Assembly (NCBI RefSeq): GCF_014203735.1
Contig: NZ_JACHJQ010000003.1
Coordinates: 171,326-235,325 of the forward strand
Direction of reading: 5' to 3'
DNA: 64,000 nt
From: Actinophytocola algeriensis
GTDB lineage: Bacteria > Actinomycetota > Actinomycetes > Mycobacteriales > Pseudonocardiaceae
Numbering within the stretch: the stretch's first letter is position 1; each line of letters begins with the position of its first letter. Shown in pieces: positions 1 to 64,000 of this stretch. The translations under genes and the position numbers were made by a program. The notes below the pieces were generated by a model that had not been told where the DNA came from, ran no database searches, and saw only the letters and a program-made list of their open reading frames with translations.

Positions 1-117
1 GCGGAGCATGCGGAGCGAGCATCGCAGCCGAGCGGAGCATGCGGAGCGAGCATCGCAGCCGAGCGGAGCATGCGGAGCGAGCATCGCAGCCGAGCAGAGC
101 ATGCGGAGCGAGCATCG
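1..117. repeat. 31-bp tandem repeat, 3.8 copies
   Basis: Three perfect 31-bp units (1-31, 32-62, 63-93) beginning GCGGAGCATGCGGAGCGAGC, and a fourth partial unit (94-117) with one G-to-A change. The array may continue left of the window. It ends 14 bases before the response regulator start. A related single copy lies at 29924-29949 on the minus strand, so the unit belongs to a dispersed family. There are no spacers, so it is not a CRISPR. Confidence 0.9.
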
Positions 118-131
118 TTACTGTCGGATAT

Positions 132-782
132 GTGCGGGTACTGGTGGTCGAGGACGATGAGAACCTGCGGATCGCGATCGCCGGGTCGCTGCGTGCGGCA
201 GGGTTCGCCGTGGACGCGGTCGGCGACCTGCCCGCCGCCGACGAGGCGCTGTCGGTGAACTCCTACGACTGCGCCGTCCTCGACCGCATGCTGCCCTCCG
301 GTGACGCCCTCCACTACGTCCGCGTGCGGCGCCCCGCCGTGCCCGTGCTGTTCCTGACCGCGCGGGACACCGTCGCCGACCGCATCGCCGGTCTCGAGCA
401 CGGCGACGACTACCTGGTGAAGCCGTTCGCGGTCGAGGAGCTGGAGGCGCGTGTGCGGCGGCTGTGCAGACGCGTGGCGAGCGGGCTGCCACCGGTGCTG
501 CGCTGCGGCGACCTGGAGGTCGACAGTGGACGGCACGAGGTGCGGCGCGCGGGTGTGCTGCTCACGTTGACGGGCAAGGAGTTCGACGTGCTGCGCCTGC
601 TCGTCGCGCGCCAGCGCACGCCGGTGCACCGCGCCGACCTCATCAAAGAGGTGTGGGACCCGTTCGTCGACCCCGCGTCCAATGTGCTCGACGTGGTGAT
701 CACCCAGCTGCGCCGCAAGCTGCGGCACCCGCCCATGATCCACACCGTGCGGGGTTTCGGTTATCGCATCGAGCCCGCCTAG
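132..782 (+). CDS. OmpR-family response regulator
   Basis: Two-component response regulator of 216 aa, expected to be phosphorylated by a sensor kinase and to bind DNA. The receiver starts VRVLVVEDDE, with the acidic pocket near the N-terminus, the phospho-acceptor Asp in VLDRMLP and the conserved Lys in LVKPF. The C-terminal half is a winged helix ending VRGFGYRIEPA. The GTG at 132 is chosen because the receiver fold begins there; the open frame extends further left only because the tandem repeat happens to be open. The segment GLEHGDDYL is one residue shorter than the usual GLxxGADDYL. No kinase is visible; it may lie left of the window. Family assignment is secure, the regulon unknown. Confidence 0.88.
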   Translation: MRVLVVEDDENLRIAIAGSLRAAGFAVDAVGDLPAADEALSVNSYDCAVLDRMLPSGDALHYVRVRRPAVPVLFLTARDTVADRIAGLEHGDDYLVKPFAVEELEARVRRLCRRVASGLPPVLRCGDLEVDSGRHEVRRAGVLLTLTGKEFDVLRLLVARQRTPVHRADLIKEVWDPFVDPASNVLDVVITQLRRKLRHPPMIHTVRGFGYRIEPA

Positions 783-826
783 ACACGGTTAGCCTGGAAC
801 CACACCGCACTCCCCGGGGGAACGAC

Positions 827-1294
827 ATGCGCCGCGTCCTGTTCGCCGTCCTCGGGCTCGCAGGCCTGCTGATCGCGGGCTGCAGCTCGGCAGTGGCGGG
901 TGTCGCGCTGCCCGCGGCCTCCCCGGACGACGACCGCGAGCTCGTGCAGGCGTACTTCGACGACCTGAACGCGGCGGCCGAGGAGGGCCCCGCCACGCAG
1001 CGGGACTTCCTGCGCCGCAGCCAGCACCCGGACTACGCGGACGAACTGTGCGATCTGGGCGACCTGACGCTCAACGTCGACCCCGCCATGTCGACGCTGC
1101 GAGTGGACCCGGACTGGGTGCCGCCGGACGCGGGCCGCGACGCGGCACACCCGCGTGGACTGGTGTACGTCCTCGGCGTGTCGGTCAGCATCCGGCAGGA
1201 CGGCGCGTTGCTCGGCGAGCAGATCGGGTCCCAGCGGGTGGTCGTGCTCGAGGACAAGGCGTACGGCTTCGCGCCGTGTCCCACAGGTCAGTGA
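827..1294 (+). CDS. Putative lipoprotein
   Basis: Small exported lipoprotein of 155 aa. It starts MRRVLFAVLGLAGLLIAGC, a signal peptide with lipobox LIAGC, so the mature protein should be lipidated at that Cys and face the outside. The rest is soluble and acidic with no family I recognise. A GGGGGAAC purine stretch precedes the ATG. It lies 44 bp after the response regulator and may be cotranscribed with it. Function unknown. Confidence 0.75.
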   Translation: MRRVLFAVLGLAGLLIAGCSSAVAGVALPAASPDDDRELVQAYFDDLNAAAEEGPATQRDFLRRSQHPDYADELCDLGDLTLNVDPAMSTLRVDPDWVPPDAGRDAAHPRGLVYVLGVSVSIRQDGALLGEQIGSQRVVVLEDKAYGFAPCPTGQ

Positions 1295-1470
1295 CGCTCC
1301 GCGACCACATCGGCGGCAGATGCGCGTTCCGCCAACCGTCCGGAGCAGCCGTCACTGGTTCGGAGCAGTCGGAGTTCCACCAGTAGGGGGAAATCCGAAC
1401 ACGCAACCGCCAACATCTCAAGACCGCTACGCCTCCCGTCGAAACAGACCAGGTAGGGAGGTGAGCGCGT

Positions 1471-2388
1471 ATGGCAGCAGTGGACACCCAGCCAGAGCCG
1501 GTCCGGCGGGACCCCAGATGGCGGGAACGCAGGATCAACGAGCCGACGGTACCCATCCAGCACCCGTCCCGGCGCGGCGAGCACGTTCGTGCCGAGCCCC
1601 GGAACGAGACCTGGCACGAGGCCCGGGAGTCCCTGCTCGAGGCGCACATCGAGTCGGAAGAGATGAGCCTGGTCGAACTGCACCAGTCCATCGCCTCCCT
1701 GCTGGCGTCGCGCGGCGAGTGGCGGCAGGCGTACGAGCACCTGCGGCACGCGCTGGACCTCGCGACGGCGGAGCGGCCGCCCCAGGTGCCGGAGCAGTTC
1801 CGGCAGGAGGTCGCCCGGCTGCGCAGGGAACACGCGGAAGCCCGTGAGCAGAGCATCCGCGACGCGCTCACCGCGAGCTACAACCGCCGCTACCTCGACC
1901 AGCGGCTCCTGGAGGTGGACGACCCGCGCGGCGAGTTCGCGGTGGCGCTCGTCGACCTCGACCTCTTCAAGCGCGTGAACGACACGTTCGGTCACCTCGT
2001 CGGCGACCGGGTGCTGCAGCAGGTGGTCGAGCTGCTCCAGGTGGGCCTGCCGGAGGGCGGGTTCTGCGCCAGGTACGGCGGCGAGGAGTTCGTGCTCATG
2101 CTGCCGGGCCTCGACGGCGCGGCCGCGTGGGCGGTCTCCGAGGCGGCACGGGCGCGGGTCGAGCAGTTCGCGTGGTCCTCGATCGTCCGGGGCCTGCGTG
2201 TGACGGTTTCCATAGGCGTCGCGCACGAGTCCGGGACCAGCGGCGTCACCAGTCCCGAGCAGCAGCTCCGGCTCGCGGACGGGCTCCTGTACACGGCCAA
2301 GCAGTCGGGCCGCAACAGCGTGGCCTACCGTGTCGGAGGCCAGGTCCGCCTCTCCGGCGCGGCCGGGCAACGAAGTCGGCGCGGCTAG
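1471..2388 (+). CDS. Diguanylate cyclase (GGDEF domain)
   Basis: Soluble 305-aa protein predicted to make c-di-GMP from two GTP. The C-terminal half is a GGDEF domain: LTASYNRRYL, then DLDLFKRVNDTFGH, then the active-site signature RYGGEEF, a catalytically competent GGEEF variant. No RxxD inhibitory site sits five residues before the signature, so product inhibition through a classical I-site is unlikely. The N-terminal 120 aa are charged, with one TPR-like helix pair (SLLASRGEWRQAYEHLRHAL) and a coiled segment leading into the domain. There are no membrane segments. The start is supported by GGGAGGTG just upstream. Its input signal is unknown. Confidence 0.88.
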   Translation: MAAVDTQPEPVRRDPRWRERRINEPTVPIQHPSRRGEHVRAEPRNETWHEARESLLEAHIESEEMSLVELHQSIASLLASRGEWRQAYEHLRHALDLATAERPPQVPEQFRQEVARLRREHAEAREQSIRDALTASYNRRYLDQRLLEVDDPRGEFAVALVDLDLFKRVNDTFGHLVGDRVLQQVVELLQVGLPEGGFCARYGGEEFVLMLPGLDGAAAWAVSEAARARVEQFAWSSIVRGLRVTVSIGVAHESGTSGVTSPEQQLRLADGLLYTAKQSGRNSVAYRVGGQVRLSGAAGQRSRRG

Positions 2389-2655
2389 TTCCGGTCACCC
2401 TTGACCGCGCTCTTGCGTCGGTTCGATAACATTTAGGGCCGCGACGGCGATACCCCGATCGGGCTATCCGATGGAGGCCAGTTGCCCACAGATAGTGAGC
2501 GATTTTCGGTTGGCAGTCGTCAGAAGTGCCATCCGTCCGTACTATCTGGGCGGCACTAGAACACTGTGGGTTCGCAACCAAGGTGCGACACACAACGTCT
2601 TGATAAAGAAAGAGCCACGAAACAGTGGCCCGTACACGAGGTGAGAGGAGTCCGG
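2389..2655. other. Intergenic region upstream of the LCP gene
   Basis: This 267-bp spacer is less GC-rich than its surroundings and should hold the LCP promoter. I see no hairpin terminator, RNA gene or convincing ORF in it. An open frame continues upstream of the chosen GTG to about 2566 but has no ribosome site. Confidence 0.4.
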
Positions 2656-5600
2656 GTGCCCGACGACGAACGCCTCGGCGGCACCCGCGATCCGCACGAG
2701 TACGGCAGGCGGCACCGTCGCGAGGACGGCGCCGCTCCCGGTGAGGACAAACCGAGGCGCCGCAGGCGTTCGATGGAGGCCGGTGGCGGGTTGTCCGTGG
2801 CCGACCTGGTGCAGAAACACACCGCGTCGAGGTCGGACCTGACACCGGTCGACCCGCAACAGCTGCAGCAGAACGCGCTGGTGAGCGGCCGCCGCGCCCG
2901 TCAGGACAGACAGGGCGCCGAGGGCCCCGCGGGCCACGGCCACCCCGGCGAGACACCCCGGCGCCAGGCGCCGCCCCCACCCTCGATCGCGGACGCCCTG
3001 AGCGGCGAGTCCTCCGACTTCCCCCGCGACGACAGGCCCCGCCCCGGCCGCCGCGCCGACCGCAACGGTTTCCCGCAGGACACCGCGGCGCCCGGTCGCC
3101 GGCCCCACCCGGGCGAGGCCGCCCGCAAGGGTCGCCGAGCAGCGGAAACCCCGGGCCCCAACAGCCACCACGCGGCCCCGCCGGCCACTCCCGACGCGTT
3201 CGCCCCCGGCACGTTCGCCCCCGACACGTTCGCCCCCGATGGTGGCCACCACGCCTTCCCACCGGACGTTCCCGGCGAGGGCTCCGGGCCCCGGCGCCAC
3301 GCCGTGCCCGCCGCTCCCCACCCCGGCGAGGCCACCCGCAACGGCCGCCGAGGCGGCGAACCAGCGGGCTTCCCCGCGGACCTGCCCGCCGAGCCCCGCC
3401 GCCGTGGCGAAGGTTCCGGCCCCCGTCCCCGTCCCCGCCGCGGCGACGCCGCAGGCTTCCCTCCGGACGCACCCGGCCGGGCAGGCGCTGGCCCCGACGC
3501 GTTCTTCCCGGACACCCCCGGCTTCCCGGCGGACCTGCCCGGCGCACGCCGCGGCGGCGCTGCCGACGCTTACCTCCCGGAAGGCCCCGGGAACGGCCGC
3601 CCAGGCGGCGGCCCCGACGCCTTCTTCCCGGAAACCCCCGGCGACGGCTCCCACGCCCGGCGCGGTGAGGCCCCCGGCTTCCCGGCAGAAGCTCCCGGTG
3701 ACGGCCGCAACGGCCGCCGAGCAGGCGGCCCCGACGCTTTCCTCCCGGACGGTCCCGGCAACGGCCGCCCCGGCGGCCCCGACGCCTTCTTCCCCGACGC
3801 ACCCGGCGACGGCTCCCACGCCCGGCGCGGCGAGGCCCCCGGCTTCCCGGCGGACATCCCCGGGGAGGGCTCCGGCCCGCGGGCCCGGCGCGGCGACGGC
3901 TTCCCGGCGGACCTGCCCGCGGATCCCCGCGGCGCACGCCGCGGCGGCCCCGACGCGTTCTTCCCGGACGCGCCTGCCGACGTCCCCCACCCCGGCAGCC
4001 GCCGGACGGGTGAGGCCTCCGGGCACCACGCCGTCCCGGGTGAGCCCGGCTTCCCCGGCGAAGCCCCCCAGGCTCCCGCGCCACGCCCCCGTCCTCGGCG
4101 CCGAGGCGAAGCGTCGGCCCACCGCGCCGTCCCCGACCCGATCGGCTTCCCGTCCGAAGCACCCGGGGAGCCCGTGTTCCCCCGCGACGACGCCCCCCTG
4201 AACGGCCGCCGTCCCGGTGAGGCACCGATCCCGGGCGGCCGCAGGCCGGGCGAGGGGTCCGCGCACCACCCGATCCCGGGTGGCCGTCGCACCGGTGAGG
4301 CCTCGGCCCACCACCCGGTCCCCGGCGACCCCAACGGCTTCCCCGGCGAACCTCCCTTCCCCCGCGACGACACGCCCCTCAACGGGCGCCGCCCCGGTGA
4401 GACGTCCGCGCACTACCCGGTCCCCGGCCGCCAGGGTCCGCCGACGCCGCCGCCCGGCCAGTGGCCCGGTGAGCCGATCTCCGAGCCGAGGCTGACCCCG
4501 GCCGCGATCGACGCGCCGGACGCGCGGCCGAGGAGCACCGGTGTGCCGCCGGTCCCGCCGCCGCTGCCGCCGCGTGGTGACGACGACCTCGTGTCGATGA
4601 CCACCGAGATGGAGGCCATCGGCGAGGAGGTGCAGAAGCGGCGCACCATCGACCACACGCTCGCGCGCTTCTCCGCCGTCCACGACGAGATCAAGGCCGA
4701 GGAGCGGGAGAAGAAGGCCAAGCGCCGCAAGCTCCGGCCATGGCAGAACGACGACAGCGAGATGGACCGCCTCGACGAGCTGGACGCCCAGCAGTCGATG
4801 GCGATGCGGATCCCCGTCATCCCCGATGAGGACGAGGCCAGGCCGGAGGACGAGGAGCCCAAGGGCCGCCTGCGCAAGAAGAAGCGCAAGAAGTGGGGCA
4901 AGGGGTCGGCGGGCAAGGCGTTCGTCGTCTTCTTCGCGGCACTCGTGTTCGTGGGGACCGCGGCCGGGTGGAGCTTCAAGGCCTACATCGACGCGGCGGC
5001 GACCACCGTCGACGCGCTCGACCCCGACTCCAAGGCCATCCAGGACGCCGAGGCACAGCTCGGTGACGAGAACTTCCTGCTCGTCGGCTCCGACACCCGC
5101 GCGGGTGCGGCCGCCGAGGAGGGCGTCGGCGACGAGAACACCATTCAGGGCGCGCGGTCCGACACCGTGATGATCGCGCACATCCCGAAGAACCGGGAAC
5201 GGGTCGTGGTCGTCTCCTTTCCGCGCGACCTCGAGGTGACCCGCCCCGAGTGCGAGGGCTGGGACGCCAAGTCCGGTGAGCTGAACGGCGAGACCCACCC
5301 GGCCGAGGAACAGGTCAAGATCAACACGGCCTACCAGGTCGGCGGGCCCAAGTGCGTGACGAAGATGGTGCAGGAGCTGTCCGGTCTCGCCATCAACCAC
5401 TTCGTCGGCATCGACTTCCACGGCTTCAAGGAAATGGTCGACGCCGTGGAGGGCGTCGAGGTGTGCGTCGAGCAGCCGATGAAGGACGAGACGCTCGGCA
5501 CGATCGTGCCCGAGGCGGGCAAGAACGTGAAGCTCTCGGGCGACCAGGCGCTGAACTTCGTGCGCGCCCGCAAGGTCGAGGGCGACGTGACCTCCGACTA

Positions 5601-6366
5601 CGGCCGCATCATCCGCCAGCAGCGGTTCCTGTCCTCCCTGCTGCGCAAGGCGATGTCGAGCGAGGTGCTGCTCGACCCCGGCAAGCTGACCGCCTTCGTC
5701 GACGCGTTCTCGAAGGCCACCTTCGGTGACAACGTGGGCGTGGACCAGCTGTTCACGCTCGGCCAGTCGATGCAGGGCGTCGAGGCCGGCCGGGTCACGT
5801 TCATCACCGTGCCGACCGTCGGCGAGTCCAACGAGCGCGGCAACGAGGACCTGCGCGTCGAGGACACCAACGCGCTGTTCGAGGCGATCCGCCAGGACAC
5901 CCCGCTGCCGGGCGAGACCCCGAAGAAACCCGCCGACGACGCGTCGAAGGGCACTCCTCGGCAGTCGACCCTCCAGCAGGACCAGCCACAGGGCCCGGTC
6001 GACCCGAAGACCATCAAGATCCAGGTGCTGAACGGCGGCAACGAGACCGGCGGCATCGCGGGCGACACCGCGGACGCGCTCGCCGAGTACGGCTTCCAGA
6101 TCATGCGCGTGGACGCGGCGCCGGAGAACATCGACAAGACCGCGGTCATCAAGTACGGCAAGGAACGCATCGCCGAGGCGCAGACCCTCCAGGCGGCCGT
6201 GCCCGGCTCGGTGCTGCAGGAGGACCCGTCGATGGCGGGCGCGATCATGCTGGTGGTCGGACCGGGCTTCGACGGCGAGGTCGTGTCACCGAACGGGGGC
6301 GGCAAGACCGCCGAGGTGCCGGACAACCTCTCCACCGTCAACGCCGGTGACGTTTCGTGCGCGTAG
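2656..6366 (+). CDS. LCP (LytR-CpsA-Psr) cell-wall ligase with giant disordered N-terminus
   Basis: LCP phosphotransferase of 1236 aa, a family that attaches lipid-linked glycopolymers (arabinogalactan in mycolata) to peptidoglycan at the outer face of the membrane. Residues 1-80 are charged and include SVADLVQKH. Residues about 80-630 are a Pro/Gly/Ala/Arg-rich repeat region built from variants of PDAFFPDAPG, GFPADLPG and ARRGEAPG. One membrane helix lies near 754-777 (AFVVFFAALVFVGTAAGWSF). The LCP domain, about 806-1026, has SDTRAG, RSDTVMI, SFPRDLEV, and the Arg-rich NFVRARK and YGRIIRQQRF. A LytR_C domain lies near 1120-1210. The M. tuberculosis homologue Rv0822c is about 680 aa, so most of the excess is the repeat region. 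The GTG at 2656 is preferred for its GAGAGGAG ribosome site. Confidence 0.9.
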   Translation: MPDDERLGGTRDPHEYGRRHRREDGAAPGEDKPRRRRRSMEAGGGLSVADLVQKHTASRSDLTPVDPQQLQQNALVSGRRARQDRQGAEGPAGHGHPGETPRRQAPPPPSIADALSGESSDFPRDDRPRPGRRADRNGFPQDTAAPGRRPHPGEAARKGRRAAETPGPNSHHAAPPATPDAFAPGTFAPDTFAPDGGHHAFPPDVPGEGSGPRRHAVPAAPHPGEATRNGRRGGEPAGFPADLPAEPRRRGEGSGPRPRPRRGDAAGFPPDAPGRAGAGPDAFFPDTPGFPADLPGARRGGAADAYLPEGPGNGRPGGGPDAFFPETPGDGSHARRGEAPGFPAEAPGDGRNGRRAGGPDAFLPDGPGNGRPGGPDAFFPDAPGDGSHARRGEAPGFPADIPGEGSGPRARRGDGFPADLPADPRGARRGGPDAFFPDAPADVPHPGSRRTGEASGHHAVPGEPGFPGEAPQAPAPRPRPRRRGEASAHRAVPDPIGFPSEAPGEPVFPRDDAPLNGRRPGEAPIPGGRRPGEGSAHHPIPGGRRTGEASAHHPVPGDPNGFPGEPPFPRDDTPLNGRRPGETSAHYPVPGRQGPPTPPPGQWPGEPISEPRLTPAAIDAPDARPRSTGVPPVPPPLPPRGDDDLVSMTTEMEAIGEEVQKRRTIDHTLARFSAVHDEIKAEEREKKAKRRKLRPWQNDDSEMDRLDELDAQQSMAMRIPVIPDEDEARPEDEEPKGRLRKKKRKKWGKGSAGKAFVVFFAALVFVGTAAGWSFKAYIDAAATTVDALDPDSKAIQDAEAQLGDENFLLVGSDTRAGAAAEEGVGDENTIQGARSDTVMIAHIPKNRERVVVVSFPRDLEVTRPECEGWDAKSGELNGETHPAEEQVKINTAYQVGGPKCVTKMVQELSGLAINHFVGIDFHGFKEMVDAVEGVEVCVEQPMKDETLGTIVPEAGKNVKLSGDQALNFVRARKVEGDVTSDYGRIIRQQRFLSSLLRKAMSSEVLLDPGKLTAFVDAFSKATFGDNVGVDQLFTLGQSMQGVEAGRVTFITVPTVGESNERGNEDLRVEDTNALFEAIRQDTPLPGETPKKPADDASKGTPRQSTLQQDQPQGPVDPKTIKIQVLNGGNETGGIAGDTADALAEYGFQIMRVDAAPENIDKTAVIKYGKERIAEAQTLQAAVPGSVLQEDPSMAGAIMLVVGPGFDGEVVSPNGGGKTAEVPDNLSTVNAGDVSCA

Positions 6367-6405
6367 GGCGCGCCTGACAGACCATCACCCGATTGGTGGC
6401 CGGGG

Positions 6406-6427
6406 GTTCACCCGGGATTCATCCAGC
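6406..6427 (+). promoter_or_regulatory. Candidate PHO box upstream of phoU
   Basis: Two 11-nt direct-repeat units, GTTCACCCGGG and ATTCATCCAGC. The first has the perfect GTTCACC core of actinobacterial PhoP sites and the second is degenerate. A TAGGCT -10-like hexamer (6455-6460) ends 6 bases before the phoU ATG, implying a leaderless transcript. The box sits about where a -35 activator site would be expected. Confidence 0.6.
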
Positions 6428-6466
6428 AATGCCGTTGGCGTGCGCACTCGCCCGTAGGCTGTCGCC

Positions 6467-7132
6467 ATGCGTGAGGCCTACCATGTCGAACTCGGTCAGC
6501 TCGCGGAAGAGCTGGCAAACATGTGCTCCATGTCCGCGACCGCGATGGAGCTCGCCACCCGGGCGCTGCTGGACACCGACCTCGGCCTCGCCGAACAGGT
6601 GATCGGCGACGACGCCAAGATCGACGACGCCCGGTCGTCCTGCGAGGAACACGCCTACGCGCTCCTCGCGCTGCAGGCGCCGGTGGCCACCGACCTCCGC
6701 ACGGTCCTCGCCGCCATCCACGCGGCCGAGAGCCTGGAGCGCATGGGTGACCTGGCGCTGCACGTGGCGAAGGCCGCCCGCCGCCGCCACCCGAACCCCG
6801 TGCTGCCGGAGCAGATCCGCCCCTACTTCTCCGAGATGGGCCGCGTGGCCGTCGAACTGGCCCGCGACGCGGAGCAGGTCATCCTGAACAAGGACATCGA
6901 CCAGGCCCGCTCGCTCGAAGAGGCCGACGACGAGATGGACGACCTCCACCGGCAGCTGTTCTCGGTGATCATGGAGAAGGACTGGTCACACGGCGTCGCG
7001 GCCGCGGTGGACGTGACCCTGCTCGGCCGCTTCTACGAGCGCTACGCCGACCACGCCGTGTCGGTGGCGAAGCGCGTCGTGTTCGTGGTGACCGGCCGGA
7101 TGCCCGGCTACGCGGAGGACGAGGACGTCTGA
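6467..7132 (+). CDS. phoU: Phosphate transport system regulator PhoU
   Basis: PhoU/PhoY protein of 221 aa, the family length. It is an all-helical cytoplasmic protein that links the Pst transporter to PhoR signalling and metal-dependent phosphate homeostasis. It shows the two symmetrical three-helix bundles with the acidic metal-binding signatures AESLERMGDLA in repeat 1 and RFYERYADHA in repeat 2. It starts MREAYHVELGQLAEEL. A candidate PHO box and leaderless promoter precede it. In M. tuberculosis the orthologue phoY2 sits beside the LCP gene, as here; the pst operon it serves lies 3.7 kb downstream on the other strand, beyond a type VII cassette. Confidence 0.95.
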   Translation: MREAYHVELGQLAEELANMCSMSATAMELATRALLDTDLGLAEQVIGDDAKIDDARSSCEEHAYALLALQAPVATDLRTVLAAIHAAESLERMGDLALHVAKAARRRHPNPVLPEQIRPYFSEMGRVAVELARDAEQVILNKDIDQARSLEEADDEMDDLHRQLFSVIMEKDWSHGVAAAVDVTLLGRFYERYADHAVSVAKRVVFVVTGRMPGYAEDEDV

Positions 7133-7161
7133 GCCCGACGCCCCGGCCCCCGAGCCCGTGC

Positions 7162-7210
7162 GATGAAGGACCCCTTCGTCACGCCCAGCGTGCTGGAGGG
7201 GTCCTTCGTC
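7162..7210. terminator. Convergent hairpin terminator after phoU
   Basis: Inverted repeat GATGAAGGACCCC (7162-7174) / GGGGTCCTTCGTC (7198-7210), 12 of 13 pairs, with a 23-nt loop. It lies between two convergent genes (phoU and espG) and could serve both. A similar GGGGACCTTC stem follows the lysozyme gene at 56.8 kb. Confidence 0.7.
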
Positions 7211-7226
7211 ACGTGTCCGGGCGGCG

Positions 7227-8000
7227 CTAGCGGCGAGCCAGCGGAGCCACCGACTCGATCATCTCGCCCAGTGTGAGTGCCAGCCGGGACCCGTCAGCCG
7301 GGCTGAACGTGCTGCGTACCTGCCCGTCCTCACCCGCCGGACGGGACAGCGTCAGGTACCGGCCCGCGTCGGTGTCGATCCAGGTGAGGTTGCCGGCGCG
7401 CAGTTCCTTGCCGGTGCGCCGGTCGCGGCCGGAGACGGAGAAGAACCCGGTCCCCGTGCGCGGCCTGGCGAGGTAGCTCGCGGCGATCCGCAGCTGCTGG
7501 TCGCCTGAGCCACCGCCGTACACCGGTGCGAGGAAGTCGTCCTGCTCCAGCGGTACCGGGCCGGGGCGGGTGACCGTCACCGACTGGCCGGGGCCGGCCG
7601 CCGTCTTCGGCAGCAGCCCGACGAGTGAGATCGCGAGCGCGGTCGGCCGGATCAGCTCGAGCCGGAACCGCTCGCCCTCCTTGACCGCGAGCACGCCCCG
7701 CTCGCCGTCGGTCGCGGCCCGCGCGTACAGCTTGCGGGTCTGCTCGACCGTGCCCATCGCGGCCACGGTGATCACCGGCCGCGACAGGACCGTGAACGCG
7801 CGGACCAGCTCCGGGTCGATGTCGGCGCCGCGGATCAGGCCGCGCCTGCCCAGGTCGAGGAACACCTCGCGGGCGATGCGCTGCCGGTCGACCTGGAACT
7901 CACCGAAGCTCGGGATCTCGAACGGGAACTGCCGGACGTTGACGTCCAGTGTCTGCGCCAGCACGTCCACCTCGCGCAGCGTGAGGATGTACCCGGCCAT
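7227..8000 (-). CDS. ESX secretion-associated protein EspG family (cassette 1)
   Basis: EspG-family protein of 257 aa, the cytosolic chaperones that bind PE-PPE-type substrates of type VII secretion. Features seen are the N-terminal LTLREVDVLAQTL, the central [10 protein letters not shown] (shared with the cassette 2 copy) and the C-terminal SFSVSGRD-type and YLTLSRP beta segments. The ATG at 8000 overlaps the upstream PPE-like stop (TGATG), so translation is coupled to the likely client, the usual EspG arrangement. It is the last gene of a four-gene operon. No secretion core genes are nearby. Family call good; the client pairing is inferred from coupling. Confidence 0.82.
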   Translation of the reverse strand: MAGYILTLREVDVLAQTLDVNVRQFPFEIPSFGEFQVDRQRIAREVFLDLGRRGLIRGADIDPELVRAFTVLSRPVITVAAMGTVEQTRKLYARAATDGERGVLAVKEGERFRLELIRPTALAISLVGLLPKTAAGPGQSVTVTRPGPVPLEQDDFLAPVYGGGSGDQQLRIAASYLARPRTGTGFFSVSGRDRRTGKELRAGNLTWIDTDAGRYLTLSRPAGEDGQVRSTFSPADGSRLALTLGEMIESVAPLARR

Positions 8001-9691
8001 CACTCACCGATCACGGGGGGCGCGGTCATCTGGTCGGTGCCGAACACGGCGTCCGGGTCGCCCTCGACGAGGAACGACGGCCGCTTGTGCTCCTCGTCCT
8101 CCTCGCCATCGCCGCGCCGGCCGCCGAGCGGGCCCATGCCGCCACCGGCACCACCGCGGCCCGCACCCGCGGCCCCGCCGCGTACCGCGCCGCCGTCGCC
8201 GAGCGCACCGCCGGGACCCATGCCGCCGACGCCGGGACCGCGGCCCGCCGCGCCCTGACCGCCGCCCGCGCCGGAGCCACTGCCGTACCCGCCGGAACCG
8301 GGGCCGCCGCCGTACCCGCCGCCGGGCCCGAACCCACGTCCACCCGGACCGCTGCCGCGACCGTGGTCACCGCCGCCGTTCGGGCCGGGCAGACCGGTGA
8401 CCGGGAACGGCGGGATCCCCGGGTTCTGGCCGCCACCGCCACCCGGGCCGGGGAGCGGGTTGTTCGGGAACTGTCCGGGGCCGGGCAGGTTGGGCAGGTC
8501 ACCGCTCGGGGTGGTGCCGCTGCCGCCCGGTCCGTTGGGGCTGCCGGGGAGGTTCGGGCCGCCGGGGAGGTTCGGGCCGCCCGGGATGTCCGGGATCCCG
8601 GGGTTCGACCCGCCTGGGCCACCGGGACCGCCGGAGCCGCCCGGTCCGCCGGGCACGTTCGGGCCGCCAGGACCGCCGGGCCCACCCGGTGGCACGGTCG
8701 GGTTGCCGCCCGGCGGCGGGTTCGTGCCGTTCGACGGCGGGGACGTGAAGGTGCCGGGCGTGGTGGTGGCAGGGGTGTTCGTGCCGGTGTTGCCGACGTT
8801 CGTGCTCTCGAGGGTCGTCGTGCCCGTCGAGCTGCTGGACAACGTCGGCGGCGGGCCGAACGCGGGCATCGTGCTCGCGCCGGACAGGCCGCTGTCGTAC
8901 GTGTTGACGACGCCGGCCGCGCGCTCGTGCGCGGCCTGTTGCGCGTCGTACTGCGCCTGGTAGTCGTTGAGCTTGCGGATCAGCTCGAACGGGTTCGACT
9001 CGGTCTGCAGGTCCCGGTTGGCGGCGTCGACGTCGAAGTTCACCGGCTCCGGCATCTCCCGCTTCGCCGTGGCGAGCGCGGAGGCCTGCAGGTTCGTCTG
9101 CGTGCCTGCGAGCTGCGCGCTCTGGCCCGCGGCGCCCACCCAGTTGCCGACCTGCGCCATGAACGTGCGCGCCGAGTCACCCGCGGAGCCCTGCCAGTCG
9201 GTCTCGCTGTTGTTGATGGCCGACGCGACCCCGGACTGGAAGCGGATCATCGCGTTGCCCGCCGAGATCCACAGGTCGCCCGCCTCGCCGACGCTGTCCG
9301 GGTCCACGTCCTCGGTGACCATGGTCTTCAGCTGGCCGTGCGGCGTCGCCATGTAGTTGGCGCACATCATGATCGGACCCTCACGGGTCTGCACGCCTGC
9401 CGCGAGCTCCGCGGCGCGCGCGTTCATCTCGTTGTTGTACGTGTCCGACACGCGGTCGCCGTGGTTGAACATGTCGATCAGCCGGTCGAGCAGCGTGCCC
9501 TCGCCGACCTCGCGGTCCACCTGGGCCTCGGCGTTCCGCTCGGTCTGCGCACCGGTTTGCGACGTGTCGCGGCGGTCGATGTAGGTGGAGCTGCTCGGGT
9601 CCCGGGTCGAGTCGTAGTCCGGGCTCGTCGGGTCGTAGTCCGGGCTGTACGGGTCGGACACGTCGTCCCGGGACTGGTGGTTTCTGGCCAT
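8000..9691 (-). CDS. PPE-like type VII secretion substrate with Gly/Pro-rich region (cassette 1)
   Basis: Protein of 563 aa resembling actinobacterial PPE/WXG-type substrates. Residues 1-65 are charged and disordered. Residues about 65-290 are helical and include the turn TDWQGSAG (a W-x-G motif). Residues about 300-530 are low complexity ([18 protein letters not shown]). A conserved acidic tail reads [15 protein letters not shown] and ends in PPVIGE. The tail recurs in the cassette 2 homologue at 50.4 kb despite weak similarity elsewhere. No Sec signal peptide is present, fitting type VII export with the EspG encoded next. It starts 9 bases after the DUF3558 lipoprotein stop. Confidence 0.75.
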
Positions 9692-9700
9692 GGCGTGTCC

Positions 9701-10276
9701 TCAGGGCAGTTTCGGTTCGACGAGGGTGGCGAGCTGCTGCGCGAGACCGCACCCCTGCTGCTGGTCACCGCCGACGGCGGTGCTGTCGACGCGCGCGTCC
9801 TCGCCGACACCGAGGCTGACACCGCAGACCCCGGCGGCGTCGACGAAGGAGACCGCGTCGTGCGCGCCCACCTTCGGCAACTGCTGGACGGTGGTGTTCT
9901 CGGCGAGGTCGGCGAGGCCGTTCGAGTCGAACACCTCGACGGAGACCGTGAAGCTCTGGTCTAGGGAGGGGCCGTCGTGCCGCCAGCGGCAGACCCGCGC
10001 CCCGCCGATCTCCTTCTCCTCGCCACCGGTGAGGCCGAGGGAGTCGAGCCCGGACTGGTCGACGAGGCCGCACGGGTCGACGTCGGCGAGCACGGACGGC
10101 TCGTCCCCGCCGGTCGGCGGGTCGTCGGACTCCGTCGGCGCGCCGGGGTCGGTGGTGATGGCCGGTGGCCGGTTGGTGCCGGTGGTCCCGCCCGTCGGTG
10201 TGCCCTCGGTCTGCTCCGCGCAGCCGGACAGGAGGACGAGGAACGCGGCGACCACCGCCAGGAGCGCTCTAGACAC
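9701..10276 (-). CDS. DUF3558 family lipoprotein (cassette 1)
   Basis: Exported lipoprotein of 191 aa. The signal peptide ends in the lipobox LLSGC, followed by a Thr/Pro/Gly-rich linker and a DUF3558 domain with DPCGLVD, ARVCRW and a late Cys pair that may form disulphides. The GTG start overlaps the stop of the upstream small protein by 8 bases. DUF3558 lipoproteins commonly accompany PPE/EspG genes in Pseudonocardiaceae; their job is unknown. The cassette 2 counterpart is at 52381-52956. Confidence 0.8.
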   Translation of the reverse strand: MSRALLAVVAAFLVLLSGCAEQTEGTPTGGTTGTNRPPAITTDPGAPTESDDPPTGGDEPSVLADVDPCGLVDQSGLDSLGLTGGEEKEIGGARVCRWRHDGPSLDQSFTVSVEVFDSNGLADLAENTTVQQLPKVGAHDAVSFVDAAGVCGVSLGVGEDARVDSTAVGGDQQQGCGLAQQLATLVEPKLP

Positions 10277-10652
10277 GGAAGGTGCTCTCCACGGACGACT
10301 CGATGTGCCGGTAGTTGTTCATCGCGCCGACCACGCCCGCCTCGGCGTCGACGAGGGACGCGCGGAACTCGCGCAGCATGGTGAGGAAGCCCTGCTGGTC
10401 GGTGGCGACCTCCCGCACGTAGGGCTTCATGGCCTCGGCGCCGTGGCTGGAGCCCAGCTGCGGGGACCGGGAGAGCGTGCCGAGGTCGGCGATGTTGTCG
10501 TCGACCCACTTGGCCATCTCGCGGATGGCCACGAGCAACGCCTTGCCACCGGTCTCGCTGACGGCGAACGACCCGTCCGCGGCGGCCTGCTGCAGCCCCT
10601 TCATGGACGCGGCCATCTTCCCGAAGCCCCCACCGCCACCTGCGTCAAGCAT
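10269..10652 (-). CDS. Small helical protein, probable type VII cassette component
   Basis: Soluble 127-aa protein, first gene of the cassette 1 operon. It is predominantly helical, starts MLDAGGGGGFGKMAASMKG and ends with a helix AEAGVVGAMNNYRHIES. Size, helicity and position resemble WXG100/EspC-type proteins, but no clear W-x-G turn is present (the only Trp is in EMAKWVDD). It overlaps the lipoprotein gene by 8 bases. I assign it to the cassette by position; the biochemical role is unknown. Confidence 0.6.
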   Translation of the reverse strand: MLDAGGGGGFGKMAASMKGLQQAAADGSFAVSETGGKALLVAIREMAKWVDDNIADLGTLSRSPQLGSSHGAEAMKPYVREVATDQQGFLTMLREFRASLVDAEAGVVGAMNNYRHIESSVESTFRV

Positions 10653-10760
10653 TCGCCCCTACCCTTCGCGGCCAACCCCTGTGCGAGCCACATTCTGACG
10701 CAAACCGGCACTGGAAGGTTCCCCAAAGTAAACGCCGGGACCGGGGTGTGCGACGCGGAC

Positions 10761-10791
10761 GGCCCGCGAGTCCGGGCCGGACTCGCGGGCC
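10761..10791. terminator. Hairpin terminator downstream of pstB
   Basis: Perfect 13-bp stem GGCCCGCGAGTCC / GGACTCGCGGGCC with a 5-base loop, 22 bases past the pstB stop on the minus strand. No U-tract, as is usual in high-GC actinobacteria. It separates the pst operon from cassette 1. Confidence 0.8.
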
Positions 10792-10812
10792 ATCCAGGTG
10801 GACCCTCGTGGC

Positions 10813-11592
10813 TCAGCCGAAGCGGCCGGAGATGTAGTCCTCCGTGGCCTTCTGGTTGGGGTTGGAGAAGATCTTCTCCGTCGCGTCCATCTCGATCAGC
10901 TTGCCGGGCTGGCCGACGCCCGCCAGGTTGAAGAACGCGGTCTGGTCGCTGACGCGCGCGGCCTGCTGCATGTTGTGCGTGACGATGACGATCGTGTAGT
11001 CCTGCTTCAGCTTGCCGATCAGGTCCTCGATCGCGAGCGTGGAGATCGGGTCGAGCGCCGAGCACGGCTCGTCCATCAGCAGCACGTCCGGCTGCACGGC
11101 GATCGCACGGGCGATGCACAGGCGCTGCTGCTGTCCACCCGAGAGCGACGACCCCGGCTTGTTGAGGCGGTCCTTCACTTCGCTCCACAGGTTCGCCCCG
11201 CGCAGGGACGTCTCCACGACCTCGTCCGCCTGCGCCTTCGACATGCGCTGGTTGTTCAGCTTCATCCCGGCGATCACGTTCGCGTGGATCGACATGGTCG
11301 GGAACGGGTTGGGTCGCTGGAACACCATGCCGATGGAACGGCGCACCCGCACCGGGTCGACGTCCCGTCCGTACAGGTCCTCGCCATCGAGCGCGATCTT
11401 GCCCTCGATGTAGGCGCCGGGAATCACCTCGTGCATGCGGTTGAGGGACCGCAGGACGGTTGACTTGCCGCATCCGGACGGCCCGATGAACGCCGTCACG
11501 GCCCGTGGTTCGACCGCCATGGACACACCCTCCACCGCGAGGAAGTCGCCGTAGTAGATGTTGAGGTCGGAGATGTCCAGTCGCTTAGCCAT
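10813..11592 (-). CDS. pstB: Phosphate ABC transporter ATPase PstB
   Basis: ATP-binding subunit of the high-affinity phosphate importer, 259 aa, full length for PstB. Walker A is GPSGCGKST, the signature [14 protein letters not shown], and Walker [13 protein letters not shown] with the PstB-typical Cys. It is the last gene of the minus-strand pstSCAB operon, 21 bases after pstA, and acts on the cytoplasmic face of the PstCA pore. A strong hairpin follows. The M. tuberculosis equivalent is phoT, in the same relative position. Confidence 0.97.
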
Positions 11593-11613
11593 CGATAGTC
11601 CTTGTCGTGTGCC

Positions 11614-12714
11614 TCAACGGCCGGTCTTGGGCGAGAAGATACGGGCGATGATCCGGGCGATCAGGTTGAGCACCATGACGATCAGGATCAACGTCAGCGC
11701 CGCGGCCCATGCCCGGTCGTAGTTGATGGTGATGATGCTGTCCGGCCCCGGAGGCGCGAGCCCCTGGGTGTACTGCCCGTACACGAACACCGGCAGGGTC
11801 ATCATCCGGCCCTCGAACAGGTCGAAGTTGGCCGAGTCGACCACGCCGGCCACGATCAGCAGCGGCGCGGTCTCGCCGATCACGCGGGCGATGGCCAGCA
11901 TGACACCGGTCACCAGCCCCGCCGCCGCCGTCCGGAGCACCACCTTGACGATCGTGAGCCACTTGGGCACGCCCAACGCGTAGGCCGCCTCACGCAGCTC
12001 GTTCGGCACCAGCTTGAGCATCTCCTCCGAGGCCCGCACCACGACCGGGATCATCAGCACGGCCAGTGCCACCGAGCCTGCCGCGCCCATCCGCACGCCA
12101 GGGCCGAAGAACAGCACGAACAGGGCGTAGGCGAACAGACCGGCCACGATGGACGGGATGCCGGTCATCACGTCCACGAAGAACGTGATGCCGCGGCCGA
12201 GCTTGCTCTTCGGCCCGTACTCCACCAGGTAGATCGCGGTGAGCATGCCGATCGGCACCGAGATGACCGTGGCGAACGCCGTGATCTCCAGCGTGCCCAT
12301 GATCGCGTGGTAGGCGCCGCCGGCGTCCATGCCGCCGAACACGCCGCGCATCGTGGTGGTGAGGAAGTAGCCGTTGAACCGCTCGAGGCCGTTCTCGAGA
12401 ACGGTCCACAGCAGGCTGACCAGCGGCACGACGGCGAGGCCGAACGCGCTGTACATCAGCGTGGTGGCGAGCCGGTCCCGCGCCGCCCGGGCACCCTCGA
12501 CGAACGTGGTGACCACGAGGATCACCACGGCGTACAGGATGATGCCGAGGAACACCGTGAGCGGCACGCTGAACGAGCCGAGCGCGGCGAACAGTCCGCC
12601 CACCGCCGCGAAGGACAGCACCAGCAGTACGACCGGGGCATACCTGGGCAGCTTGCCGCGGGTAAGCCCCGGCGAGCTGAGTTCGACGGACGGCGGGGTC
12701 TGGACGGTGGCCAT
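11614..12714 (-). CDS. pstA: Phosphate ABC transporter permease PstA
   Basis: Inner-membrane permease of 366 aa that pairs with PstC to form the phosphate channel. Several hydrophobic helices are visible, with the binding-protein-dependent transport segment around LREAAYALGVPKWLTIVKVVL (EAA loop that contacts PstB). The N-terminal 35 residues are cytoplasmic. The ATG at 12714 overlaps the pstC stop as TGATG, giving translational coupling; the upstream in-frame Met has no support. Confidence 0.95.
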   Translation of the reverse strand: MATVQTPPSVELSSPGLTRGKLPRYAPVVLLVLSFAAVGGLFAALGSFSVPLTVFLGIILYAVVILVVTTFVEGARAARDRLATTLMYSAFGLAVVPLVSLLWTVLENGLERFNGYFLTTTMRGVFGGMDAGGAYHAIMGTLEITAFATVISVPIGMLTAIYLVEYGPKSKLGRGITFFVDVMTGIPSIVAGLFAYALFVLFFGPGVRMGAAGSVALAVLMIPVVVRASEEMLKLVPNELREAAYALGVPKWLTIVKVVLRTAAAGLVTGVMLAIARVIGETAPLLIVAGVVDSANFDLFEGRMMTLPVFVYGQYTQGLAPPGPDSIITINYDRAWAAALTLILIVMVLNLIARIIARIFSPKTGR

Positions 12715-13706
12715 CAGTTCGCCCCCGAGAACTCGGCGCGCCGGGAGACGATCCACCGCGCGATCATGTTGACGAGAAGGGTGATCGCGAACAGCACCAG
12801 ACCCGTGAAGATCAGGACGTTGACGCCGAGCCCGCTCGACTCGGGGAACTTCAGCGCGATGTTGGCCGCGATGTTCTGCTGCTGGCCCGCCTGGAGGATG
12901 AAGAACGAGTAGACGAACCCTGGCGAGAGCACCATGGCGACCGCCATCGTCTCACCGAGCGCGCGGCCCAGGCCGAGCATCGCCGCGCTGATGATGCCGG
13001 AGCGGCCGAACGGCAGCACCGCCATCCGGATCATCTCCCAGCGGGTCGCGCCGAGCGCGAGCGCCGCCTCCCGGTGCAGCGTCGGCGTCTGCAGGAACAC
13101 CTCGCGCGACACGGCCGTGATGATCGGCAGGATCATTACGGCCAGCACGATGCCCGCGGTCAGGATGGTGCGGGGTGGGCTGGCCGCGGGCCCCTGGAAG
13201 ATCGGGATGAAGCCGAGGTACTCGCTCAGCCACTCGAAGACCGGGAACATCTGGGGCATCAGCCACAGCGCGCCCCACAGGCCGTACACGACGCTGGGGA
13301 TGGCGGCGAGCAGGTCGATGACGTAGCCGAAGATCTGCGCGAGCTTGCGCGGGGCGTAGTGCGAGATGAACAGCGCGACCGCGATGGCGACCGGTGTCGC
13401 GATGATGAGCGCGATGAGCGCCGCGAGGACCGTGCCGAACACCAGCGGGCCGACATAGTCGAGGAGGGAGTCACCCTCCTTGATCCAATGGACCGATTCG
13501 GAGAGTTCGTCGGTCGGCGTGCTGATCGCCGGCCATGCGTTCACCAACAGGAAGATCGCGACGGCCGCGAGGATCGCGAGGATCAGCACGCCCGCGCCCT
13601 TGGCGGCGCCGCTGAAGATCACATCGCCTGGTCGTCGCGGTGGTCCTGGTTGTTTGCCCCGCGGTGGCGTCGAGGACTTCGCCTTCGGTTCGCCCGTGGT
13701 GGTCAC
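12714..13706 (-). CDS. pstC: Phosphate ABC transporter permease PstC
   Basis: Partner permease of PstA, 330 aa. It has a basic N-terminus followed by a first helix (GVLILAILAAVAIFLLVNAW) and further helices. The EAA loop is REAALALGATRWEMIRMAVLP, including the permease signature EAALALGATxWE. The GTG at 13706 is chosen because GGAG lies about 8 bases upstream; a longer frame runs back to 13772 through the hairpin and is unlikely. It follows pstS by 113 bp with a hairpin between, an arrangement known to reduce expression of transporter genes relative to the binding protein. Confidence 0.94.
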   Translation of the reverse strand: MTTTGEPKAKSSTPPRGKQPGPPRRPGDVIFSGAAKGAGVLILAILAAVAIFLLVNAWPAISTPTDELSESVHWIKEGDSLLDYVGPLVFGTVLAALIALIIATPVAIAVALFISHYAPRKLAQIFGYVIDLLAAIPSVVYGLWGALWLMPQMFPVFEWLSEYLGFIPIFQGPAASPPRTILTAGIVLAVMILPIITAVSREVFLQTPTLHREAALALGATRWEMIRMAVLPFGRSGIISAAMLGLGRALGETMAVAMVLSPGFVYSFFILQAGQQQNIAANIALKFPESSGLGVNVLIFTGLVLFAITLLVNMIARWIVSRRAEFSGAN

Positions 13707-13743
13707 TGTGTGTTCTCCGGTTGCGGGAAGGGAGTGGACTGCG

Positions 13744-13780
13744 CCGTACGGATGGCCACGCCAGGTGGCCACCCGTACGG
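13744..13780. terminator. Hairpin between pstS and pstC
   Basis: Near-perfect stem: CCGTACGG plus TGGCCA pairs with TGGCCA plus CCGTACGG (13744-13758 / 13766-13780, one unpaired base per arm). In the pstS-to-pstC spacer it probably acts as a partial terminator or a 3'-end stabiliser of pstS mRNA, letting the binding protein be made in excess. Function is inferred from position. Confidence 0.65.
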
Positions 13781-13819
13781 ACTGTCAGACCGCGACAACT
13801 GGTCCGTCCACGTGCTGCG

Positions 13820-14932
13820 TCAGACCTTCATGGCCTCGAGCGCGGCCTCGACGTCCGCACGCAGCGCGTCGGAGATCGGCGCCGAGCCGGCCGCACCGGC
13901 CGAGGCCTCCTGGCCTTCCTTGCTCGCGATGTAGCCGACCAGCGCCTTCACCAGCTCGCCCTTGCCGGCCATGTTGGCCTTGGCGTTGGTGTAGTCGCTG
14001 CACACGATGGTGTAGGAAACCAGCACGATCGGGTAGGTGCCTTCGGCGGTGGTGTCCCGCTGGAGCTCGATGGCGAGGTCGTGCTCCGGCCCGCCCTCGA
14101 CCTTCGGCGACGCGTCGACGACCTTGGCCGCGGCCTCCGCCGAGTACTCCACGAACTGGTCGCCGACCTTGACCTTGGCGACGCCCAGGTTGCCAGCCTT
14201 GCTCGCGTCCGCGTAGCCAATGGTGCCCTGGCCACCCTCGACGGTCTGCACCACACCGGAGGTGCCCTGCGCGGACTGGCTGCCGCCCACCGGCCAGTCA
14301 CCGCTCGGCTCGTGCGGCCAGGCCTCGCCTGCCGTGGCGGCGAGGTACTCGGTGAAGTTCTCCGTGGTGCCCGACTCGTCGGACCGGTTCACCGGCGTGA
14401 TCGCCTGGTCCGGGAGCGACGCGCCCGGGTTGTCCGCTGCGATCTTCGGGTCGTTCCACTTCTTGATCTGCTGGTTGAAGATCCCAGCGATCGTCGCGGG
14501 CGAGAGCTGGAGGTTGTCCACGCCCTCGAGGTTGTAGACGACCGCGATCGGGCTGATGTACAGCGGCAGGTGGATCGCGTCGCTGCCGCAGGCCTCCTTG
14601 GCGGCGGCCCGCTCCTCGTCGTCCATCACCGCGTCGGAGCCCGCGAAAGCCACCGCACCCTCGCCGAACTGCGTGCGGCCGGCACCCGAGCCCGCCGGGT
14701 CGTAGCTGACGGTGACATCCGGGTTCGCCGACCCGAAGCCCGACCGCCAGGCGTTCATGGCGGATTCCTGCGAGCTCGCACCGGCACCGGCGAGCTCACC
14801 GGACAGGCTGCTCTCCGAGCCACCGTCGTTGTTGCTCCCCGAAGAGGTTTCGGGGTCGGAGCCGCAGGCCGTGAGCGCCACTGCGCTTGCAGTGACGAGG
14901 GCCGCGATGCGGCCGTAGCGGATGCGCTTCAC
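13820..14932 (-). CDS. pstS: Phosphate-binding lipoprotein PstS
   Basis: Extracytoplasmic phosphate-binding lipoprotein of 370 aa that delivers phosphate to PstCA. The signal peptide VKRIRYGRIAALVTASAVAL ends in the lipobox LTAC. The mature domain has the PstS phosphate-loop pattern GAGASSQESAMNAW near the N-terminus, VNRSDESGTTENF in the middle and a C-terminal VSYTIVCSDY segment. The GTG at 14932 follows GAGAGGA; a longer frame to 14974 adds a non-signal-like stretch. A two-unit PHO box lies 107 bp upstream. First gene of pstSCAB. Confidence 0.96.
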   Translation of the reverse strand: MKRIRYGRIAALVTASAVALTACGSDPETSSGSNNDGGSESSLSGELAGAGASSQESAMNAWRSGFGSANPDVTVSYDPAGSGAGRTQFGEGAVAFAGSDAVMDDEERAAAKEACGSDAIHLPLYISPIAVVYNLEGVDNLQLSPATIAGIFNQQIKKWNDPKIAADNPGASLPDQAITPVNRSDESGTTENFTEYLAATAGEAWPHEPSGDWPVGGSQSAQGTSGVVQTVEGGQGTIGYADASKAGNLGVAKVKVGDQFVEYSAEAAAKVVDASPKVEGGPEHDLAIELQRDTTAEGTYPIVLVSYTIVCSDYTNAKANMAGKGELVKALVGYIASKEGQEASAGAAGSAPISDALRADVEAALEAMKV

Positions 14933-15038
14933 TGGGTCCTCTCGAGGTATCTCGATGTCTGTTGATGCGCCCACATCCTCCCGACTGCGGGCACGGCGCG
15001 GACGCTATGGAAGCGGAATGGACAGGTCCGGGTGTTGA

Positions 15039-15056
15039 GGTGAACACCAGGTGAAC
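15039..15056 (-). promoter_or_regulatory. PHO box upstream of pstS
   Basis: On the minus strand two perfect GTTCACC cores occur exactly 11 nt apart (15050-15056 and 15039-15045), the direct-repeat-unit geometry of actinobacterial PhoP operators. It precedes pstS in the mshD-pstS spacer, so the operon should be induced under phosphate starvation. Confidence 0.85.
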
Positions 15057-15104
15057 AACGCCAGATTGTGACCTTTGTTGCTTGCGCTAACGGTAATTGA
15101 GTTA

Positions 15105-15962
15105 CTACCGCTGGTAGGCGACATTCGTGTACGCCACGGAAAAGCCCAATCGGCGATACACGGCCAAGGCCGGCGCGTTGTCGGATTCAACGTACAAGAT
15201 GATCTCCGACACGCCCAGCCCTCGCAGGTGGTGCAGTCCCGTCAGCGTGAGCGCACGACCGAGCCCACCGCCCTGCGCGTCCGGGTGAATGCCCACGACG
15301 TACACCTCACCGGTGCCATCCGGGTGGACCTTCGTCCAGTGAAACCCGACCACTTTGTCCTGTTCGTCGACGGCGAGGAAGAATCCGCCCGGATCGAACC
15401 AGGGCTCCTTTTCGGTCGCCTCGACATCCGCGACGGTGAGCATGCCCTGTTCGGGATGCCAGTCGAACGCGCGCTTGTTGACGTCGACCACGGCTTGTTC
15501 GTCCCGCCCGGGCATAAACGTGCGCACCGTGACACCCGGGTTCGTTTGCACGGGCAGTTCCACGGAGTTGTCGAGCCGCATCTGTAATAGCTCACGCACG
15601 CGTGCCAGATCGCGTCTCTCCGCGATCCGCGCGGCGCCGGGGTGGTCGCGGTGGGACCACAGGCGTAGCGGGCTGGCGATGGTGAGTACCTCGTCGACGA
15701 GCGCGGTCCCAATCCCCCGGCGCCGGTGCGCGGGGTGGACGAACAACTCGATGATCTGGTTACCGAACGCGTCGCCCCGCTGGTCGACGTGCGCGTAGCC
15801 GACGGTGGTGCCGCCGTCCCACGCGACGAGGTGACGACCGGTGCGGAACTCGGGTGGCAGCGCTCCGTCGGCGGACGCCTCGGGCACCCCGTCGGCTTCC
15901 CGCACCGCGGCGAGCAACGGGGGGATGGTGTCGTCCGCGTCGTCCAGCCAGATCAGTTCCAC
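15105..15962 (-). CDS. mshD: Mycothiol synthase MshD
   Basis: Acetyltransferase of 285 aa that acetylates Cys-GlcN-Ins in the last step of mycothiol synthesis. It has two tandem GNAT folds, as in known MshD: the first with ELFVHPAHRRRGIGTALVD, the second with VVGIHPDAQGGGLGRALTL, both acetyl-CoA-binding A motifs, followed by LYVESDNAPALAVYRRLGF. The GTG at 15962 (VELIWLDDADD) is preferred because it matches the start of the fold; its ribosome site is weak. It sits between glnR and pstS as in M. tuberculosis and Streptomyces. It marks the organism as a mycothiol producer. Confidence 0.93.
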   Translation of the reverse strand: MELIWLDDADDTIPPLLAAVREADGVPEASADGALPPEFRTGRHLVAWDGGTTVGYAHVDQRGDAFGNQIIELFVHPAHRRRGIGTALVDEVLTIASPLRLWSHRDHPGAARIAERRDLARVRELLQMRLDNSVELPVQTNPGVTVRTFMPGRDEQAVVDVNKRAFDWHPEQGMLTVADVEATEKEPWFDPGGFFLAVDEQDKVVGFHWTKVHPDGTGEVYVVGIHPDAQGGGLGRALTLTGLHHLRGLGVSEIILYVESDNAPALAVYRRLGFSVAYTNVAYQR

Positions 15963-16076
15963 GCTTCGACCGTACCGGGATCGGGGTCCGCCGTGTCCGG
16001 GAGAGCGCGGCACGTGCGATCCGCACACAGCGACGACGGTCCCGTCCCTGTCGGACGAGACCGCCGTTCCGGTGTC

Positions 16077-16799
16077 TCAGGTGACGTCGGCGGTCTTTTC
16101 TGTGGTCTCTTCCGCGCCGAGCGAGGCCTTCGGCGGCTGGACGAACTTGTAACCCACGTTGCGCACGGTCCCGATCATCTGCTCGTGCTCGGTACCGAGC
16201 TTCGCGCGCAGCCGCCGGACGTGCACGTCCACCGTCCGGGTGCCGCCGAAGAAGTCGTAGCCCCAGACCTCCTGCAGCAGCTGCGCGCGGGTGAACACCC
16301 GGCCCGCGTGCTGCGCGAGGTACTTGAGCAGCTCGAACTCCTTGTACGTGAGATCGAGGGGACGGCCGCGCAGGCGAGCCATGTAGGTGGCCTCGTCGAT
16401 GACCAGCTCGCCCAGTCGCAGGGCACCGTCCGCGCCCGGCGCACCCGCGGGGCCGCGCGAGGTCAGCAGCCGCAGGCGGGCGTCCACCTCGGCCGGGCCC
16501 GCGGTGGGGAGCAGGATGTCGTCGACACGCCATTCCGAGTTCACGGCCACGAGGCCGCCCTCGTTGACGATGGCGATGACCGGGGCGCTGTCGCCGCCGG
16601 AAGTGAGCAGCCTGCAGAGGCTCTTCGCGGCGGCGAGGTCGGTCCGCGCGTCGACCAGGACGACATCCCGGGAACCGGCCTCGAGGAGGGCGGTGACCTC
16701 GGGCGCCTGGGTGCGCACGTGGTGGGGCAGCAACATCAGTGACGGCACAACCGAGCCCGGCGTTGGGTCCGCGGTGAGCAGCAGCAGGTCGAGGCTCAT
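16077..16799 (-). CDS. glnR: Nitrogen regulator GlnR (orphan OmpR-type)
   Basis: OmpR-type regulator of 240 aa corresponding to actinobacterial GlnR, the global nitrogen regulator (Rv0818 in M. tuberculosis). It starts [20 protein letters not shown]. The receiver is atypical, with [11 protein letters not shown] at the acceptor position and no conserved Lys loop, as in GlnR, which has no cognate kinase. The C-terminal winged helix is well conserved: [49 protein letters not shown] poly-acidic tail follows. The ATG at 16799 is preferred over upstream codons. It is divergent from the hydrolase gene with 53 bp between the starts. Identity supported by sequence and by the mshD-pst neighbourhood. 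Confidence 0.88.
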
Positions 16800-16852
16800 G
16801 GGGGCCCGCCCTCTCTGGATACGCTCCGTGGCTTTCCGGGAGAATAGCCGGT

Positions 16853-17731
16853 GTGGCGAGCGAATGTCCTGGTCGTGACACATGCGTCACACGTCTGCAC
16901 CAACGTTCCAGCGACGGTGTGAGGCTGACGGGACTGATGTTGCGACCGAAACATGGACGTAACGTGACCGCCGTCGTGGTGGGCCACGGATTCACCAATC
17001 ACGTCCGCAAACCGTTCGTCTTTCGCATCCTCGGGCGCCTCGCGCGGCAGCACACGGTGATCGCCCTCGACTTCCGAGGGCACGGTCGTTCCGGCGGCCG
17101 CTGCACCGCGGGGCCCGCCGAGGTCCTCGACCTCGACGCGGCCGTCCACACGGCACGGCAGCACGCCGACCACGTCGCCACGCTCGGCTTCTCCATGGGC
17201 GGCACGGTCGCGATCATGCACGCCGCCACCGGCAACCACCGGCCGGACGCCGTCGCGGCGGTCAGCGCCGCGAGTCGTTGGTGGACAAGGGACACCGAGG
17301 CCATGCGCCGCCTGTTCTGGCTGGCTGAGCAGCCGCACGGACGCGCGGCCATGCGCGCGCTGCGGGTCCGGATGGCACCGCCGCTGACGGCCATCCCGCC
17401 GTCGCCGGTCGAGGTGGTCGACCGGATCGCCCCCACCCCGGTGCTGATCGTGCACGGGACCGAGGATCATTACGTACCGGTTGACCACGCGCTGGCGCTG
17501 CACCGCGCCGGTGGCACGGAGTTGTGGGCGCTCGACGGCATGCGCCACGCGGAGACCGCGATGACACCGGAGCTGGTGGACCAGGTCGGCGACTGGCTTC
17601 ACACGAACACGGGAGCGGGAGCGAGGGAGCGGGCGCCGTCTGGACCGAGGAGCGCGCGCAGGCGCGAGGAACGAGCGCCGAGCACGCGACGAGGGAAGAC
17701 AGCGTGCTGGCGGACGAGCGAAGCGACCTGA
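16853..17731 (+). CDS. Alpha/beta hydrolase with repeat-derived C-terminal tail
   Basis: Cytoplasmic alpha/beta hydrolase of 292 aa, likely an esterase or acyl hydrolase. Visible elements are the oxyanion region [10 protein letters not shown], the nucleophile elbow GFSMGG, the acid loop HGTEDHYVP and the catalytic His in MRHAE. The last ~35 residues (from about [11 protein letters not shown]) are Arg-rich and encoded by a 76-bp dispersed repeat (17623-17698) that occurs again, inverted, at 31005-31080. The fold ends before this tail, so the original stop was probably displaced. The GTG start has an AGAAT -10-like element close by, suggesting a leaderless message. Confidence 0.82.
17623..17698 (+). 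repeat. 76-bp dispersed repeat, copy 1 (inside coding sequence)
   Basis: About 92% identical over 76 bp (6 differences) to the reverse complement of 31005-31080. Shared core includes GGAGCGCGCGCAGGCGCGAG. It is translated as the basic tail of the hydrolase. Rich in CGCG palindromes; no transposase is linked. Confidence 0.85.
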
Positions 17732-17755
17732 CAAACACAGAGAGCGATTGGCAGT

Positions 17756-18646
17756 ATGACCTCGATGACGCAGACACCGTCCCGGCCCGCGCCGCGCAAG
17801 CGCAGGAAGACGGTCCGCAGACTCGTCATCACCTTCGTCGTGCTGCTCGGGCTGCTGGTGGTCGCGGACTTCGGCGCCGCGGCCATGTTCGAGTACCAGG
17901 TGTCCAAGCGGGCCCGCGACCAGTTCAACCTCGCCGACGACCCGTCGGTCAAGGTCGGCGGCTTCTCGTTCCTGGCGCAGGCGATCTCCGGCGAGTACGG
18001 CCACGTCATGATCGACGCGAAGGGCGTGCCGGTCGAGGACACGCTGCGCGACCTCGAGGTGCACATCGAGCTGCGGGACGTGCAGGCACCGCTCGGTGAG
18101 CTGGTGTCCGGCTCGCTCAAGGAAGTGAAGGTCCGCGAGGTCGAGGGCCAGGTCAAGGTCAAGGCCTCGGACGTGAACCGCGCGGTCGCGGCGAACAAGA
18201 ACGCCGCGATCCGGTCCATCACGAACCTCACGATCGACCCGGTCAGCGAGCAGGACGTCGCCACCGACCCCGACGACCGCACCGACGCCCAGCAGGAGGC
18301 CGCCGAGCGCGCGGCCGAGGCGGAGATCGAGGACACCACCGCGGGCACCCGGATCTGCGCGACCGTCGACATCGGCGGCGACGAGACCGAGCTGTGCGCG
18401 TTCGGGATCATCTCCCTGGTCGACGCGAAGATGACGTTCACTCCCGGCCGTCTCGAGCTGCGGAACTCGGTGCTCGGCGCCGGCGAGCTGCCGCCGGTCC
18501 TCGACGCGGCCGCCAAGCAGGCGCTGACCTTCACCCTCGACCCCGGTGAGCTGCCGTTCACCGTCACACCGACCGCGGTCACTGTGGACTCCGGCGTACT
18601 GTCGGTGAAGGGCACCGCGAGCGACGTGGTGCTCGGCGGCCAGTAG
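17756..18646 (+). CDS. DUF2993 (LmeA-like) membrane-anchored protein
   Basis: Cell-envelope protein of 296 aa. A basic cytoplasmic start is followed by one membrane helix (LVITFVVLLGLLVVADFGAAAMF), then an extracytoplasmic DUF2993 domain (FLAQAISGEYGHVMIDAKGV, an internal acidic coil QQEAAERAAEAEIED, and FTVTPTAVTVDSGVLSVKG). DUF2993 includes mycobacterial LmeA, which supports lipomannan elongation; the fold is a lipid-binding beta sandwich. The orthologue in M. tuberculosis is Rv0817c, in the same position next to thiX. Ten bases separate it from the thioredoxin gene. Confidence 0.8.
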   Translation: MTSMTQTPSRPAPRKRRKTVRRLVITFVVLLGLLVVADFGAAAMFEYQVSKRARDQFNLADDPSVKVGGFSFLAQAISGEYGHVMIDAKGVPVEDTLRDLEVHIELRDVQAPLGELVSGSLKEVKVREVEGQVKVKASDVNRAVAANKNAAIRSITNLTIDPVSEQDVATDPDDRTDAQQEAAERAAEAEIEDTTAGTRICATVDIGGDETELCAFGIISLVDAKMTFTPGRLELRNSVLGAGELPPVLDAAAKQALTFTLDPGELPFTVTPTAVTVDSGVLSVKGTASDVVLGGQ

Positions 18647-18655
18647 GGAGCGGTC

Positions 18656-19084
18656 ATGACCGGGGTGCTGGTGCTGGTGGGCACGCTCGTGCTCGCCACC
18701 GTCGCAGGCCTGGTCATGAGGTCCCGCAACGGCCGCGTCCGCACCACCGCCGCCACTGTCGCCACCGTCGCCACCTCGGACCTGCCCGCCGACATCACCT
18801 CGGTGCTGGCGCCGGGTGGTGTGACGCTGGTCCAGTTGTCGACCACCTTCTGCGCGCCGTGCAGGCACACGCGGGTCCTGCTGTCCGACCTCGCGTCCCG
18901 CACGGACGGGCTGCACCACACCGAGCTGGACCTCACCGAGCGGCCGGAACTGGCGAAGGAGCTGGCCGTTCTCCGGACGCCGACGACGCTGGCCGTCGAC
19001 CGGTCGGGCACCGAGATCCTGCGGGTCGGCGGCGTGCCCCGGCGGGACGAGTTGCTGGCCGCGCTTCAACCCCATCTGACGTAG
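18656..19084 (+). CDS. Membrane-anchored thioredoxin-like protein
   Basis: Thioredoxin-fold protein of 142 aa with an N-terminal helix (VLVLVGTLVLATVAGLVM) and a CxxC active site in TTFCAPCRHTRVLL. The cis-Pro is in LRTPTTLAVD. It corresponds to ThiX (Rv0816c) by order and size, upstream of the sulfurtransferase operon, so it may handle thiol redox linked to sulfur transfer at the membrane; that role is inferred. Confidence 0.82.
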   Translation: MTGVLVLVGTLVLATVAGLVMRSRNGRVRTTAATVATVATSDLPADITSVLAPGGVTLVQLSTTFCAPCRHTRVLLSDLASRTDGLHHTELDLTERPELAKELAVLRTPTTLAVDRSGTEILRVGGVPRRDELLAALQPHLT

Positions 19085-19140
19085 TCCCACTACGTGGACG
19101 CCCCGCCCAGCAGCAGGGATCCGGCGGTACTGTGCTAAGC

Positions 19141-19218
19141 GTGTTCACCTTGCTGACCAGGCGCCGCGCGGTCGACTACTGCCGCGTCGACTCCAGCCTG
19201 TGTCTGGCATCTGACTGA
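19141..19218 (+). CDS. Cysteine attenuator leader peptide
   Basis: A 25-codon ORF, VFTLLTRRRAVDYCRVDSS then LCLASD, of the actinobacterial leader-peptide family with the LTRRRAVDxCRV core and C-terminal Cys codons. In mycobacteria such leaders attenuate a cysteine operon: ribosome progress through Cys codons controls access to downstream ribosome sites. Here two Cys codons precede a stop directly followed by a hairpin (19220-19254) and then the DUF4395-rhodanese-DUF1416 operon. A TACTGT -10-like hexamer (19128-19133) ends 7 bases before the GTG, so the message is probably leaderless. Confidence 0.8.
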   Translation: MFTLLTRRRAVDYCRVDSSLCLASD

Positions 19219-19219
19219 C

Positions 19220-19254
19220 CCGGACGGCCCCCTTTCTCTCTGGCCGCCGTCCGG
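19220..19254 (+). promoter_or_regulatory. Attenuator hairpin after the leader peptide
   Basis: Stem CCGGACGGC (19220-19228) / GCCGTCCGG (19246-19254) with a pyrimidine-rich loop, starting right after the leader stop. It is followed by GTCAGGAGGTG, the ribosome site of the DUF4395 gene. Likely the switch element of cysteine-dependent attenuation. Confidence 0.65.
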
Positions 19255-19289
19255 CTGGTTTCCCAGCCGTGCAGTCAGGAGGTGCCGCC

Positions 19290-19733
19290 ATGTCCGCTGG
19301 ACCATCCCGAGTCGATCCCCGAGGACCCCGCTTCGCCGCGTGGGTCACGACCGCGGTGCTCGCGGTCGTGCTGGTCACCGGGTGGTGGCCACTGCTCGCC
19401 GCGCAGGCCGTGGTGTTCGCCATCGGCGCGTTCGCCGGCTTCGGCGTCGCGCCCTACTCGATCCTCTACCGCACGTTCGTCGCGCCGAGGCTCGGGCCGA
19501 CCGACGAGCGTGAGGACACGGCCCCACTGCGGTTCGCGCAGGGCGTCGGTTTCGGGTTCGCCGTGGTGGGCGTGCTCGGCTACGCGACCGGCCTGACCGC
19601 ACTGGGCACCGTGGCGACCGCGTTCGCGCTGGCGGCGGCGTTCCTCAACGCGGCGTTCGCGTTCTGCCTCGGCTGCGAGACCTATCTGCTGATCCGTCGA
19701 TTCACCCCAACGAAGGAGAGAGCGCTCCGATGA
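19290..19733 (+). CDS. DUF4395 integral membrane protein
   Basis: Membrane protein of 147 aa with about four helices (FAAWVTTAVLAVVLVTGWWP, AVVFAIGAFAGFGVAPYSI, FAQGVGFGFAVVGVLGYATG, ATAFALAAAFLNAAFAFC). The conserved GCE motif near the C-terminus (FCLGCETYLLIRR) is typical of DUF4395. The ATG at 19290 follows a strong AGGAGG. It is first in the sulfur operon and overlaps the sulfurtransferase start by 4 bases (ATGA). It may import or relay a sulfur compound; not proven. Confidence 0.85.
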   Translation: MSAGPSRVDPRGPRFAAWVTTAVLAVVLVTGWWPLLAAQAVVFAIGAFAGFGVAPYSILYRTFVAPRLGPTDEREDTAPLRFAQGVGFGFAVVGVLGYATGLTALGTVATAFALAAAFLNAAFAFCLGCETYLLIRRFTPTKERALR

Positions 19734-20572
19734 GCCGCGAAGACGTGCTGGTCACGGCCGAATGGGCCGAGAACAACCTGGAGACCCCCGGGGTGGTGTT
19801 CGTCGAGGTCGACGAAGACACCTCCGCGTACGACGGCGGGCACATCCCCGGCGCGGTGAAGATCGACTGGAAGACCGAGCTGCAGGACGCGGTGCGCCGC
19901 GACTTCGTGGACCGCGAGGGCTTCGAGAAGCTGCTGTCCGCCAAGGGCATCGGCAACGAGGACCGCGTGGTCCTGTACGGCGGTAACAACAACTGGTTCG
20001 CCGCCTACGCGTACTGGTACTTCAAGCTGTACGGCCACCAGAACGTGCAGCTGCTCGACGGCGGCCGCAAGAAGTGGGAGCTCGACGGGCGCCCGCTGTC
20101 CTCCGACGCGGTGTCCCGCGCCGAGACCGAGTACAAGGCCCAGGAGCAGGACCCGGCGATCCGCGCGTTCCGCGACGAGGTCGTCGCGGCCATCAACGCC
20201 AAGAACCTGGTCGACGTGCGGTCGCCGGACGAGTTCTCCGGCAAGCTGCTCGCCCCCGCCCACCTGCCGCAGGAGCAGGCGCAACGCGGCGGGCACATCC
20301 CGTCGGCGATCAACGTGCCGTGGAGCAAGGCGGCCAACGAGGACGGCACGTTCCGCTCCGACGACGAGTTGCGCGAGCTGTACTCCGACGCCGGGATCGA
20401 CGAGGGCAAGGCCACCATCGCCTACTGCCGCATCGGTGAGCGCAGCTCGCACACCTGGTTCGCGCTGCACGAGCTGCTCGGCTACTCGGATGTCAAGAAC
20501 TACGACGGGTCCTGGACCGAGTACGGCTCACTCGTGGGCGTGCCGGTCGAGGTCGGCCCTGGCACCCACTGA
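19730..20572 (+). CDS. Thiosulfate sulfurtransferase (rhodanese, CysA2/SseA type)
   Basis: Two-domain rhodanese of 280 aa transferring sulfane sulfur. The N-terminal inactive rhodanese repeat contains VFVEVDEDTSAYDGGHIPGA; the C-terminal catalytic repeat has LVDVRSPDEF, GHIPSAINVPW and the active-site loop AYCRIGERSSHTWF with the catalytic Cys. It corresponds to CysA2 (Rv0815c). Coupled to DUF4395 by ATGA and followed at 22 bp by DUF1416. Probably controlled by the cysteine leader. Confidence 0.93.
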   Translation: MSREDVLVTAEWAENNLETPGVVFVEVDEDTSAYDGGHIPGAVKIDWKTELQDAVRRDFVDREGFEKLLSAKGIGNEDRVVLYGGNNNWFAAYAYWYFKLYGHQNVQLLDGGRKKWELDGRPLSSDAVSRAETEYKAQEQDPAIRAFRDEVVAAINAKNLVDVRSPDEFSGKLLAPAHLPQEQAQRGGHIPSAINVPWSKAANEDGTFRSDDELRELYSDAGIDEGKATIAYCRIGERSSHTWFALHELLGYSDVKNYDGSWTEYGSLVGVPVEVGPGTH

Positions 20573-20594
20573 AGTCCCTGAAGGAGATACGCAC

Positions 20595-20906
20595 ATGGCC
20601 AACGACGGTTGCGGGGCGCCCGAGCAGACCGCGGTGCTACCCGCCGGCATCGACCTCGGCAAGGAGATCGTGCTCGGTGGCAAGGTGACCGCGGACGGCG
20701 CGCCCGTCGGCGGCGCGTACGTCCGGCTGCTCGACGCGAGCGGCGAGTTCACCGCCGAGGTGGTGTCCTCACAGGACGGTGACTTCCGGTTCTTCGCCGC
20801 GCCGGGCCAGTGGACGGTGCGTGCGCTGCACCGTTCCGGCAATGGTGAGGCGAAGGTGACCGCCGACGGGCCCGGCCTGCACCCGGTGGCCGTGTCGGTC
20901 GCCTGA
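20595..20906 (+). CDS. DUF1416 protein (SseC-like)
   Basis: Soluble protein of 103 aa, start MANDGCGAPEQTAVLPAGID, with a predicted beta-sandwich (GGKVTADGAPVGGAYVRLLD). It matches SseC2 (Rv0814c), always encoded after the sulfurtransferase. It has one conserved Cys in the GCGAP segment that may receive or carry sulfur; activity is not established. AAGGAGAT precedes the ATG. A strong hairpin ends the operon. Confidence 0.88.
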   Translation: MANDGCGAPEQTAVLPAGIDLGKEIVLGGKVTADGAPVGGAYVRLLDASGEFTAEVVSSQDGDFRFFAAPGQWTVRALHRSGNGEAKVTADGPGLHPVAVSVA

Positions 20907-20920
20907 CGGCTCTGTGTCGA

Positions 20921-20955
20921 AACGCGGGGCGGCCTGAACTCGGCCGCCCCGCGTT
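20921..20955 (+). terminator. Hairpin terminator of the sulfur operon
   Basis: Perfect 14-bp stem AACGCGGGGCGGCC / GGCCGCCCCGCGTT with a 7-base loop, 14 bases after the DUF1416 stop. No U-tract. Confidence 0.85.
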
Positions 20956-20971
20956 GCCATATCCTCTCCGG

Positions 20972-21070
20972 GTGGAACTGTTCGTCACCCTGTCGCTGAT
21001 CGCCGCCGCCCTGGCAGGCACCGCCCTCCTCGGACGCGTGGCCGTGCGCGTCGCCGGACGACCCTCATGA
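20972..21070 (+). CDS. 32-aa membrane peptide coupled to nitrobindin
   Basis: A 32-codon ORF starting VELFVTLSLIAAALAGTALL and ending in a basic tail RVAVRVAGRPS: one membrane helix followed by positive charges. Its TGA overlaps the ATG of the nitrobindin gene (ATGA at 21067-21070), so its translation should be coupled to it. TATCCT (20960-20965) lies 6 bases upstream of the GTG, consistent with a leaderless transcript starting at this gene. It is real if coupling and hydrophobic pattern are conserved in relatives; function unknown. Confidence 0.6.
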   Translation: MELFVTLSLIAAALAGTALLGRVAVRVAGRPS

Positions 21071-21702
21071 CCACGCCTGACCAGCCCGTTCCTGGCAGCG
21101 GCGACGAGGCGGTGCGTGTCGCGGCCGAGCGCGCGAACACCACCCGCGAGCGCAACCTCCCGCAGTGGCCGGACCTGCCGATCGACGGCGACACGGCGAA
21201 CCTGCGCGAGGGCCCGAACCTGCACGACGCGCTCCTGCCACTGCTGCCGCTGATCGGTGTGTGGCGCGGCGAGGGCGAGGTCGTGTACCCGACGATCTCC
21301 GACCAGCACTTCGGGCAGCAGATCGTGTTCGCGCACGACGGCCGCCCGTTCGTGTACTACGAGAGCCGCGCGTGGCTCCTCGACGCCGACGGCAAGGTGA
21401 TCCGGCCCGCGGCCCGCGAGATGGGCTGGTGGCGCCCGCAGCCAGACGGGACGATCGAGCTGCTGCTCACGCACGCGACCGGCGTGATCGAGATCTTCTA
21501 CGGCGAGTCCCGCACGCAGACCTCGTGGGAGCTGGCCACGGACGTCACCATGCGGACGGCGTCGGCCAAGGAGGTCAACGGCGCGAAGCGCCTGTACGGC
21601 CTGGTCAACAACGGTGACCTGGCGTATGTCGAGGAACGCGCCATGGTCGGCCAGCCGCTCCAGCCCCACACCTCCGCCTACCTGCGGCGCGTCGCGGGCT
21701 GA
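21067..21702 (+). CDS. Nitrobindin-type heme protein (FABP-like, DUF1794)
   Basis: Protein of 211 aa of the FABP-like/nitrobindin family, a ten-stranded beta barrel that in the M. tuberculosis homologue Rv0813c binds heme and isomerises peroxynitrite. Visible motifs are LLPLIGVWRGEGEVVYP at the barrel mouth, FGQQIVF, and LLLTHATGVIEIFYG carrying a candidate proximal His. The N-terminal 50 residues are a flexible extension. Coupled to the 32-aa membrane peptide upstream. Its likely role is nitrosative-stress protection. Confidence 0.85.
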   Translation: MTTPDQPVPGSGDEAVRVAAERANTTRERNLPQWPDLPIDGDTANLREGPNLHDALLPLLPLIGVWRGEGEVVYPTISDQHFGQQIVFAHDGRPFVYYESRAWLLDADGKVIRPAAREMGWWRPQPDGTIELLLTHATGVIEIFYGESRTQTSWELATDVTMRTASAKEVNGAKRLYGLVNNGDLAYVEERAMVGQPLQPHTSAYLRRVAG

Positions 21703-22025
21703 CCTCCGGCACCTTCCCGTGCCTCGTCGGCGGGCTCGCGACGCCGTCCAGAGGTGGCGGCCCGTCCCCGCGCACCGGACCGCGCGGAAAGATCAACTGT
21801 GGCCCTCGCCCCCCGGAAATCCAGCGTAACGGGGCACACCGACAACGACGACGGCTCGACCACGAGTTGTCCACAGCAGACGGACTTGTCCACAGCACCG
21901 CCCCGCACCGCCCGAAACTGTCGGTCCCGTGCCGTAGCGTGGTGACCGGGGGCCGGAGGCCGCCCCACCTCACCGGTCCCGGGCTCCGATCGGGCAGCCG
22001 CGGATCCGGCACGGGAGCCAGCGGG
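21703..22025. other. 323-bp convergent intergenic region
   Basis: Lies between two convergent genes (nitrobindin and the aminotransferase) and contains no credible ORF. Its central 162 bp form element A (next entry). The flanks contain short GC-rich segments without clear terminator structure. Confidence 0.7.
21801..21962. repeat. Intergenic element A: paired outward PafBC-like promoters with DnaA-like boxes
   Basis: An element of about 162 bp with imperfect inverted ends (CCCCCCGGAAATCCAGC left; CCGGGGGCCGGAGG right). On the minus strand TTGTCGGTG (21837-21845), N8 and TACGCT (21823-21828) match the RecA-NDp/PafBC promoter motif tTGTCRGTG-N8-TAnnnT. On the plus strand CTGTCGGTC (21918-21926), N8 and TAGCGT (21935-21940) match it again. 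Two TTGTCCACA sequences (21867-21875, 21886-21894) lie between. A second copy is at 35104-35262. Confidence 0.75.
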
Positions 22026-22868
22026 TCAGTACTCCGACTCGTACAGCGCGTTCAGTTCCTTGTGCAGCGCGGAACTGTCCGGCAGCACCACCCCGTCGAG
22101 CGTGTGCACCCGCGTGATCTTCCGGACACTCGACGCCAGGAACACGGCCTCCGCGTCCTTCAGCTCCCGCACCGTCATCGGCTCGACCTTCGTCACCCAG
22201 CCCGCGCGCTCCGCGGCCCGGAACAGCGCGCCCTGCGTGGTGCCGCGGAGGATGCCGCTCGACGGTGGCGTGGTGCGCAGCGTGTTGCCGGTCGCGGTGA
22301 CCACGTTCGACGTCGGCCCTTCGAGCACCGAGCCGTCCGTCGCCACGAAGATCACCTCGTCCGCGCCGACCGACTCGGCGTGCCGGTACGCGGCCATGTT
22401 CACCGCGTAGGACAACGACTTCGCGCCCAGCAGCAGCCACGGCGCCCGCGCCACGATCTCCGGGTCGTAGCCGCGGTCCAGCAGCACCGCCGTCACCCCG
22501 GACTCGCGGGCCGCGCGCACCTTCTCGCCGATCGGCAGGCCCATCGCGTAGCCGGTCGGGCTGCCGTCGCCGAACTCCGGGCCTCGGGTGTAGACGAGCT
22601 TCAGCGCCATCTCGTCGCCGCCCTGCCAGTTGTCCAGCACCAGCTGGACGCACCGTTCCCACGCCGCGCGGTCGGGCACGGGCAGCTGCAGCATGGCGGC
22701 CGAGCGGGCGAGCCGGTCGAGGTGCGGGCCCAGCTCACGGGGCTTGCCGCCGACCACGAGGATCGTCTCGAACACGCCGTCGCCCCGGGTGATACCGAGG
22801 TCGTCGACCCGGATCAGCGGGGTCTCCGCATCGGTAACTGTCCCGTCGAGCATCACCAGCACGCGCAT
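22026..22868 (-). CDS. Class IV aminotransferase, aminodeoxychorismate lyase-like
   Basis: PLP-dependent enzyme of fold type IV, 280 aa, probably aminodeoxychorismate lyase (p-aminobenzoate for folate) or a branched-chain aminotransferase relative. The catalytic Lys is in LLLGAKSLSYAVNM; the PLP phosphate loop is in GSVLEGPTSNVV and SSGILRGTTQGAL. It starts MRVLVMLDGTVTD. The M. tuberculosis equivalent is Rv0812. It is divergent from the Fur-family gene with 33 bp between starts. Substrate is not determinable from sequence alone. Confidence 0.82.
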   Translation of the reverse strand: MRVLVMLDGTVTDAETPLIRVDDLGITRGDGVFETILVVGGKPRELGPHLDRLARSAAMLQLPVPDRAAWERCVQLVLDNWQGGDEMALKLVYTRGPEFGDGSPTGYAMGLPIGEKVRAARESGVTAVLLDRGYDPEIVARAPWLLLGAKSLSYAVNMAAYRHAESVGADEVIFVATDGSVLEGPTSNVVTATGNTLRTTPPSSGILRGTTQGALFRAAERAGWVTKVEPMTVRELKDAEAVFLASSVRKITRVHTLDGVVLPDSSALHKELNALYESEY

Positions 22869-22901
22869 GGGCAAAGCGTACGCGGGCCTACGATCGAGGT
22901 T

Positions 22902-23342
22902 GTGGAGACCAACATCCAGGAGGAACGCGCGCAGCTGAAGACCACACTGCACGAGCGGGGCATGCGGATGACACCGCAGCGCCAGCTCGTGCTCGACGCG
23001 CTGCTCGAACTGGAGCACGCCACTCCGGAACAGGTCTGCCAGCACGTGCAGCGCAGCACGCCGACGGTCAACATCACCACCGTGTACCGCACGCTCGAGC
23101 TGCTGGAGTCGCTCGGTGTCGTCCGGCACACGCACCTCGGGCACGGCGCCCCGAACTACTCCGTCCACGAGCACAAGCACGTCCACCTCGTCTGCCACCG
23201 CTGCGACCGGGTCCTCGAGGTGCCGTGCGAGGTGATGGACGACCTGCGCGGAACACTCCGCGCCCGCTTCGGGTTCGCACTTGATGCGAGCCACCTCGCG
23301 TTGTCGGGCCTGTGCGAGAACTGCCAGAAGGAGATCCCATGA
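22902..23342 (+). CDS. Fur-family metalloregulator, Nur-like
   Basis: Fur-superfamily repressor of 146 aa. The winged helix contains RMTPQRQLVLDALLEL and TVNITTVYRTLELLESLGVV (recognition helix). The dimerisation half has a His-rich metal site HEHKHVHLVCHRC and a structural zinc site formed by CHRC and CENC. The position beside YgfZ and the aminotransferase matches Streptomyces Nur (nickel) rather than iron-type Fur, but metal specificity cannot be read with certainty. The stop overlaps the YgfZ start by ATGA. Confidence 0.85.
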   Translation: METNIQEERAQLKTTLHERGMRMTPQRQLVLDALLELEHATPEQVCQHVQRSTPTVNITTVYRTLELLESLGVVRHTHLGHGAPNYSVHEHKHVHLVCHRCDRVLEVPCEVMDDLRGTLRARFGFALDASHLALSGLCENCQKEIP

Positions 23343-24409
23343 CCGCGGTCGAAGCCCCGGAAGGCTCGCCGGACGCGGGTGTGCCGTGGCACTTCGGCGA
23401 CCCGTTCGCCGAGCAGCGGACCGCCGCACGCAAGGTCGCCGTGGTCGACCGGGCCAACCGGGAGGTCATCGCGGTCACCGGGCCGGAGCGGCTGTCGTGG
23501 CTGCACCTGGTCATCTCCCAGCACATGACCGACCTCCCCGACGGCACCGTGACCGAGGCGCTGGTGCTGGACAGCCAGGGCCGCGTCGACGCGCACATGG
23601 AGGTCGCCCACCTCGGTGACACCGTGTGGCTCGACACCGACCCGGGCGCGCACGCCACGGGAGTGCGCGGCGGGCGGCAGACGCTGCTGGAGTACCTCGA
23701 GTCGATGGTGTTCTGGTCGAAGGTCGAACTGCGCGACGCGACGGCCGAGCGCGCGGTGCTGACACTGCTCGGGCCGTCGACGGACGAGGTGCTGGCCGCG
23801 GTGGGCCTGCCGGTGTCCCCTGGCGCGGTGCTGGGCTCGGACGTGATCGTCCGGCGCGGCGCGCTGGGCGTGGACCTGCTGGTGCCGCGTGCGTCCAAGA
23901 ACGACTGGTGGACCCGCCTCACCGAGGCGGGCGCGCGGCCGATGGGCAGCTGGGGTTACGAGGCGTTCCGCGTGGCGGCGGCACGGCCGCGCATGGACCT
24001 CGACACCGACGACCGCACGATCCCGCACGAGGTGGGCTGGGTGCACGTGGCGGCGCACGTCGCGAAGGGCTGCTACCGCGGCCAGGAGACCGTGTCGAAG
24101 GTGCACAACGTGGGCCGCCCGCCGCGGCGGATGCTGCTGCTGCACCTGGACGGCTCCCCGGAGGTGCTGCCGGAGACCGGCGACCCGGTACGGCACGGCG
24201 AGCGGACGGTCGGCCGGGTCGGGTCGGTGGTGCGACACCACGAGCTGGGCCCGATCGCGCTGGCGCTGGTGAAGTACTCGGTGCCGCTGGACGCGGAACT
24301 GCTCACCGGCGCGGAAGACCGCGTGGTCCAGGCCGCCATCGACCCGGACGCGGTCCCGGAGGCGACACCGGGCCTGGGTCGCGAGGCCGCCCGCCGCCTG
24401 CGCGGCTGA
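23339..24409 (+). CDS. ygfZ: YgfZ/GcvT-type folate-binding protein
   Basis: Folate-dependent iron-sulfur cluster repair factor of the YgfZ family, 356 aa. The diagnostic motif KGCYRGQE (Cys needed for function) is present, followed by TVSKVHNVGRPPRRM. The N-terminal region carries the GcvT fold (VTGPERLSWLHLVISQHMTDL). ATGA overlap with the Fur-family gene indicates cotranslation and suggests metal or oxidative control of cluster repair. Confidence 0.9.
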   Translation: MTAVEAPEGSPDAGVPWHFGDPFAEQRTAARKVAVVDRANREVIAVTGPERLSWLHLVISQHMTDLPDGTVTEALVLDSQGRVDAHMEVAHLGDTVWLDTDPGAHATGVRGGRQTLLEYLESMVFWSKVELRDATAERAVLTLLGPSTDEVLAAVGLPVSPGAVLGSDVIVRRGALGVDLLVPRASKNDWWTRLTEAGARPMGSWGYEAFRVAAARPRMDLDTDDRTIPHEVGWVHVAAHVAKGCYRGQETVSKVHNVGRPPRRMLLLHLDGSPEVLPETGDPVRHGERTVGRVGSVVRHHELGPIALALVKYSVPLDAELLTGAEDRVVQAAIDPDAVPEATPGLGREAARRLRG

Positions 24410-24499
24410 GCGAGGTCGGCTGTCCGGCGATGCCCGCGACCGGCTCGGCCGGGGTTCGAGCGCGGGAACCGGCGGCCTGGATCGCATACGATCGCGGCC

Positions 24500-25330
24500 A
24501 TGTCCACCGGCACCCTGATCACCGTCGCGCCCACCGGCGCGGAGCACGCGAAGTCCGACGTACCCAACCTCCCCGTCACCATCGAGGAGCTGGTCCGGAC
24601 CGCGAAGGACTGCGAGCGCGTCGGCGCCGCGATGATCCACGTCCACATCCGCGGCGCGGACGCCAGGCCGACGCTCGACCTGCAGCGGCTGAAGGACACC
24701 GTCGCCGCGTTGCGCGAGGAGACCTCGCTGGTCGTGCAGCTGTCCACCGGTGGCGCGGTCACCGACCCGGAGGAGCACCGCCTCCGCGTGCTCGACGCGA
24801 TGCCCGACTCGGCCAGCTGCACGATGGGCACGGTCAACTTCGGCGACGACGTGTTCATGAACCGCTGGGAGTTCGTCGTCGAGCTGCACAAGCGGATGCG
24901 GGACCGCGGCATCGTGCCCGAGTACGAGATCTTCGACCTCGGCCAGCTCGCCAGCCTGCACCGGCTGCTCGACCAGCACGGCCTGCCCTCGGGCGGCCAC
25001 GTGCACGTCGACCTGGTCATGGGCGTCCCGGGCGGCATGCCGGGCGACACGGAGACGCTGGTCGCGGCCCTGCGCATGATCCCGGACGGCGCCACCTTCT
25101 CGGCGACCGGCATCGGCCGCACCTCGCTGCCGGTGATGCTCGCGTCCCTGTCGGCGGGCGGTCACCTGCGGGTCGGCATGGAGGACACGGTGTCCTACGC
25201 CCGCGGCGAACGCGTCCGCGACAACGCCCAGCTGGTCGCACGGGCCGCAGGCCTGGCGAAGATCGCCCAGCGCCCGCCCATGCCGGCCGACGAGGTGCGT
25301 ACGCTGTTGAAGGTTGCCCAAAGCAACTGA
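24500..25330 (+). CDS. BKACE family enzyme (DUF849, beta-keto acid cleavage)
   Basis: TIM-barrel enzyme of 276 aa, slightly shorter than many DUF849 members. The zinc ligands are in MIHVHIRG near residue 50 and in GGHVHVDL; other family features are QLSTGG, SCTMGTVNFG and HLRVGMEDTVSY. The family condenses beta-keto acids with acetyl-CoA (for example 3-keto-5-aminohexanoate); this member's substrate is unknown. A TACGAT -10-like hexamer ends 6 bases before the ATG, indicating a leaderless transcript. Confidence 0.85.
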   Translation: MSTGTLITVAPTGAEHAKSDVPNLPVTIEELVRTAKDCERVGAAMIHVHIRGADARPTLDLQRLKDTVAALREETSLVVQLSTGGAVTDPEEHRLRVLDAMPDSASCTMGTVNFGDDVFMNRWEFVVELHKRMRDRGIVPEYEIFDLGQLASLHRLLDQHGLPSGGHVHVDLVMGVPGGMPGDTETLVAALRMIPDGATFSATGIGRTSLPVMLASLSAGGHLRVGMEDTVSYARGERVRDNAQLVARAAGLAKIAQRPPMPADEVRTLLKVAQSN

Positions 25331-25375
25331 CTTGCGAGGTTGGCGGCACGGGGCCGCGTACCGGAGGATAGGCAC

Positions 25376-25948
25376 GTGATCGAAGTCCGTCCCGGTGGAC
25401 GCAGGCGTATCGACCGAGTGCTCGCGCCGGACTATGTGCAGAAACTCGACCAGCTCGACCTGGCCGAGGTGCGCAGCCGTCGGGACGACGCCGCCCAGGA
25501 GGAGACCGACCTGTCCTACCTGCGCAGGCTGCTGCACGGGCGGATCGACATCGTGAAGGCCGAGCAGAAGCGCAGAAGCGAGGGCGGCTCCAGCTCGGTG
25601 GTGGAACGGCTGGTGGAGATCCTCGCGGACAACGTGGTCGGCCCCGCGCCGTCGGGTTCCGGCCGCCACCAGGCCCTGGAGCCCTCCCGCGCGGAGGCCC
25701 ACCGCAGGCACGTCGAAGCGCTGGTGTCGGACGCCGACCTGTCCGATGTGGCATCGCTACCGGACGAGCGGCTCGACCTCGCGCTGCGCACGTACGCGGC
25801 GGAGGAGGAGTCGGTCTCCCTGCGCAGGCGCGAGGTCCAGAAGGTCGTCGACGCACTGAACGACGAGATCGGGGCGCGCTACCGGGCAGGCAGCGCCTCG
25901 GTGGACACCCTGCTGGCCGCCGAACGCGGCGACGACGACAAGGCCTGA
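25376..25948 (+). CDS. rsiG: RsiG-type c-di-GMP-responsive anti-sigma factor
   Basis: Helical protein of 190 aa, formerly annotated as aerial mycelium formation (AmfC-like) protein. RsiG of Streptomyces binds c-di-GMP through E(X)3S(X)2R(X)3Q(X)3D motifs on two antiparallel helices and then holds the sigma factor WhiG. Here motif 2 is perfect (E144, S148, R151, Q155, D159). Motif 1 (E43, S47, R50, H54, D58) has the same spacing but His in place of Gln. GGAGGA precedes the GTG at 25376. The sigma partner is not in the window. Two GGDEF proteins encoded in the window could supply the ligand. Confidence 0.8.
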   Translation: MIEVRPGGRRRIDRVLAPDYVQKLDQLDLAEVRSRRDDAAQEETDLSYLRRLLHGRIDIVKAEQKRRSEGGSSSVVERLVEILADNVVGPAPSGSGRHQALEPSRAEAHRRHVEALVSDADLSDVASLPDERLDLALRTYAAEEESVSLRRREVQKVVDALNDEIGARYRAGSASVDTLLAAERGDDDKA

Positions 25949-25986
25949 ACACCCGCGCAGTGCGGCGACCACGCCAGTCCACAGCC

Positions 25987-26877
25987 TCAGTTGAAGCGTT
26001 CTCGGACCGCCAGGTCGCCCCAGAAGTCGCGGAGCTTCTCGAACCGGGACGCGATCTCCTCGACGTCCTCGCGCTCCAACGCGTCCACGATCGCGTTGAC
26101 ATCGGCGGCGGACGTGTCCTCCTGCAGTTCCTCGTCCGAGAGCAACTGCACCAACCCGCCGTAGTCCAGCTCGACCGCCGACTGCTCGTCGAAGTGCTCC
26201 AGCCACCGCCCGGTGTCCTCCAGCACCTTCGTCGGCCCCTGCTCGCCCATGGCCTCGGTGGCCAGCGCATGGGCCTTGGCCACCCGCTCCCTGGCGTCCG
26301 GCATCGCCACCCGCCAGCACACCTGCCGCCGGGAATCGTCCCTCGGGGCCAGCACCAGGTGCCTGGTCGCCGGATCGACCAGCGTGAACCACGGCAACGG
26401 CACAGTCCAGGTCGTCGACACGATGTGCACGGCGCCACTGGGGAGCTCGGCCAGCACCCGGGTCGCCTTCTCGCGCACGCTGTCCTCGGACGCCGTCAGC
26501 GCGACCGCCTTCAGCGACGGGTGGGCGGTCGACAGGAAGCCCACCAGGGCGGCGGCCGACCGGGCCCGGATGTCCATCGGGCACACCAGCGGACCCGCGC
26601 CGACGGTGCCGGGCACTTCGGCCGGATCCAGCACCAGCACCTCGCGTTGCGCGCGCGGGGACGGCGAACCGTTCGCCAGCTCGCCCGGCAGCAGCGTCGG
26701 CGGTTGGGACAGCTGTGATCTGAACCACAGGTCTCGCTCGCGCTCCGCAACCGATGCGTAGTCCAACTGTCCGTTTTGTACCGCTTCTCGCAGGCGGTCG
26801 GCTACGTCCGAGTCGAATGCTGACAACGGTTCGTACACCCGGAGGTAGGCGACGAACGGTCGAGGCACGGTTGGCAT
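25987..26877 (-). CDS. Conserved actinobacterial protein (Rv0811c-like)
   Basis: Soluble 296-aa protein conserved in actinobacteria, function unknown. It starts MPTVPRPFVAYLRVYEPLSAF; inner features are MDIRARSAAALVGFLSTAHP, HIVSTTWTVPLPWFTLVD and an acidic C-terminal region EELQEDTSAADVNAIVDALE. By gene order it corresponds to Rv0811c of M. tuberculosis. It is convergent with rsiG (38 bp gap) and divergent from DUF3073. The ATG at 26877 is preferred to an upstream frame. Confidence 0.7.
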   Translation of the reverse strand: MPTVPRPFVAYLRVYEPLSAFDSDVADRLREAVQNGQLDYASVAERERDLWFRSQLSQPPTLLPGELANGSPSPRAQREVLVLDPAEVPGTVGAGPLVCPMDIRARSAAALVGFLSTAHPSLKAVALTASEDSVREKATRVLAELPSGAVHIVSTTWTVPLPWFTLVDPATRHLVLAPRDDSRRQVCWRVAMPDARERVAKAHALATEAMGEQGPTKVLEDTGRWLEHFDEQSAVELDYGGLVQLLSDEELQEDTSAADVNAIVDALEREDVEEIASRFEKLRDFWGDLAVRERFN

Positions 26878-27041
26878 GGTTGCACGGTTCTGCCGAACGC
26901 GATCAGTCGGCACTCGAACACCGTGCCCCTTCGCACTGAACCCCCTCGGCACGGTACGGTAGTTGGCAGGAACCAGTTGTCGAGATCAGCGGGGCCGCCG
27001 TTTCCCCCGGCCGCCCCGCAACTGTGCGAGGGGGTCGAGCC

Positions 27042-27218
27042 ATGGGGCGCGGCCGGGCGAAGGCTAAGCAGACCAAGGTAGCCCGAGAGCTCAAATACAG
27101 CACTCGTGATACGGACTTCGAAGCTCTTCAACGCGAGCTTTCTGGGAGCAAGTCCTCAGATGATGGCAACGGCGACGAGGCGTACGACGACGAGTACGAC
27201 GACGACTACCGTCGTTGA
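27042..27218 (+). CDS. DUF3073 protein
   Basis: Small protein of 58 aa. The basic head MGRGRAKAKQTKVARELKYS is the hallmark of DUF3073; the tail is very acidic (DDEYDDDYRR). It is near-universal in actinobacteria (Rv0810c in M. tuberculosis) with no known role; the head could contact nucleic acid. It is convergent with iolD, 9 bp apart. It marks the end of the conserved block before the inositol island. Confidence 0.92.
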   Translation: MGRGRAKAKQTKVARELKYSTRDTDFEALQRELSGSKSSDDGNGDEAYDDEYDDDYRR

Positions 27219-27227
27219 GCCTCTTCA

Positions 27228-29096
27228 TCACGGACGCTTGAGGTAGCGGACCTGGCCTTCCTTGGCCTTGTCCGACGCTGTGCGTGCCTCGGTGATCTCG
27301 GCGTTCGTCGAGATCTCCGGCACGCCCACCTCCCACCAGGCGCCGGCGTCCGTCCACGACGCGGGATGCGTGCGGATCACGACCACTGCTGGCGTGCCCG
27401 CGCGCGCGTGGGTGCGAGCCTGCGCGTACGCGGCCGCGAGGCCGTCGAGCGTGTCGGCCGTGAGCACGGCGCAGCCCAGCGCTGCGGCGTGCGACGCGAA
27501 GTCCACTCTGGGCGGTTGCGCGTGCGCGGTGCGGCAGTCGGCGTACATGTTGTTGAACGCCGACCCGCCGTTGCCGCGCTGGAGCCGGTCGATCACGGCG
27601 TAGCCGTCGTTGTCGCACACCACCGCCACGAACCCGTGCCCGGCGAACGCGGCGGAGTACAGCTCCGAGTTGAGCATCAGGTACGAGCCGTCCCCGAGCA
27701 GTGTGGTGACGACGCCGCCGGTGTGCCCGATCGCGGCGCCCCACGCGCCTGCCAGCTCATAGCCCATGCACGAGAAGCCGTACTCGACGTCCATGCCCGG
27801 ATGGGCCGCCCGCCAGCCGCCGATCAGCTCGCCCGGCAGGCCGCCGGACGCGGTCATCACGTAGTCACCCGGCTCGGCTGCCTCGTTCACCACGCCCACG
27901 ACCTGCGCGTATGTCGGCAGGCCGGTGCCGGGCCGCCGCAGCCCGGAGATGTAGTCGTCCCAGCGGGACCGTTCGACGTTGGCGCGGGTGGTCCAGTGCT
28001 TGTCGACCGGCCACGAGTCGACCGAGAGCTCGTCGAGGGTCTCGCGGGCGTCGCCGACCACCGCGAGGCCGCCGTGCTTGACCGCGTCGAAGCGGGCCGT
28101 GTTGACGCTGACCAGGCGCACGTCCGGCGAGAACACCGACCAGGACGCCGTCGTGAAGTCCTGCAGCCGGGTGCCGACGGCCAGCACGAGATCCGCGTCG
28201 GCCGCCAGCGCGTTCGCCGAGGACGACCCCGTGATGCCGAGCGGGCCCGCGTACAGCGGGTGGTCGTGCGGCACGAGCGTGCGGCCCGCGGTGGTCTCGG
28301 TGACCGGCACGCCGTGGCGTTCGGCGAACGCCAGCGCGACCCGCGCGGCGCCCGAGTACCGGACCCCGCCACCCAGGACCAGCAGCGGCCTGCGGCTCGC
28401 CCGCAGCAGGTTGGCCGCGTGCGACAGCGTGCGCTGGTCCGGGCGGGGCCGCTGCGGGCGGTGCACAACCGGCTCGAACAGCGAGGCCGGGAAGTCGAAC
28501 ACCTCCGCCTGCACGTCCTGCGGCAGCGCCAGCGTGACCGGCCCGCAGTCGGCCGGGTCGGTCAGCACGCGGGCCACCTGCGGCAGCGCCGACAGCAGCT
28601 GTTCTGGCCGGGTGATCCGGTCGAAGTAGCGGCTCACGGCACGGAACGCGTCGTTGACGGTCGCCGTGCCGTCACCGAAGTGCTCCACCTGTTGCAGCAC
28701 GGGGTCCGGCGCACGGCTGACGAACGTGTCGCCTGGAAGGAGCAGCAGCGGAAGGCGGTTGGCGTGCGCGACCCCGGCCGCGGTGACCATGTTCAGCGCG
28801 CCCGGCCCGATGGACGACGTCGCGACGCCCACCTGCCGCCGGTGCGTGGCCTTCGCGAGGCCGACCGCCGCGAGCGCCATGCCCTGCTCGTTCTGGCCAC
28901 GCCACACCGGCAGCTCGGGGTGCTCGGACAGGGCGGTGCCCATGCCGAGCACGTTCCCGTGCCCGAAGATCGCGAACACGCCCGCGAAGAGCGGCGCCTC
29001 GGTCCCGTCCATCAGCTCGGTTCGCTGCGCCAGCAGCCAGCGAACCAGCGCCTGTGCCAGCGTCGATCGGACTGTCAGCCGCTCCGTCACTCTCAC
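27228..29096 (-). CDS. iolD: IolD, trihydroxycyclohexanedione hydrolase
   Basis: ThDP-dependent enzyme of 622 aa opening the inositol-derived diketone ring. N-terminal ThDP PYR-type domain with [13 protein letters not shown] and [18 protein letters not shown]; central domain; C-terminal PP domain with the Mg/ThDP motif region [14 protein letters not shown] and [17 protein letters not shown]. The GTG at 29096 overlaps the ABC ATPase stop (GTGA). It is the distal gene of the iolG-led operon. No iolB, iolC, iolJ or iolA is present in the window, so the pathway is split or completed elsewhere. Confidence 0.9.
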
Positions 29097-29875
29097 TCCG
29101 CAGCTACCTCCCGCAGTTCGTGCTCCAGGGCTTCCAGCTCCGCGCCGCCCGCCATCTGCCGGGTCAGCTCCTCGATCGTGATCTCCGACTTTTCCATGCA
29201 GCCGAGGCTCGCGCCGCGCTTGAGCAGCAGGAACCGGTTGCCGACGGGGTAGGCGTGGTGCGGGTTGTGCGTCACCAGCACGATCCCGAGGCCGCGGTCG
29301 CGCGCCTGTGCCACGTACCGCAGCACCACCCCGGACTGCTTCACGCCGAGCGCGGCGGTCGGCTCGTCGAGGATCAGGACCTTCGCGCCGAAGTGGATGG
29401 CGCGGGCGATCGCCACGCACTGCCGCTCACCACCGGACAGCGTGCCGACCGGCTGTTCCACGTCGCGCAGGTCGATGCCCATGTCGGCGAGCGCTTCCTT
29501 CGCGATCTGCTTGCCACGCTTCCGGTCCAGCCGCTGCAACGGGCCGACGCCGACCGTCGGCTCGGAGCCGAGGAAGAAGTTCCGCCACACCGACATCAGC
29601 GGCACGACCGCGAGGTCCTGGTAGACCGTCGCGATCCCGGCGTCCAGCGCGTCGCGGGGCGAGGTGAACCGGGTCGCCGTGCCGTTGACCAGGAGCCGCC
29701 CCCGGTCGTGCTGGTGCACCCCGGCCAGAACCTTGATGAGCGTGGACTTGCCCGCCCCGTTGTCGCCGAGCACGCAGGTCACCTCGCCCGCGTTCACGAC
29801 CGTCGACACGTCCCGCAGCGCGATCACGCTGCCGTAGTTCTTGCCGATCCCGTCGACCTCGAGCAGTGCACTCAC
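29093..29875 (-). CDS. Sugar/inositol ABC transporter ATPase
   Basis: ATPase of 260 aa with a single nucleotide-binding domain, as in ribose/inositol-type importers with short ATPases. Walker [10 protein letters not shown], signature [14 protein letters not shown], Walker [14 protein letters not shown]-loop VTHNPHHA. It works with the permease and binding protein upstream. A 73-bp spacer with a short dispersed repeat separates it from the permease. Inositol as substrate is inferred from the operon. Confidence 0.88.
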
Positions 29876-29923
29876 GATCGCTCCTCGCAGGCTCGGAGCG
29901 ACCGCACGCGGTCGCCCTGTGTT

Positions 29924-29949
29924 CGATGGTTCGCTCCGCAGGCTCCGCT
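29924..29949 (-). repeat. Single copy of the left-edge repeat family
   Basis: On the minus strand this reads AGCGGAGCCTGCGGAGCGAA followed by CCATCG, matching the 31-bp unit at 1-117 over about 25 bases with two or three differences. It covers the permease stop codon and the spacer before the ATPase gene. Confidence 0.6.
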
Positions 29950-30989
29950 CACCGCCGCACCCTTTCCGCTCGCCGCCGGAAGGTGTTGTTCACCAGCACC
30001 GCGCCGAGCAGCATGATGCCGAGGAAGAGCATGAACCAGTCGGAGTTCCAGTTCGCGAACACGATGCCCTGCCGGGCCATGCCGAAGATCAGCGCGCCGA
30101 TCGCGGCGCCGATCGCCGAGCCGAAGCCGCCGGTCAGCAGGCAGCCGCCGATCACGGCCGCGATGATGTACTGGAACTCCAGCCCGATGCCTTCGTTGGC
30201 CTGCGCGGTCGTGTAGCGCAGGATGTTGATCGACCCGACCAGCCACGCGGCGGCCGCGGTCGTCATGAACAGCAGGATCTTCGTCCGCGCCACCGGCACG
30301 CCGACCGCCCGCGCGCTGGGTGCCGAGCCGCCGACCGCGAAGATCCAGTTGCCGAACTTCGTGCGCACCAGGATGTACGCGGCCAGCGCGGCGAACCCGA
30401 GCCACCAGATGATGGAGATCCGGAACGACGTGTCGCCGATGTCGAACGTCGACGCGAACACGAACCCGGTCGACTCGTAGCCGTCGGCCCTGCGCATCCC
30501 GGAGACCTGCACGCTGTTCGTCACCAGCCGGGTGACACCCAGGTTCAGGCCCTGCAGGGCGAGGAAGGTGCCGAGCGTGACGATGAAGCTCGGCAGCCCG
30601 GTCCGGACCACGAGCCACCCGTTCAGCGCGCCGACACCGAGCGCGAAGATCAGCGACAGCAGCAGCGCGAGCCACACGTTGAGCCCGACCTGTGTCGCGA
30701 AGATGGCCGTGACCAGTGCCGTCGACGCGGTCATCACGCCGGCGGACAGGTCGAACTCGCCGCCGATCATCAGCAGCGCCACCGCGACCGCCATGATCCC
30801 GAGCGTCGCCGAGTCGTCCAGCCAGGTGGCGACGCCGCCCATGGTGAAGAACTTCTCGGTCACGAACGTGAAGAACAGGAACACCACGAGCGCACCGATC
30901 AGTGCGCCGATCTCGGGCCGGACGACCAACCGCTGCGCGAGGTGGTCCTGGGCGACCCTTTCGTCTGTGACATCTGTCGTTGCGTTCAT
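29949..30989 (-). CDS. Sugar/inositol ABC transporter permease
   Basis: Membrane permease of 346 aa of the ribose/xylose (RbsC-like) class with about nine hydrophobic segments ([38 protein letters not shown], and [20 protein letters not shown], the family signature). [20 protein letters not shown] is the conserved C-terminal loop. The ATG at 30989 is preferred. A longer frame to 31082 exists only because a 76-bp dispersed repeat upstream stays open; it adds an Arg-rich, non-permease segment. Confidence 0.86.
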
Positions 30990-31004
30990 CCGCTCAGACA
31001 CCGC

Positions 31005-31080
31005 CTTCCCTCGCCGCGTGCTCGGCGCTCGTCCCTCGCGCCTGCGCGCGCTCCTCAGTCCAGGCGGTGCCCGCTCCTTC
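31005..31080 (-). repeat. 76-bp dispersed repeat, copy 2
   Basis: Inverted relative to copy 1 at 17623-17698, 92% identical. Lies between the substrate-binding protein and the permease genes and pushes them 108 bp apart. Its open frame would encode the same Arg-rich peptide seen in the hydrolase tail. Confidence 0.85.
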
Positions 31081-31097
31081 ACTCCACTCCGAGACGG

Positions 31098-32096
31098 TCA
31101 TCGGGTGCCTCGCTCGGTGTAGGTCTCGACCTGGTCGGCGTTCGACTTGTCGACGAACCCGGGGCCGGTGAACACCGGCTGCCCGCCGCCGAGCGTGTTG
31201 CCGTTCTCCCGGTACAGCTTCAGCATCACGATCGGCACGTAGCCCTGCTGGTACTGCTGCTGGTCGACGGCGAACAGGATCTTCCCGTCCTGGATGGACT
31301 TCACGACGTCGGTGTTCAGGTCGAACGTGGCGACCTCGGCCGCCGAGCCCGCGGACTCGGCCGCGGCGACCGCGCGGTCGGCGACCTGCGAGTTCAGCGT
31401 CAGCACCCCGTCGATCGCCGAGTCGGTCTGCAGCGCGCCGCGGATGCGGGCCTCGGCGTCGGTCGGGTTGGCGACGTCGACCTGCAGGTTCGTGACGTTC
31501 CCGCCGAAGCCCTGCTTGGCGCCTTCGCAGCGGTCGTTGAGGCCGGAGTTGCCTGCCTCGTGGATCACGCAGAGGATCTTCTTCTTGCCCTCGCCCTTGA
31601 GCCGTTCACCGGCGGCTTCGCCCGCGACCGTCTCATCCTGGCCGACGTGCGTGATCGCGCCGAACTCCGTGCTGCGGTCGGCGCCGGAGTTGATCGTGAT
31701 CACCGGGATGCCCGCGCGGACCGCGGCCTCGATGGACGACTTGAGCGCGTCCGGGTTCGCCATCGACACGACGAGGCCGGTCTTCCCCTGAGCCACGGCG
31801 TTGTCGATGAGCTTGGACTGCGCGCCCGCGTCGCCGTCGGCGAGGTAGCTGACCTCCACGCCGAGGTCGCGGGCGGCGTCCTGTGCGCCGTTCTGCACGA
31901 CGCTCCAGAAGGCGTCACCCTCGCTGCCGTGGGTGATCACCGCGAAGTCCAGTGGGGCGGTGGAGTCCACCCCTCCGCTGTCGGCAGCGGGTTCCTCCGG
32001 ACCGGTGTCCGCTGACGGCCCGGTGCACGCGGCGAGCAGGAAGGCCGCGGCGGCCACCCATAACGCTCGTCGTGCCCGGGCGGAGGTCGTCGACAT
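31098..32096 (-). CDS. Sugar/inositol-binding lipoprotein
   Basis: Periplasmic-binding-type lipoprotein of 332 aa. Signal peptide with lipobox LLAAC; mature part is a type I sugar-binding fold (DFAVITHGSEGDAFWSVVQNGA, GLVVSMANPDALKSSIEAAV, VITINSGADRS, GALQTDSAIDGVLTLN). Similar in plan to ribose and myo-inositol binding proteins. Located between the iolE-like gene and the permease. Ligand inferred. Confidence 0.88.
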   Translation of the reverse strand: MSTTSARARRALWVAAAAFLLAACTGPSADTGPEEPAADSGGVDSTAPLDFAVITHGSEGDAFWSVVQNGAQDAARDLGVEVSYLADGDAGAQSKLIDNAVAQGKTGLVVSMANPDALKSSIEAAVRAGIPVITINSGADRSTEFGAITHVGQDETVAGEAAGERLKGEGKKKILCVIHEAGNSGLNDRCEGAKQGFGGNVTNLQVDVANPTDAEARIRGALQTDSAIDGVLTLNSQVADRAVAAAESAGSAAEVATFDLNTDVVKSIQDGKILFAVDQQQYQQGYVPIVMLKLYRENGNTLGGGQPVFTGPGFVDKSNADQVETYTERGTR

Positions 32097-32141
32097 CGTT
32101 GTCTTGTCTCCTGTTGGCTGTGTTGAATGGGTCGCTTCGCC

Positions 32142-33008
32142 CTAGGCCATGAGTCGTGCCAGATGATCCAGGCTCTGCTTGGTGTGCGCACGAGGGAGGG
32201 GGTCGGTCGCCGTGTCGGCCGGCAGCGCGGTGTCCTGCTCGAGCACGTACCAGCCGTCGTAGTCGTTGTCGCGCAACAACTTCAGCATGGCGGCCAGGTC
32301 GACGTCACCGGCGCCCAGTGGCACGTAGATGCCTTCCTTGACGGCCTGCGTGTACGTGAGGTCGCCGGTCCGCACGCGTTCGGCGAGGTCCTCGCGGACG
32401 TCCTTGAGGTGCACGTGCCCGACGCGTCTCGGGTGGCGGCGCACGAGGTCGACCGGGTCGGTGCCGCCGATCAGCAGGTGCCCGGTGTCGATGCACAGCA
32501 GCAGGTCGGAGTCGTGCACGAACCGCTCCACCTCGGCGTAAGTCTCGACGTGCGTGCCGACGTGCGGGTGCAGCACGGTCCGCACCCCGAGCGCGGCGGC
32601 GCGCTCCGCGATGCGCGCACTGTTGTCGATCAGCGTCGCCCATTCCTTGTCCGACAGGGCGGGCCGCTCGTCGTAGCCGTCGAGCCCGGTGGCGGCGGCG
32701 AGCACCAGCACCCCGCCACCGGCGTGCGCCAGCAGCTCGGCAACCTCGGCCGCATCCTCCACAGTAGACTCACCGGCGTCGTGCAGCGCGGTGGCGAAGA
32801 ACCCGCCGACGAGACCGAGCCCGTACCCGTCCAGCGCCGTGACCAGGTCGGACGCGGTGGTCGGCAGGTAGCCGGGCGGGCCGAGCTCGGTCGCGGTGAT
32901 GCCGAGCGCGGCCATCTCGCCAAGCACCGTCTCCGGCGGCAGCACCCGCCCCCACCCCGGCACTTCGCAGACACCCCACGAGATCGGCGCCGCCGCGACC
33001 TTCGTCAT
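32142..33008 (-). CDS. IolE-like inosose dehydratase / sugar isomerase
   Basis: TIM-barrel protein of 288 aa, xylose-isomerase-like family, most similar in pattern to IolE: it starts MTKVAAAPISWGVCEVPGWG (the IolE-type opening), with GPPGYLP, LHPHVGTHVET, LLCIDTGHLLIGG and GHVHLKDV as metal-binding segments. It would dehydrate scyllo-inosose. ATGA overlap with iolG upstream. Isomerase activity on a related keto-sugar is the alternative. Confidence 0.82.
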   Translation of the reverse strand: MTKVAAAPISWGVCEVPGWGRVLPPETVLGEMAALGITATELGPPGYLPTTASDLVTALDGYGLGLVGGFFATALHDAGESTVEDAAEVAELLAHAGGGVLVLAAATGLDGYDERPALSDKEWATLIDNSARIAERAAALGVRTVLHPHVGTHVETYAEVERFVHDSDLLLCIDTGHLLIGGTDPVDLVRRHPRRVGHVHLKDVREDLAERVRTGDLTYTQAVKEGIYVPLGAGDVDLAAMLKLLRDNDYDGWYVLEQDTALPADTATDPLPRAHTKQSLDHLARLMA

Positions 33009-33982
33009 GCTGTGCTCCACTGATGAGTCCGCACGGGTTTGCCGGTGCGGCGGGACTGTTCGCACGCCTCAGCGAGCCGGAGGCTGATGAGGCTGTCGCG
33101 TGCCGGGGACGGGTTCTCCGCCCGGCCGGCGACGACGTCGGTGAACACGTGCATCTCGTTGCGGTAGGCGCGCTGGAACCGGTCGGGGAAGCCGGGGTAC
33201 GCGTTCGCGGCGCCGTTCAGCGGGGTGCGCTCGTCGAGCCCGACGGCCACGGAGTCCTTGGCGCCGAGCACCTCGATGCGGTGGTCGTAGCCGAGCGGGT
33301 CGTGCCGCCCACCGGTCAGCACCGCGTGCGCGCCGCCGTCGAACTTGAGCAGCACCACCGCGTTGTCCACGTCGTCGGCGGCCGCGAACGCCTCGTCGAC
33401 GAGCACCGAACCGGACGCGTACACCTCCACCACCGGCTCGCCGACCAGCCACGGCACGGCGTCGAGGTCGTGGATGAGCAGGTCGCGGAAGATGCCGCCG
33501 GAACCGGGCAGGTAGGAGAAATCCGGTGGCTCCGCGTCGAACCCGGTGGCGCGCACGTGGTAGATCGCGCCCAGCTCACCGGCGCCGACGCGGCGGTGCA
33601 GCTCGACCATGTCCGGGTCGAACCGCCGCTGGAACCCGACGAGCACCGGCACCGACGCCGCCTCGATCTCCGTGACCAGCGCGGACATCGCCCGCAGGTC
33701 CGCGGCGATCGGCTTCTCGCACAACACGGGCGTGTTCGCGGCGAGACAGGCGCGGACGAGGTCCGGGTGTGTGTCGGTGGGCGTGGCGACGAGTACGCCG
33801 TCGCTCTCTCTCAGCAGGCCGGCCAGCTCCGGGACCGCGCGGGTCTTCGGCAACGTGGCCGCCTGTTCGGCGCGCCCGGCGATCGGGTCGTAGAGCAGAA
33901 CCTCGTCCACCTGCGCCAACGCGGCGAGGTTCGCCGCGTGCATGGTCCCGATCCGTCCGACTCCCGCGACACCGATCCGCAT
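33005..33982 (-). CDS. iolG: Inositol 2-dehydrogenase-type oxidoreductase
   Basis: NAD-dependent dehydrogenase of the Gfo/Idh/MocA family, 325 aa. Rossmann motif GVAGVGRIGTMHA, active-site Lys in CEKPIA, and the C-terminal catalytic His in GGIFRDLLIHDLDAVPWL, as in inositol dehydrogenases. First gene of the operon, starting 14 bp from a LacI-type operator. With IolE-like and IolD it forms the start of inositol breakdown; other polyols are possible. Confidence 0.87.
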   Translation of the reverse strand: MRIGVAGVGRIGTMHAANLAALAQVDEVLLYDPIAGRAEQAATLPKTRAVPELAGLLRESDGVLVATPTDTHPDLVRACLAANTPVLCEKPIAADLRAMSALVTEIEAASVPVLVGFQRRFDPDMVELHRRVGAGELGAIYHVRATGFDAEPPDFSYLPGSGGIFRDLLIHDLDAVPWLVGEPVVEVYASGSVLVDEAFAAADDVDNAVVLLKFDGGAHAVLTGGRHDPLGYDHRIEVLGAKDSVAVGLDERTPLNGAANAYPGFPDRFQRAYRNEMHVFTDVVAGRAENPSPARDSLISLRLAEACEQSRRTGKPVRTHQWSTA

Positions 33983-33995
33983 ACTGCTCCTTGCG

Positions 33996-34009
33996 TTGGA
34001 GCGCTCTAA
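33996..34009. promoter_or_regulatory. LacI-family operator
   Basis: TTGGAGCGCTCTAA, a 14-bp near-perfect palindrome with the central CG typical of LacI-family sites, in the 77-bp gap between divergent iolG and lacI-type genes. It is placed to control both promoters. Confidence 0.75.
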
Positions 34010-34059
34010 TCCGCCTATCCTGTAATGGCCGTCACAGCAGTGTCAAGGAGGTCGCCGCG

Positions 34060-35046
34060 TTGGCCCGCCCCACGATGGAGGACGTCGCGGCGCGGGCGGG
34101 CGTGTCCCGGGCGCTCGTGTCGCTGGTGATGCGCGGCTCCCCGAAGGTCAGCGCGGCCCGGCGCACGGCGGTGCTCGAAGCGGCGGCGGAGCTGGGGTAC
34201 TCGCCGCACGCGATGGCGAGATCGCTGGCGTCGCGGACCTCGCACGTGCTGGGCGTGATGGTGTCGGACCTGCACAACCCCTTCTGGGCCGAAGTGGTCG
34301 ACGGCCTCGACGGCCACGCCCGTGCCGCGGGCTTCGAGCTGGTGATCAACACGGGTGGCCGGAGCCCGTCGCGGGAACAGCAGGCACTGCGGTCGCTGAC
34401 GTCGTTCCGGCCGGCGGGGATCGCGTTGCTGGGCCCGGTGGTGGCGTCCTCGGCGATCACGGCGGCGGCGGACGTCCCGCTGGTGCTGGTGTCCCGGTCG
34501 TCTCGTCTGTCCATTGTGGACACTGTGAACGACGACGGCCGCGCCGGGTCCGCGCTGGCCGTGGATCACCTGGTAGCACTGGGACATCGCGAGATCGTGC
34601 ACATCGACGGCGGCTCGGGTTCGCAGGCGGCGCCGCGGCGCGCGGGGTACCAGGTCGCGATGGCCCGGCACGGACTGACACCGAGGGTGGCGCGCGGCGA
34701 GTACACGGAAGCCGCCGGTGCCGCGGCGGTTCGTTCTCTGCGCAGCCCGTTCACGGCGGTGCTCGCGGCGAACGACCTCAACGCGGTGGGGGTGCTGTCG
34801 GCGCTGGCGGAGGCGGGGCTGCGGGTGCCGGAGGACGTGTCGGTGGTGGGGTACGACAACACGTGGCTCGCGGGTCTGCGGCACATCGGCCTGACGACGA
34901 TCGACCAGCCGAGGGAGGAGATGGGGCGGTTGGCGGCGACGGCGTTGATCTCCCGGGTCCGCGGTGAACGGACAGCGGCGGCACGGTTGGTGGTCCAGCC
35001 GACGCTGGTCGTCCGCGCGACCACCGGGCCACCGCGCACTCAGTAG
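34060..35046 (+). CDS. LacI-family repressor of the inositol operon
   Basis: Repressor of 328 aa. The N-terminal helix-turn-helix is PTMEDVAARAGVSRALVSLV followed by the hinge ELGYSPHAMARSLASRTSHV; the effector domain is a periplasmic-binding-like fold (VMVSDLHNPFWAEVVDGL, VSVVGYDNTWLAGL, TTIDQPREEMGRLA). The TTG at 34060 has AAGGAGG at good spacing; the ATG at 34075 is the alternative. Divergent from iolG across the operator, hence the probable regulator. Confidence 0.9.
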   Translation: MARPTMEDVAARAGVSRALVSLVMRGSPKVSAARRTAVLEAAAELGYSPHAMARSLASRTSHVLGVMVSDLHNPFWAEVVDGLDGHARAAGFELVINTGGRSPSREQQALRSLTSFRPAGIALLGPVVASSAITAAADVPLVLVSRSSRLSIVDTVNDDGRAGSALAVDHLVALGHREIVHIDGGSGSQAAPRRAGYQVAMARHGLTPRVARGEYTEAAGAAAVRSLRSPFTAVLAANDLNAVGVLSALAEAGLRVPEDVSVVGYDNTWLAGLRHIGLTTIDQPREEMGRLAATALISRVRGERTAAARLVVQPTLVVRATTGPPRTQ

Positions 35047-35103
35047 TTCGGTGGCCCACGGCCTCGCTCGCCGACACCAGCCCAGCGCACGCCCCCGGCG
35101 GGC

Positions 35104-35262
35104 GGCCTCCGGCCCCCGGAATCCAGCGTAACGGGGGGCACCGACGAACAGTGCGGTTGTGGATGCCCCTGGGGACAACTGCCCCACCTGTGGACAACCC
35201 TCACGCACGCACCGAAAACTGTCGGCGCCCTGCCGTAGGCTGGAAATCGGGGGCCGGCGGCC
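35104..35262. repeat. Intergenic element B: second copy of the paired PafBC-like promoter element
   Basis: An element of 159 bp between convergent lacI-type and SGNH genes. Ends are inverted repeats (GGCCTCCGGCCCCCGGAATC left; the right end mirrors it with 20 of 24 matches). Minus-strand TCGTCGGTG (35139-35147), N8, TACGCT (35125-35130) and plus-strand CTGTCGGCG (35219-35227), N8, TAGGCT (35236-35241) face outward. The gap between the two -35 boxes is 71 bp here and 72 bp in element A. A perfect reverse-complement DnaA box TTGTCCACA lies at 35189-35197. Confidence 0.75.
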
Positions 35263-35268
35263 AAGCCG

Positions 35269-36114
35269 TCAACCCGCGATCGCCGCGCCCACCACCGTCG
35301 CCATGCCGCGCATGCCCGTCGCGTTCGGGTGCAGTGGGGCCGCCACGTTCTCCGGGATGAACGGTTCCGTCCACCGCACCGACGCCGACTTGCACACGTC
35401 CTTGCCGATGCCCGGCGTGCGGATGTCCACATAGGACGCACCACCGGCGGCGGCCGCGTCGGCGAGGACCTGGTTCAGCTGGTCGATCTTGGCCTGGATG
35501 TAGTTCGCGTCGCGGGGCCACACCTGGACCCTCGGGTAGCAGCCGTTCTGCGGCAGGTAGGTCGTGTAGCCGACCACGAACACCCGCGCGGACGGGGCCC
35601 TGGAGTGGATCGCCGCCAGCACGGCGTCGACGCGCGGCCGCACGTTCGACACCCGCTCGCCGTACACGTCACGCCCGCCCGCCGTGTACTCGTCGGCGCA
35701 CGACGAGCCGGACAGCCACTCCGGCCAGATGTTCAGGCACGACTCCGCGAGACCCACGAGCCCGGCGTCGTTGCCGCCGATCTGCAGCGTCACCACGGAC
35801 GTGTCGGCGGTCAGCGCGTCCAGCTGCGGCGGCGCGGTGCCGAGGTCGGTCTCCTGCGGGTTGAACATGTCGTTCGTGTCGGCACCCGAGCAGGTCACGT
35901 CGGTCAGCGCCAGCCCGAGCTGGGCCGCCGCCAGCTTCGGGTAGTTCGCGGTGGAGCGGAAACAGCCCGGCATCGACAGGTCCGGCAGCGGGATCAGCGG
36001 GCCGGACGCGGCCGAGTCACCGAGAGCCACGTACTTGGCCGGGGCCGCCGAGGCCACTCCCGGCACCGACAGGGCCAGTAGAACGGGCAGAACGAGCAGA
36101 ACCAGCCGGCGCAT
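35269..36114 (-). CDS. Secreted SGNH/GDSL hydrolase
   Basis: Secreted esterase/lipase of 281 aa. Sec signal peptide ending near VASAAPA, then block I YVALGDSAASG (GDS nucleophile), block III LQIGGNDAG, and block V LHPNATG with the catalytic His. Six Cys residues in the mature part suggest disulphides, as in Streptomyces secreted lipases. No linked transporter. Substrate probably a lipid ester. Confidence 0.9.
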   Translation of the reverse strand: MRRLVLLVLPVLLALSVPGVASAAPAKYVALGDSAASGPLIPLPDLSMPGCFRSTANYPKLAAAQLGLALTDVTCSGADTNDMFNPQETDLGTAPPQLDALTADTSVVTLQIGGNDAGLVGLAESCLNIWPEWLSGSSCADEYTAGGRDVYGERVSNVRPRVDAVLAAIHSRAPSARVFVVGYTTYLPQNGCYPRVQVWPRDANYIQAKIDQLNQVLADAAAAGGASYVDIRTPGIGKDVCKSASVRWTEPFIPENVAAPLHPNATGMRGMATVVGAAIAG

Positions 36115-36180
36115 CGTCGTTGACCTCCGGGCAGGGAACCGGACGTGAATTAGTGTCAGGTTCCCTGCCGCGGATGTAAA

Positions 36181-37674
36181 TCACCCAACCGGTTGCCGCG
36201 ACCGCGTGAACCGGCGTACCAGCGGCCACACCAGGATGACCACGACGATCGCGTACACGACCACCGAGAACGTCGTGTTCACCAGGCCCGTCAGCGACCC
36301 GTCGGAGATCTGCAGCGCCCGCCGCATCTGCTGTTCGGCCGCCGGACCGAGGATCACCCCGATGACCGCGGGCAGGATCGGCAGTCCGTACCGGCGCATC
36401 GCGAATCCGAGCACACCGATCACGAACAACACGATCAGGTCCACGACCTGACCGCTCACCGCGTACGCGCCGACCGAGGCGAAGAACAGGATCCCCGCGT
36501 ACAGGTAGGGCCGCGGGATCTTCAGCAGCTTCGCCCACACCGGCGCCAGCGGCAGGTTCAGGACCAGCAACAACACGGTCCCCACGAACAGCGACGCGAT
36601 CAGGCCCCACACCAGGTCCGCCTCGCGCTCGAACAGCAGCGGGCCCGGCTGGATGCCGTACTGCTGGAACGCCGCCAGCATCACGGCCGCCGTCGCCGTC
36701 GTCGGCAGTCCGAGCGTCAGCATCGTGACCAGCGTGCCCGACGCCGACGCGGACGCCGCCGACTCCGGGCCCGCCACGCCCTCGATGGCGCCCGAGCCGA
36801 ACTCGTCGCGGTGCTTGGACAGCTTCTTCTCCGCCACGTACGACAGGAACGTCGGGATCTCCGCGCCGCCTGCCGGGATCGCGCCGAACGGGAACCCGAT
36901 CACCGGGCCGCGCAGCCACGGCTTCCACGTGCGCTTCAGGTCGTCGCGGCCGAGCCACGGCCTGCCGACCGGGATCGGGCCGTCGTTGCCGTGCCGCAAC
37001 CGCGACGCGATCCACAGCGACTCGCCGACCGCGAACAACCCGACCGCCACGATCACGACGTCGATCCCGTCGGCCAGCTCCAGCGACCCGAACGTGAGCC
37101 GCGACTGCCCCGTCATCTCGTCGAGCCCGATCAGCCCGATCGACAGGCCGATGAGCAGCGACGCGAACCCGCGGATCCGCGACGCACCCAGCACGGACGT
37201 GACGCCGATGAACGCCAGGATCATGATCGCGAAGTAGTCGGGGGCGCCGATGTCGACCGCGTGCGCGGCGATGAACGGCGCCAGCACCACGATGCCGACC
37301 GTGCCGATCATCGCGCCGGCGAAGTGGCCGATCGCCGCCGCCGCAAGCGCTTGCGACCCGCGCCCGCTCTTCGCCATCTTGTTGCCCTCGATGGCCGTCA
37401 CCACCGCGGCGCTCTCCCCGGGCGTGTTCAGCAGGATCGACGTCGTCGAGCCGCCGAACATGCCGCCGTAGTAGATGCCGGCGAACATGATGAACGCGGC
37501 CGTCGGGTCCAGGCCGTACGTCACCGGCAGCAGCAGCGCCACCGCCATCGCGGGCCCGATGCCCGGCAGCACGCCGATGAACGTGCCCAGCAGGACGCCG
37601 ACCGCGGCCAGCAGCAGGTGGGTCGGGGTGAGCGCGGTGCCGAACCCGTCGATCAGTTGTGTCAGCGAGTCCAC
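36181..37674 (-). CDS. tctA: Tripartite tricarboxylate transporter large subunit TctA
   Basis: Membrane transporter subunit of 497 aa, full TctA length, about twelve helices. Conserved segments are [21 protein letters not shown] and [25 protein letters not shown], both TctA signatures, and the second repeat with [20 protein letters not shown]. It imports di- or tricarboxylates with TctB and the solute-binding TctC encoded upstream. The GTG start is one base after the tctB stop. Confidence 0.95.
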
Positions 37675-37675
37675 G

Positions 37676-38185
37676 TCAGAACACCTCCATCAGCGGACCG
37701 CCGGGCAGCGGCACCCCGAGCAGGTTGTTGAACAGCACGAACGTCACGATCGACATGCCCGCGGCGATCAGCGGGTCACGCACGAACGCCCGGGACCCGA
37801 GCGCGTACGCCGCGCCCCAGAACAGGACCGCGCCGGAGATCGGGAACCCGACCACGCCGATCAGCGCCGCGTTCGCGAGGAACGCCGCCGACAGCAGCAA
37901 CACGGTGCGCCAGTCGCTGGGTGCGGACAGATCGACATCCTCGCCGCCTTCGGCCTCGCCGCGGCCGCCACGCAGCACATCCCGCGCCAGCAGCACGGCG
38001 ACCACCAGCAGCAGCACGCCGACCACGACCGGCACGGCCTTCGGCCCGACCGGTCCGCGCTGCGCGAAGTCGGTGGGGATGTTGATCGCGTCGACCAGCA
38101 CCAGCACACCGAGCACCGCGAGCAACGCGCAGATGCCGAGCTCGGAGCGGTCCTTCTTCTCGGTCGTCCCAGTCGTCTCGGTCAT
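37676..38185 (-). CDS. tctB: Tripartite tricarboxylate transporter small subunit TctB
   Basis: Membrane protein of 169 aa with four helices ([78 protein letters not shown]). Starts [17 protein letters not shown]. Overlaps tctC by ATGA upstream and abuts tctA downstream, the standard Tct order C-B-A. Confidence 0.92.
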
Positions 38186-39165
38186 AGCCCCAGCTCCGAC
38201 AGCACACCGGCGACCCGGTCGTTCTCCCGCGCGAGGAAGTCGCCGAACTCCGCACCCGCCTGGAACGCGGGCGTCCACCCGTTGCGCTCCAGCGCTTCCT
38301 TCCACTGCGGTGTGTCCTGCAGGTCGGTGAACAGGCGCACGAGCCGGTCGGTGTCGTTCTGCGAGATGCCCGGCGGCGCGACGATCCCGCGCCAGTTCGT
38401 GAAGTCGACGTCCACACCGGACTCCTGAAGCGTGGGCGCGTCCAGCCCGTCGACCCGTTCCGCGCTGGTCACCGCCAGCACCCGCAGGTCGCCGGACTCG
38501 ATCTGGTCGCGGTACTCGCCGACCCCGGACACGCCGAACGCGATCTTGCCGCCCAGCACGGAGGCCAGCAGCTCACCGCCGCCGTCGTAGGACACGTACC
38601 GCACGTCCTTTGGCGCGAGCCCGATCGCCTTGGCGAACAGCATCGGCGCGAGGTGGTCCGGCCCGCCCGGTGACGACCCGCCGCCGACCGGCACCGCGCC
38701 GGGGTCGGACTTCCAGGCGTCGATCAGCTGGTCGATGTCCTGGTACGGGGAATCCTTCGACACCACCACGATGTCCGGCTCCTCGATCAGCCGCGCGATC
38801 GGCGTGGTGTCCTGAAGGGACGACGGCGAGTGGTTCGTGTGGACACTGCCGACCACGCCGAGGCCCATCGACATGACCAGCTTGTCGTTGCCCGCCTCGT
38901 TGACCAGGCGGCCCAGCCCGACCGTGCCACCCGCGCCGGGCAGGTTGAACACCTCGACGGTCCTGGCGAGATCGGCTTCCTCGACGGCCTTGGCCGCGGT
39001 TCTGGCGGTGATGTCGTAGCCGCCGCCCGGCGTGTTCGGCACGAGGATCCGCAGGCCGCGGATCTGGCTGCCCGCGTCGTCGTCCGCGCCGGAGGAGATC
39101 AGCGGCGGTATCAGCAGGACCGCCGCGAGCGCGGCGAGTCCAGCGATCCAGGGTTGAGCACGCAT
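38182..39165 (-). CDS. tctC: Tripartite tricarboxylate transporter binding protein TctC
   Basis: Exported solute-binding protein of 327 aa. N-terminal hydrophobic signal (PWIAGLAALAAVLLIPPL) without a lipobox; mature domain with ILVPNTPGGGYDITAR, VEVFNLPGAGGTVG and GGSSPGGPDHLAPMLFA, typical of the Bug/TctC family whose ligands are carboxylates. Divergent from the two-component system, which probably senses the same ligand. Confidence 0.92.
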   Translation of the reverse strand: MRAQPWIAGLAALAAVLLIPPLISSGADDDAGSQIRGLRILVPNTPGGGYDITARTAAKAVEEADLARTVEVFNLPGAGGTVGLGRLVNEAGNDKLVMSMGLGVVGSVHTNHSPSSLQDTTPIARLIEEPDIVVVSKDSPYQDIDQLIDAWKSDPGAVPVGGGSSPGGPDHLAPMLFAKAIGLAPKDVRYVSYDGGGELLASVLGGKIAFGVSGVGEYRDQIESGDLRVLAVTSAERVDGLDAPTLQESGVDVDFTNWRGIVAPPGISQNDTDRLVRLFTDLQDTPQWKEALERNGWTPAFQAGAEFGDFLARENDRVAGVLSELGL

Positions 39166-39270
39166 TGACGAGCCTCTCTGCGTTGAGATGGGTCGCTCCG
39201 CTCCCGTCGCCGGGATTGCGTGCTCACGGTCCCACCGGGTTACCTTCTTGTCGTCTTTAGTCGCACAGCG

Positions 39271-39288
39271 GTCGTTGTGGTCGTTGTG
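39271..39288. promoter_or_regulatory. 9-bp direct repeats in the tctC/kinase divergent region
   Basis: GTCGTTGTG occurs twice in tandem (39271-39279, 39280-39288), followed by GTCAC. It lies between tctC and the sensor kinase gene and could be a site for the response regulator encoded downstream. Suggested by position and periodicity only. Confidence 0.35.
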
Positions 39289-39368
39289 GTCACGGGGAGG
39301 TCGTCACGGCTGATCGCGGCCCGCTGTCGAAGCAGCTGCTGGGCTGGCAGCTGCTGATCGTCGTCGCA

Positions 39369-40853
39369 TTGCTCGTGGCCGTCGCGGGGTTCTCGGCGAT
39401 CCAGTCGAACAAGACGTTCACCGACGTCGAGGGCCGCCGGGTGCTGTCGGTCGCCGAGGACGTCGCCGCGCAGCTGACCGTCCGCGAGGCACTGGCCGAC
39501 CCGCTGCGCTACCACCAGCTGCCGTCGTTCGCGACGAGCGCGCGGAACCTGTCCGGCGCCGGGTACGTCACGATCGCGCGGCCGGATCTCACCGTCCTGA
39601 CCTCGCAGAACCCGGACGAACTGGGCACGAGACTGCCCCTCGGCGACTCGATGATCGGGCAGGGCCGCTCGTGGGTGGGCGTCATCGGCGACTCGCTCGT
39701 CGCGCACGTGCCGGTGATGAGCGACCGGGGTGAGGTGGTCGGCGTCGTGGCCGCAGGCGTGGCGACCCCGACGTTCCTGGAGGGCGTCGTCAGCTCCCCG
39801 GCCGAGGCGCTGACCATCCTCGGCATCGCGCTGGTCGTCGGCGTCGTCGGCTCGTTCCTGCTGGCCGGCCGGGTGAAGCGGCAGACGTTCGGGCTGGAAC
39901 CCCGCGAGATCGCCGGTCTCGTCGAGCACCGCGAGGCGATGCTGCACGGCATTCGCGAGGGTGTCGTCGGCCTGGACACCGCGCACCGGATCACGCTGGT
40001 CAACGACCAGGCCCGGCGTCTGCTGTCGCTCCAGGCCGACGTGGTCGGTCGCTCGGTGCACGACCTGGAGCTGAACGACCGGCTGGTCGACGTGCTCACC
40101 GGCCGGGCGGAGGGCAACGACCAGATCGTCCTGCGCCGCGGCCGAGTCCTGATCATGAACCGCATGCCGATCCGGTCGCGCGACTCGGCGGTCGGCTCGG
40201 TGGTGACACTGCGGGACCGGACGGAGATCGTGACGCTGCAACACGAACTGGACGCCAACCGCGGCACGACGGACGCGTTGCGCGCGCAGGCACACGAGTT
40301 CACCAACCGCCTCCACACGATCGCCGGTCTCATCGAGCTGGGCGAGTACGACGAGGTGCGCCGGTACGTCGACCGCGTGAGCCACACCCGCGAGGCGTGG
40401 CACACCGAGGTGAGCGAACGCATCGACGACTCCGCGGTCGCCGCGCTGCTGATCGCGAAGGCGAGCGTCGCGACCGAACGCGGCGTCGGCCTGCGCCTGA
40501 CCCCGGACAGCCACCTCGGTGAGGTGGACGACGGGTTGTCCGCGGACCTGGTGACGGTGCTGGGCAACCTGGTGGACAACGCGATCGACGCGCTGCCGGG
40601 CGCGGGCTGGATAGAAGTGGACCTGACGCACACCGACGACGAGGTGCTGGTGGTGGTCACCGACTCGGGCCCTGGCGTGGCCCCGGACATCGCGGAGGAG
40701 ATCTTCACCCGCGGCTTCACGACGAAGGCCGCGGAGGAAGGCGGGCAACGCGGCCTTGGCCTGGCACTGACGAGACAGACGTGCCGCCGCAGGGGCGGTT
40801 CGGTGGACGTGGCCGGCGCGGTGTTCACGGCACGGCTGGGGGTGCGCGCGTGA
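39369..40853 (+). CDS. CitA/DcuS-type sensor histidine kinase
   Basis: Membrane sensor kinase, 494 aa from the TTG given. The extracytoplasmic sensor domain (SVAEDVAAQLTVREALADPL, GYVTIARPD) is of the CitA/DcuS/TctE-like carboxylate-sensing type, flanked by helices; then a PAS domain (IREGVVGLDTAHRITLVND), a short dimerisation segment RAQAHEFTNRLHTIAGLIELG with the phospho-His in AHEFTNRLH, and an ATPase domain with NLVDNAIDAL, DSGPGV and GLGLAL. The coding frame clearly continues upstream (LSKQLLGWQLLIVVA) to about 39303 without an ATG, GTG or TTG; GGGGAGG at 39294-39300 hints at a non-standard start. Overlaps the regulator gene (GTGA). Confidence 0.85.
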   Translation: MLVAVAGFSAIQSNKTFTDVEGRRVLSVAEDVAAQLTVREALADPLRYHQLPSFATSARNLSGAGYVTIARPDLTVLTSQNPDELGTRLPLGDSMIGQGRSWVGVIGDSLVAHVPVMSDRGEVVGVVAAGVATPTFLEGVVSSPAEALTILGIALVVGVVGSFLLAGRVKRQTFGLEPREIAGLVEHREAMLHGIREGVVGLDTAHRITLVNDQARRLLSLQADVVGRSVHDLELNDRLVDVLTGRAEGNDQIVLRRGRVLIMNRMPIRSRDSAVGSVVTLRDRTEIVTLQHELDANRGTTDALRAQAHEFTNRLHTIAGLIELGEYDEVRRYVDRVSHTREAWHTEVSERIDDSAVAALLIAKASVATERGVGLRLTPDSHLGEVDDGLSADLVTVLGNLVDNAIDALPGAGWIEVDLTHTDDEVLVVVTDSGPGVAPDIAEEIFTRGFTTKAAEEGGQRGLGLALTRQTCRRRGGSVDVAGAVFTARLGVRA

Positions 40854-41509
40854 TCCGGGTCCTGGTGGTGGACGACGACTTCATGGTCGCGAAGGTCCAC
40901 AGTGGATATGTCGGCAAGACACCGGGTTTCGAGGTGGTGGGCGTGGCGCACACGGGCGCCGACGCCGTTCGCGCCGTCGAGGCCCTGCGCCCGGACCTGG
41001 TGCTGCTGGACATCTACCTGCCGGACCGGGACGGCGTCTCGGTCCTCCGCGAGCTGCGCGCGGTGGCGGACACGGACGTGATCGTGATCAGTGCCGCCAA
41101 CGACGTGGAGACCGTGCGGGCGGCCATGCGTGGCGGCGTGCTGCACTACCTGATCAAGCCGTTCACGTATGCGGCGCTGTACGACCAGCTGCGGCACTTC
41201 GCGGGCCTGCACGAGAGGTTGAGCGCGTTGTCGGAGGCCGGACAGTCCGATGTGGACCAGGTGTTCGGCGGCCGTCCGGCGGGCGCGGGTGCGCTGCCGA
41301 AGGGGTTGAGCGGCGAGACGGCGACGCTGGTGGAGGAGGTGCTCCGCGCGTCGGATGACGTGTCGGCGGCGGAATGCGCTGCCAGGACTGACATCTCCCG
41401 GGTCAGCGCCCGCCGCTACCTGGAGCACTTCGTGTCGACGGCACAGGCGGACGTCCGGTTGCGGTACGGGACGGGCCGCCCGGAACGCCGTTACTACTGG
41501 CGCGCCTAG
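40850..41509 (+). CDS. CitB/DcuR-type response regulator
   Basis: Response regulator of 219 aa. Receiver VIRVLVVDDDFMVAKVHSGY with acceptor Asp in LVLLDIYLPD and Lys in YLIKPFTYAAL; C-terminal helix-turn-helix of the CitB class (LSGETATLVEEVL, SAAECAARTDISRVSARRYLEHF). Partner of the preceding kinase, overlapping it by 4 bases, and probably the activator of tctCBA. Its TAG stop coincides with the left end of the MITE. Confidence 0.9.
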   Translation: MIRVLVVDDDFMVAKVHSGYVGKTPGFEVVGVAHTGADAVRAVEALRPDLVLLDIYLPDRDGVSVLRELRAVADTDVIVISAANDVETVRAAMRGGVLHYLIKPFTYAALYDQLRHFAGLHERLSALSEAGQSDVDQVFGGRPAGAGALPKGLSGETATLVEEVLRASDDVSAAECAARTDISRVSARRYLEHFVSTAQADVRLRYGTGRPERRYYWRA

Positions 41510-41672
41510 TGTCCCGCGCCGGAAATGCGGTGATTAAGTCGGTGGATCCAGGTTTCTGCTGGCAAGGCGCCGGTTCGTCCTCGTACTGGATCGTACTTGG
41601 GCGGACCGGCAACGCCGCCAGCAGGAAGCTGGGCCGCCGAATCAGTTGCCTGATTTCCGGCGCGGGACACTA
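41507..41672. mobile_element. IS630-type MITE, copy 1
   Basis: Non-coding 166-bp element with perfect 20-bp inverted ends TAGTGTCCCGCGCCGGAAAT / its reverse complement. The TA at each end fits a target-site duplication, leaving 18-bp terminal repeats. The interior is also an imperfect palindrome (TTTCTGCTGGC pairs with GCCAGCAGGAA), so it can fold back along its length. Flanks restore CTAG when it is removed. It differs from copy 2 at four positions. No transposase is encoded. Confidence 0.85.
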
Positions 41673-41687
41673 GTCGGACGGTGCGAG

Positions 41688-42116
41688 TCACTCGTCGGAG
41701 CGCAGGCGACGGCCCTTCTTGGTTTGCGAGCGCTGCTTCTTGGCGGACAGCCGTCGCTCCACCGAGCCGCGCGACGGTCTGGTGGGCCGTCGGCGAGGTG
41801 GTGGCGGCGACGACGCGGCCCGCAGCAACGACGCCAGCCGCTCGCGGGCCTCGGCACGGTTGGCCAGCTGCGCCCGCTGCGTGCTGACGGCCACGGTCAG
41901 CACCCCACCGGCCAACCGCCGCCCCAGGCGGGCGAGCAGCCGGTCCCGCAACCACTCCGGCACCGACGGCGATCCGGCCACGTCCCACGACAGCTCGACG
42001 CGGCTGTCGGCGGTGTTGACCCCTTGCCCACCGGGTCCGGACGACCGCGAGAACCGCTCACGCAACTCCGTGCCGGGAATCACGAACCCCGAAGACACCA
42101 CCAGATCAGAAGACAC
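41688..42116 (-). CDS. arfB: ArfB-type peptidyl-tRNA hydrolase (ribosome rescue)
   Basis: Codon-independent release factor homologue of 142 aa that frees stalled ribosomes. The GGQ motif is in SSGPGGQGVNTADSRVEL; the C-terminal tail is basic (SVERRLSAKKQRSQTKKGRRLR), needed to enter the mRNA channel. Overlaps the end of the upstream membrane protein gene by 11 bases. Confidence 0.93.
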   Translation of the reverse strand: MSSDLVVSSGFVIPGTELRERFSRSSGPGGQGVNTADSRVELSWDVAGSPSVPEWLRDRLLARLGRRLAGGVLTVAVSTQRAQLANRAEARERLASLLRAASSPPPPRRRPTRPSRGSVERRLSAKKQRSQTKKGRRLRSDE

Positions 42117-42894
42117 TGAACCCCGACTTCACCATCACCGTCGTCAGCTTCTCCATGTCGAGCACTGGCTCCCCGCCAGAGGGCACCTTCCCGGCGTCGG
42201 AGAACCGCCGCGAGAAGTTGGACGTCATCGCGGTGACCCTCGTCCCGTCGGGCAGTACCGTGACCGCCAGGTTGCGGCGTTCACCAGCCGGGCTCTTCCA
42301 CGTGGCCTGCGCGACCGCCACACCGTCCTTCGGCACCACCGCGCACGAGTCGTACGGACCCAGGATGTCGCCGCAGGAAGCCTTGGTGCCCGGGGCCACG
42401 AAGTCCACCGTCATCTGCAGGACGCCTTCGGCGTTCGGCGACGTGAGGTCCGACTGGTACCGGTAGGTGCCGTCCTCGACGCGGAACCCGGGCGTCGCGT
42501 CACCGTGCCACGGCACCACCTCGGTGCTGGACACGTACCACGAGTGGAACAGCCGGTCTGTCAGCTGCTCGGCATGCTGCGACGTCAGCCGCGGGCCCAG
42601 CGGCGGCGGCTTCTGGGAGACCGGCGTCGACGGCAGTGGCAGGTCCGGGCCGGGGGGCGCGTGCTGGGAGTCGCCGACCGCGGGGGGCGTCGGCTCGGAG
42701 TCCAGCGAGACGAAGTTCGTCAGCGTGGCGGCGCCCACCGCGGCGACGACCACCGCGGCCACCACTCCGCCCGCGGCCAGTGCCTTGCGTCTGCGGACCC
42801 GTTGCCTGCCGGCCCGGAACACCTCGTCGCGGTCGATGCCAATCGGCGGTTCGTCGCCGATGGCCTTGCCGAGGAGGTCCTTGATGTCGGTCAT
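42106..42894 (-). CDS. Membrane protein coupled to ECF sigma factor (possible anti-sigma or target)
   Basis: Protein of 262 aa with a cytoplasmic N-terminus (MTDIKDLLGKAIGDEPPIGI), one membrane helix (LAAGGVVAAVVVAAVGAATLT) and an extracytoplasmic domain with one Cys pair (KASCGDILGPYDSCAVV). It overlaps the sigma gene by ATGA. Topology and coupling resemble the membrane partners of SigE-family ECF factors; no zinc-binding HxxxCxxC anti-sigma motif is present, so its inhibitory role is uncertain. Confidence 0.7.
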   Translation of the reverse strand: MTDIKDLLGKAIGDEPPIGIDRDEVFRAGRQRVRRRKALAAGGVVAAVVVAAVGAATLTNFVSLDSEPTPPAVGDSQHAPPGPDLPLPSTPVSQKPPPLGPRLTSQHAEQLTDRLFHSWYVSSTEVVPWHGDATPGFRVEDGTYRYQSDLTSPNAEGVLQMTVDFVAPGTKASCGDILGPYDSCAVVPKDGVAVAQATWKSPAGERRNLAVTVLPDGTRVTAMTSNFSRRFSDAGKVPSGGEPVLDMEKLTTVMVKSGFSVF

Positions 42895-43403
42895 GACCCA
42901 CCCGCCTCGGCGAGGTCGACGCCGAGCAGTCTGCGCAGCGTGGCGAGGCCCTTCGCGGACTGGCTCTTGATCGTGCCCTCGCTCTTGCCAAGCGCGTGCG
43001 CGGTCTCGGTGACCGACAGGTCCTCCCAGTACCGCAGCACCACCACGGCCCGCTGACCTGCCGGTAGCTGAGCGAGGGCGCGCCGGACGTCGACGGCGTC
43101 CTCGACGCCGGCAGGCGGGCTGGCCGACACCTCGGGCACGTCCCCGACCACCGACTCGCGTCTGCGGTAGGCGCGGCGGGACTCGTCGATCGCGGCCCGC
43201 ACCATGATCTTGCGAGAGTAGGCGTCGACGCTGCCGTCGCGGCGGATGCGGGGCCAGGCGACGTAGATCTTCGTCAGCGTTGTCTGCACCAAGTCCTCCG
43301 CGCGATGCCAGTCACCTCCGCACAGCAGGTACGCCGTCCGCCGCATGACGACGGCCCGGCTGTCGAGGAACTCCCCGAACTCCGCGTCGCGGTCCTGCAG
43401 CAC
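42891..43403 (-). CDS. SigE-family ECF RNA polymerase sigma factor
   Basis: ECF sigma factor of 170 aa. Region 2: RTAYLLCGGDWHRAEDLVQTTLTKIY; region 4: LPAGQRAVVVLRYWEDLSVTETAHALGKSEGTIKSQSAKGLATLR, with the helix-turn-helix at the end. Belongs to the actinobacterial SigE-type (small, soluble) group. GTG start. Its regulon is unknown; autoregulation of the coupled membrane protein is likely. Confidence 0.9.
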   Translation of the reverse strand: MLQDRDAEFGEFLDSRAVVMRRTAYLLCGGDWHRAEDLVQTTLTKIYVAWPRIRRDGSVDAYSRKIMVRAAIDESRRAYRRRESVVGDVPEVSASPPAGVEDAVDVRRALAQLPAGQRAVVVLRYWEDLSVTETAHALGKSEGTIKSQSAKGLATLRRLLGVDLAEAGGS

Positions 43404-43466
43404 GCCCCTTGGCTTCCTCTCGCTCTCTCGCCGGTGTCATACGGCGGCGCGCCGGGTCCGGTTGTC

Positions 43467-44552
43467 TCAGAACCTCGGGTGGTTGCCGACCAGCTCGGCA
43501 CGCACCCCGTCGTCGCCTGCCGGGGCGACCTCGCCGAGCACCCACGCGGGCACGTGCCGCGCGGTGAGCACGGCCAGCACCCGGTCGGCGTCCTCGGCGG
43601 CCACCACGGCCACCATGCCAACGCCCATGTTGAACGTCTTCTCCATCTCGGCCCGGTCGACGCGGCCACGCTGCGCGATCATCGAGAACACGGGTGCGGG
43701 CGTCCACGTGCCGCGGTCCAGCCGCGCGGACAGGCCCTTGGGGATGACCCGCGCGACGTTCGCCGCCATGCCGCCGCCGGTGATGTGCGCGAACGTGCGC
43801 ACCTCGGCCTCGGCGGCCGCGGCCAGGCAGTCCTTCGCGTAGATGCGGGTCGGTTCGAGCAGCTCCTCACCGAGCGTGCGGCCGAACTCCTCGACCTGGC
43901 CCTCGAGCGGCATGCGGCCGATCTCCAGCAGCACGTGCCTGGCCAGCGAGTACCCGTTGGAGTGCAGGCCGGACGACCCCATGGCGATCAGCACGTCACC
44001 GGGCCGGACCCGCTCCGGGCCGAGCACCTGGTCGGCCTCCACGACACCGACGCCGGTGGCGGACAGGTCGTAGGCGCCGTCGGCCATCAGGCCGGGGTGC
44101 TCCGCGGTCTCACCGCCGAGCAGCGCGCAACCCGCCTGGACGCAACCTTCCGAGATGCCCTTGACCAGCGCCGCGATCCGCTCGGGCACGACCGTGCCGA
44201 CCGCGATGTAGTCCTGCAGGAACAGCGGCTCCGCCCCGCACACGACCAGGTCGTCGACGACCATGGCGACCAGGTCGATGCCGACCGTGTCGTGCACGTC
44301 CAGCGCCTGGGCCACCGCGATCTTGGTGCCGACCCCGTCGGTCGACGAGGCGAGCACCGGCTCCTTCCAGCGGTCCAGCCTGAGCTTGAACAGCCCGGCG
44401 AAGCCGCCGATGCCGCCGAGCACCTCGGGCCGGGTCGCCTTCTCGGCGAACGGCTTGAGCTGCTCGACCGCTTTCTCGCCTGCCTCGATGTTCACCCCCG
44501 CCGCCGCGTAGGTGGCGTGCGGGTGCTCGGGGGTCGCGCTGGTGTCGGTCAT
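43467..44552 (-). CDS. purM: Phosphoribosylformylglycinamidine cyclo-ligase PurM
   Basis: AIR synthetase, fifth step of purine synthesis, 361 aa. Motifs: VLASSTDGVGTKIAVAQAL, MVVDDLVVCGAEPLFLQDYIA, GCALLGGETAEHPG, AMGSSGLHSNGYSL and AHITGGGMAANVARV. Fifteen bases downstream of purF on the same strand; same order as in M. tuberculosis. Confidence 0.97.
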   Translation of the reverse strand: MTDTSATPEHPHATYAAAGVNIEAGEKAVEQLKPFAEKATRPEVLGGIGGFAGLFKLRLDRWKEPVLASSTDGVGTKIAVAQALDVHDTVGIDLVAMVVDDLVVCGAEPLFLQDYIAVGTVVPERIAALVKGISEGCVQAGCALLGGETAEHPGLMADGAYDLSATGVGVVEADQVLGPERVRPGDVLIAMGSSGLHSNGYSLARHVLLEIGRMPLEGQVEEFGRTLGEELLEPTRIYAKDCLAAAAEAEVRTFAHITGGGMAANVARVIPKGLSARLDRGTWTPAPVFSMIAQRGRVDRAEMEKTFNMGVGMVAVVAAEDADRVLAVLTARHVPAWVLGEVAPAGDDGVRAELVGNHPRF

Positions 44553-44567
44553 GGCTCCGGGTTCGGG

Positions 44568-46115
44568 TCAGGGACGCTGGAGTGCGTCCGAGGCACCGTA
44601 CCCCGCAGGCACGACCGGGGCGGCGGACCCCGCGACCCCGCGCTCGAAGCTCTCGAGCAGGTGCTTGCCGATCCGGTCCTCCTCGGGGATGGGGATCGGG
44701 TAGTGGCCGTCGAAGCACGCCGTGCAGAGCCTGCTGCGCGGCTGCTCACTGGCCGCGACCAGGCCGTCGAGGGACACGTAGCCGAGCGAGTCCGCGCCGA
44801 TCGACCGGCGGATCCCGTCGAGGTCGAGGCCGTTGGCGACCAGCTCGGCCCGCGACGCGAAGTCGATGCCGTAGAAGCACGGCCAGCGCACCGGCGGCGA
44901 CGCGATCCGGACGTGCACCTCGACCGCACCGGCCTCCCGCAGCATGCGGACCAGCGCGCGCTGGGTGTTGCCGCGCACGATCGAGTCGTCCACCACGACC
45001 AGGCGCTTGCCGCGGATCACGTCGCGCAGCGGGTTCAGCTTGAGCCGGATGCCCAGCTGGCGGATGGTCTGCGACGGCTGGATGAAGGTGCGGCCCACGT
45101 AGGCGTTCTTGACCAGGCCGGAGCCGTAGTCGATGCCGGAGCCCTGTGCGTAGCCGATGGCGGCCGGGGTGCCGGACTCCGGGACCGGGATGACCAGGTC
45201 GGCCTCGACCGGCTGTTCCTCGGCGAGCCTGCGGCCGATGTCGACGCGGGCCGCGTGCACGGACCGGCCCGCGATCGTGGTGTCGGGGCGGGCCAGGTAG
45301 ACGTACTCGAACACGCAGCCCTTGGGCTCGGGGTTCGCGAACCGCGAGGACCGCAGCCCGTGCTCGTCGATGGCGAGCAGCTCACCCGGCTCGACCTCGC
45401 GCACGAACGACGCGCCGACGATGTCGAGGGCCGCGGTCTCGGAGGCGACGACCCAGCCCCGCTCGAGCCGCCCCAGCACCAGCGGCCGCACACCGTGCGG
45501 GTCGCGGGCCGCGTAGAGCGTCGTCTCGTCCGCGAAGACCAGGCAGAACGCGCCCTTCACGTCCGGCAGCAGGTTCATGGCGGCCTGCTCGATGCCGATG
45601 TCCGCGGCCGTCGCCGCGAGCAGGCCGGTGAGCAGGTCGGAGTCGCTGGTGGCGCCCGTGGCGTTGGCTCCGCTCGTGGCGATGCCCAGCTCACGGGCCC
45701 GGTCGCGCAGTTCGGCCGTGTTGACGAGGTTGCCGTTGTGCCCGAGTGACAGGCCACTGCCGGTGGCGGTGGTGCGGAACGTCGGCTGCGCGTTCTCCCA
45801 GGTCGTGGACCCGGTCGTGGAGTAGCGGCAGTGGCCGACGGCGATGTGCCCCTGCAGCGAGACGAGCACCTGCTCGTCGAACACCTGCGAGACGAGTCCG
45901 AGGTCCTTGAACACGACGATCTTCTCACCGTCGGACACCGAGATGCCGGCGGCTTCCTGTCCTCGGTGCTGCAGTGCGTAGAGGCCGAAGTAGCTGAGCT
46001 TGGCGACTTCCTCGCCCTTTGCCCACACCCCGAAGACGCCGCACTCCTCACGAGGCTCGGGTTCGGGTCGGTCGATCTGGTCGGTCTGGTCGATGACGGT
46101 CGGATCGGTGACCAC
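44568..46115 (-). CDS. purF: Amidophosphoribosyltransferase PurF
   Basis: First enzyme of purine synthesis, 515 aa. The N-terminal glutaminase begins at REECGVFGVW (catalytic Cys after propeptide removal) with GLYALQHRGQEAAG and NGNLVNTAEL; the phosphoribosyltransferase domain has the PRPP motif VVVDDSIVRGNTQ. C-terminal Cys residues (RSRLCTACFDGHYP) suggest a B. subtilis-type 4Fe-4S site. The GTG at 46115 is chosen because GGGGAG is 9 bases upstream; a TTG three codons earlier is the alternative. Confidence 0.96.
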   Translation of the reverse strand: MVTDPTVIDQTDQIDRPEPEPREECGVFGVWAKGEEVAKLSYFGLYALQHRGQEAAGISVSDGEKIVVFKDLGLVSQVFDEQVLVSLQGHIAVGHCRYSTTGSTTWENAQPTFRTTATGSGLSLGHNGNLVNTAELRDRARELGIATSGANATGATSDSDLLTGLLAATAADIGIEQAAMNLLPDVKGAFCLVFADETTLYAARDPHGVRPLVLGRLERGWVVASETAALDIVGASFVREVEPGELLAIDEHGLRSSRFANPEPKGCVFEYVYLARPDTTIAGRSVHAARVDIGRRLAEEQPVEADLVIPVPESGTPAAIGYAQGSGIDYGSGLVKNAYVGRTFIQPSQTIRQLGIRLKLNPLRDVIRGKRLVVVDDSIVRGNTQRALVRMLREAGAVEVHVRIASPPVRWPCFYGIDFASRAELVANGLDLDGIRRSIGADSLGYVSLDGLVAASEQPRSRLCTACFDGHYPIPIPEEDRIGKHLLESFERGVAGSAAPVVPAGYGASDALQRP

Positions 46116-46178
46116 CGAGAGCAACTCCCCGTTAGAACGGTGTCAGGTACTTCCAGTGTAGGTCGTACCCAGAGCTGC

Positions 46179-46901
46179 TCAGCTCATCCGCAACGCCTTC
46201 AGAACTGTGGGATCACCCTCACCGGCGAGCTGCATCCGCCCGCGCAACTGGTAGAGGACGTTCGCGGTGCGATTGGACAGTCGCGCGTCCGCCTTCTCGT
46301 TCCGGTCAGCGGCACGCACCTCGGGTGCCTCACCTGGCGCGAACCGGACGTACCAGGCCTGCGGACCGTCCGTGCAGGACACGACGGCGGTACCGCTGTA
46401 CCTCGGCGGCGAGTCACCACGCAGCCGTGCGGCGAGCAGCGTGCCGAGCAGCTCGTCGATCGCGTCGGCGGCCTGCTCGCGGTCGGTGGGCGTGAGCGTG
46501 CGCAGCGCGGCCTGCGCGTCCCAGCGGCGCAGGTTGAGCTCGTGCGCCACCCGCCGGTGCCACACCCACGCGAGGTCGGGTGCCGCGGGCGAGAAGGTCC
46601 ACACCGGACGGTTGCCGGACGTGTTGTTGAGGACCTGCGTGGCCGCGGCCAGCTGCTCGTCGAGGTAGACGACCGGGTCGACGTCCCTGCGCACCGGCAC
46701 CGGCCGCAGTTCCACGATCGAGCCACTCGTGAGGTATCTGGTCGTCGTGTGCAGGAACCGCGCGACGTGCACGGTCAGGTCGGCGAAGGTCCAGCCGGGG
46801 CACGACGGTACGTCGTCCGCCTGGGCTGCCGTGGCGACAGCGGTACGGAACAGCCCCGCCTGCTGCGCGAACACGCCGGTCCACCGGCGGGCCGTCCACA
46901 C
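46179..46901 (-). CDS. Maleylpyruvate isomerase-family (mycothiol-dependent) protein
   Basis: DinB-fold protein of 240 aa, maleylpyruvate isomerase family. Features: VPSCPGWTFADLTVHVARFLH (metal-binding His in the first helix pair), WVWHRRVAHELNLRRWDAQ, and a C-terminal SCP-like domain (TDGPQAWYVRF). These enzymes use mycothiol for metabolism or detoxification, consistent with mshD in the window. The GTG at 46901 is supported by GGAAGGA. Substrate unknown. Confidence 0.8.
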   Translation of the reverse strand: MWTARRWTGVFAQQAGLFRTAVATAAQADDVPSCPGWTFADLTVHVARFLHTTTRYLTSGSIVELRPVPVRRDVDPVVYLDEQLAAATQVLNNTSGNRPVWTFSPAAPDLAWVWHRRVAHELNLRRWDAQAALRTLTPTDREQAADAIDELLGTLLAARLRGDSPPRYSGTAVVSCTDGPQAWYVRFAPGEAPEVRAADRNEKADARLSNRTANVLYQLRGRMQLAGEGDPTVLKALRMS

Positions 46902-46980
46902 GTGATGTCGTCCTTCCCGTACGCACACAGTGTTCGAGGAACCACCCTATGCCCACCGTCCCCGGGTTACGGTCAGTTCC

Positions 46981-47271
46981 GTGGCCGACGGTTATGAGGT
47001 TGATCCCGCGGCGTTGCGCGCCGCGTCGGGTGGGTTCTACACGGGCGCGGCAGCCGTTGACCAAGCGGCCGCGCGGCTGTCGGTGGCGCAGCTGGTGCCG
47101 GCGGCCCTCGGCGAGGTGGACGCGGCGTACGAGCTGGCGGCGGCGTTCGCCGAGTTCGTCGGCGAGCACGCCGAGGACATCAGACGTGGCGCGGCGTGGG
47201 TCACCGAGACCGGCGACGGCCTGGTCGAGAACGCGGACGAGTACGTCAGGAAGGACGTGTTCCGCGTATGA
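46981..47271 (+). CDS. EspC/WXG-like small protein (type VII)
   Basis: Helical protein of 96 aa starting VADGYEVDPAALRAASGGFY, the opening of EspC-like ESX secretion proteins (YxVDPxxLxxxA). One helix-turn-helix with AAARLSVAQLVPAALGEVDAAYELA; C-terminal AEDIRRGAAWVTETGDGL. ATGA overlap with the hydrolase downstream, a typical substrate-pair arrangement. Confidence 0.8.
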   Translation: MADGYEVDPAALRAASGGFYTGAAAVDQAAARLSVAQLVPAALGEVDAAYELAAAFAEFVGEHAEDIRRGAAWVTETGDGLVENADEYVRKDVFRV

Positions 47272-49049
47272 GCGACCCGGAAGAGCTGTACGCCCGGCTC
47301 GCGACCGGCGACACCGGCCGGATCCTGGCCGTGCTGGAACCGGTCGGCGCGGCGAGGACCCTGCTCACCGGCGTGGAGCTGAAGCCGGTCACGGAGTGGA
47401 CGGGCACGGCGGCGCAGGCGTTCGCCGCGCGGCTGACCACGTCGAACAAGGCCGTCACGGCGGCCGGTGACCGGCTTGGCGACGCGATGTCCGTGGTCGA
47501 GGCGGCCGCGGCGGCGTACGGCCGCATGCGCACGGCCGCGGACCAGACCATCCGGGCGTACCGGGCGGGCGGCATCCCCGACACGCAGGCGTCCTCGGTG
47601 CTGAACCAGCTGAAGACCAGCTACGAGGAAGTGCTGCGCTCCTACGCGGGCGCGCTGCGGGGCATCCGGCCCGCCTTCACGACCGTCACCGCCGCGACCG
47701 GCGGCCTGACCAGCGCGTCCGGCGCCACCGTGCCGCCACCCGGCACCGACCCGCGCCAGGTCGCGCAGTGGTGGCGGTCGCTGGACGAGGCGACGCGGAA
47801 CGAGTTGCTGGCCACCCGGTTCGAGGCGCTAGGCCGCCTCGGCGGACTGCCCGCGCCGGTGCTCGACGAGGCCAACAAGCACCGCATCGACGCTGACCTG
47901 ACCAGGTTCGCCGCCGCGAACACCGACCTGACGAACCAGATCGACGCGCGGGCCGCCGAGCTGGGCATCGACCCGTCGGACGAGGGCGCGCTGCGGGCGG
48001 ACCCGGCGCTGGCGGACCTGCTGGACCAGCGCCAGGACACGAACCGGTGGCTGGACAACGCGACGGAGGCGAACGCGCGGGTCGAGGAGGCCATGCGGTC
48101 GGGCTATGACACGTACGTCCTGTCCTACGACCCGGTCGGTCCCGGCAAGCAGGAGGGCACGCTCGCCATCGCGTACGGGAACCCCGACCAGGCGAGCAAC
48201 GTCGCCGTGGTGGTTCCCGGCACGGCGACCACGCTGGAGAACGGGTTCCCGAACGACAGCGCGCAGGACCTGCGGGCCGCGATGGACCAGGCGCGACCGG
48301 GCGGCAACGCGACGATCGCGTGGCTGGGCTACGACGCGCCCACCTGGGACACCACGGTTGTCAGCCCCGACAACGCCATCGCGGGCGGCGAGCAGTTGAA
48401 GTCCGATGTGGACGGTTACCGGGCGGCGGCCGAGACGCGGCAGCACATCACGGTCATCGGGCACAGCTACGGCGCCGCCACGGTCGGCTACGCGGGCATG
48501 AACGGTCTCGCGGCCGACGACGTGGCCTTCCTCGGCGCACCCGGTGTCGGTGCGTCCACTGTGGACCAACTGTCGCCGGGTGCCGGGCACGTGTGGGCGG
48601 GCGTGTCGGAGCACGACCCGGTCGTCCAGGGCACGAGCGGCAGCTGGTTCACCGCGGACGGCAGCGCGGTCGGCCCGTACGACGAGGAGTTCGGCGCGAA
48701 CCAGTTCGGCGTGCAGGGCGACGACAACCTGCTCGGCGCGCACAGCACGTACTACTCCGACCAGTCGCTCGACAACCTGGCGAACATCGCGACCGGCAAC
48801 TACGACGCGGTCACGCAGGGCACGCCGGAGACGAACTCCGCGGGCGAGCTGGTGACCGACGCGGGTGGCGGCCTGTGGGACGCGGGCCGGGAGGCGTTGC
48901 AGGGCGACTGGGACGGCGCCTGGGACGAGCTGAAGGACACCGGCCGCGAGCTGCTGAACGACGCGGGCGACGTCCTCATCGGCGGTGCGGGCGGCCTCGT
49001 GGAGGCCGGGAAGTCGGTCTACGACAACACCTTGGGCCGGATCTTCTAG
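47268..49049 (+). CDS. WXG-fused alpha/beta hydrolase (DUF1023)
   Basis: Protein of 593 aa. The N-terminal 160 aa form a WXG-like helical domain (VTEWTGTAAQAFAARLTTSN has the W-x-G turn); a middle linker follows; residues about 320-540 are a DUF1023 alpha/beta hydrolase with VAVVVPGTATT, the nucleophile elbow VIGHSYGAATVG (Ser400), FLGAPGVG and a late acid-His region (VSEHDPVVQG, LGAHSTYY). DUF1023 hydrolases with WXG heads are predicted type VII substrates or surface lipases. The TAG stop sits at the left end of MITE copy 2. Confidence 0.82.
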   Translation: MSDPEELYARLATGDTGRILAVLEPVGAARTLLTGVELKPVTEWTGTAAQAFAARLTTSNKAVTAAGDRLGDAMSVVEAAAAAYGRMRTAADQTIRAYRAGGIPDTQASSVLNQLKTSYEEVLRSYAGALRGIRPAFTTVTAATGGLTSASGATVPPPGTDPRQVAQWWRSLDEATRNELLATRFEALGRLGGLPAPVLDEANKHRIDADLTRFAAANTDLTNQIDARAAELGIDPSDEGALRADPALADLLDQRQDTNRWLDNATEANARVEEAMRSGYDTYVLSYDPVGPGKQEGTLAIAYGNPDQASNVAVVVPGTATTLENGFPNDSAQDLRAAMDQARPGGNATIAWLGYDAPTWDTTVVSPDNAIAGGEQLKSDVDGYRAAAETRQHITVIGHSYGAATVGYAGMNGLAADDVAFLGAPGVGASTVDQLSPGAGHVWAGVSEHDPVVQGTSGSWFTADGSAVGPYDEEFGANQFGVQGDDNLLGAHSTYYSDQSLDNLANIATGNYDAVTQGTPETNSAGELVTDAGGGLWDAGREALQGDWDGAWDELKDTGRELLNDAGDVLIGGAGGLVEAGKSVYDNTLGRIF

Positions 49050-49212
49050 TGTCCCGCGCCGGAAATGCGGTGATTAAGTCGGTGAATCCAGGTTTCTGCT
49101 GGCAAGGCGCCGGTTCGTCCTCGTACTGGATCGTACTCGGACGGACCGGCAACGCCGCCAGCAGGAAGCTGGGCCGCCGAATTAGTTGCCTGATTTCCGG
49201 CGCGGGACACTA
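49047..49212. mobile_element. IS630-type MITE, copy 2
   Basis: Same 166-bp element as at 41507-41672, four mismatches, same orientation. It sits exactly between the hydrolase (stop TAG at 49047-49049) and the SCP-like gene (minus-strand stop TAG at 49212-49210), so both stop codons are read from its ends. Deleting the element would leave one CTAG palindrome in which both genes share their stops. Confidence 0.87.
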
Positions 49213-49569
49213 GAGCCGGACGAGCGGAAGCAGCGCGGCGAGGTCCGCGCGGTTCCCGGACGCCGACACCCGGCCCGCCGCGACCGCGTCCGTCCACAGG
49301 AGACTGCCGGACGCCAGCTCCAGCCAGGTGCGGGCATCCATCTCCACCACGTTCGGCGGCGTGCCACGCGTGTGCCGCGGCCCGTCGACGCACTGCACGG
49401 CGGCGAACGGCGGCACCCGCACCTCGACGCTGCGGCCGGGCGCGACCTGCGCGAGGGTCCGCAGGCTCAGCCGCACGGCCTTCGCCAGGTCGGGGCGGGC
49501 AGGTGCGTCCCACGGCAGGACGGCGGCGACCGCGTCCCGCATCTCGCGGGGGTCGATGGGAGAGCTCAC
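49210..49569 (-). CDS. Sterol carrier family protein (Rv0807-like)
   Basis: Soluble protein of 119 aa, SCP2-like fold, found next to purF in actinobacteria (Rv0807 in M. tuberculosis). Features: [33 protein letters not shown] (with TRGTPPN following), [21 protein letters not shown] hydrophobic ligand is likely, identity unknown. The GTG overlaps the EspG stop (GTGA), which places it at the end of the cassette 2 operon. Its stop codon now lies in the MITE end. Confidence 0.72.
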
Positions 49570-50378
49570 TGCGACACCTCGCCGACGATCTCGTCCAGCA
49601 GCTCACCGACGTGGTGGGTGAGCTTGCGCAGGTCGGCGGGCGAGATGGTGGTCCACAGCGTGCCGTCGTCCGCGGGCCGCCGGACCTGCACGTACCTGCC
49701 GTCCTCCGTGTCGAAGAACGACACCACCCTGGTCGCGCGTCTGCGTCTGCCCAACCGGTCGCGGGCGGCGGCGCCGAAGTTCCCCATGTGCGCCACGTCC
49801 TTGATCATCTCGGCCAGCGCGGTGGCGTCGTCGGGCCGCAGCCCGCCGGACAGCAGCGCGTGCCCGAAGCCCTCCCGGGTCCCGGCCGCCCCGTTGGCGG
49901 CGGCCTCGAAGTCGGCGGTCCGCAGCGTCACCGACTGACCCGGCCCCGCGGCGACCGAGGGCAGCACGGCCAGCGCGGCGGACGGCAGCCCGGTCATGGA
50001 CGCCGACCGCAACGTCACCGAGCCCTCCGACAGCTCGGCGACCGCGGCGGACTCCCCGGCGGAGGCGGCGAGCACGCGCACGTTGCGGCCCACGTAGGCA
50101 CGCACGTCGACCTCGCGTTCCGGCCGGGCGAGGACCGTGAGCAGCGCCTCGATCTCCGGGTTCACGTCGACCGGCCGCCCGAGCCCTCGGGCTTCCAGGC
50201 CGGCCCACACCCGGGCCTCGATCCGTTCCCGCTCCTCGAACGTCTTGCCCGGTGAGGGCACCTTCACCACGAGCGGCAGCGCACCGAGCCGCAGGTGCTC
50301 CCACAGCACGTCGAGCTCGAGGGCCGACAGCGTGATCGGCGCGGTCTCGCGGTCACCGATCGAGAAGGTGCTGGTCAC
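49566..50378 (-). CDS. ESX secretion-associated protein EspG family (cassette 2)
   Basis: Protein of 270 aa, homologous to the cassette 1 EspG at 7227-8000: shares [15 protein letters not shown] at the start, [11 protein letters not shown] in the centre and a C-terminal [24 protein letters not shown] strand region. Predicted chaperone for the PPE-like protein upstream (69 bp away). Translationally coupled to the SCP-like gene downstream. Confidence 0.8.
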
Positions 50379-50447
50379 AGCGCAACTCTACCTACGAAAA
50401 TCCGCGCGGGAAGCCGCTGAGGCGACTCCCCGCGCAGGTGGAACGGA

Positions 50448-51845
50448 CTATTCGCCGATGACGGTCGGCGAAACCCTGCGGTCGTCGCCGAACACGTCGT
50501 CGTTCTCGAGCAGGTAGTCGGGCGCGAAGTGCTCGTCGTCGTCCTCGCCGTCGGCACGCCGGCCACCGGCACCGGCCGGGCCGTGCACACCGTTCGCGCC
50601 GCGGCCGCCCGCGGCACCGGCGGCGCCGGGCCCGTTGCGGACCACGCCACCCTCACCGACCGCGCCACCGGCGAGCCCGCCGCGGCCGAGCTGCGACGGG
50701 GCGCGCTCACCGTCCAGCGCACCGGCGCCGGCGCCGCCACCCGGCAGCCCGCCGGGACCGCCGAACGGGTGCTGGCCGAACGGTCCGCCCTGGCCGGGCA
50801 GGCCCGGCCGCAGCGGCAGCGCACGCCGTGCGATGTCGCTCGCGTTGTCGCCGGGGCCGAACGGGTTGGGGCCGGTACCGAGGAACGGGGGCTGCCCGCC
50901 CGGGTTCGGGGTCGGCGTCGGGTTCGTCGGGAACTGGTTCGGCGGCGGGAACTGGGTGTTGGGCCCGGTCGTCGGCGGCACGAACACGTCCTGCGGGGTG
51001 GTCACCGAGGGCGGCAGGGTGCCGACCGGGTTGGTGGGGTTGGTGATCACCGTGCCGCCACCACCACCACCGCCGCCGCCACCGCCGGGCGGCGGGGTGC
51101 CGGGAACGAGCTCGCCGCCCGTGTTCGGCGGGAGGTTCGGCGGCTGCTGCCGCACGGACGGGGGGTTCGAGCCGCTGCCGCCGCCCGAGCCGCCGCCGGG
51201 GTCCGAGCCGGGGTCGACCGACAGGTTGTTGATCAGCACCGGGCTGACACCGCCGGTCGGCTGCGGTGCCGGGGTGGCCACCACGACGTCCGGCGGCGCG
51301 ACGAACGTGCCGAGCGTCTCCCGGTTCCAGATGCTGCTCGACTCGTAGGACTGCATGGTCTCGATGGCGCGCTGCTCGGCCTCGCTCTGCGCGGCCTCCT
51401 GCGCCTCGTGGTCGGCGGCCTGGGCGGCCACGTCCGCGGCGGGCCCGATGTTGCCGGTGGCCGCGGCGGCGCCCGCCAGGAACTTGTCCCAGCCGGACGG
51501 TGCCTGCGTGGTCACCTCGATCGGCTCCGGCATCTTGGCCCGCGCGTCGGCGATGTACTCGCCCTGGTTCTCCGACGAGACCTTCATGACGGTCGAGCCC
51601 GTCTCGGCGTCACCGGCCCACTCGGCGAGCGGGGTCAGGCCGGTCTGCGCGTTCTCGGACGCCTTGCCTTCCCAGCGGGAGCCGAGCTGGGTCAGCCGCG
51701 CGTTGAGGTCCTGGTCGACCTGCGCCAGCTCCTCGGACAGCGACGTCCAGTACATCGTCTGCGGGTCCGACGCCTTGGGACCGGGCCCGGCGTTGATCAT
51801 CTTGTACAGCTCGGGGTGTTCGTAGCCCCGCCAGCGGTAACCCAT
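50448..51845 (-). CDS. PPE-like type VII secretion substrate with Pro/Gly-rich region (cassette 2)
   Basis: Protein of 465 aa. Helical head (residues ~1-180) with LGSRWEGKASENAQTGL (W-x-G turn) and MPEPIEVTTQAPSGWDKFL; the cassette 1 homologue also carries MPEPV at the same place. Then a Pro/Gly-rich stretch (GGGGGGGGGG, PFGQHPFGG) and the conserved tail YLLENDDVFGDDR ending PTVIGE. No Sec signal. Twelve bases after the WXG-like gene. Confidence 0.77.
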   Translation of the reverse strand: MGYRWRGYEHPELYKMINAGPGPKASDPQTMYWTSLSEELAQVDQDLNARLTQLGSRWEGKASENAQTGLTPLAEWAGDAETGSTVMKVSSENQGEYIADARAKMPEPIEVTTQAPSGWDKFLAGAAAATGNIGPAADVAAQAADHEAQEAAQSEAEQRAIETMQSYESSSIWNRETLGTFVAPPDVVVATPAPQPTGGVSPVLINNLSVDPGSDPGGGSGGGSGSNPPSVRQQPPNLPPNTGGELVPGTPPPGGGGGGGGGGGTVITNPTNPVGTLPPSVTTPQDVFVPPTTGPNTQFPPPNQFPTNPTPTPNPGGQPPFLGTGPNPFGPGDNASDIARRALPLRPGLPGQGGPFGQHPFGGPGGLPGGGAGAGALDGERAPSQLGRGGLAGGAVGEGGVVRNGPGAAGAAGGRGANGVHGPAGAGGRRADGEDDDEHFAPDYLLENDDVFGDDRRVSPTVIGE

Positions 51846-51857
51846 GGGAGTCGCCTC

Positions 51858-52241
51858 TCACCCGTCGTACTTGCCCCAGCGGGCGGAGTTCGTGCCTTCG
51901 ACGCGCAGGTATTCCTCCTGCGCGCTCGTCAGCGAGTCGATCGCTGCCTTGAGTTGCTTCTGGTAACCGGTCAGGCACACGTACGCGGAGTCGGCGCCGC
52001 CGGTGTTGGTGCGCTCGGCGAACTGCGTCGCCGTCTCACCGCTGACCGGGTCGCCCGCCCATTCCCGCACCGGGAGACTGGCGAGGTCACGGACTTTGCG
52101 TGACACGCGGTCGTACGCGTCGGTGAACGCCTTGAGCGCCTCCGGGATCGCGGAGGGCTCGACGTGCAGGGTCTGAGGGCCGGAGAACGCCGGAGTCGAC
52201 AACGCTCGCCCGCCACCACCACCGCCATCTGCCACGAACAC
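51858..52241 (-). CDS. WXG100-like protein (cassette 2)
   Basis: Helical protein of 127 aa with a W-x-G turn (LPVREWAGDPVSGETATQF) between two helices (IPEALKAFTDAYDRVSRKV, YQKQLKAAIDSLTSAQEEYL). A Gly-rich head MFVADGGGGGGRA precedes. Likely type VII partner of the PPE-like protein. Confidence 0.75.
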   Translation of the reverse strand: MFVADGGGGGGRALSTPAFSGPQTLHVEPSAIPEALKAFTDAYDRVSRKVRDLASLPVREWAGDPVSGETATQFAERTNTGGADSAYVCLTGYQKQLKAAIDSLTSAQEEYLRVEGTNSARWGKYDG

Positions 52242-52358
52242 GGTTCGTCTCCCTCAGTCTGTGCGATTGCGACGACTGTAGCTCTGATGCATGACGCCGT
52301 GGAGTGGTTCCCACCAGCAACCCGATACTCAGAAGAACTTTTCACGGGATATTCCACC

Positions 52359-52374
52359 GTCCGGTGGACACTCA
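52359..52374. terminator. Small hairpin downstream of the cassette 2 lipoprotein
   Basis: TCCACCG-TC-CGGTGGA, a perfect 7-bp stem in the 139-bp spacer between the lipoprotein stop and the WXG-like gene. It may partly terminate the lipoprotein transcript or act as an operator; the spacer must also hold a promoter if the operon is split here. Coordinates approximate within two bases. Confidence 0.4.
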
Positions 52375-52380
52375 CTCGAT

Positions 52381-52956
52381 TCAGAGCTGCGCGAGCGCCG
52401 CGGCGGCGATCCTCGGCACCCGCTCACAGAGTGTTGCTTGTGGAGTCACCGGCTGCTCACCTGGTGCGCTGAGGCCGTAGTTGACGTACAGCATCTGTCC
52501 GTCGGCGACGTCGAGCGCGCCGAAACAGCTGTCGGGGACGGGTGGTTTCAGCACGTGGAGCGGGAAGCCGTCCACTTCGGTCACGCTGACCTCGGCGTTC
52601 GCACCGTCGGCGTAGTCGGCGGCGCCCTCGTCGACCACCGCCACCAGCGTGAGCCCGAGGTTGGCCGCGATGCCGTTGGCGAAGCAGTCCCGCGACCCGG
52701 GAAAGCTGGTCGACTCGCCGCCGGTCGGCGGCCGCTGGTCGAGCCCGAAGGTGGTGAGCGGGAGTGCCGCGACCAGACCGCAGACGTCCACACCGGCCAT
52801 GTCGATGTCGCGGGGACGGATCTGCGTTTCCGCGGTGGTGGTTGTGGTTGTCGTCGTGGTCGTGGTCGGTTGGTCCCCGGTGGTCGGGGTCCCGTTCTCG
52901 GTCGCCGTGCAACCGGCGGTGAGCAGCAGTCCCGTCACGAGCAGCAACCTGCGCAT
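52381..52956 (-). CDS. DUF3558 family lipoprotein (cassette 2)
   Basis: Exported lipoprotein of 191 aa: MRRLLLVTGLLLTAGC with lipobox LTAGC, then a poly-Thr linker of eleven residues, then DUF3558 (VDVCGLVAALP, SRDCFANGIA, PDSCFGAL, TLCERV). Counterpart of 9701-10276. Divergent from the type VII-associated protein, 30 bp between starts. Confidence 0.82.
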   Translation of the reverse strand: MRRLLLVTGLLLTAGCTATENGTPTTGDQPTTTTTTTTTTTAETQIRPRDIDMAGVDVCGLVAALPLTTFGLDQRPPTGGESTSFPGSRDCFANGIAANLGLTLVAVVDEGAADYADGANAEVSVTEVDGFPLHVLKPPVPDSCFGALDVADGQMLYVNYGLSAPGEQPVTPQATLCERVPRIAAAALAQL

Positions 52957-52986
52957 GACCGCAACGTACCGACCTACGATGGGCCG

Positions 52987-53547
52987 ATGCCGGACACCCC
53001 GCCGCCCGTTGTCTCGCCCGAGATCACCTCCCGGATGCGCGCCAGCGCGATGGCGAACCCGAACACCTGGCTGTACGTCATCGACCCGGCCTTCGACGCC
53101 GACGCCGACATCCCGCCGTGGGGCGTGGTCGGCGTGTACCGGGTGGACGCGGCCGGTGAGATCGGCCCGACGTTCCGGCGCAACACCGAGTACCGCCCGT
53201 CGCCGACGGCACTGCGGATGCCGGCCGCGTCGAGCGGCCTGGAGCGGTTGTTGCAGTGGATCACCTCCGGGCACCGGGCGGAGGCCGAGCTGCCGGCGGC
53301 GGTGCTGCGGGCCCGGCTGCTGGTGTACGCCACGGCGCCGGAGGACCGGTCGGTGACCGCTTTCCCCGACCGCTCGGGCCGGATCATGGTGCCTGCCTGC
53401 ACGTCGGTCGCGCACGTGCCCGCGGCGTGGCCGGGGTGGCGGGAGGTGTCCGGGCGGGAGCTGGCCGCGCGGCTGGGCGGTCATCCGTTGGTGATCAACC
53501 CGATCGGCCCGATCACGGCACTGCTCCCGGCGGCCGCGCTCGGGTAG
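52987..53547 (+). CDS. Type VII secretion system-associated protein (TIGR03931-like)
   Basis: Soluble 186-aa protein with the pattern NPNTWLYVIDPAFDADADI then PPWGVVGVYRVD, characteristic of a family annotated as T7SS-associated. The second half has LLVYATAPEDRSVTAFPDRSG, VPACTSVAHVPAAWPGWREV and VINPIGPITALLP (SseB-like fold). TACGAT ends 6 bases before the ATG: leaderless. The link to secretion is by family and location. Confidence 0.72.
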   Translation: MPDTPPPVVSPEITSRMRASAMANPNTWLYVIDPAFDADADIPPWGVVGVYRVDAAGEIGPTFRRNTEYRPSPTALRMPAASSGLERLLQWITSGHRAEAELPAAVLRARLLVYATAPEDRSVTAFPDRSGRIMVPACTSVAHVPAAWPGWREVSGRELAARLGGHPLVINPIGPITALLPAAALG

Positions 53548-53559
53548 TCCGGTCCGGCC

Positions 53560-55617
53560 TCACGTCAGCCAGCGTTCGACGTCCTCCGGTGGCCCGGGTT
53601 TGGCGTACAGCCAGCCCTGCGCCGAGTCCGCCCCGATGTGCCGCAGCAGCTCCGCCTGCTCACCGGTCTCCACCCCCTCCGCGATCACGTCCAGCTTCAG
53701 CGTGTGCGCGAGCGACACCAGCGCCGTCACGATCCGCGCGTCCACCGAGTCCGCCGCCCCCACCCGCAGACCCTCCACAAAGGACCCGGCGATCTTCAGC
53801 GCGTGCACCGGCAGGTGCCGCAGGTAGGCGAGGTTCGAGTACCCCGTCCCGAAGTCGTCGATCGCGATGCGGACGCCAAGGTCGGCCAGCCGCCGCAACG
53901 CGGAGAGCGGCTCGCCGGTCGTGCCCATGATCGCGCTCTCCGTCAGTTCCAGCTGCAGCGCCGACGGCGGGAAACCCACCCGCTCGATGATCGCCGAAAC
54001 ATCGGCCACCAGGTCCGGCTCGGCCACCTGCCTGGCCGCCAGGTTCACGCTCACGATCGGGGTCCTCGCCCACTTCAGCGCCTGCCTGCACGACGTCTCC
54101 AGCACCCACAGTCCCAGCGGCACGATCAGCCCGGTCTCCTCCGCGAGCCCGATGAACCGGTCCGGGCCGAGCCTGCCGAACTCCGGGTGCGCCCACCGCA
54201 CCAGCGCCTCGACGCCCACCAGCGTGCCGTCCGTGAGGGACACGATCGGCTGGTAGTCGACGTAGAACTCCTCGCGTTCCAGCGCGGCGGGCATCGCGTT
54301 GGACAGGGTGATCCTGGCGATCTCGCGTGCGTTGCGTTCCGGGTCGTAGGACGCCCAGCGGTTCTTGCCGTCCACTTTCGCCCAGTGCAGTGTCACGTCC
54401 GCGTCGCGCATGGTCTCCGCGGGCGAGGCGTCGAACACGGACCGCTCGACCAGGCCGATGCTCGCCGACACCGTCAGCCGGTGCCCGCCGACCAGCACCG
54501 GCGCGGCGATCTCCGCGAGGATCCGCTCGGCCAGCGCCACCAGCTCGGCCATGCCGGTGGTGTGCTCGACCAGCACCACGAACTCGTCGCCGCCCATCCT
54601 GGCCACCAGCCTGTCCGGCGCCGACACCAGCCGGTCGAGCCGCCTGCCGACCTCGACGAGCAGCTGGTCGCCGACGACGTGGCCGAGGGTGTCGTTGACG
54701 GCCTTGAACCCGTCCAGGTCCAGGTAGCACAACCCGACCCGCCGCCCGGCCGAACCGCCGAACGCGGCGTGCAGCCGCTCGGTGAACAGCGCCCGGTTGC
54801 CGAGGTCGGTGAGGTGGTCGTGGTTGGCCTGGTGCCGCAGCTTCTCCGACAGCACGTGCCGCTCGGTGTTGTCCTCGACCATCCCGACGAGGTACTGCGG
54901 CATGCCGTCGTCGTCCCGCACGAGCGACACGGTCACATTCGTCCACAGGGGAGAGCCGTCGCGTTTGCGGAACCGGCGTTCGATCCGGTAGTGGTCGCGC
55001 TCCCCGGCGACCATCTCGTTGAAGAACCTGCGCAGCTCCAGCGGGTCGTCCGGGTGCAGGAAGTCGACGAGGTTGAGGTCGAGCAGCTGCTCGGGCCGGT
55101 AGCCGAGCATGCCCGCCATCGCGCCGTTGACCTCGAGCAGCCTGCCTCGGGTGTCGGTGATCCCGATGCCGACGGCGGCGGAGGTGAACATCGCCCGGAA
55201 CCTGGCCTCACTGGACCGGCGCGCGCTTTCGGCACCGTCCCTGGCCTCCAGCGCCGAGCGCCGCAGCGCCTCCTGCTCGCTGAAGATCCGCGACTGCGCG
55301 GCCCGCACGAACCCGGCGGTCACCGCGGCCTGGACCGCGGGCACCCGCTCCCCGGCGAAGTGCGTGCCGATCAGCTCGATCGTCCCCGCGAGCGACTCCG
55401 CGGCGAGGAACCGCAGCGACACGAGCGCCGCGCCCACCCGCTCGGCGGACGCCGGGTCGAACGGCGCCGAGGTCAGTGCCGAGATGAGCGTGTCGGCGTT
55501 CCCCTCGAGGTCCGCGCCGAGGTCGGCGCGGCCGGTCGCGACGTAGCCGGTCGCGGCGAGGACGTCGGTCCACGCAGCCACGAACGCGTCACGCCCTGCG
55601 GTTGTCGGGCCTGCCAC
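53560..55617 (-). CDS. PAS-GGDEF-EAL cyclic di-GMP protein
   Basis: Cytoplasmic 685-aa protein with an N-terminal helical sensor-like region (~1-150), a PAS domain (RFRAMFTSAAVGIGITDTRG), a GGDEF domain with the canonical ARMGGDEFVVL, and an EAL domain (GVEALVRW, SVNLAARQ, LELTES, IAIDDFGTGYS, AEGVET). Both active sites look intact; the usual KIDxSFV is KIAGSFV, which keeps the catalytic Lys. No RxxD inhibitory site. It could make or degrade c-di-GMP. The GTG at 55617 is preferred because GGAAGG is correctly spaced. Confidence 0.9.
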   Translation of the reverse strand: MAGPTTAGRDAFVAAWTDVLAATGYVATGRADLGADLEGNADTLISALTSAPFDPASAERVGAALVSLRFLAAESLAGTIELIGTHFAGERVPAVQAAVTAGFVRAAQSRIFSEQEALRRSALEARDGAESARRSSEARFRAMFTSAAVGIGITDTRGRLLEVNGAMAGMLGYRPEQLLDLNLVDFLHPDDPLELRRFFNEMVAGERDHYRIERRFRKRDGSPLWTNVTVSLVRDDDGMPQYLVGMVEDNTERHVLSEKLRHQANHDHLTDLGNRALFTERLHAAFGGSAGRRVGLCYLDLDGFKAVNDTLGHVVGDQLLVEVGRRLDRLVSAPDRLVARMGGDEFVVLVEHTTGMAELVALAERILAEIAAPVLVGGHRLTVSASIGLVERSVFDASPAETMRDADVTLHWAKVDGKNRWASYDPERNAREIARITLSNAMPAALEREEFYVDYQPIVSLTDGTLVGVEALVRWAHPEFGRLGPDRFIGLAEETGLIVPLGLWVLETSCRQALKWARTPIVSVNLAARQVAEPDLVADVSAIIERVGFPPSALQLELTESAIMGTTGEPLSALRRLADLGVRIAIDDFGTGYSNLAYLRHLPVHALKIAGSFVEGLRVGAADSVDARIVTALVSLAHTLKLDVIAEGVETGEQAELLRHIGADSAQGWLYAKPGPPEDVERWLT

Positions 55618-55925
55618 CGTCACACCTTCCGGCGAATCTCGCGCACGCACCCACCTGCGTGGCACCGGCCAGGATACGACCGCCCACACACCGCGTCCAT
55701 GCTCGTGTGCGGACCGTTCGCACTGGTCACAGCGGTTGAACCGGCAACAACGCCGGTCGCGGACCGTGATCGTCCGTGCTCAGCCATGCACCAAACGTTA
55801 CCGAAACAACTGTTAGTTATTCACTGGACGGCGTGACAAAACGGTACCGAGCGACCACAATCTGTATCTTGGCAGCTCCAGCCCGGGTGCTGCCATTCGC
55901 GAGGGCGATTCAGAAAGGGCTTCCC
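55618..55925. other. 308-bp divergent intergenic region
   Basis: Holds the promoters of the GGDEF-EAL gene (left) and the lysozyme gene (right). It has a lower-GC core around CAAACGTTACCGAAACAACT. I searched it for riboswitch-like conserved blocks of the ydaO type, which precede some cell-wall hydrolases, and found none convincing. Confidence 0.5.
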
Positions 55926-56789
55926 ATGAACATTGTGTGGCGTGGGAGACGACGGGGCTTGCTGAGCGCCGCCGTTGCGGTGACCACCACTGTGTTACTG
56001 GCGGGACTGGCAAGTCCCGCACAGGCCGACCCGGCTGCCACCCCTGCAGGCGACCAGGCGGCGATCGACGCGTACGTCAAGAAGTACGACCACCCGATGG
56101 GCTCGCAGATCCGCGAGCACGAGGGCACAGCTCAGATGCCCAGGAGTGTCCCGTCCGACATCGGCGCCCAGGCCTCCGTGGCCGGCATCGACGTGAGCGG
56201 CCACCAGGGCAACGTGGACTGGCCTGCCCAGTGGAACGCGGGCAAGCGGTTCGTGTGGGTGAAGGCGACCGAAGGCACCGGGTACCGGAACCCGTACTTC
56301 GCGCAGCAGTACAACGGTTCCTACAACCAGGGCTTCATCCGCGGCGCGTACCACTTCGCGCTGCCGGACCGGTCGTCCGGCGCCACGCAGGCGAACTTCT
56401 TCTCGAGCAACGGCGGCGGCTGGTCGGGTGACGGCAAGACGCTGCCCGGTGCGCTCGACATGGAGTACAACCCGTACGGCGCGACCTGCTACGGGCTGTC
56501 CCAGTCGGCGATGACCAACTGGATCCGCGACTTCAGCAACACCTACAAGGCGCGGTGGAACAAGTACCCGGCGATCTACACGTCCACCAGCTGGTGGAAC
56601 CAGTGCGTCGGGTCGAGCTTCGGTTCCACCAACCCGCTGTGGGTGGCGCGGTACTCGTCGTCGGTCGGCACGCTGCCGATCGGCTGGAGCTTCTACACGG
56701 TGTGGCAGTACAGCTCCACGCCGATCGACCAGAACTCCTTCAACGGTGACTACAGCCGCCTGCAGGTGTTCGCGAGGAACAGCGACTGA
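55926..56789 (+). CDS. Secreted GH25 lysozyme-like muramidase
   Basis: Secreted glycoside hydrolase family 25 enzyme of 287 aa. Signal peptide ends near SPAQA; the catalytic fold begins VAGIDVSGHQGNVDW (catalytic Asp region) and contains LDMEYN with the catalytic Asp-x-Glu, then PAIYTSTSWWNQC and LWVARYSSSVG. A propeptide-like segment of ~60 aa lies between signal and domain. It cleaves the MurNAc-GlcNAc bond of peptidoglycan, for remodelling or killing competitors. Followed by a strong hairpin. Confidence 0.93.
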   Translation: MNIVWRGRRRGLLSAAVAVTTTVLLAGLASPAQADPAATPAGDQAAIDAYVKKYDHPMGSQIREHEGTAQMPRSVPSDIGAQASVAGIDVSGHQGNVDWPAQWNAGKRFVWVKATEGTGYRNPYFAQQYNGSYNQGFIRGAYHFALPDRSSGATQANFFSSNGGGWSGDGKTLPGALDMEYNPYGATCYGLSQSAMTNWIRDFSNTYKARWNKYPAIYTSTSWWNQCVGSSFGSTNPLWVARYSSSVGTLPIGWSFYTVWQYSSTPIDQNSFNGDYSRLQVFARNSD

Positions 56790-56811
56790 TCCCACCCGTT
56801 CCCTGTCCGAT

Positions 56812-56847
56812 GGGGACCTTCCTCCACCACCTGGAGCGAAGGTCCCC
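56812..56847 (+). terminator. Hairpin terminator after the lysozyme gene
   Basis: Perfect 10-bp stem GGGGACCTTC / GAAGGTCCCC with a 16-base loop. Same GGGACCTTC-type stem as the terminator after phoU. Confidence 0.8.
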
Positions 56848-56946
56848 TTCGTACATTTAAGCTCCGCGTGAGCGACGCGTGAGTTGAGGGAACGAGGACC
56901 CCCGTGACCACGTCGGACACGCGAAGACCGTGATCGGGGAGGGACA

Positions 56947-57978
56947 ATGACTTACCCACCGCAGGGACCTTACGGCCAGCAGCCGGATCCCTACGGACAG
57001 CAGCAACCTCAACAGCAGCCGCAGTACGGGGGCGGGTACCAACAGCCGCAGACCGGCCAGTTCGGCGCCTACGACCCGAACGCTCAGTACGGGGGCGGGT
57101 ACCAGCAGTACGGCGGGCTCGGGGGTCCACCGGAGCCGCCCAAGAGCAAGACCGGCCCGATCATCGCCATCGTGTCGATCGTCGTGCTCCTCCTCGGTGG
57201 CCTCGGCATCACCGGCTTCGTGGCGCCCGGGTTCTTCCTGTCCGACGACAAGGAAGGCTCCAACAACGCGGGGTCCGGTGACAGCAGCAGCGAGAAGCCG
57301 ACGGAAAAGAAGGACAACGGCTCGCAGGAGACCATCGACAAGCTCGTCGCCGCCGCGGACGACCAGGACAAGTCCGCGCTGCGCACGCTGAAGTGCTCGG
57401 CCGCGACGGACACAGTGGACTCGGCGATCGACGCCATCGACAACATCGACAGCGCCGAGTTCGGTGAGGTCAAGGACGAGTCCGACGACGAGGTCACCTT
57501 CACGGTCACCATCTCCTTCGACGGCAAGACCGAGGACGACACGGTCACCCTCAAGAAGGACGGCGATGACTGGTGCTGGCAGGACATCGAGGCGGGCAAG
57601 CCGACCGGTGGTGACGACTCCACCACCACCGAGGAGACCACGGCCAACGACACCACGGTGACCGACCCGGGCGGCGGCGGCGCGACCGGCGACTCCGAGG
57701 GCGAGCAGTTCGTCCAGTCCTTCCTGGACAAGGTGAACGGCGGCGACGGTGCGGGCGCGGCGGCCATGTCGTGCTCCGACAGCACCAGCCAGTCGGACAT
57801 CACCGAGGCCGCCACGCAGGGCGCCGTCCTGGAGATGGACCCGGCGGGCACCACGGCCGACGAGGCGTACGTCGGCTCCGACCTCAAGGGCACGCTCGCC
57901 GGCGCGGCCGTGACGGGCCGCACCAGCGCCTTCCTCGAGGACGGCGCGTGGTGCATCTACACCTTCTTCGCCAGCTGA
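56947..57978 (+). CDS. Membrane-anchored protein with Gln/Gly/Tyr-rich head
   Basis: Protein of 343 aa. The cytoplasmic head is Pro/Gln/Tyr/Gly-rich (QQPQYGGGYQQP), then one helix (GPIIAIVSIVVLLLGGLGITGFV) and an acidic extracytoplasmic part with two similar Cys-containing modules (TLKCSAATDT and AMSCSDSTSQ as module starts; DDWCWQD and GAWCIYTFF as ends), resembling DUF4878-like lumazine/lipoprotein folds. A Thr-rich linker joins them. Function unknown; likely envelope-associated. Confidence 0.65.
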   Translation: MTYPPQGPYGQQPDPYGQQQPQQQPQYGGGYQQPQTGQFGAYDPNAQYGGGYQQYGGLGGPPEPPKSKTGPIIAIVSIVVLLLGGLGITGFVAPGFFLSDDKEGSNNAGSGDSSSEKPTEKKDNGSQETIDKLVAAADDQDKSALRTLKCSAATDTVDSAIDAIDNIDSAEFGEVKDESDDEVTFTVTISFDGKTEDDTVTLKKDGDDWCWQDIEAGKPTGGDDSTTTEETTANDTTVTDPGGGGATGDSEGEQFVQSFLDKVNGGDGAGAAAMSCSDSTSQSDITEAATQGAVLEMDPAGTTADEAYVGSDLKGTLAGAAVTGRTSAFLEDGAWCIYTFFAS

Positions 57979-57997
57979 GTTCCCTTTCGTAGAACGG

Positions 57998-59086
57998 ATG
58001 CCGCCGGTGGCCGTCACACTCCTCATAGCCGGGTCTGTGGCGATCATCGGCGGCATCGTCGTGTTCGCACTGTCGTCCCGCCTGATCGCGACCATGTTGC
58101 TGGCGTTCGGCGCGCTCGCCGTGGTCACGGGCTGGCTGCTGCCGGAGTCGACGAGAGCGGACGCGTTGAAGACGGGCGGCCTGGCCGCCGGGTCGGTCGT
58201 CGCGCTGTACGCCCTGTGGCTCAACGACCGCAGACGCCGCGTCGACGAGGGCCGCCAGCAACTGGAACACGACCGCCAGATACTGGAGAACGCCCGCGCG
58301 GACCACGAACGCGAACGCGCCGCGGACGACCGCTTCCTCCGCGCGGTGGAGATGCTCGGCCACGAGACGGACCAGGTCAGGGTGGGCGCGCTGCACGCAC
58401 TGGCCGGTGTGGCACGCGCACGGCCGTCGTACACGCAGGACGTGCTGGACGTGATCTGCTCGTACCTGCGCCGCCCGTTCGAACACCCGGAGTACGTCAC
58501 GGCCCGCAGGGACGACCCCGACTTCGCCGACCCGAAACCCGATTTCGACCTGGCGGAGTCCGACCGCTGGCGCGTGGTCCGCCTTACGGCACAACGCTTG
58601 CTGGCCGACCTGCTCCCGACCGTGGGCACCCCCGACGCCCCCACCTACGACCTCGACCTGACCGGCGCGACGCTCGAGTACTGCGACCTGTCGCACCGGA
58701 TCATCGGCAAACTCAGCGCGCGAACGCTGAAGCTGTACCAGTCGAACTCGTTCCACCACTGCGAAATCCGCGGCCCGGCCTGGTTCACGGAGTCCCGCAG
58801 CTGGGGCAACGTGTGGCTGCACCACATGGAGTTCCACGACCGGGCGTGGTTCAGCAAGGTCCGCTTTCACTCGCTGGTGAGCTTCGAGGAAACCGTCTTC
58901 CACCAGACGACGAAGTTCGAGAACGCCGAGTTCACGAGCCGAACGTCCTTCGAGAACACCGAGTTCGCCACCACCGCGGACTTCTCGCACACGAACTTCA
59001 CCGGCCCGCTGAAGCCACCACCTGGCTGGCAGCAGAACCCCGCGGGCCGCCTGGTCCGCACTACCGGTCCCGCCGCAACGCCTTGA
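57998..59086 (+). CDS. Membrane protein with pentapeptide-repeat-like C-terminus
   Basis: Protein of 362 aa with three N-terminal helices (LLIAGSVAIIGGIVVFAL, IATMLLAFGALAVVTGWLL, LAAGSVVALYALWL), a charged coiled coil (DRQILENARADHERERAADD), a HEAT-like segment (VRVGALHALAGVARA) and a C-terminal series of degenerate five-residue repeats (FHDRAWFSKVRFHS, FENAEFTSRTSFENTEFAT). Such proteins are common in actinobacteria; role unknown. 19 bp after the preceding gene. Confidence 0.7.
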   Translation: MPPVAVTLLIAGSVAIIGGIVVFALSSRLIATMLLAFGALAVVTGWLLPESTRADALKTGGLAAGSVVALYALWLNDRRRRVDEGRQQLEHDRQILENARADHERERAADDRFLRAVEMLGHETDQVRVGALHALAGVARARPSYTQDVLDVICSYLRRPFEHPEYVTARRDDPDFADPKPDFDLAESDRWRVVRLTAQRLLADLLPTVGTPDAPTYDLDLTGATLEYCDLSHRIIGKLSARTLKLYQSNSFHHCEIRGPAWFTESRSWGNVWLHHMEFHDRAWFSKVRFHSLVSFEETVFHQTTKFENAEFTSRTSFENTEFATTADFSHTNFTGPLKPPPGWQQNPAGRLVRTTGPAATP

Positions 59087-59201
59087 TCAGCTTGAGCCAC
59101 GTGAGCCTCGTCGGCAGTGCCCGATCTTGACAGTGCGTTACGCATGTGGGTGACTCTGCGATCACCTGAACGTGGTTCGCGGTGTTGCGGGAGGTCGGCT
59201 C

Positions 59202-59576
59202 ATGCGTGGTGGTCCGTTAGCCGGAGTCCTGGTGCTGCTCACGCTGGTCACCGGGTGCGAGCCGACCGACGGGTCGGTCTACGTGCCCGGGTCGTACACG
59301 GTGCGGGAGGCCGGGGTCCGGCTGCGGGACGGTGGGACGGACTGCAACGCCAACCCGGGTACCGGGAACTGCCCGAACGTCCTCGACGGGCTCGAACCCG
59401 GCGACAACCTCTACCCCGTCTGCCAGAGCCGCGGTCAGCTCGTCGGGCAGAACTCCTGGTGGGTGTACGTGGACGCGCCGGGAGGGAACCGGGGGTGGGT
59501 GGCCAGCTGGTTCCTGACCTGCCCCACCAACCGGCTCCCCGAGGTGGACGACTGCACGGCCGCCGAGTTCGACTAG
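59202..59576 (+). CDS. Small lipoprotein with SH3-like domain
   Basis: Lipoprotein of 124 aa: signal peptide with lipobox VTGC, then a domain with [14 protein letters not shown] and [20 protein letters not shown], resembling bacterial SH3 (cell-wall binding) folds, with several Cys. GGAGG precedes the ATG. Its stop TAG shares a CTAG palindrome with the purL stop on the other strand. Confidence 0.68.
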
Positions 59577-61897
59577 CCGAACAGCGCGGGCAGCGTGCCC
59601 TCCCAGACCTCCGACAGCTCCGGCAGCGCCAGCTCGCCGACACCCTCGATGCGCAGGGACGACGTCGCCGACACCGCACCCAGCCGCGTCCACGGCAGGC
59701 CTGCCTCGGCACAGCGGGCCGTGAAGGCGTCGGGGTCCGGGACCGACACCAGCACCCGCGCCGACGACTCGCTGAACAGCGCCACGAACGGGTCGCCGGT
59801 CAGTTCCACGTCGCAGCCGCGGCCCGTGACCAGGGTCGACTCCACCAGTGCCTGCGCGAGCCCGCCCTCGGACAGGTCGTGTGCCGCCGACACCCCACCG
59901 TCCCGCAGGACCGCGGCGATCACCGCTTCACGGGCGAGGTTCACGACCGGGGGCTGCCCGCCGAGGTGGCCGTGCACGACGTGTGCCCACTCCGAACCGG
60001 CCAGCTCGTCGTGGGTCTCGCCCAGCAGGATCAGGGTGTCGCCAGGGGCGCCGAGGCCGGTCGGGATCCGCGACGCCACGTCGTCGATGACGCCGAGGAC
60101 GCCGACCACGGGGGTCGGCAGGATCGCCGTCGTGCCGGTCTGGTTGTAGAAGCTCACGTTGCCGCCGGTCACCGGGATGCCCAGCTCGGCACAGCCGTCC
60201 GCCAGGCCACGCACGGCCTGCTGGAACTGCCACATCACGCCCGGGTCCTCCGGCGAACCGAAGTTGAGGCAGTTCGTCACCGCCACCGGGCGCGCGCCCG
60301 AGGTGGCCACGTTCCGGTACGCCTCCGCCAGCGCCAGCTGCGCGCCGGCATAGGGGTCGAGATAGGTGTAGCGGCCGTTGCAGTCACAGGACATGGCCAC
60401 GCCGCGGCCCGTCGACTCGTCGATGCGGATCATGCCCGCGTCCGACGGCTGCGCGAGCACGGTGCCGCCGCGCACGTACCGGTCGTACTGCTCGGTCACC
60501 CACCGCCGCGACGACAGGTTCGGCGAACCGGCCATGCGCAGGATCTCCGCCCGCAGTTCGTCCGAAGTGGACGGACGAGGAAGCGCGTCCGGTGTGGCGG
60601 CCACGATGTCGTCCTGCACCGGCGGCCGGGAGACCGGCCGCTCGTACACGGGGCCCTCGTGCGCGACCGTGCGCGGTGGCACGTCGACCACGGTCTCGCC
60701 GTGCCACGTGATCACCAGCCGGTCGCCATCGGTGACCTCGCCGATCTCCGTCGCGATGACGTCCCACTTGCGGCACACCCGCATGAACGCATCCACATCG
60801 GACGGTGCGACCACCGCGCACATGCGTTCCTGCGACTCCGACGACAGGATCTCCGCCGGCGTCATCCCCGTGGCACGCAAGGGAACGCGCTCGAGGTACA
60901 CGTGCATGCCACCGTCACCGGCCGACGCCAGCTCCGACGTGGCGCACGACAACCCGGCACCGCCGAGGTCCTGGATGCCGACGACGATGCCCTCCCGGAA
61001 CAGCTCCAGGCAGCACTCGATCAGCACCTTCTCCGTGAACGGGTCGCCCACCTGCACGCTCGGCAGCTTCTTGCGCGCCGAAGACCTGCTTGCAGGGTCG
61101 AGCATCGGCGCCGAAGACCTGCTTGCAGGGTCGAGCATCGGCTCAGTGCCGCCCTCGTCACCAGCGAAGGTGTCGGACGCCAGCACGGAAACGCCGCCGA
61201 TGCCGTCGAGGCCGGTCCGCGCACCGAACAGGATCACCTTGTTGCCCGCGCCGGACGCGTGCGCGAGGTGCAGGTCCTCGACCCGCATCGCACCCACGCA
61301 CAGCGCGTTGACCAGCGGGTTGCCCTGGTACGACGGGTCGAACACGACCTCGCCGCCGATGTTGGGCAGGCCCAGGCAGTTGCCGTAGCCGCCGACACCC
61401 GCGACCACACCGGGCAGCACGCGCCGCGTGTCGGGTGCGTCCGCGGCGCCGAACCGCAGCGGGTCCATGACCGCCAGGGGCCGCGCGCCCATCGCGAGGA
61501 TGTCGCGCACGATCCCGCCGACGCCGGTCGCCGCGCCCTGGTACGGCTCCACATAGGACGGGTGGTTGTGCGACTCGACCTTGAACGTGATGGCCCAGCC
61601 GTCGCCGATGTCGACCACACCGGCGTTCTCGCCGATGCCGGCGAGCATCTTCGCGCGCATCTCCTCGGTCGTGGTCTCGCCGAAGTACTTGAGGTGCACC
61701 TTCGACGACTTGTACGAGCAGTGCTCGGACCACATCACCGAGTACATGGCCAGTTCGGCGTCGGTCGGGCGGCGGCCGAGGATCTCGCGGATGCGGGTGT
61801 ACTCGTCGTCCTTGAGGCCCAGCTCGCGGTACGGCTGCGGGGTGTCCGGAGTGGACGCCGCGTGGCCGGTCGTGTCCACGTGCACGGTCGTCGTCAT
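59573..61897 (-). CDS. purL: FGAM synthase large subunit PurL, with a repeat insertion
   Basis: Small-type PurL of 774 aa; with PurQ and PurS it amidates FGAR in purine synthesis. Motifs: [47 protein letters not shown] (split in the family by the ATP site), [18 protein letters not shown]-type region, and [15 protein letters not shown]. Residues ~253-275 are two copies of an 11-residue unit ([11 protein letters not shown]) encoded by a perfect 33-bp tandem repeat, absent from the usual alignment. ATGA overlap with purQ. Confidence 0.96.
61075..61140. repeat. Two perfect 33-bp tandem repeats inside purL
   Basis: Units 61075-61107 and 61108-61140 are identical and each contains a palindrome CCTGC-TT-GCAGG. 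The insertion keeps frame and lies in a surface loop region between a dehydrated FGAM core strand and the conserved [11 protein letters not shown]. Confidence 0.9.
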
Positions 61898-62565
61898 GCG
61901 AGCACCGTCCCCAGCACCGAGCGGAACATGGCGAGGCCGTCGTCACCGGGCCCGGTGAGCGCGTCGATCGCGTGCTCCGGGTGCGGCATGAGGCCGACGA
62001 TCCGGCCGTCCGCCGAGGAGATCCCGGCGATGTCGGACAACGAGCCGTTCGGGTTGACATCGGTGTACCGGAACACCACCCGGCCCTCGCCCTCCAGCTC
62101 ATCCACAGTGGACCTGGACGCGGCGAAGCGGCCGTCCATGTTCTTGACGGGGATGACGATCTCCGCGCCGTCCGCGTAGCCGCCGGTCCACGCCGTGGAG
62201 GTCCGCTCGACGCGCAGCTTCTGGTCGCGGCACACGAAGTGCAGGCCCGCGTTGCGCAGGAGCGCACCCGGCAGCAGCCCGGCCTCGCACAGGATCTGGA
62301 AGCCGTTGCAGATGCCGAGCACCGGCATGCCGCCACGGGCGGCGGTGACGACCTCGCCCATCACGGGCGCGAACCTGGCGATGGCACCGGCCCGCAGGTA
62401 GTCGCCGTAGGAGAACCCGCCGGGGACGATCACCGCGTCCACACCGCGCAGGTCGGCGTCCCCGTGCCAGAGAGCCACGGGCTCGCCGCCCGCGTACCGC
62501 ACGGCACGTGCCGCGTCGGTGTCGTCGAGCGTCCCGGGGAAGGTGATGACCCCGATCTTGCTCAC
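61894..62565 (-). CDS. purQ: FGAM synthase glutaminase subunit PurQ
   Basis: Class I glutaminase of 223 aa supplying ammonia to PurL. Catalytic Cys in [15 protein letters not shown]; catalytic His/Glu in [10 protein letters not shown]. Starts [20 protein letters not shown]. The GTG at 62565 overlaps the purS stop (GTGA). Confidence 0.96.
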
Positions 62566-62798
62566 GAGAGCCTCCGGACCACGAAGTCCTCGATCACCGG
62601 GTTCGAGAGGAACCCGATGGCGATCTTGGCGAGCGTCTCGTCGTCGACGCTGTCGTCGACTTCCAGCTCGAAGTGTTTGCCCTGGCGGACATCGGAGATG
62701 CCGGTGAAGCCGAGGCGGGGAAGGGCATTGGCCACGGCCTGACCCTGCGGGTCGAGGATCTCGGGCTTGGGCATGACGTCGACGACGACTCGGGCCAC
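62562..62798 (-). CDS. purS: FGAM synthase subunit PurS
   Basis: Bridge subunit of 78 aa between PurQ and PurL. Starts [20 protein letters not shown] with the conserved KPEILDPQG segment; [13 protein letters not shown] follows. First gene of the purSQL operon. Confidence 0.95.
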
Positions 62799-62840
62799 GA
62801 CAGGCAGCTCCCGTTTCGAGGGTGTCTCTACGCGGCGAGA

Positions 62841-63582
62841 CTACCTGAGCTGCACGTTCACCCGATCGGTCGAGTCCGCCATCCACGACGCGAGCAACCG
62901 AAGTGCCTCTTCATCCGGTGTGCCCGGCTCCGCCACCTGGCACACGAGTGCCACGTCCGGGGCATCAGGCGGCCGGAAAGCCTCGTACCGCAAGTAGAAC
63001 TCGCCAACGACCGGGTGGCGATAGCGGTGCCCGCCGCGGACCTTCTCCCGCACGTGGTGGGTGGCCCACAGCCGCGCGAACTCGGGGCTGCGCATGCTCA
63101 GCTCACCGATGAGCGTGGCGAGTCTCTCATCGCCCGGACTGCACCCCGCCGCCATCCGCAGCTGCGAGACCAGGTCCCTGGCCTTGCTCTCCCAATGCAC
63201 GAACCGGGACGCCACCTCGTCGTTCAGGAACACCAGCCGCGGCCTGTTGCGCTCCTCGGGCGGCAGCGCGCCGAAGTCGACCAGCAGGGCCGCGGCGAGG
63301 GCGTTCCACGCCACGATGTCACCGTGGCGGCTGTAGATCGCGGCCGGGACCTGCAGGTTGTCGAGCACCAGCTGGAACGTCGCGGGCACCGCCGTGCGGA
63401 CCGGCTCGATCGCACGGCCGGGGCGGGCGAGGGTTGTGCAGGTAGCAGCGTTCTGCCGAGTCCAGCGCGAGCGCGGTCGCGACGGAGTTCACGACCTCGG
63501 CCGTCGAGTATTCACGGCCCCGGCGCCGCGAGCCTGGGTCTGTCAGACCCAGGGTTGCGGTGACCGCTGGACGTCGGCCCAC
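62841..63582 (-). pseudogene. Truncated, frameshifted XRE/MmyB-family regulator
   Basis: The ligand-binding half of MmyB-type regulators (LQVPAAIYSRHGDIVAWNAL, VHWESKARDLVSQLR, GEFYLRYEAFRPPDAPDVAL) is intact from 63389 down. Upstream, the frame reading STAEVVNSVATALAL followed by DSAERCYLHN continues as LARPGRAIEPVRTAVP only after a one-base shift near 63440 (an extra C). The N-terminal HTH is missing: before STAEVV the sequence loses similarity at a hairpin (63533-63553). Two lesions make it a probable pseudogene; a sequencing error at the C-run could explain only the frameshift. Confidence 0.7.
63533..63553. repeat. Perfect 10-bp hairpin at the truncation point
   Basis: CCTGGGTCTG-T-CAGACCCAGG, a 21-bp almost continuous palindrome. 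It lies where the regulator's N-terminus ends and 71 bp before the secreted protein gene. It may be a terminator or the footprint of a past rearrangement. Confidence 0.6.
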
Positions 63583-63624
63583 GACGTGGACAGCATCGAT
63601 GGTGTCCGTCGAAAGGGGAGACAG

Positions 63625-64000
63625 ATGCGTGCACTACTCATCACCGCCGCGCTGGTGGCCGGGCTGGTCGGCACCGCCGTGCCCGCCGCGGCCACCGGAC
63701 GCGGCCTGCCGCCGGTCATGGCACCGGCGGCGCGGAACCTGTTCCCGGAGGGCGTGGCCTGGGACCCGACCCGGCAGTCGCTGCTGGTCGGGTCGCTCAC
63801 GACACCCGCGTTGATCTCGGCGGTCGGCCGTGACGGCGTGGCGAGAACCGTGGTGTCCGACCCGGAGCTGCCGGGGTTCGTCGGCCTCGAGGTCGACGCC
63901 CGCGGGCACCGGATCGTCGCCGCGATCGGCAGCCCGTTCGCGCCGGGACCGAGCTTCCTCGCCGTGTACGACCTGCGGACCGGCGAGCGTGAGCAGCTGG
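63625..64000 (+). CDS. Secreted SMP-30/beta-propeller-like protein (partial)
   Basis: Gene runs off the right edge; 125 codons are visible. ATG with GAAAGGGGAG upstream; signal peptide MRALLITAALVAGLVGTAV ending near PAAA; mature start PEGVAWDPTRQSLLVGSL and LEVDARGHRIVAAIG, a pattern of SMP-30/gluconolactonase-type six-bladed propellers. Exported; catalytic function uncertain. Confidence 0.7.
   Translation, partial: MRALLITAALVAGLVGTAVPAAATGRGLPPVMAPAARNLFPEGVAWDPTRQSLLVGSLTTPALISAVGRDGVARTVVSDPELPGFVGLEVDARGHRIVAAIGSPFAPGPSFLAVYDLRTGEREQL

Follow-up and report, generated by a model that had tools for sequence, protein, structure and literature searches.

A gene-less, back-to-back recA-type promoter with a DnaA-type box pair as a candidate dispersed regulatory unit in Actinophytocola algeriensis

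To our knowledge, the DNA-damage response of the order to which Actinophytocola algeriensis belongs has been studied mainly in mycobacteria. Clusters of DnaA boxes outside oriC are known from datA and from B. subtilis and Streptomyces, and datA-type clusters buffer free DnaA. Repeats of the REP/BIME kind and promoter-bearing MITEs such as the Correia elements are short, intergenic and dispersed, carry inverted arms and prefer the 3' ends of genes. The mycobacterial PafBC-dependent recA promoter (RecA-NDp) shares its -26 motif, its -10 hexamer TANNNT and the spacing between them with the locus described here, element A, and this kind of promoter also stands in front of repair genes in A. algeriensis; in element A, however, two such promoters lie back to back, lead into no gene and include a box pair. 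Like the datA, B. subtilis and Streptomyces clusters, element A and its relatives are chromosomal DnaA-box sites away from oriC, but here the boxes form exact 19-bp pairs that are locked to promoters at 38 bp and occur in dozens of scattered copies. The family is likewise short, intergenic and dispersed, with inverted arms and a preference for gene 3' ends, as in the REP, BIME and Correia repeats, whereas its arms are predicted damage promoters with variable spacers and enclose DnaA-type boxes. The literature that we searched, partly as titles and the beginnings of abstracts, held no report linking a DnaA-box pair to recA or PafBC promoters.

Element A lies in a window of 64,000 nucleotides (the whole stretch of DNA analysed) between two convergent genes whose products match PF08768 (nitrobindin-type) and PF01063 (aminotransferase class IV). 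The initial annotation had described two outward-facing arms around DnaA-like boxes, and its letters and coordinates for arms and boxes all proved exact on re-reading: the left arm, TTGTCGGTG-N8-TACGCT, runs on the minus strand from 21845 to 21823, the right arm, CTGTCGGTC-N8-TAGCGT, occupies 21918-21940 on the plus strand, and between them the 9-mer TTGTCCACA starts at 21867 and 21886. Motif scans place a -26 (PafBC-type) motif TGTCGGT at 21838..21844 and the -10 box TACGCT at 21823..21828 in the left promoter (minus strand), the same -26 motif at 21919..21925 and the -10 box TAGCGT at 21935..21940, 39 bp after box 2, in the right promoter (plus strand), and two boxes TTGTCCACAG of DnaA-box type on the plus strand at 21867..21876 (box 1) and 21886..21895 (box 2), 19 bp apart from start to start. 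Each half therefore comprises a -10 hexamer TANNNT, TGTCGGT 9 bp before it and the near edge of the TTGTCCACAG pair 38-39 bp before the -10. Transcription is predicted to start at about 21816-21814 on the minus strand and at about 21947-21948 on the plus strand, by extrapolation from genes that carry this motif and are leaderless. The left end (21801..21822, minus strand) consists of a G-run and a GC-rich tail 3' of the left promoter, takes variant forms in other copies and includes GGGGGGCGAGGGCC (21814 to 21801, minus strand), near which the homology between copies ends; the right end, GGGGGCCGGAGGCC(G), was placed at 21948..21962 (plus strand) by comparison with other copies. Both arms read TGTCGGT-N9-TANNNT, and the broader pattern TGTCRGT-N9-TANNNT matches the 64-kb window at these two outward-facing sites only and at none in 100 shuffles, and the window contains three copies of TTGTCCACA where 0.24 would be expected. 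A second family member, at 35099..35268 (no strand assigned), has arms that deviate from the strict motif by one or two letters and fills most of the convergent gap between the genes for a LacI-type regulator and a GDSL lipase.

The same arrangement is found upstream of recA in A. algeriensis, where TTGTCCACA and TTGTCCACAG at 19-bp spacing are followed after 22 bp by TGTCGGTGCTTGCCGTTAGCGT, which ends 7 nt before an in-frame GTG. Judged by its sequence, the layout of element A is that of the predicted recA promoter, namely box pair, damage motif and -10, and the boxes, which the initial annotation had overlooked in this role, are by this likeness part of the putative promoter itself. We located recA in 41 genomes including that of A. 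algeriensis and compared 31 upstream regions (30 and its own). In the last of four readings, which varied the pattern for the RecA motif, 22 of the 31 had a box pair with no more than four mismatches in total and a spacing of 18-20 bp (19 bp in 16, 18 or 20 bp in six); the damage motif likewise stands before these 22 genes, which come from seven families within the order. Of the 31 regions, 23 scored better than their own shuffles at 0.01. In the remaining eight (G303, G007, G215, G239, G305, G313, G309 and G274) the pair was no better than shuffles at this level; G007, the single recA promoter examined from family f8, has no recognisable box pair. As a separate observation, the recA match at G300:C44:1046-3109 falls into two pieces within a 760-aa open frame in an intein-like manner, and the matches in G009, G010 and G013 are split similarly.

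The damage motif itself, TGTCRGT at -26 and TANNNT at -10 at fixed distance, has 188 sites in the A. algeriensis genome against three for the reversed pattern, and it lies upstream of recA, ligA, recO, uvrC, dnaX and the genes for exonuclease III and a DEDD exonuclease; from its position, it would drive these repair genes. Because the motif also precedes repair genes in this genome, the initial interpretation of the arms as damage promoters is well supported. Of the 188 sites, 29 others located outside the elements were compared, those before ligA, recO, uvrC, dnaX and the two exonuclease genes included: no box lies within 110 bp of 28 of them, and the remaining one has its box at another position. 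Boxes are therefore unnecessary for a damage promoter, and the pair is, as these sites indicate, a trait of recA and the elements and not of damage promoters generally. The genome contains pafA; by eye, pafBC does not lie directly downstream of it, and a crude motif scan found none in the 60 kb around pafA. A TGTCAGTG-type damage motif is located just 3' of a second PafA-family gene near pafA (G000:C2:702464-702485), a gene which we take to be dop-like.

Element A is one copy of a family that is dispersed over the 9.73 Mb (23 contigs) scanned in this genome. The pattern TTGTCCACAG-N4-14-TTGTCCACAG occurs 60 times, 30 times per strand, with a gap of exactly 9 bp (19-bp spacing) in 58 cases, and its reversed control does not occur; ACCGACA-N60-90-TGTCGGT-N9-TANNNT gives 38 hits, which by hand count represent 23 distinct places, 15 of them with both arms complete, against none for the reversed pattern. 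These counts supply the genome-wide excess of paired motifs that the initial annotation had proposed as a check, and they bear out its description of the locus as an outward pair of RecA-NDp-type promoters without a gene and as an amplified regulatory unit. When all 60 box-pair loci were compared side by side, the common form, alpha, was found to be about 165 bp long and to run from the end GGCCTCCGGCCCCC through a left-facing -10/-26, two boxes and a right-facing -26/-10 to the end GGGGGCCGGAGGCC, while the beta form, at 19 of the 60 loci, departs from it at the right end, which typically reads TAGACTGGCAAGGCGGGACGCCCCCGGGACAGGGTGGGGG. A profile search based on 55 alpha halves and 20 beta units, to which contig C9 itself had contributed, recovered two loci in the window and 21 in the 400 kb of C9, a contig that was covered whole and chosen as pair-rich (9 of the 60 pairs), so that its density lies above the genome average; across all DNA of this genome examined by then, the profile search gave 89 distinct loci. 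Other end types follow the -10 at L103, L139 and L253-L256, for example AGGGGGTCCCCTGGGCG and GGGGGGATCCCC, which suggests several subfamilies with only the promoter core in common. Another short repeat family, at L028:9065-9151, has matches on seven other contigs of the genome.

Placement between convergent genes, to which the initial annotation had drawn attention, turned out to be enriched but not exclusive. With genes called by a simple coding-score script, by which single gap assignments may be wrong, convergent gaps hold 10 of the 20 gap-located loci in the 464 kb of C9 and the window, where such gaps make up 49 of 327 (binomial 2.5e-4); eight further loci lie in tandem and two in divergent gaps, and the other three of the 23 loci are intragenic by these calls. 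The 60 box pairs of the whole genome are distributed as 28 convergent, 24 tandem, 4 divergent and 4 inside genes. On C9, a box is found no more than 80 bp from 16 of the 21 strict damage-motif sites.

The spacing of the parts is stepped. In 36 inverted pairs, chosen by their promoter arms within the A. algeriensis DNA examined, the edge-to-edge distance between the TGTC motifs is 73-74 bp in 23, 83-84 bp in eight, 63 bp in two and 92, 94 and 97 bp in one each. Of the 13 outside 73-74 bp, 11 lie one or two helical turns away within about a base, and the distances of 92 and 97 bp fail to fit such steps. By eye, the gain or loss of 10-11 bp is placed variously to the left of the boxes, to the right, between them or on both sides; because the shifts sit at differing places, several of these changes are independent and kept the helical phase. 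From distances that change by helical turns we infer that the parts of the element probably act as one nucleoprotein unit. A strict arm stands to the right of 29 of the 60 box pairs, to the left of 27, on both sides of 20 and on neither side of 24, where letter shuffling predicts 0.00025 strict arms per right side, and the offsets of the arms cluster at 22-24 and 32-33 bp from the pair within a permitted range of 5-47. With a looser motif, 20 of the 60 pairs are still armless on either side; some armless pairs are gene promoters, others beta units with a degenerate TGTC. A nearest box centre was found for 102 of 119 promoter-like sites, a sample of this genome's DNA chosen for pair or motif and hence biased, at 15.5 bp (5), 23.5-29.5 bp (86), 36.5-38.5 bp (10) and 65.5 bp (1); a Rayleigh test on these box-promoter distances did not single out 10.5 bp, its score climbing steadily from a period of 9 to one of 12. 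Downstream of 80 pairs from this and congeneric genomes, TANNNT occurs 61 times within 0-69 bp, at 37-39 bp in 58 cases, at 49 bp in two and at 69 bp in one. Most copies from A. algeriensis were selected for pair or motif, which biases conservation at those positions upward. In aligned copies, -26 and -10 stand at a fixed distance, with letters between them that vary freely, and because the motifs are intact while the spacers have diverged, it seems that the copies have kept their promoter function and more than the bare DNA.

We read element A as a gene-less bidirectional recA-type promoter, in which two promoters stand back to back around one shared DnaA-type box pair and would be activated through PafBC and probably DnaA, and we give this reading a probability of roughly 0.6. 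The high-affinity DnaA box listed for M. tuberculosis and S. coelicolor is TTGTCCACA (PMC4285127); element A contains this 9-mer, and the boxes of the elements are predicted DnaA sites. PafBC was described as acting by sigma adaptation via the -26 motif, assayed on the recA promoter of M. smegmatis (PMC11804915), and as being activated by single-stranded DNA to adapt the housekeeping polymerase to promoters with this motif (PMC11804915, PMC6789036). Because the published DnaA box and the published -26 mechanism match what the element contains, a working model can be outlined in which DnaA, or another reader of the same 9-mer, would sit on the box pair and activate or gate RNA polymerase, while DNA damage would lead through single-stranded DNA to active PafBC and thereby cause the housekeeping polymerase to start outward transcription at both arms. 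The pair-bound DnaA and the PafBC-polymerase of each arm would then form one phased complex, whose proteins would have to line up, since the spacings shift mostly by whole helical turns. The predicted RNAs would begin at the run of G and extend antisense into the 3' ends of both flanking genes; RNA hairpins at three predicted start regions were no more stable than those of shuffles. The units themselves would have been copied around the chromosome in a REP- or MITE-like manner.

In another reading, the units would bind DnaA, PafBC or polymerase but give rise to no meaningful RNA, as a protein sink or chromosome mark that buffers DnaA or sets the threshold of the recA response. The number of pairs and their uneven placement would suit such a role, with none of the 60 on contig C2 (1.32 Mb) and 16 on C3 (1.14 Mb), as would the lack of a gene downstream of the units and the density on pair-rich C9, where 35 exact TTGTCCACA boxes lie in 400 kb and 1.3 would be expected. 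However, a sink requires boxes and neither a -10 at a fixed 38 bp nor promoter pairs at stepped distances, and we consider it rather unlikely.

Box pairs also occur in front of other genes. A script separated 15 pairs without element ends in the genomes of A. algeriensis and its congeners, and most of 16 pairs with spacing data have a -10-like hexamer exactly 38 bp downstream (CACGAT, CATCGT, CAGTCT and similar, mostly not TANNNT), with the ATG or GTG of the tested open frame 6-7 nt after the hexamer in 11 of the 16. Exact gene-linked pairs are located at L018, L043, L071, L078, L042, L070, L075 and L079. The genes concerned encode a ComEA-like protein (SLBB and HHH_3 domains; TIGR01259 below its cut-off), a UPF0102/YraN protein (by Pfam in A. 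algeriensis and G299, by eye in G302), an M23 peptidase and a DUF4192 protein, all of which have a leaderless-type start 6-7 nt after the hexamer, and, as an exception to this, SSB in two species, whose start codon lies 97 bp after the pair and is not leaderless; further pairs precede genes for an acyl-CoA dehydrogenase, an AAA protein and proteins without a Pfam match. At four loci from four species (L010, L067, L076 and L080), a pair and an ATG 6-7 nt after a -10-like hexamer run in antisense orientation into a saccharopine-dehydrogenase-like gene at its 3' end, an assignment made by Pfam in three loci and by DNA similarity in L080.

A regulon for DNA uptake and recombination marked by box pairs is possible from these positions, and it is only a lead because the other pair-linked genes fit no DNA-uptake theme. 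We would go further only tentatively, at clearly less than even odds, to propose that DnaA or a reader of the same box directly gates a recA/comEA/ssb/yraN-operon regulon in the order through the TTGTCCACAG pair at its fixed place 38 bp before the -10, and that some lineages have amplified this promoter into dozens of gene-less, bidirectional units, which send out damage-induced transcription across the chromosome. The same pairs before recA, ssb, comEA-like and yraN (UPF0102) genes, whose distance to a -10-like hexamer is fixed, could alternatively be read by an activator of DNA-uptake and recombination genes other than DnaA; we hold this to be improbable, since the 9-mer is the published actinobacterial DnaA box (PMC4285127) and several gene-linked pairs precede genes without such a role.

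The relationships between copies and between species bear on how the units spread. Alpha copies that match best can be aligned along the whole element, about 150-184 bp, with about 76-82% identity (46 best pairs listed), and two beta copies 3.6 kb apart (L054:3020 and 6653) are 97% identical over 138 bp, the plainest indication of recent copying. The full two-armed pattern was found in one of 298 genomes of the order, that of A. algeriensis, in a draw that held no other genome of the genus. Within six genomes of the genus, exact box pairs number 58 (A. algeriensis), 15, 3, 3, 3 and 1, and half units with an alpha end 9 (A. algeriensis), 6, 3, 2, 0 and 0; single units of exact layout were found in 18 of 249 genomes of the family, five genomes of another genus holding 12, 7, 4, 4 and 3. 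In another genus, units at G487:C1:6449133 and 6449351 face each other and stand in tandem rows. A full-layout scan returned eight loci: one in Actinokineospora inagensis has the full plan (L083), a second one in that species (L085) and one in Kibdelosporangium banguiense (L082) have a partial plan with the -10 or its spacing off, and the other five look unrelated.

At the site of element A, two congeners have the same gene pair with 6 and 10 bp between the gene ends and no element, another has one half unit and other sequence, and two have other sequence; in L028, four congeners lack the unit at one element site and at least two lack it at another. Four gaps contain a unit in both A. algeriensis and G299 (by eye). 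Because sites are empty in congeners and these four gaps are common to both genomes, units, by this comparison, come and go between species, and common descent may account for some of those shared. The compared sites yielded no clean insertion junctions, and the gaps of A. algeriensis hold sequence besides the element. The term mobile, used in the initial annotation, thus agrees with presence and absence between congeners but finds no counterpart in a target-site duplication, none of which was seen by eye in the 27 of 36 pairs with recognised ends (the left flank is missing in two).

Could the unit then be a selfish REP- or MITE-like repeat that has captured a recA promoter, with the arms as its terminal repeats and no benefit to the host? 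The alignment of copies over their whole length, the nearly identical beta copies, the orthologous gaps without a unit and the tails after the G-run, which differ by lineage, are what such a repeat would produce, and terminal inverted repeats and many homologous copies are MITE traits; but no target duplication as in a MITE was seen in the 27 pairs with recognised ends, the three predicted start regions that were folded show no stable hairpin as in a REP/BIME unit, and the free letters at fixed distance between -26 and -10 resemble a promoter and not a transposase site. We regard this explanation as quite unlikely. That the locus is the scar of a lost damage-inducible gene, as the initial annotation had also suggested from promoters that lie between genes without a gene of their own, is scarcely credible, since the two-promoter layout of about 165 bp recurs at many loci and an eroded gene leaves no repeated, spaced promoter pairs. 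Several other candidates were discarded: chance origin was ruled out by shuffles and reversed-pattern controls; an RNA family was dismissed for seven beta-bearing loci, none of which matched Rfam at its gathering scores; a hairpin or terminator pure and simple disagrees with arms in which promoter spacing is kept and complementarity is not (TAGCGT, TACGCT and TAGGCT combine freely between arms) and with the folding of the three start regions; and the DNA between and beside the two beta copies at C4:113568/115496, considered as a composite transposon, holds ordinary-looking open frames by eye.

Finally, the reading of element A as a paired recA-type promoter would be of interest beyond this locus. 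The box pairs at 22 of the 31 recA genes offer a link, visible in the sequence and open to direct test, between DnaA, which initiates replication, and the control of recA, and the dozens of similar units on the chromosome hint at an unstudied connection between DnaA and the DNA-damage response. The elements would represent a promoter that has been amplified as a free-standing genomic unit, and their stepped spacings offer a natural mutational series, in which units are shifted by 10-11 bp at different positions.
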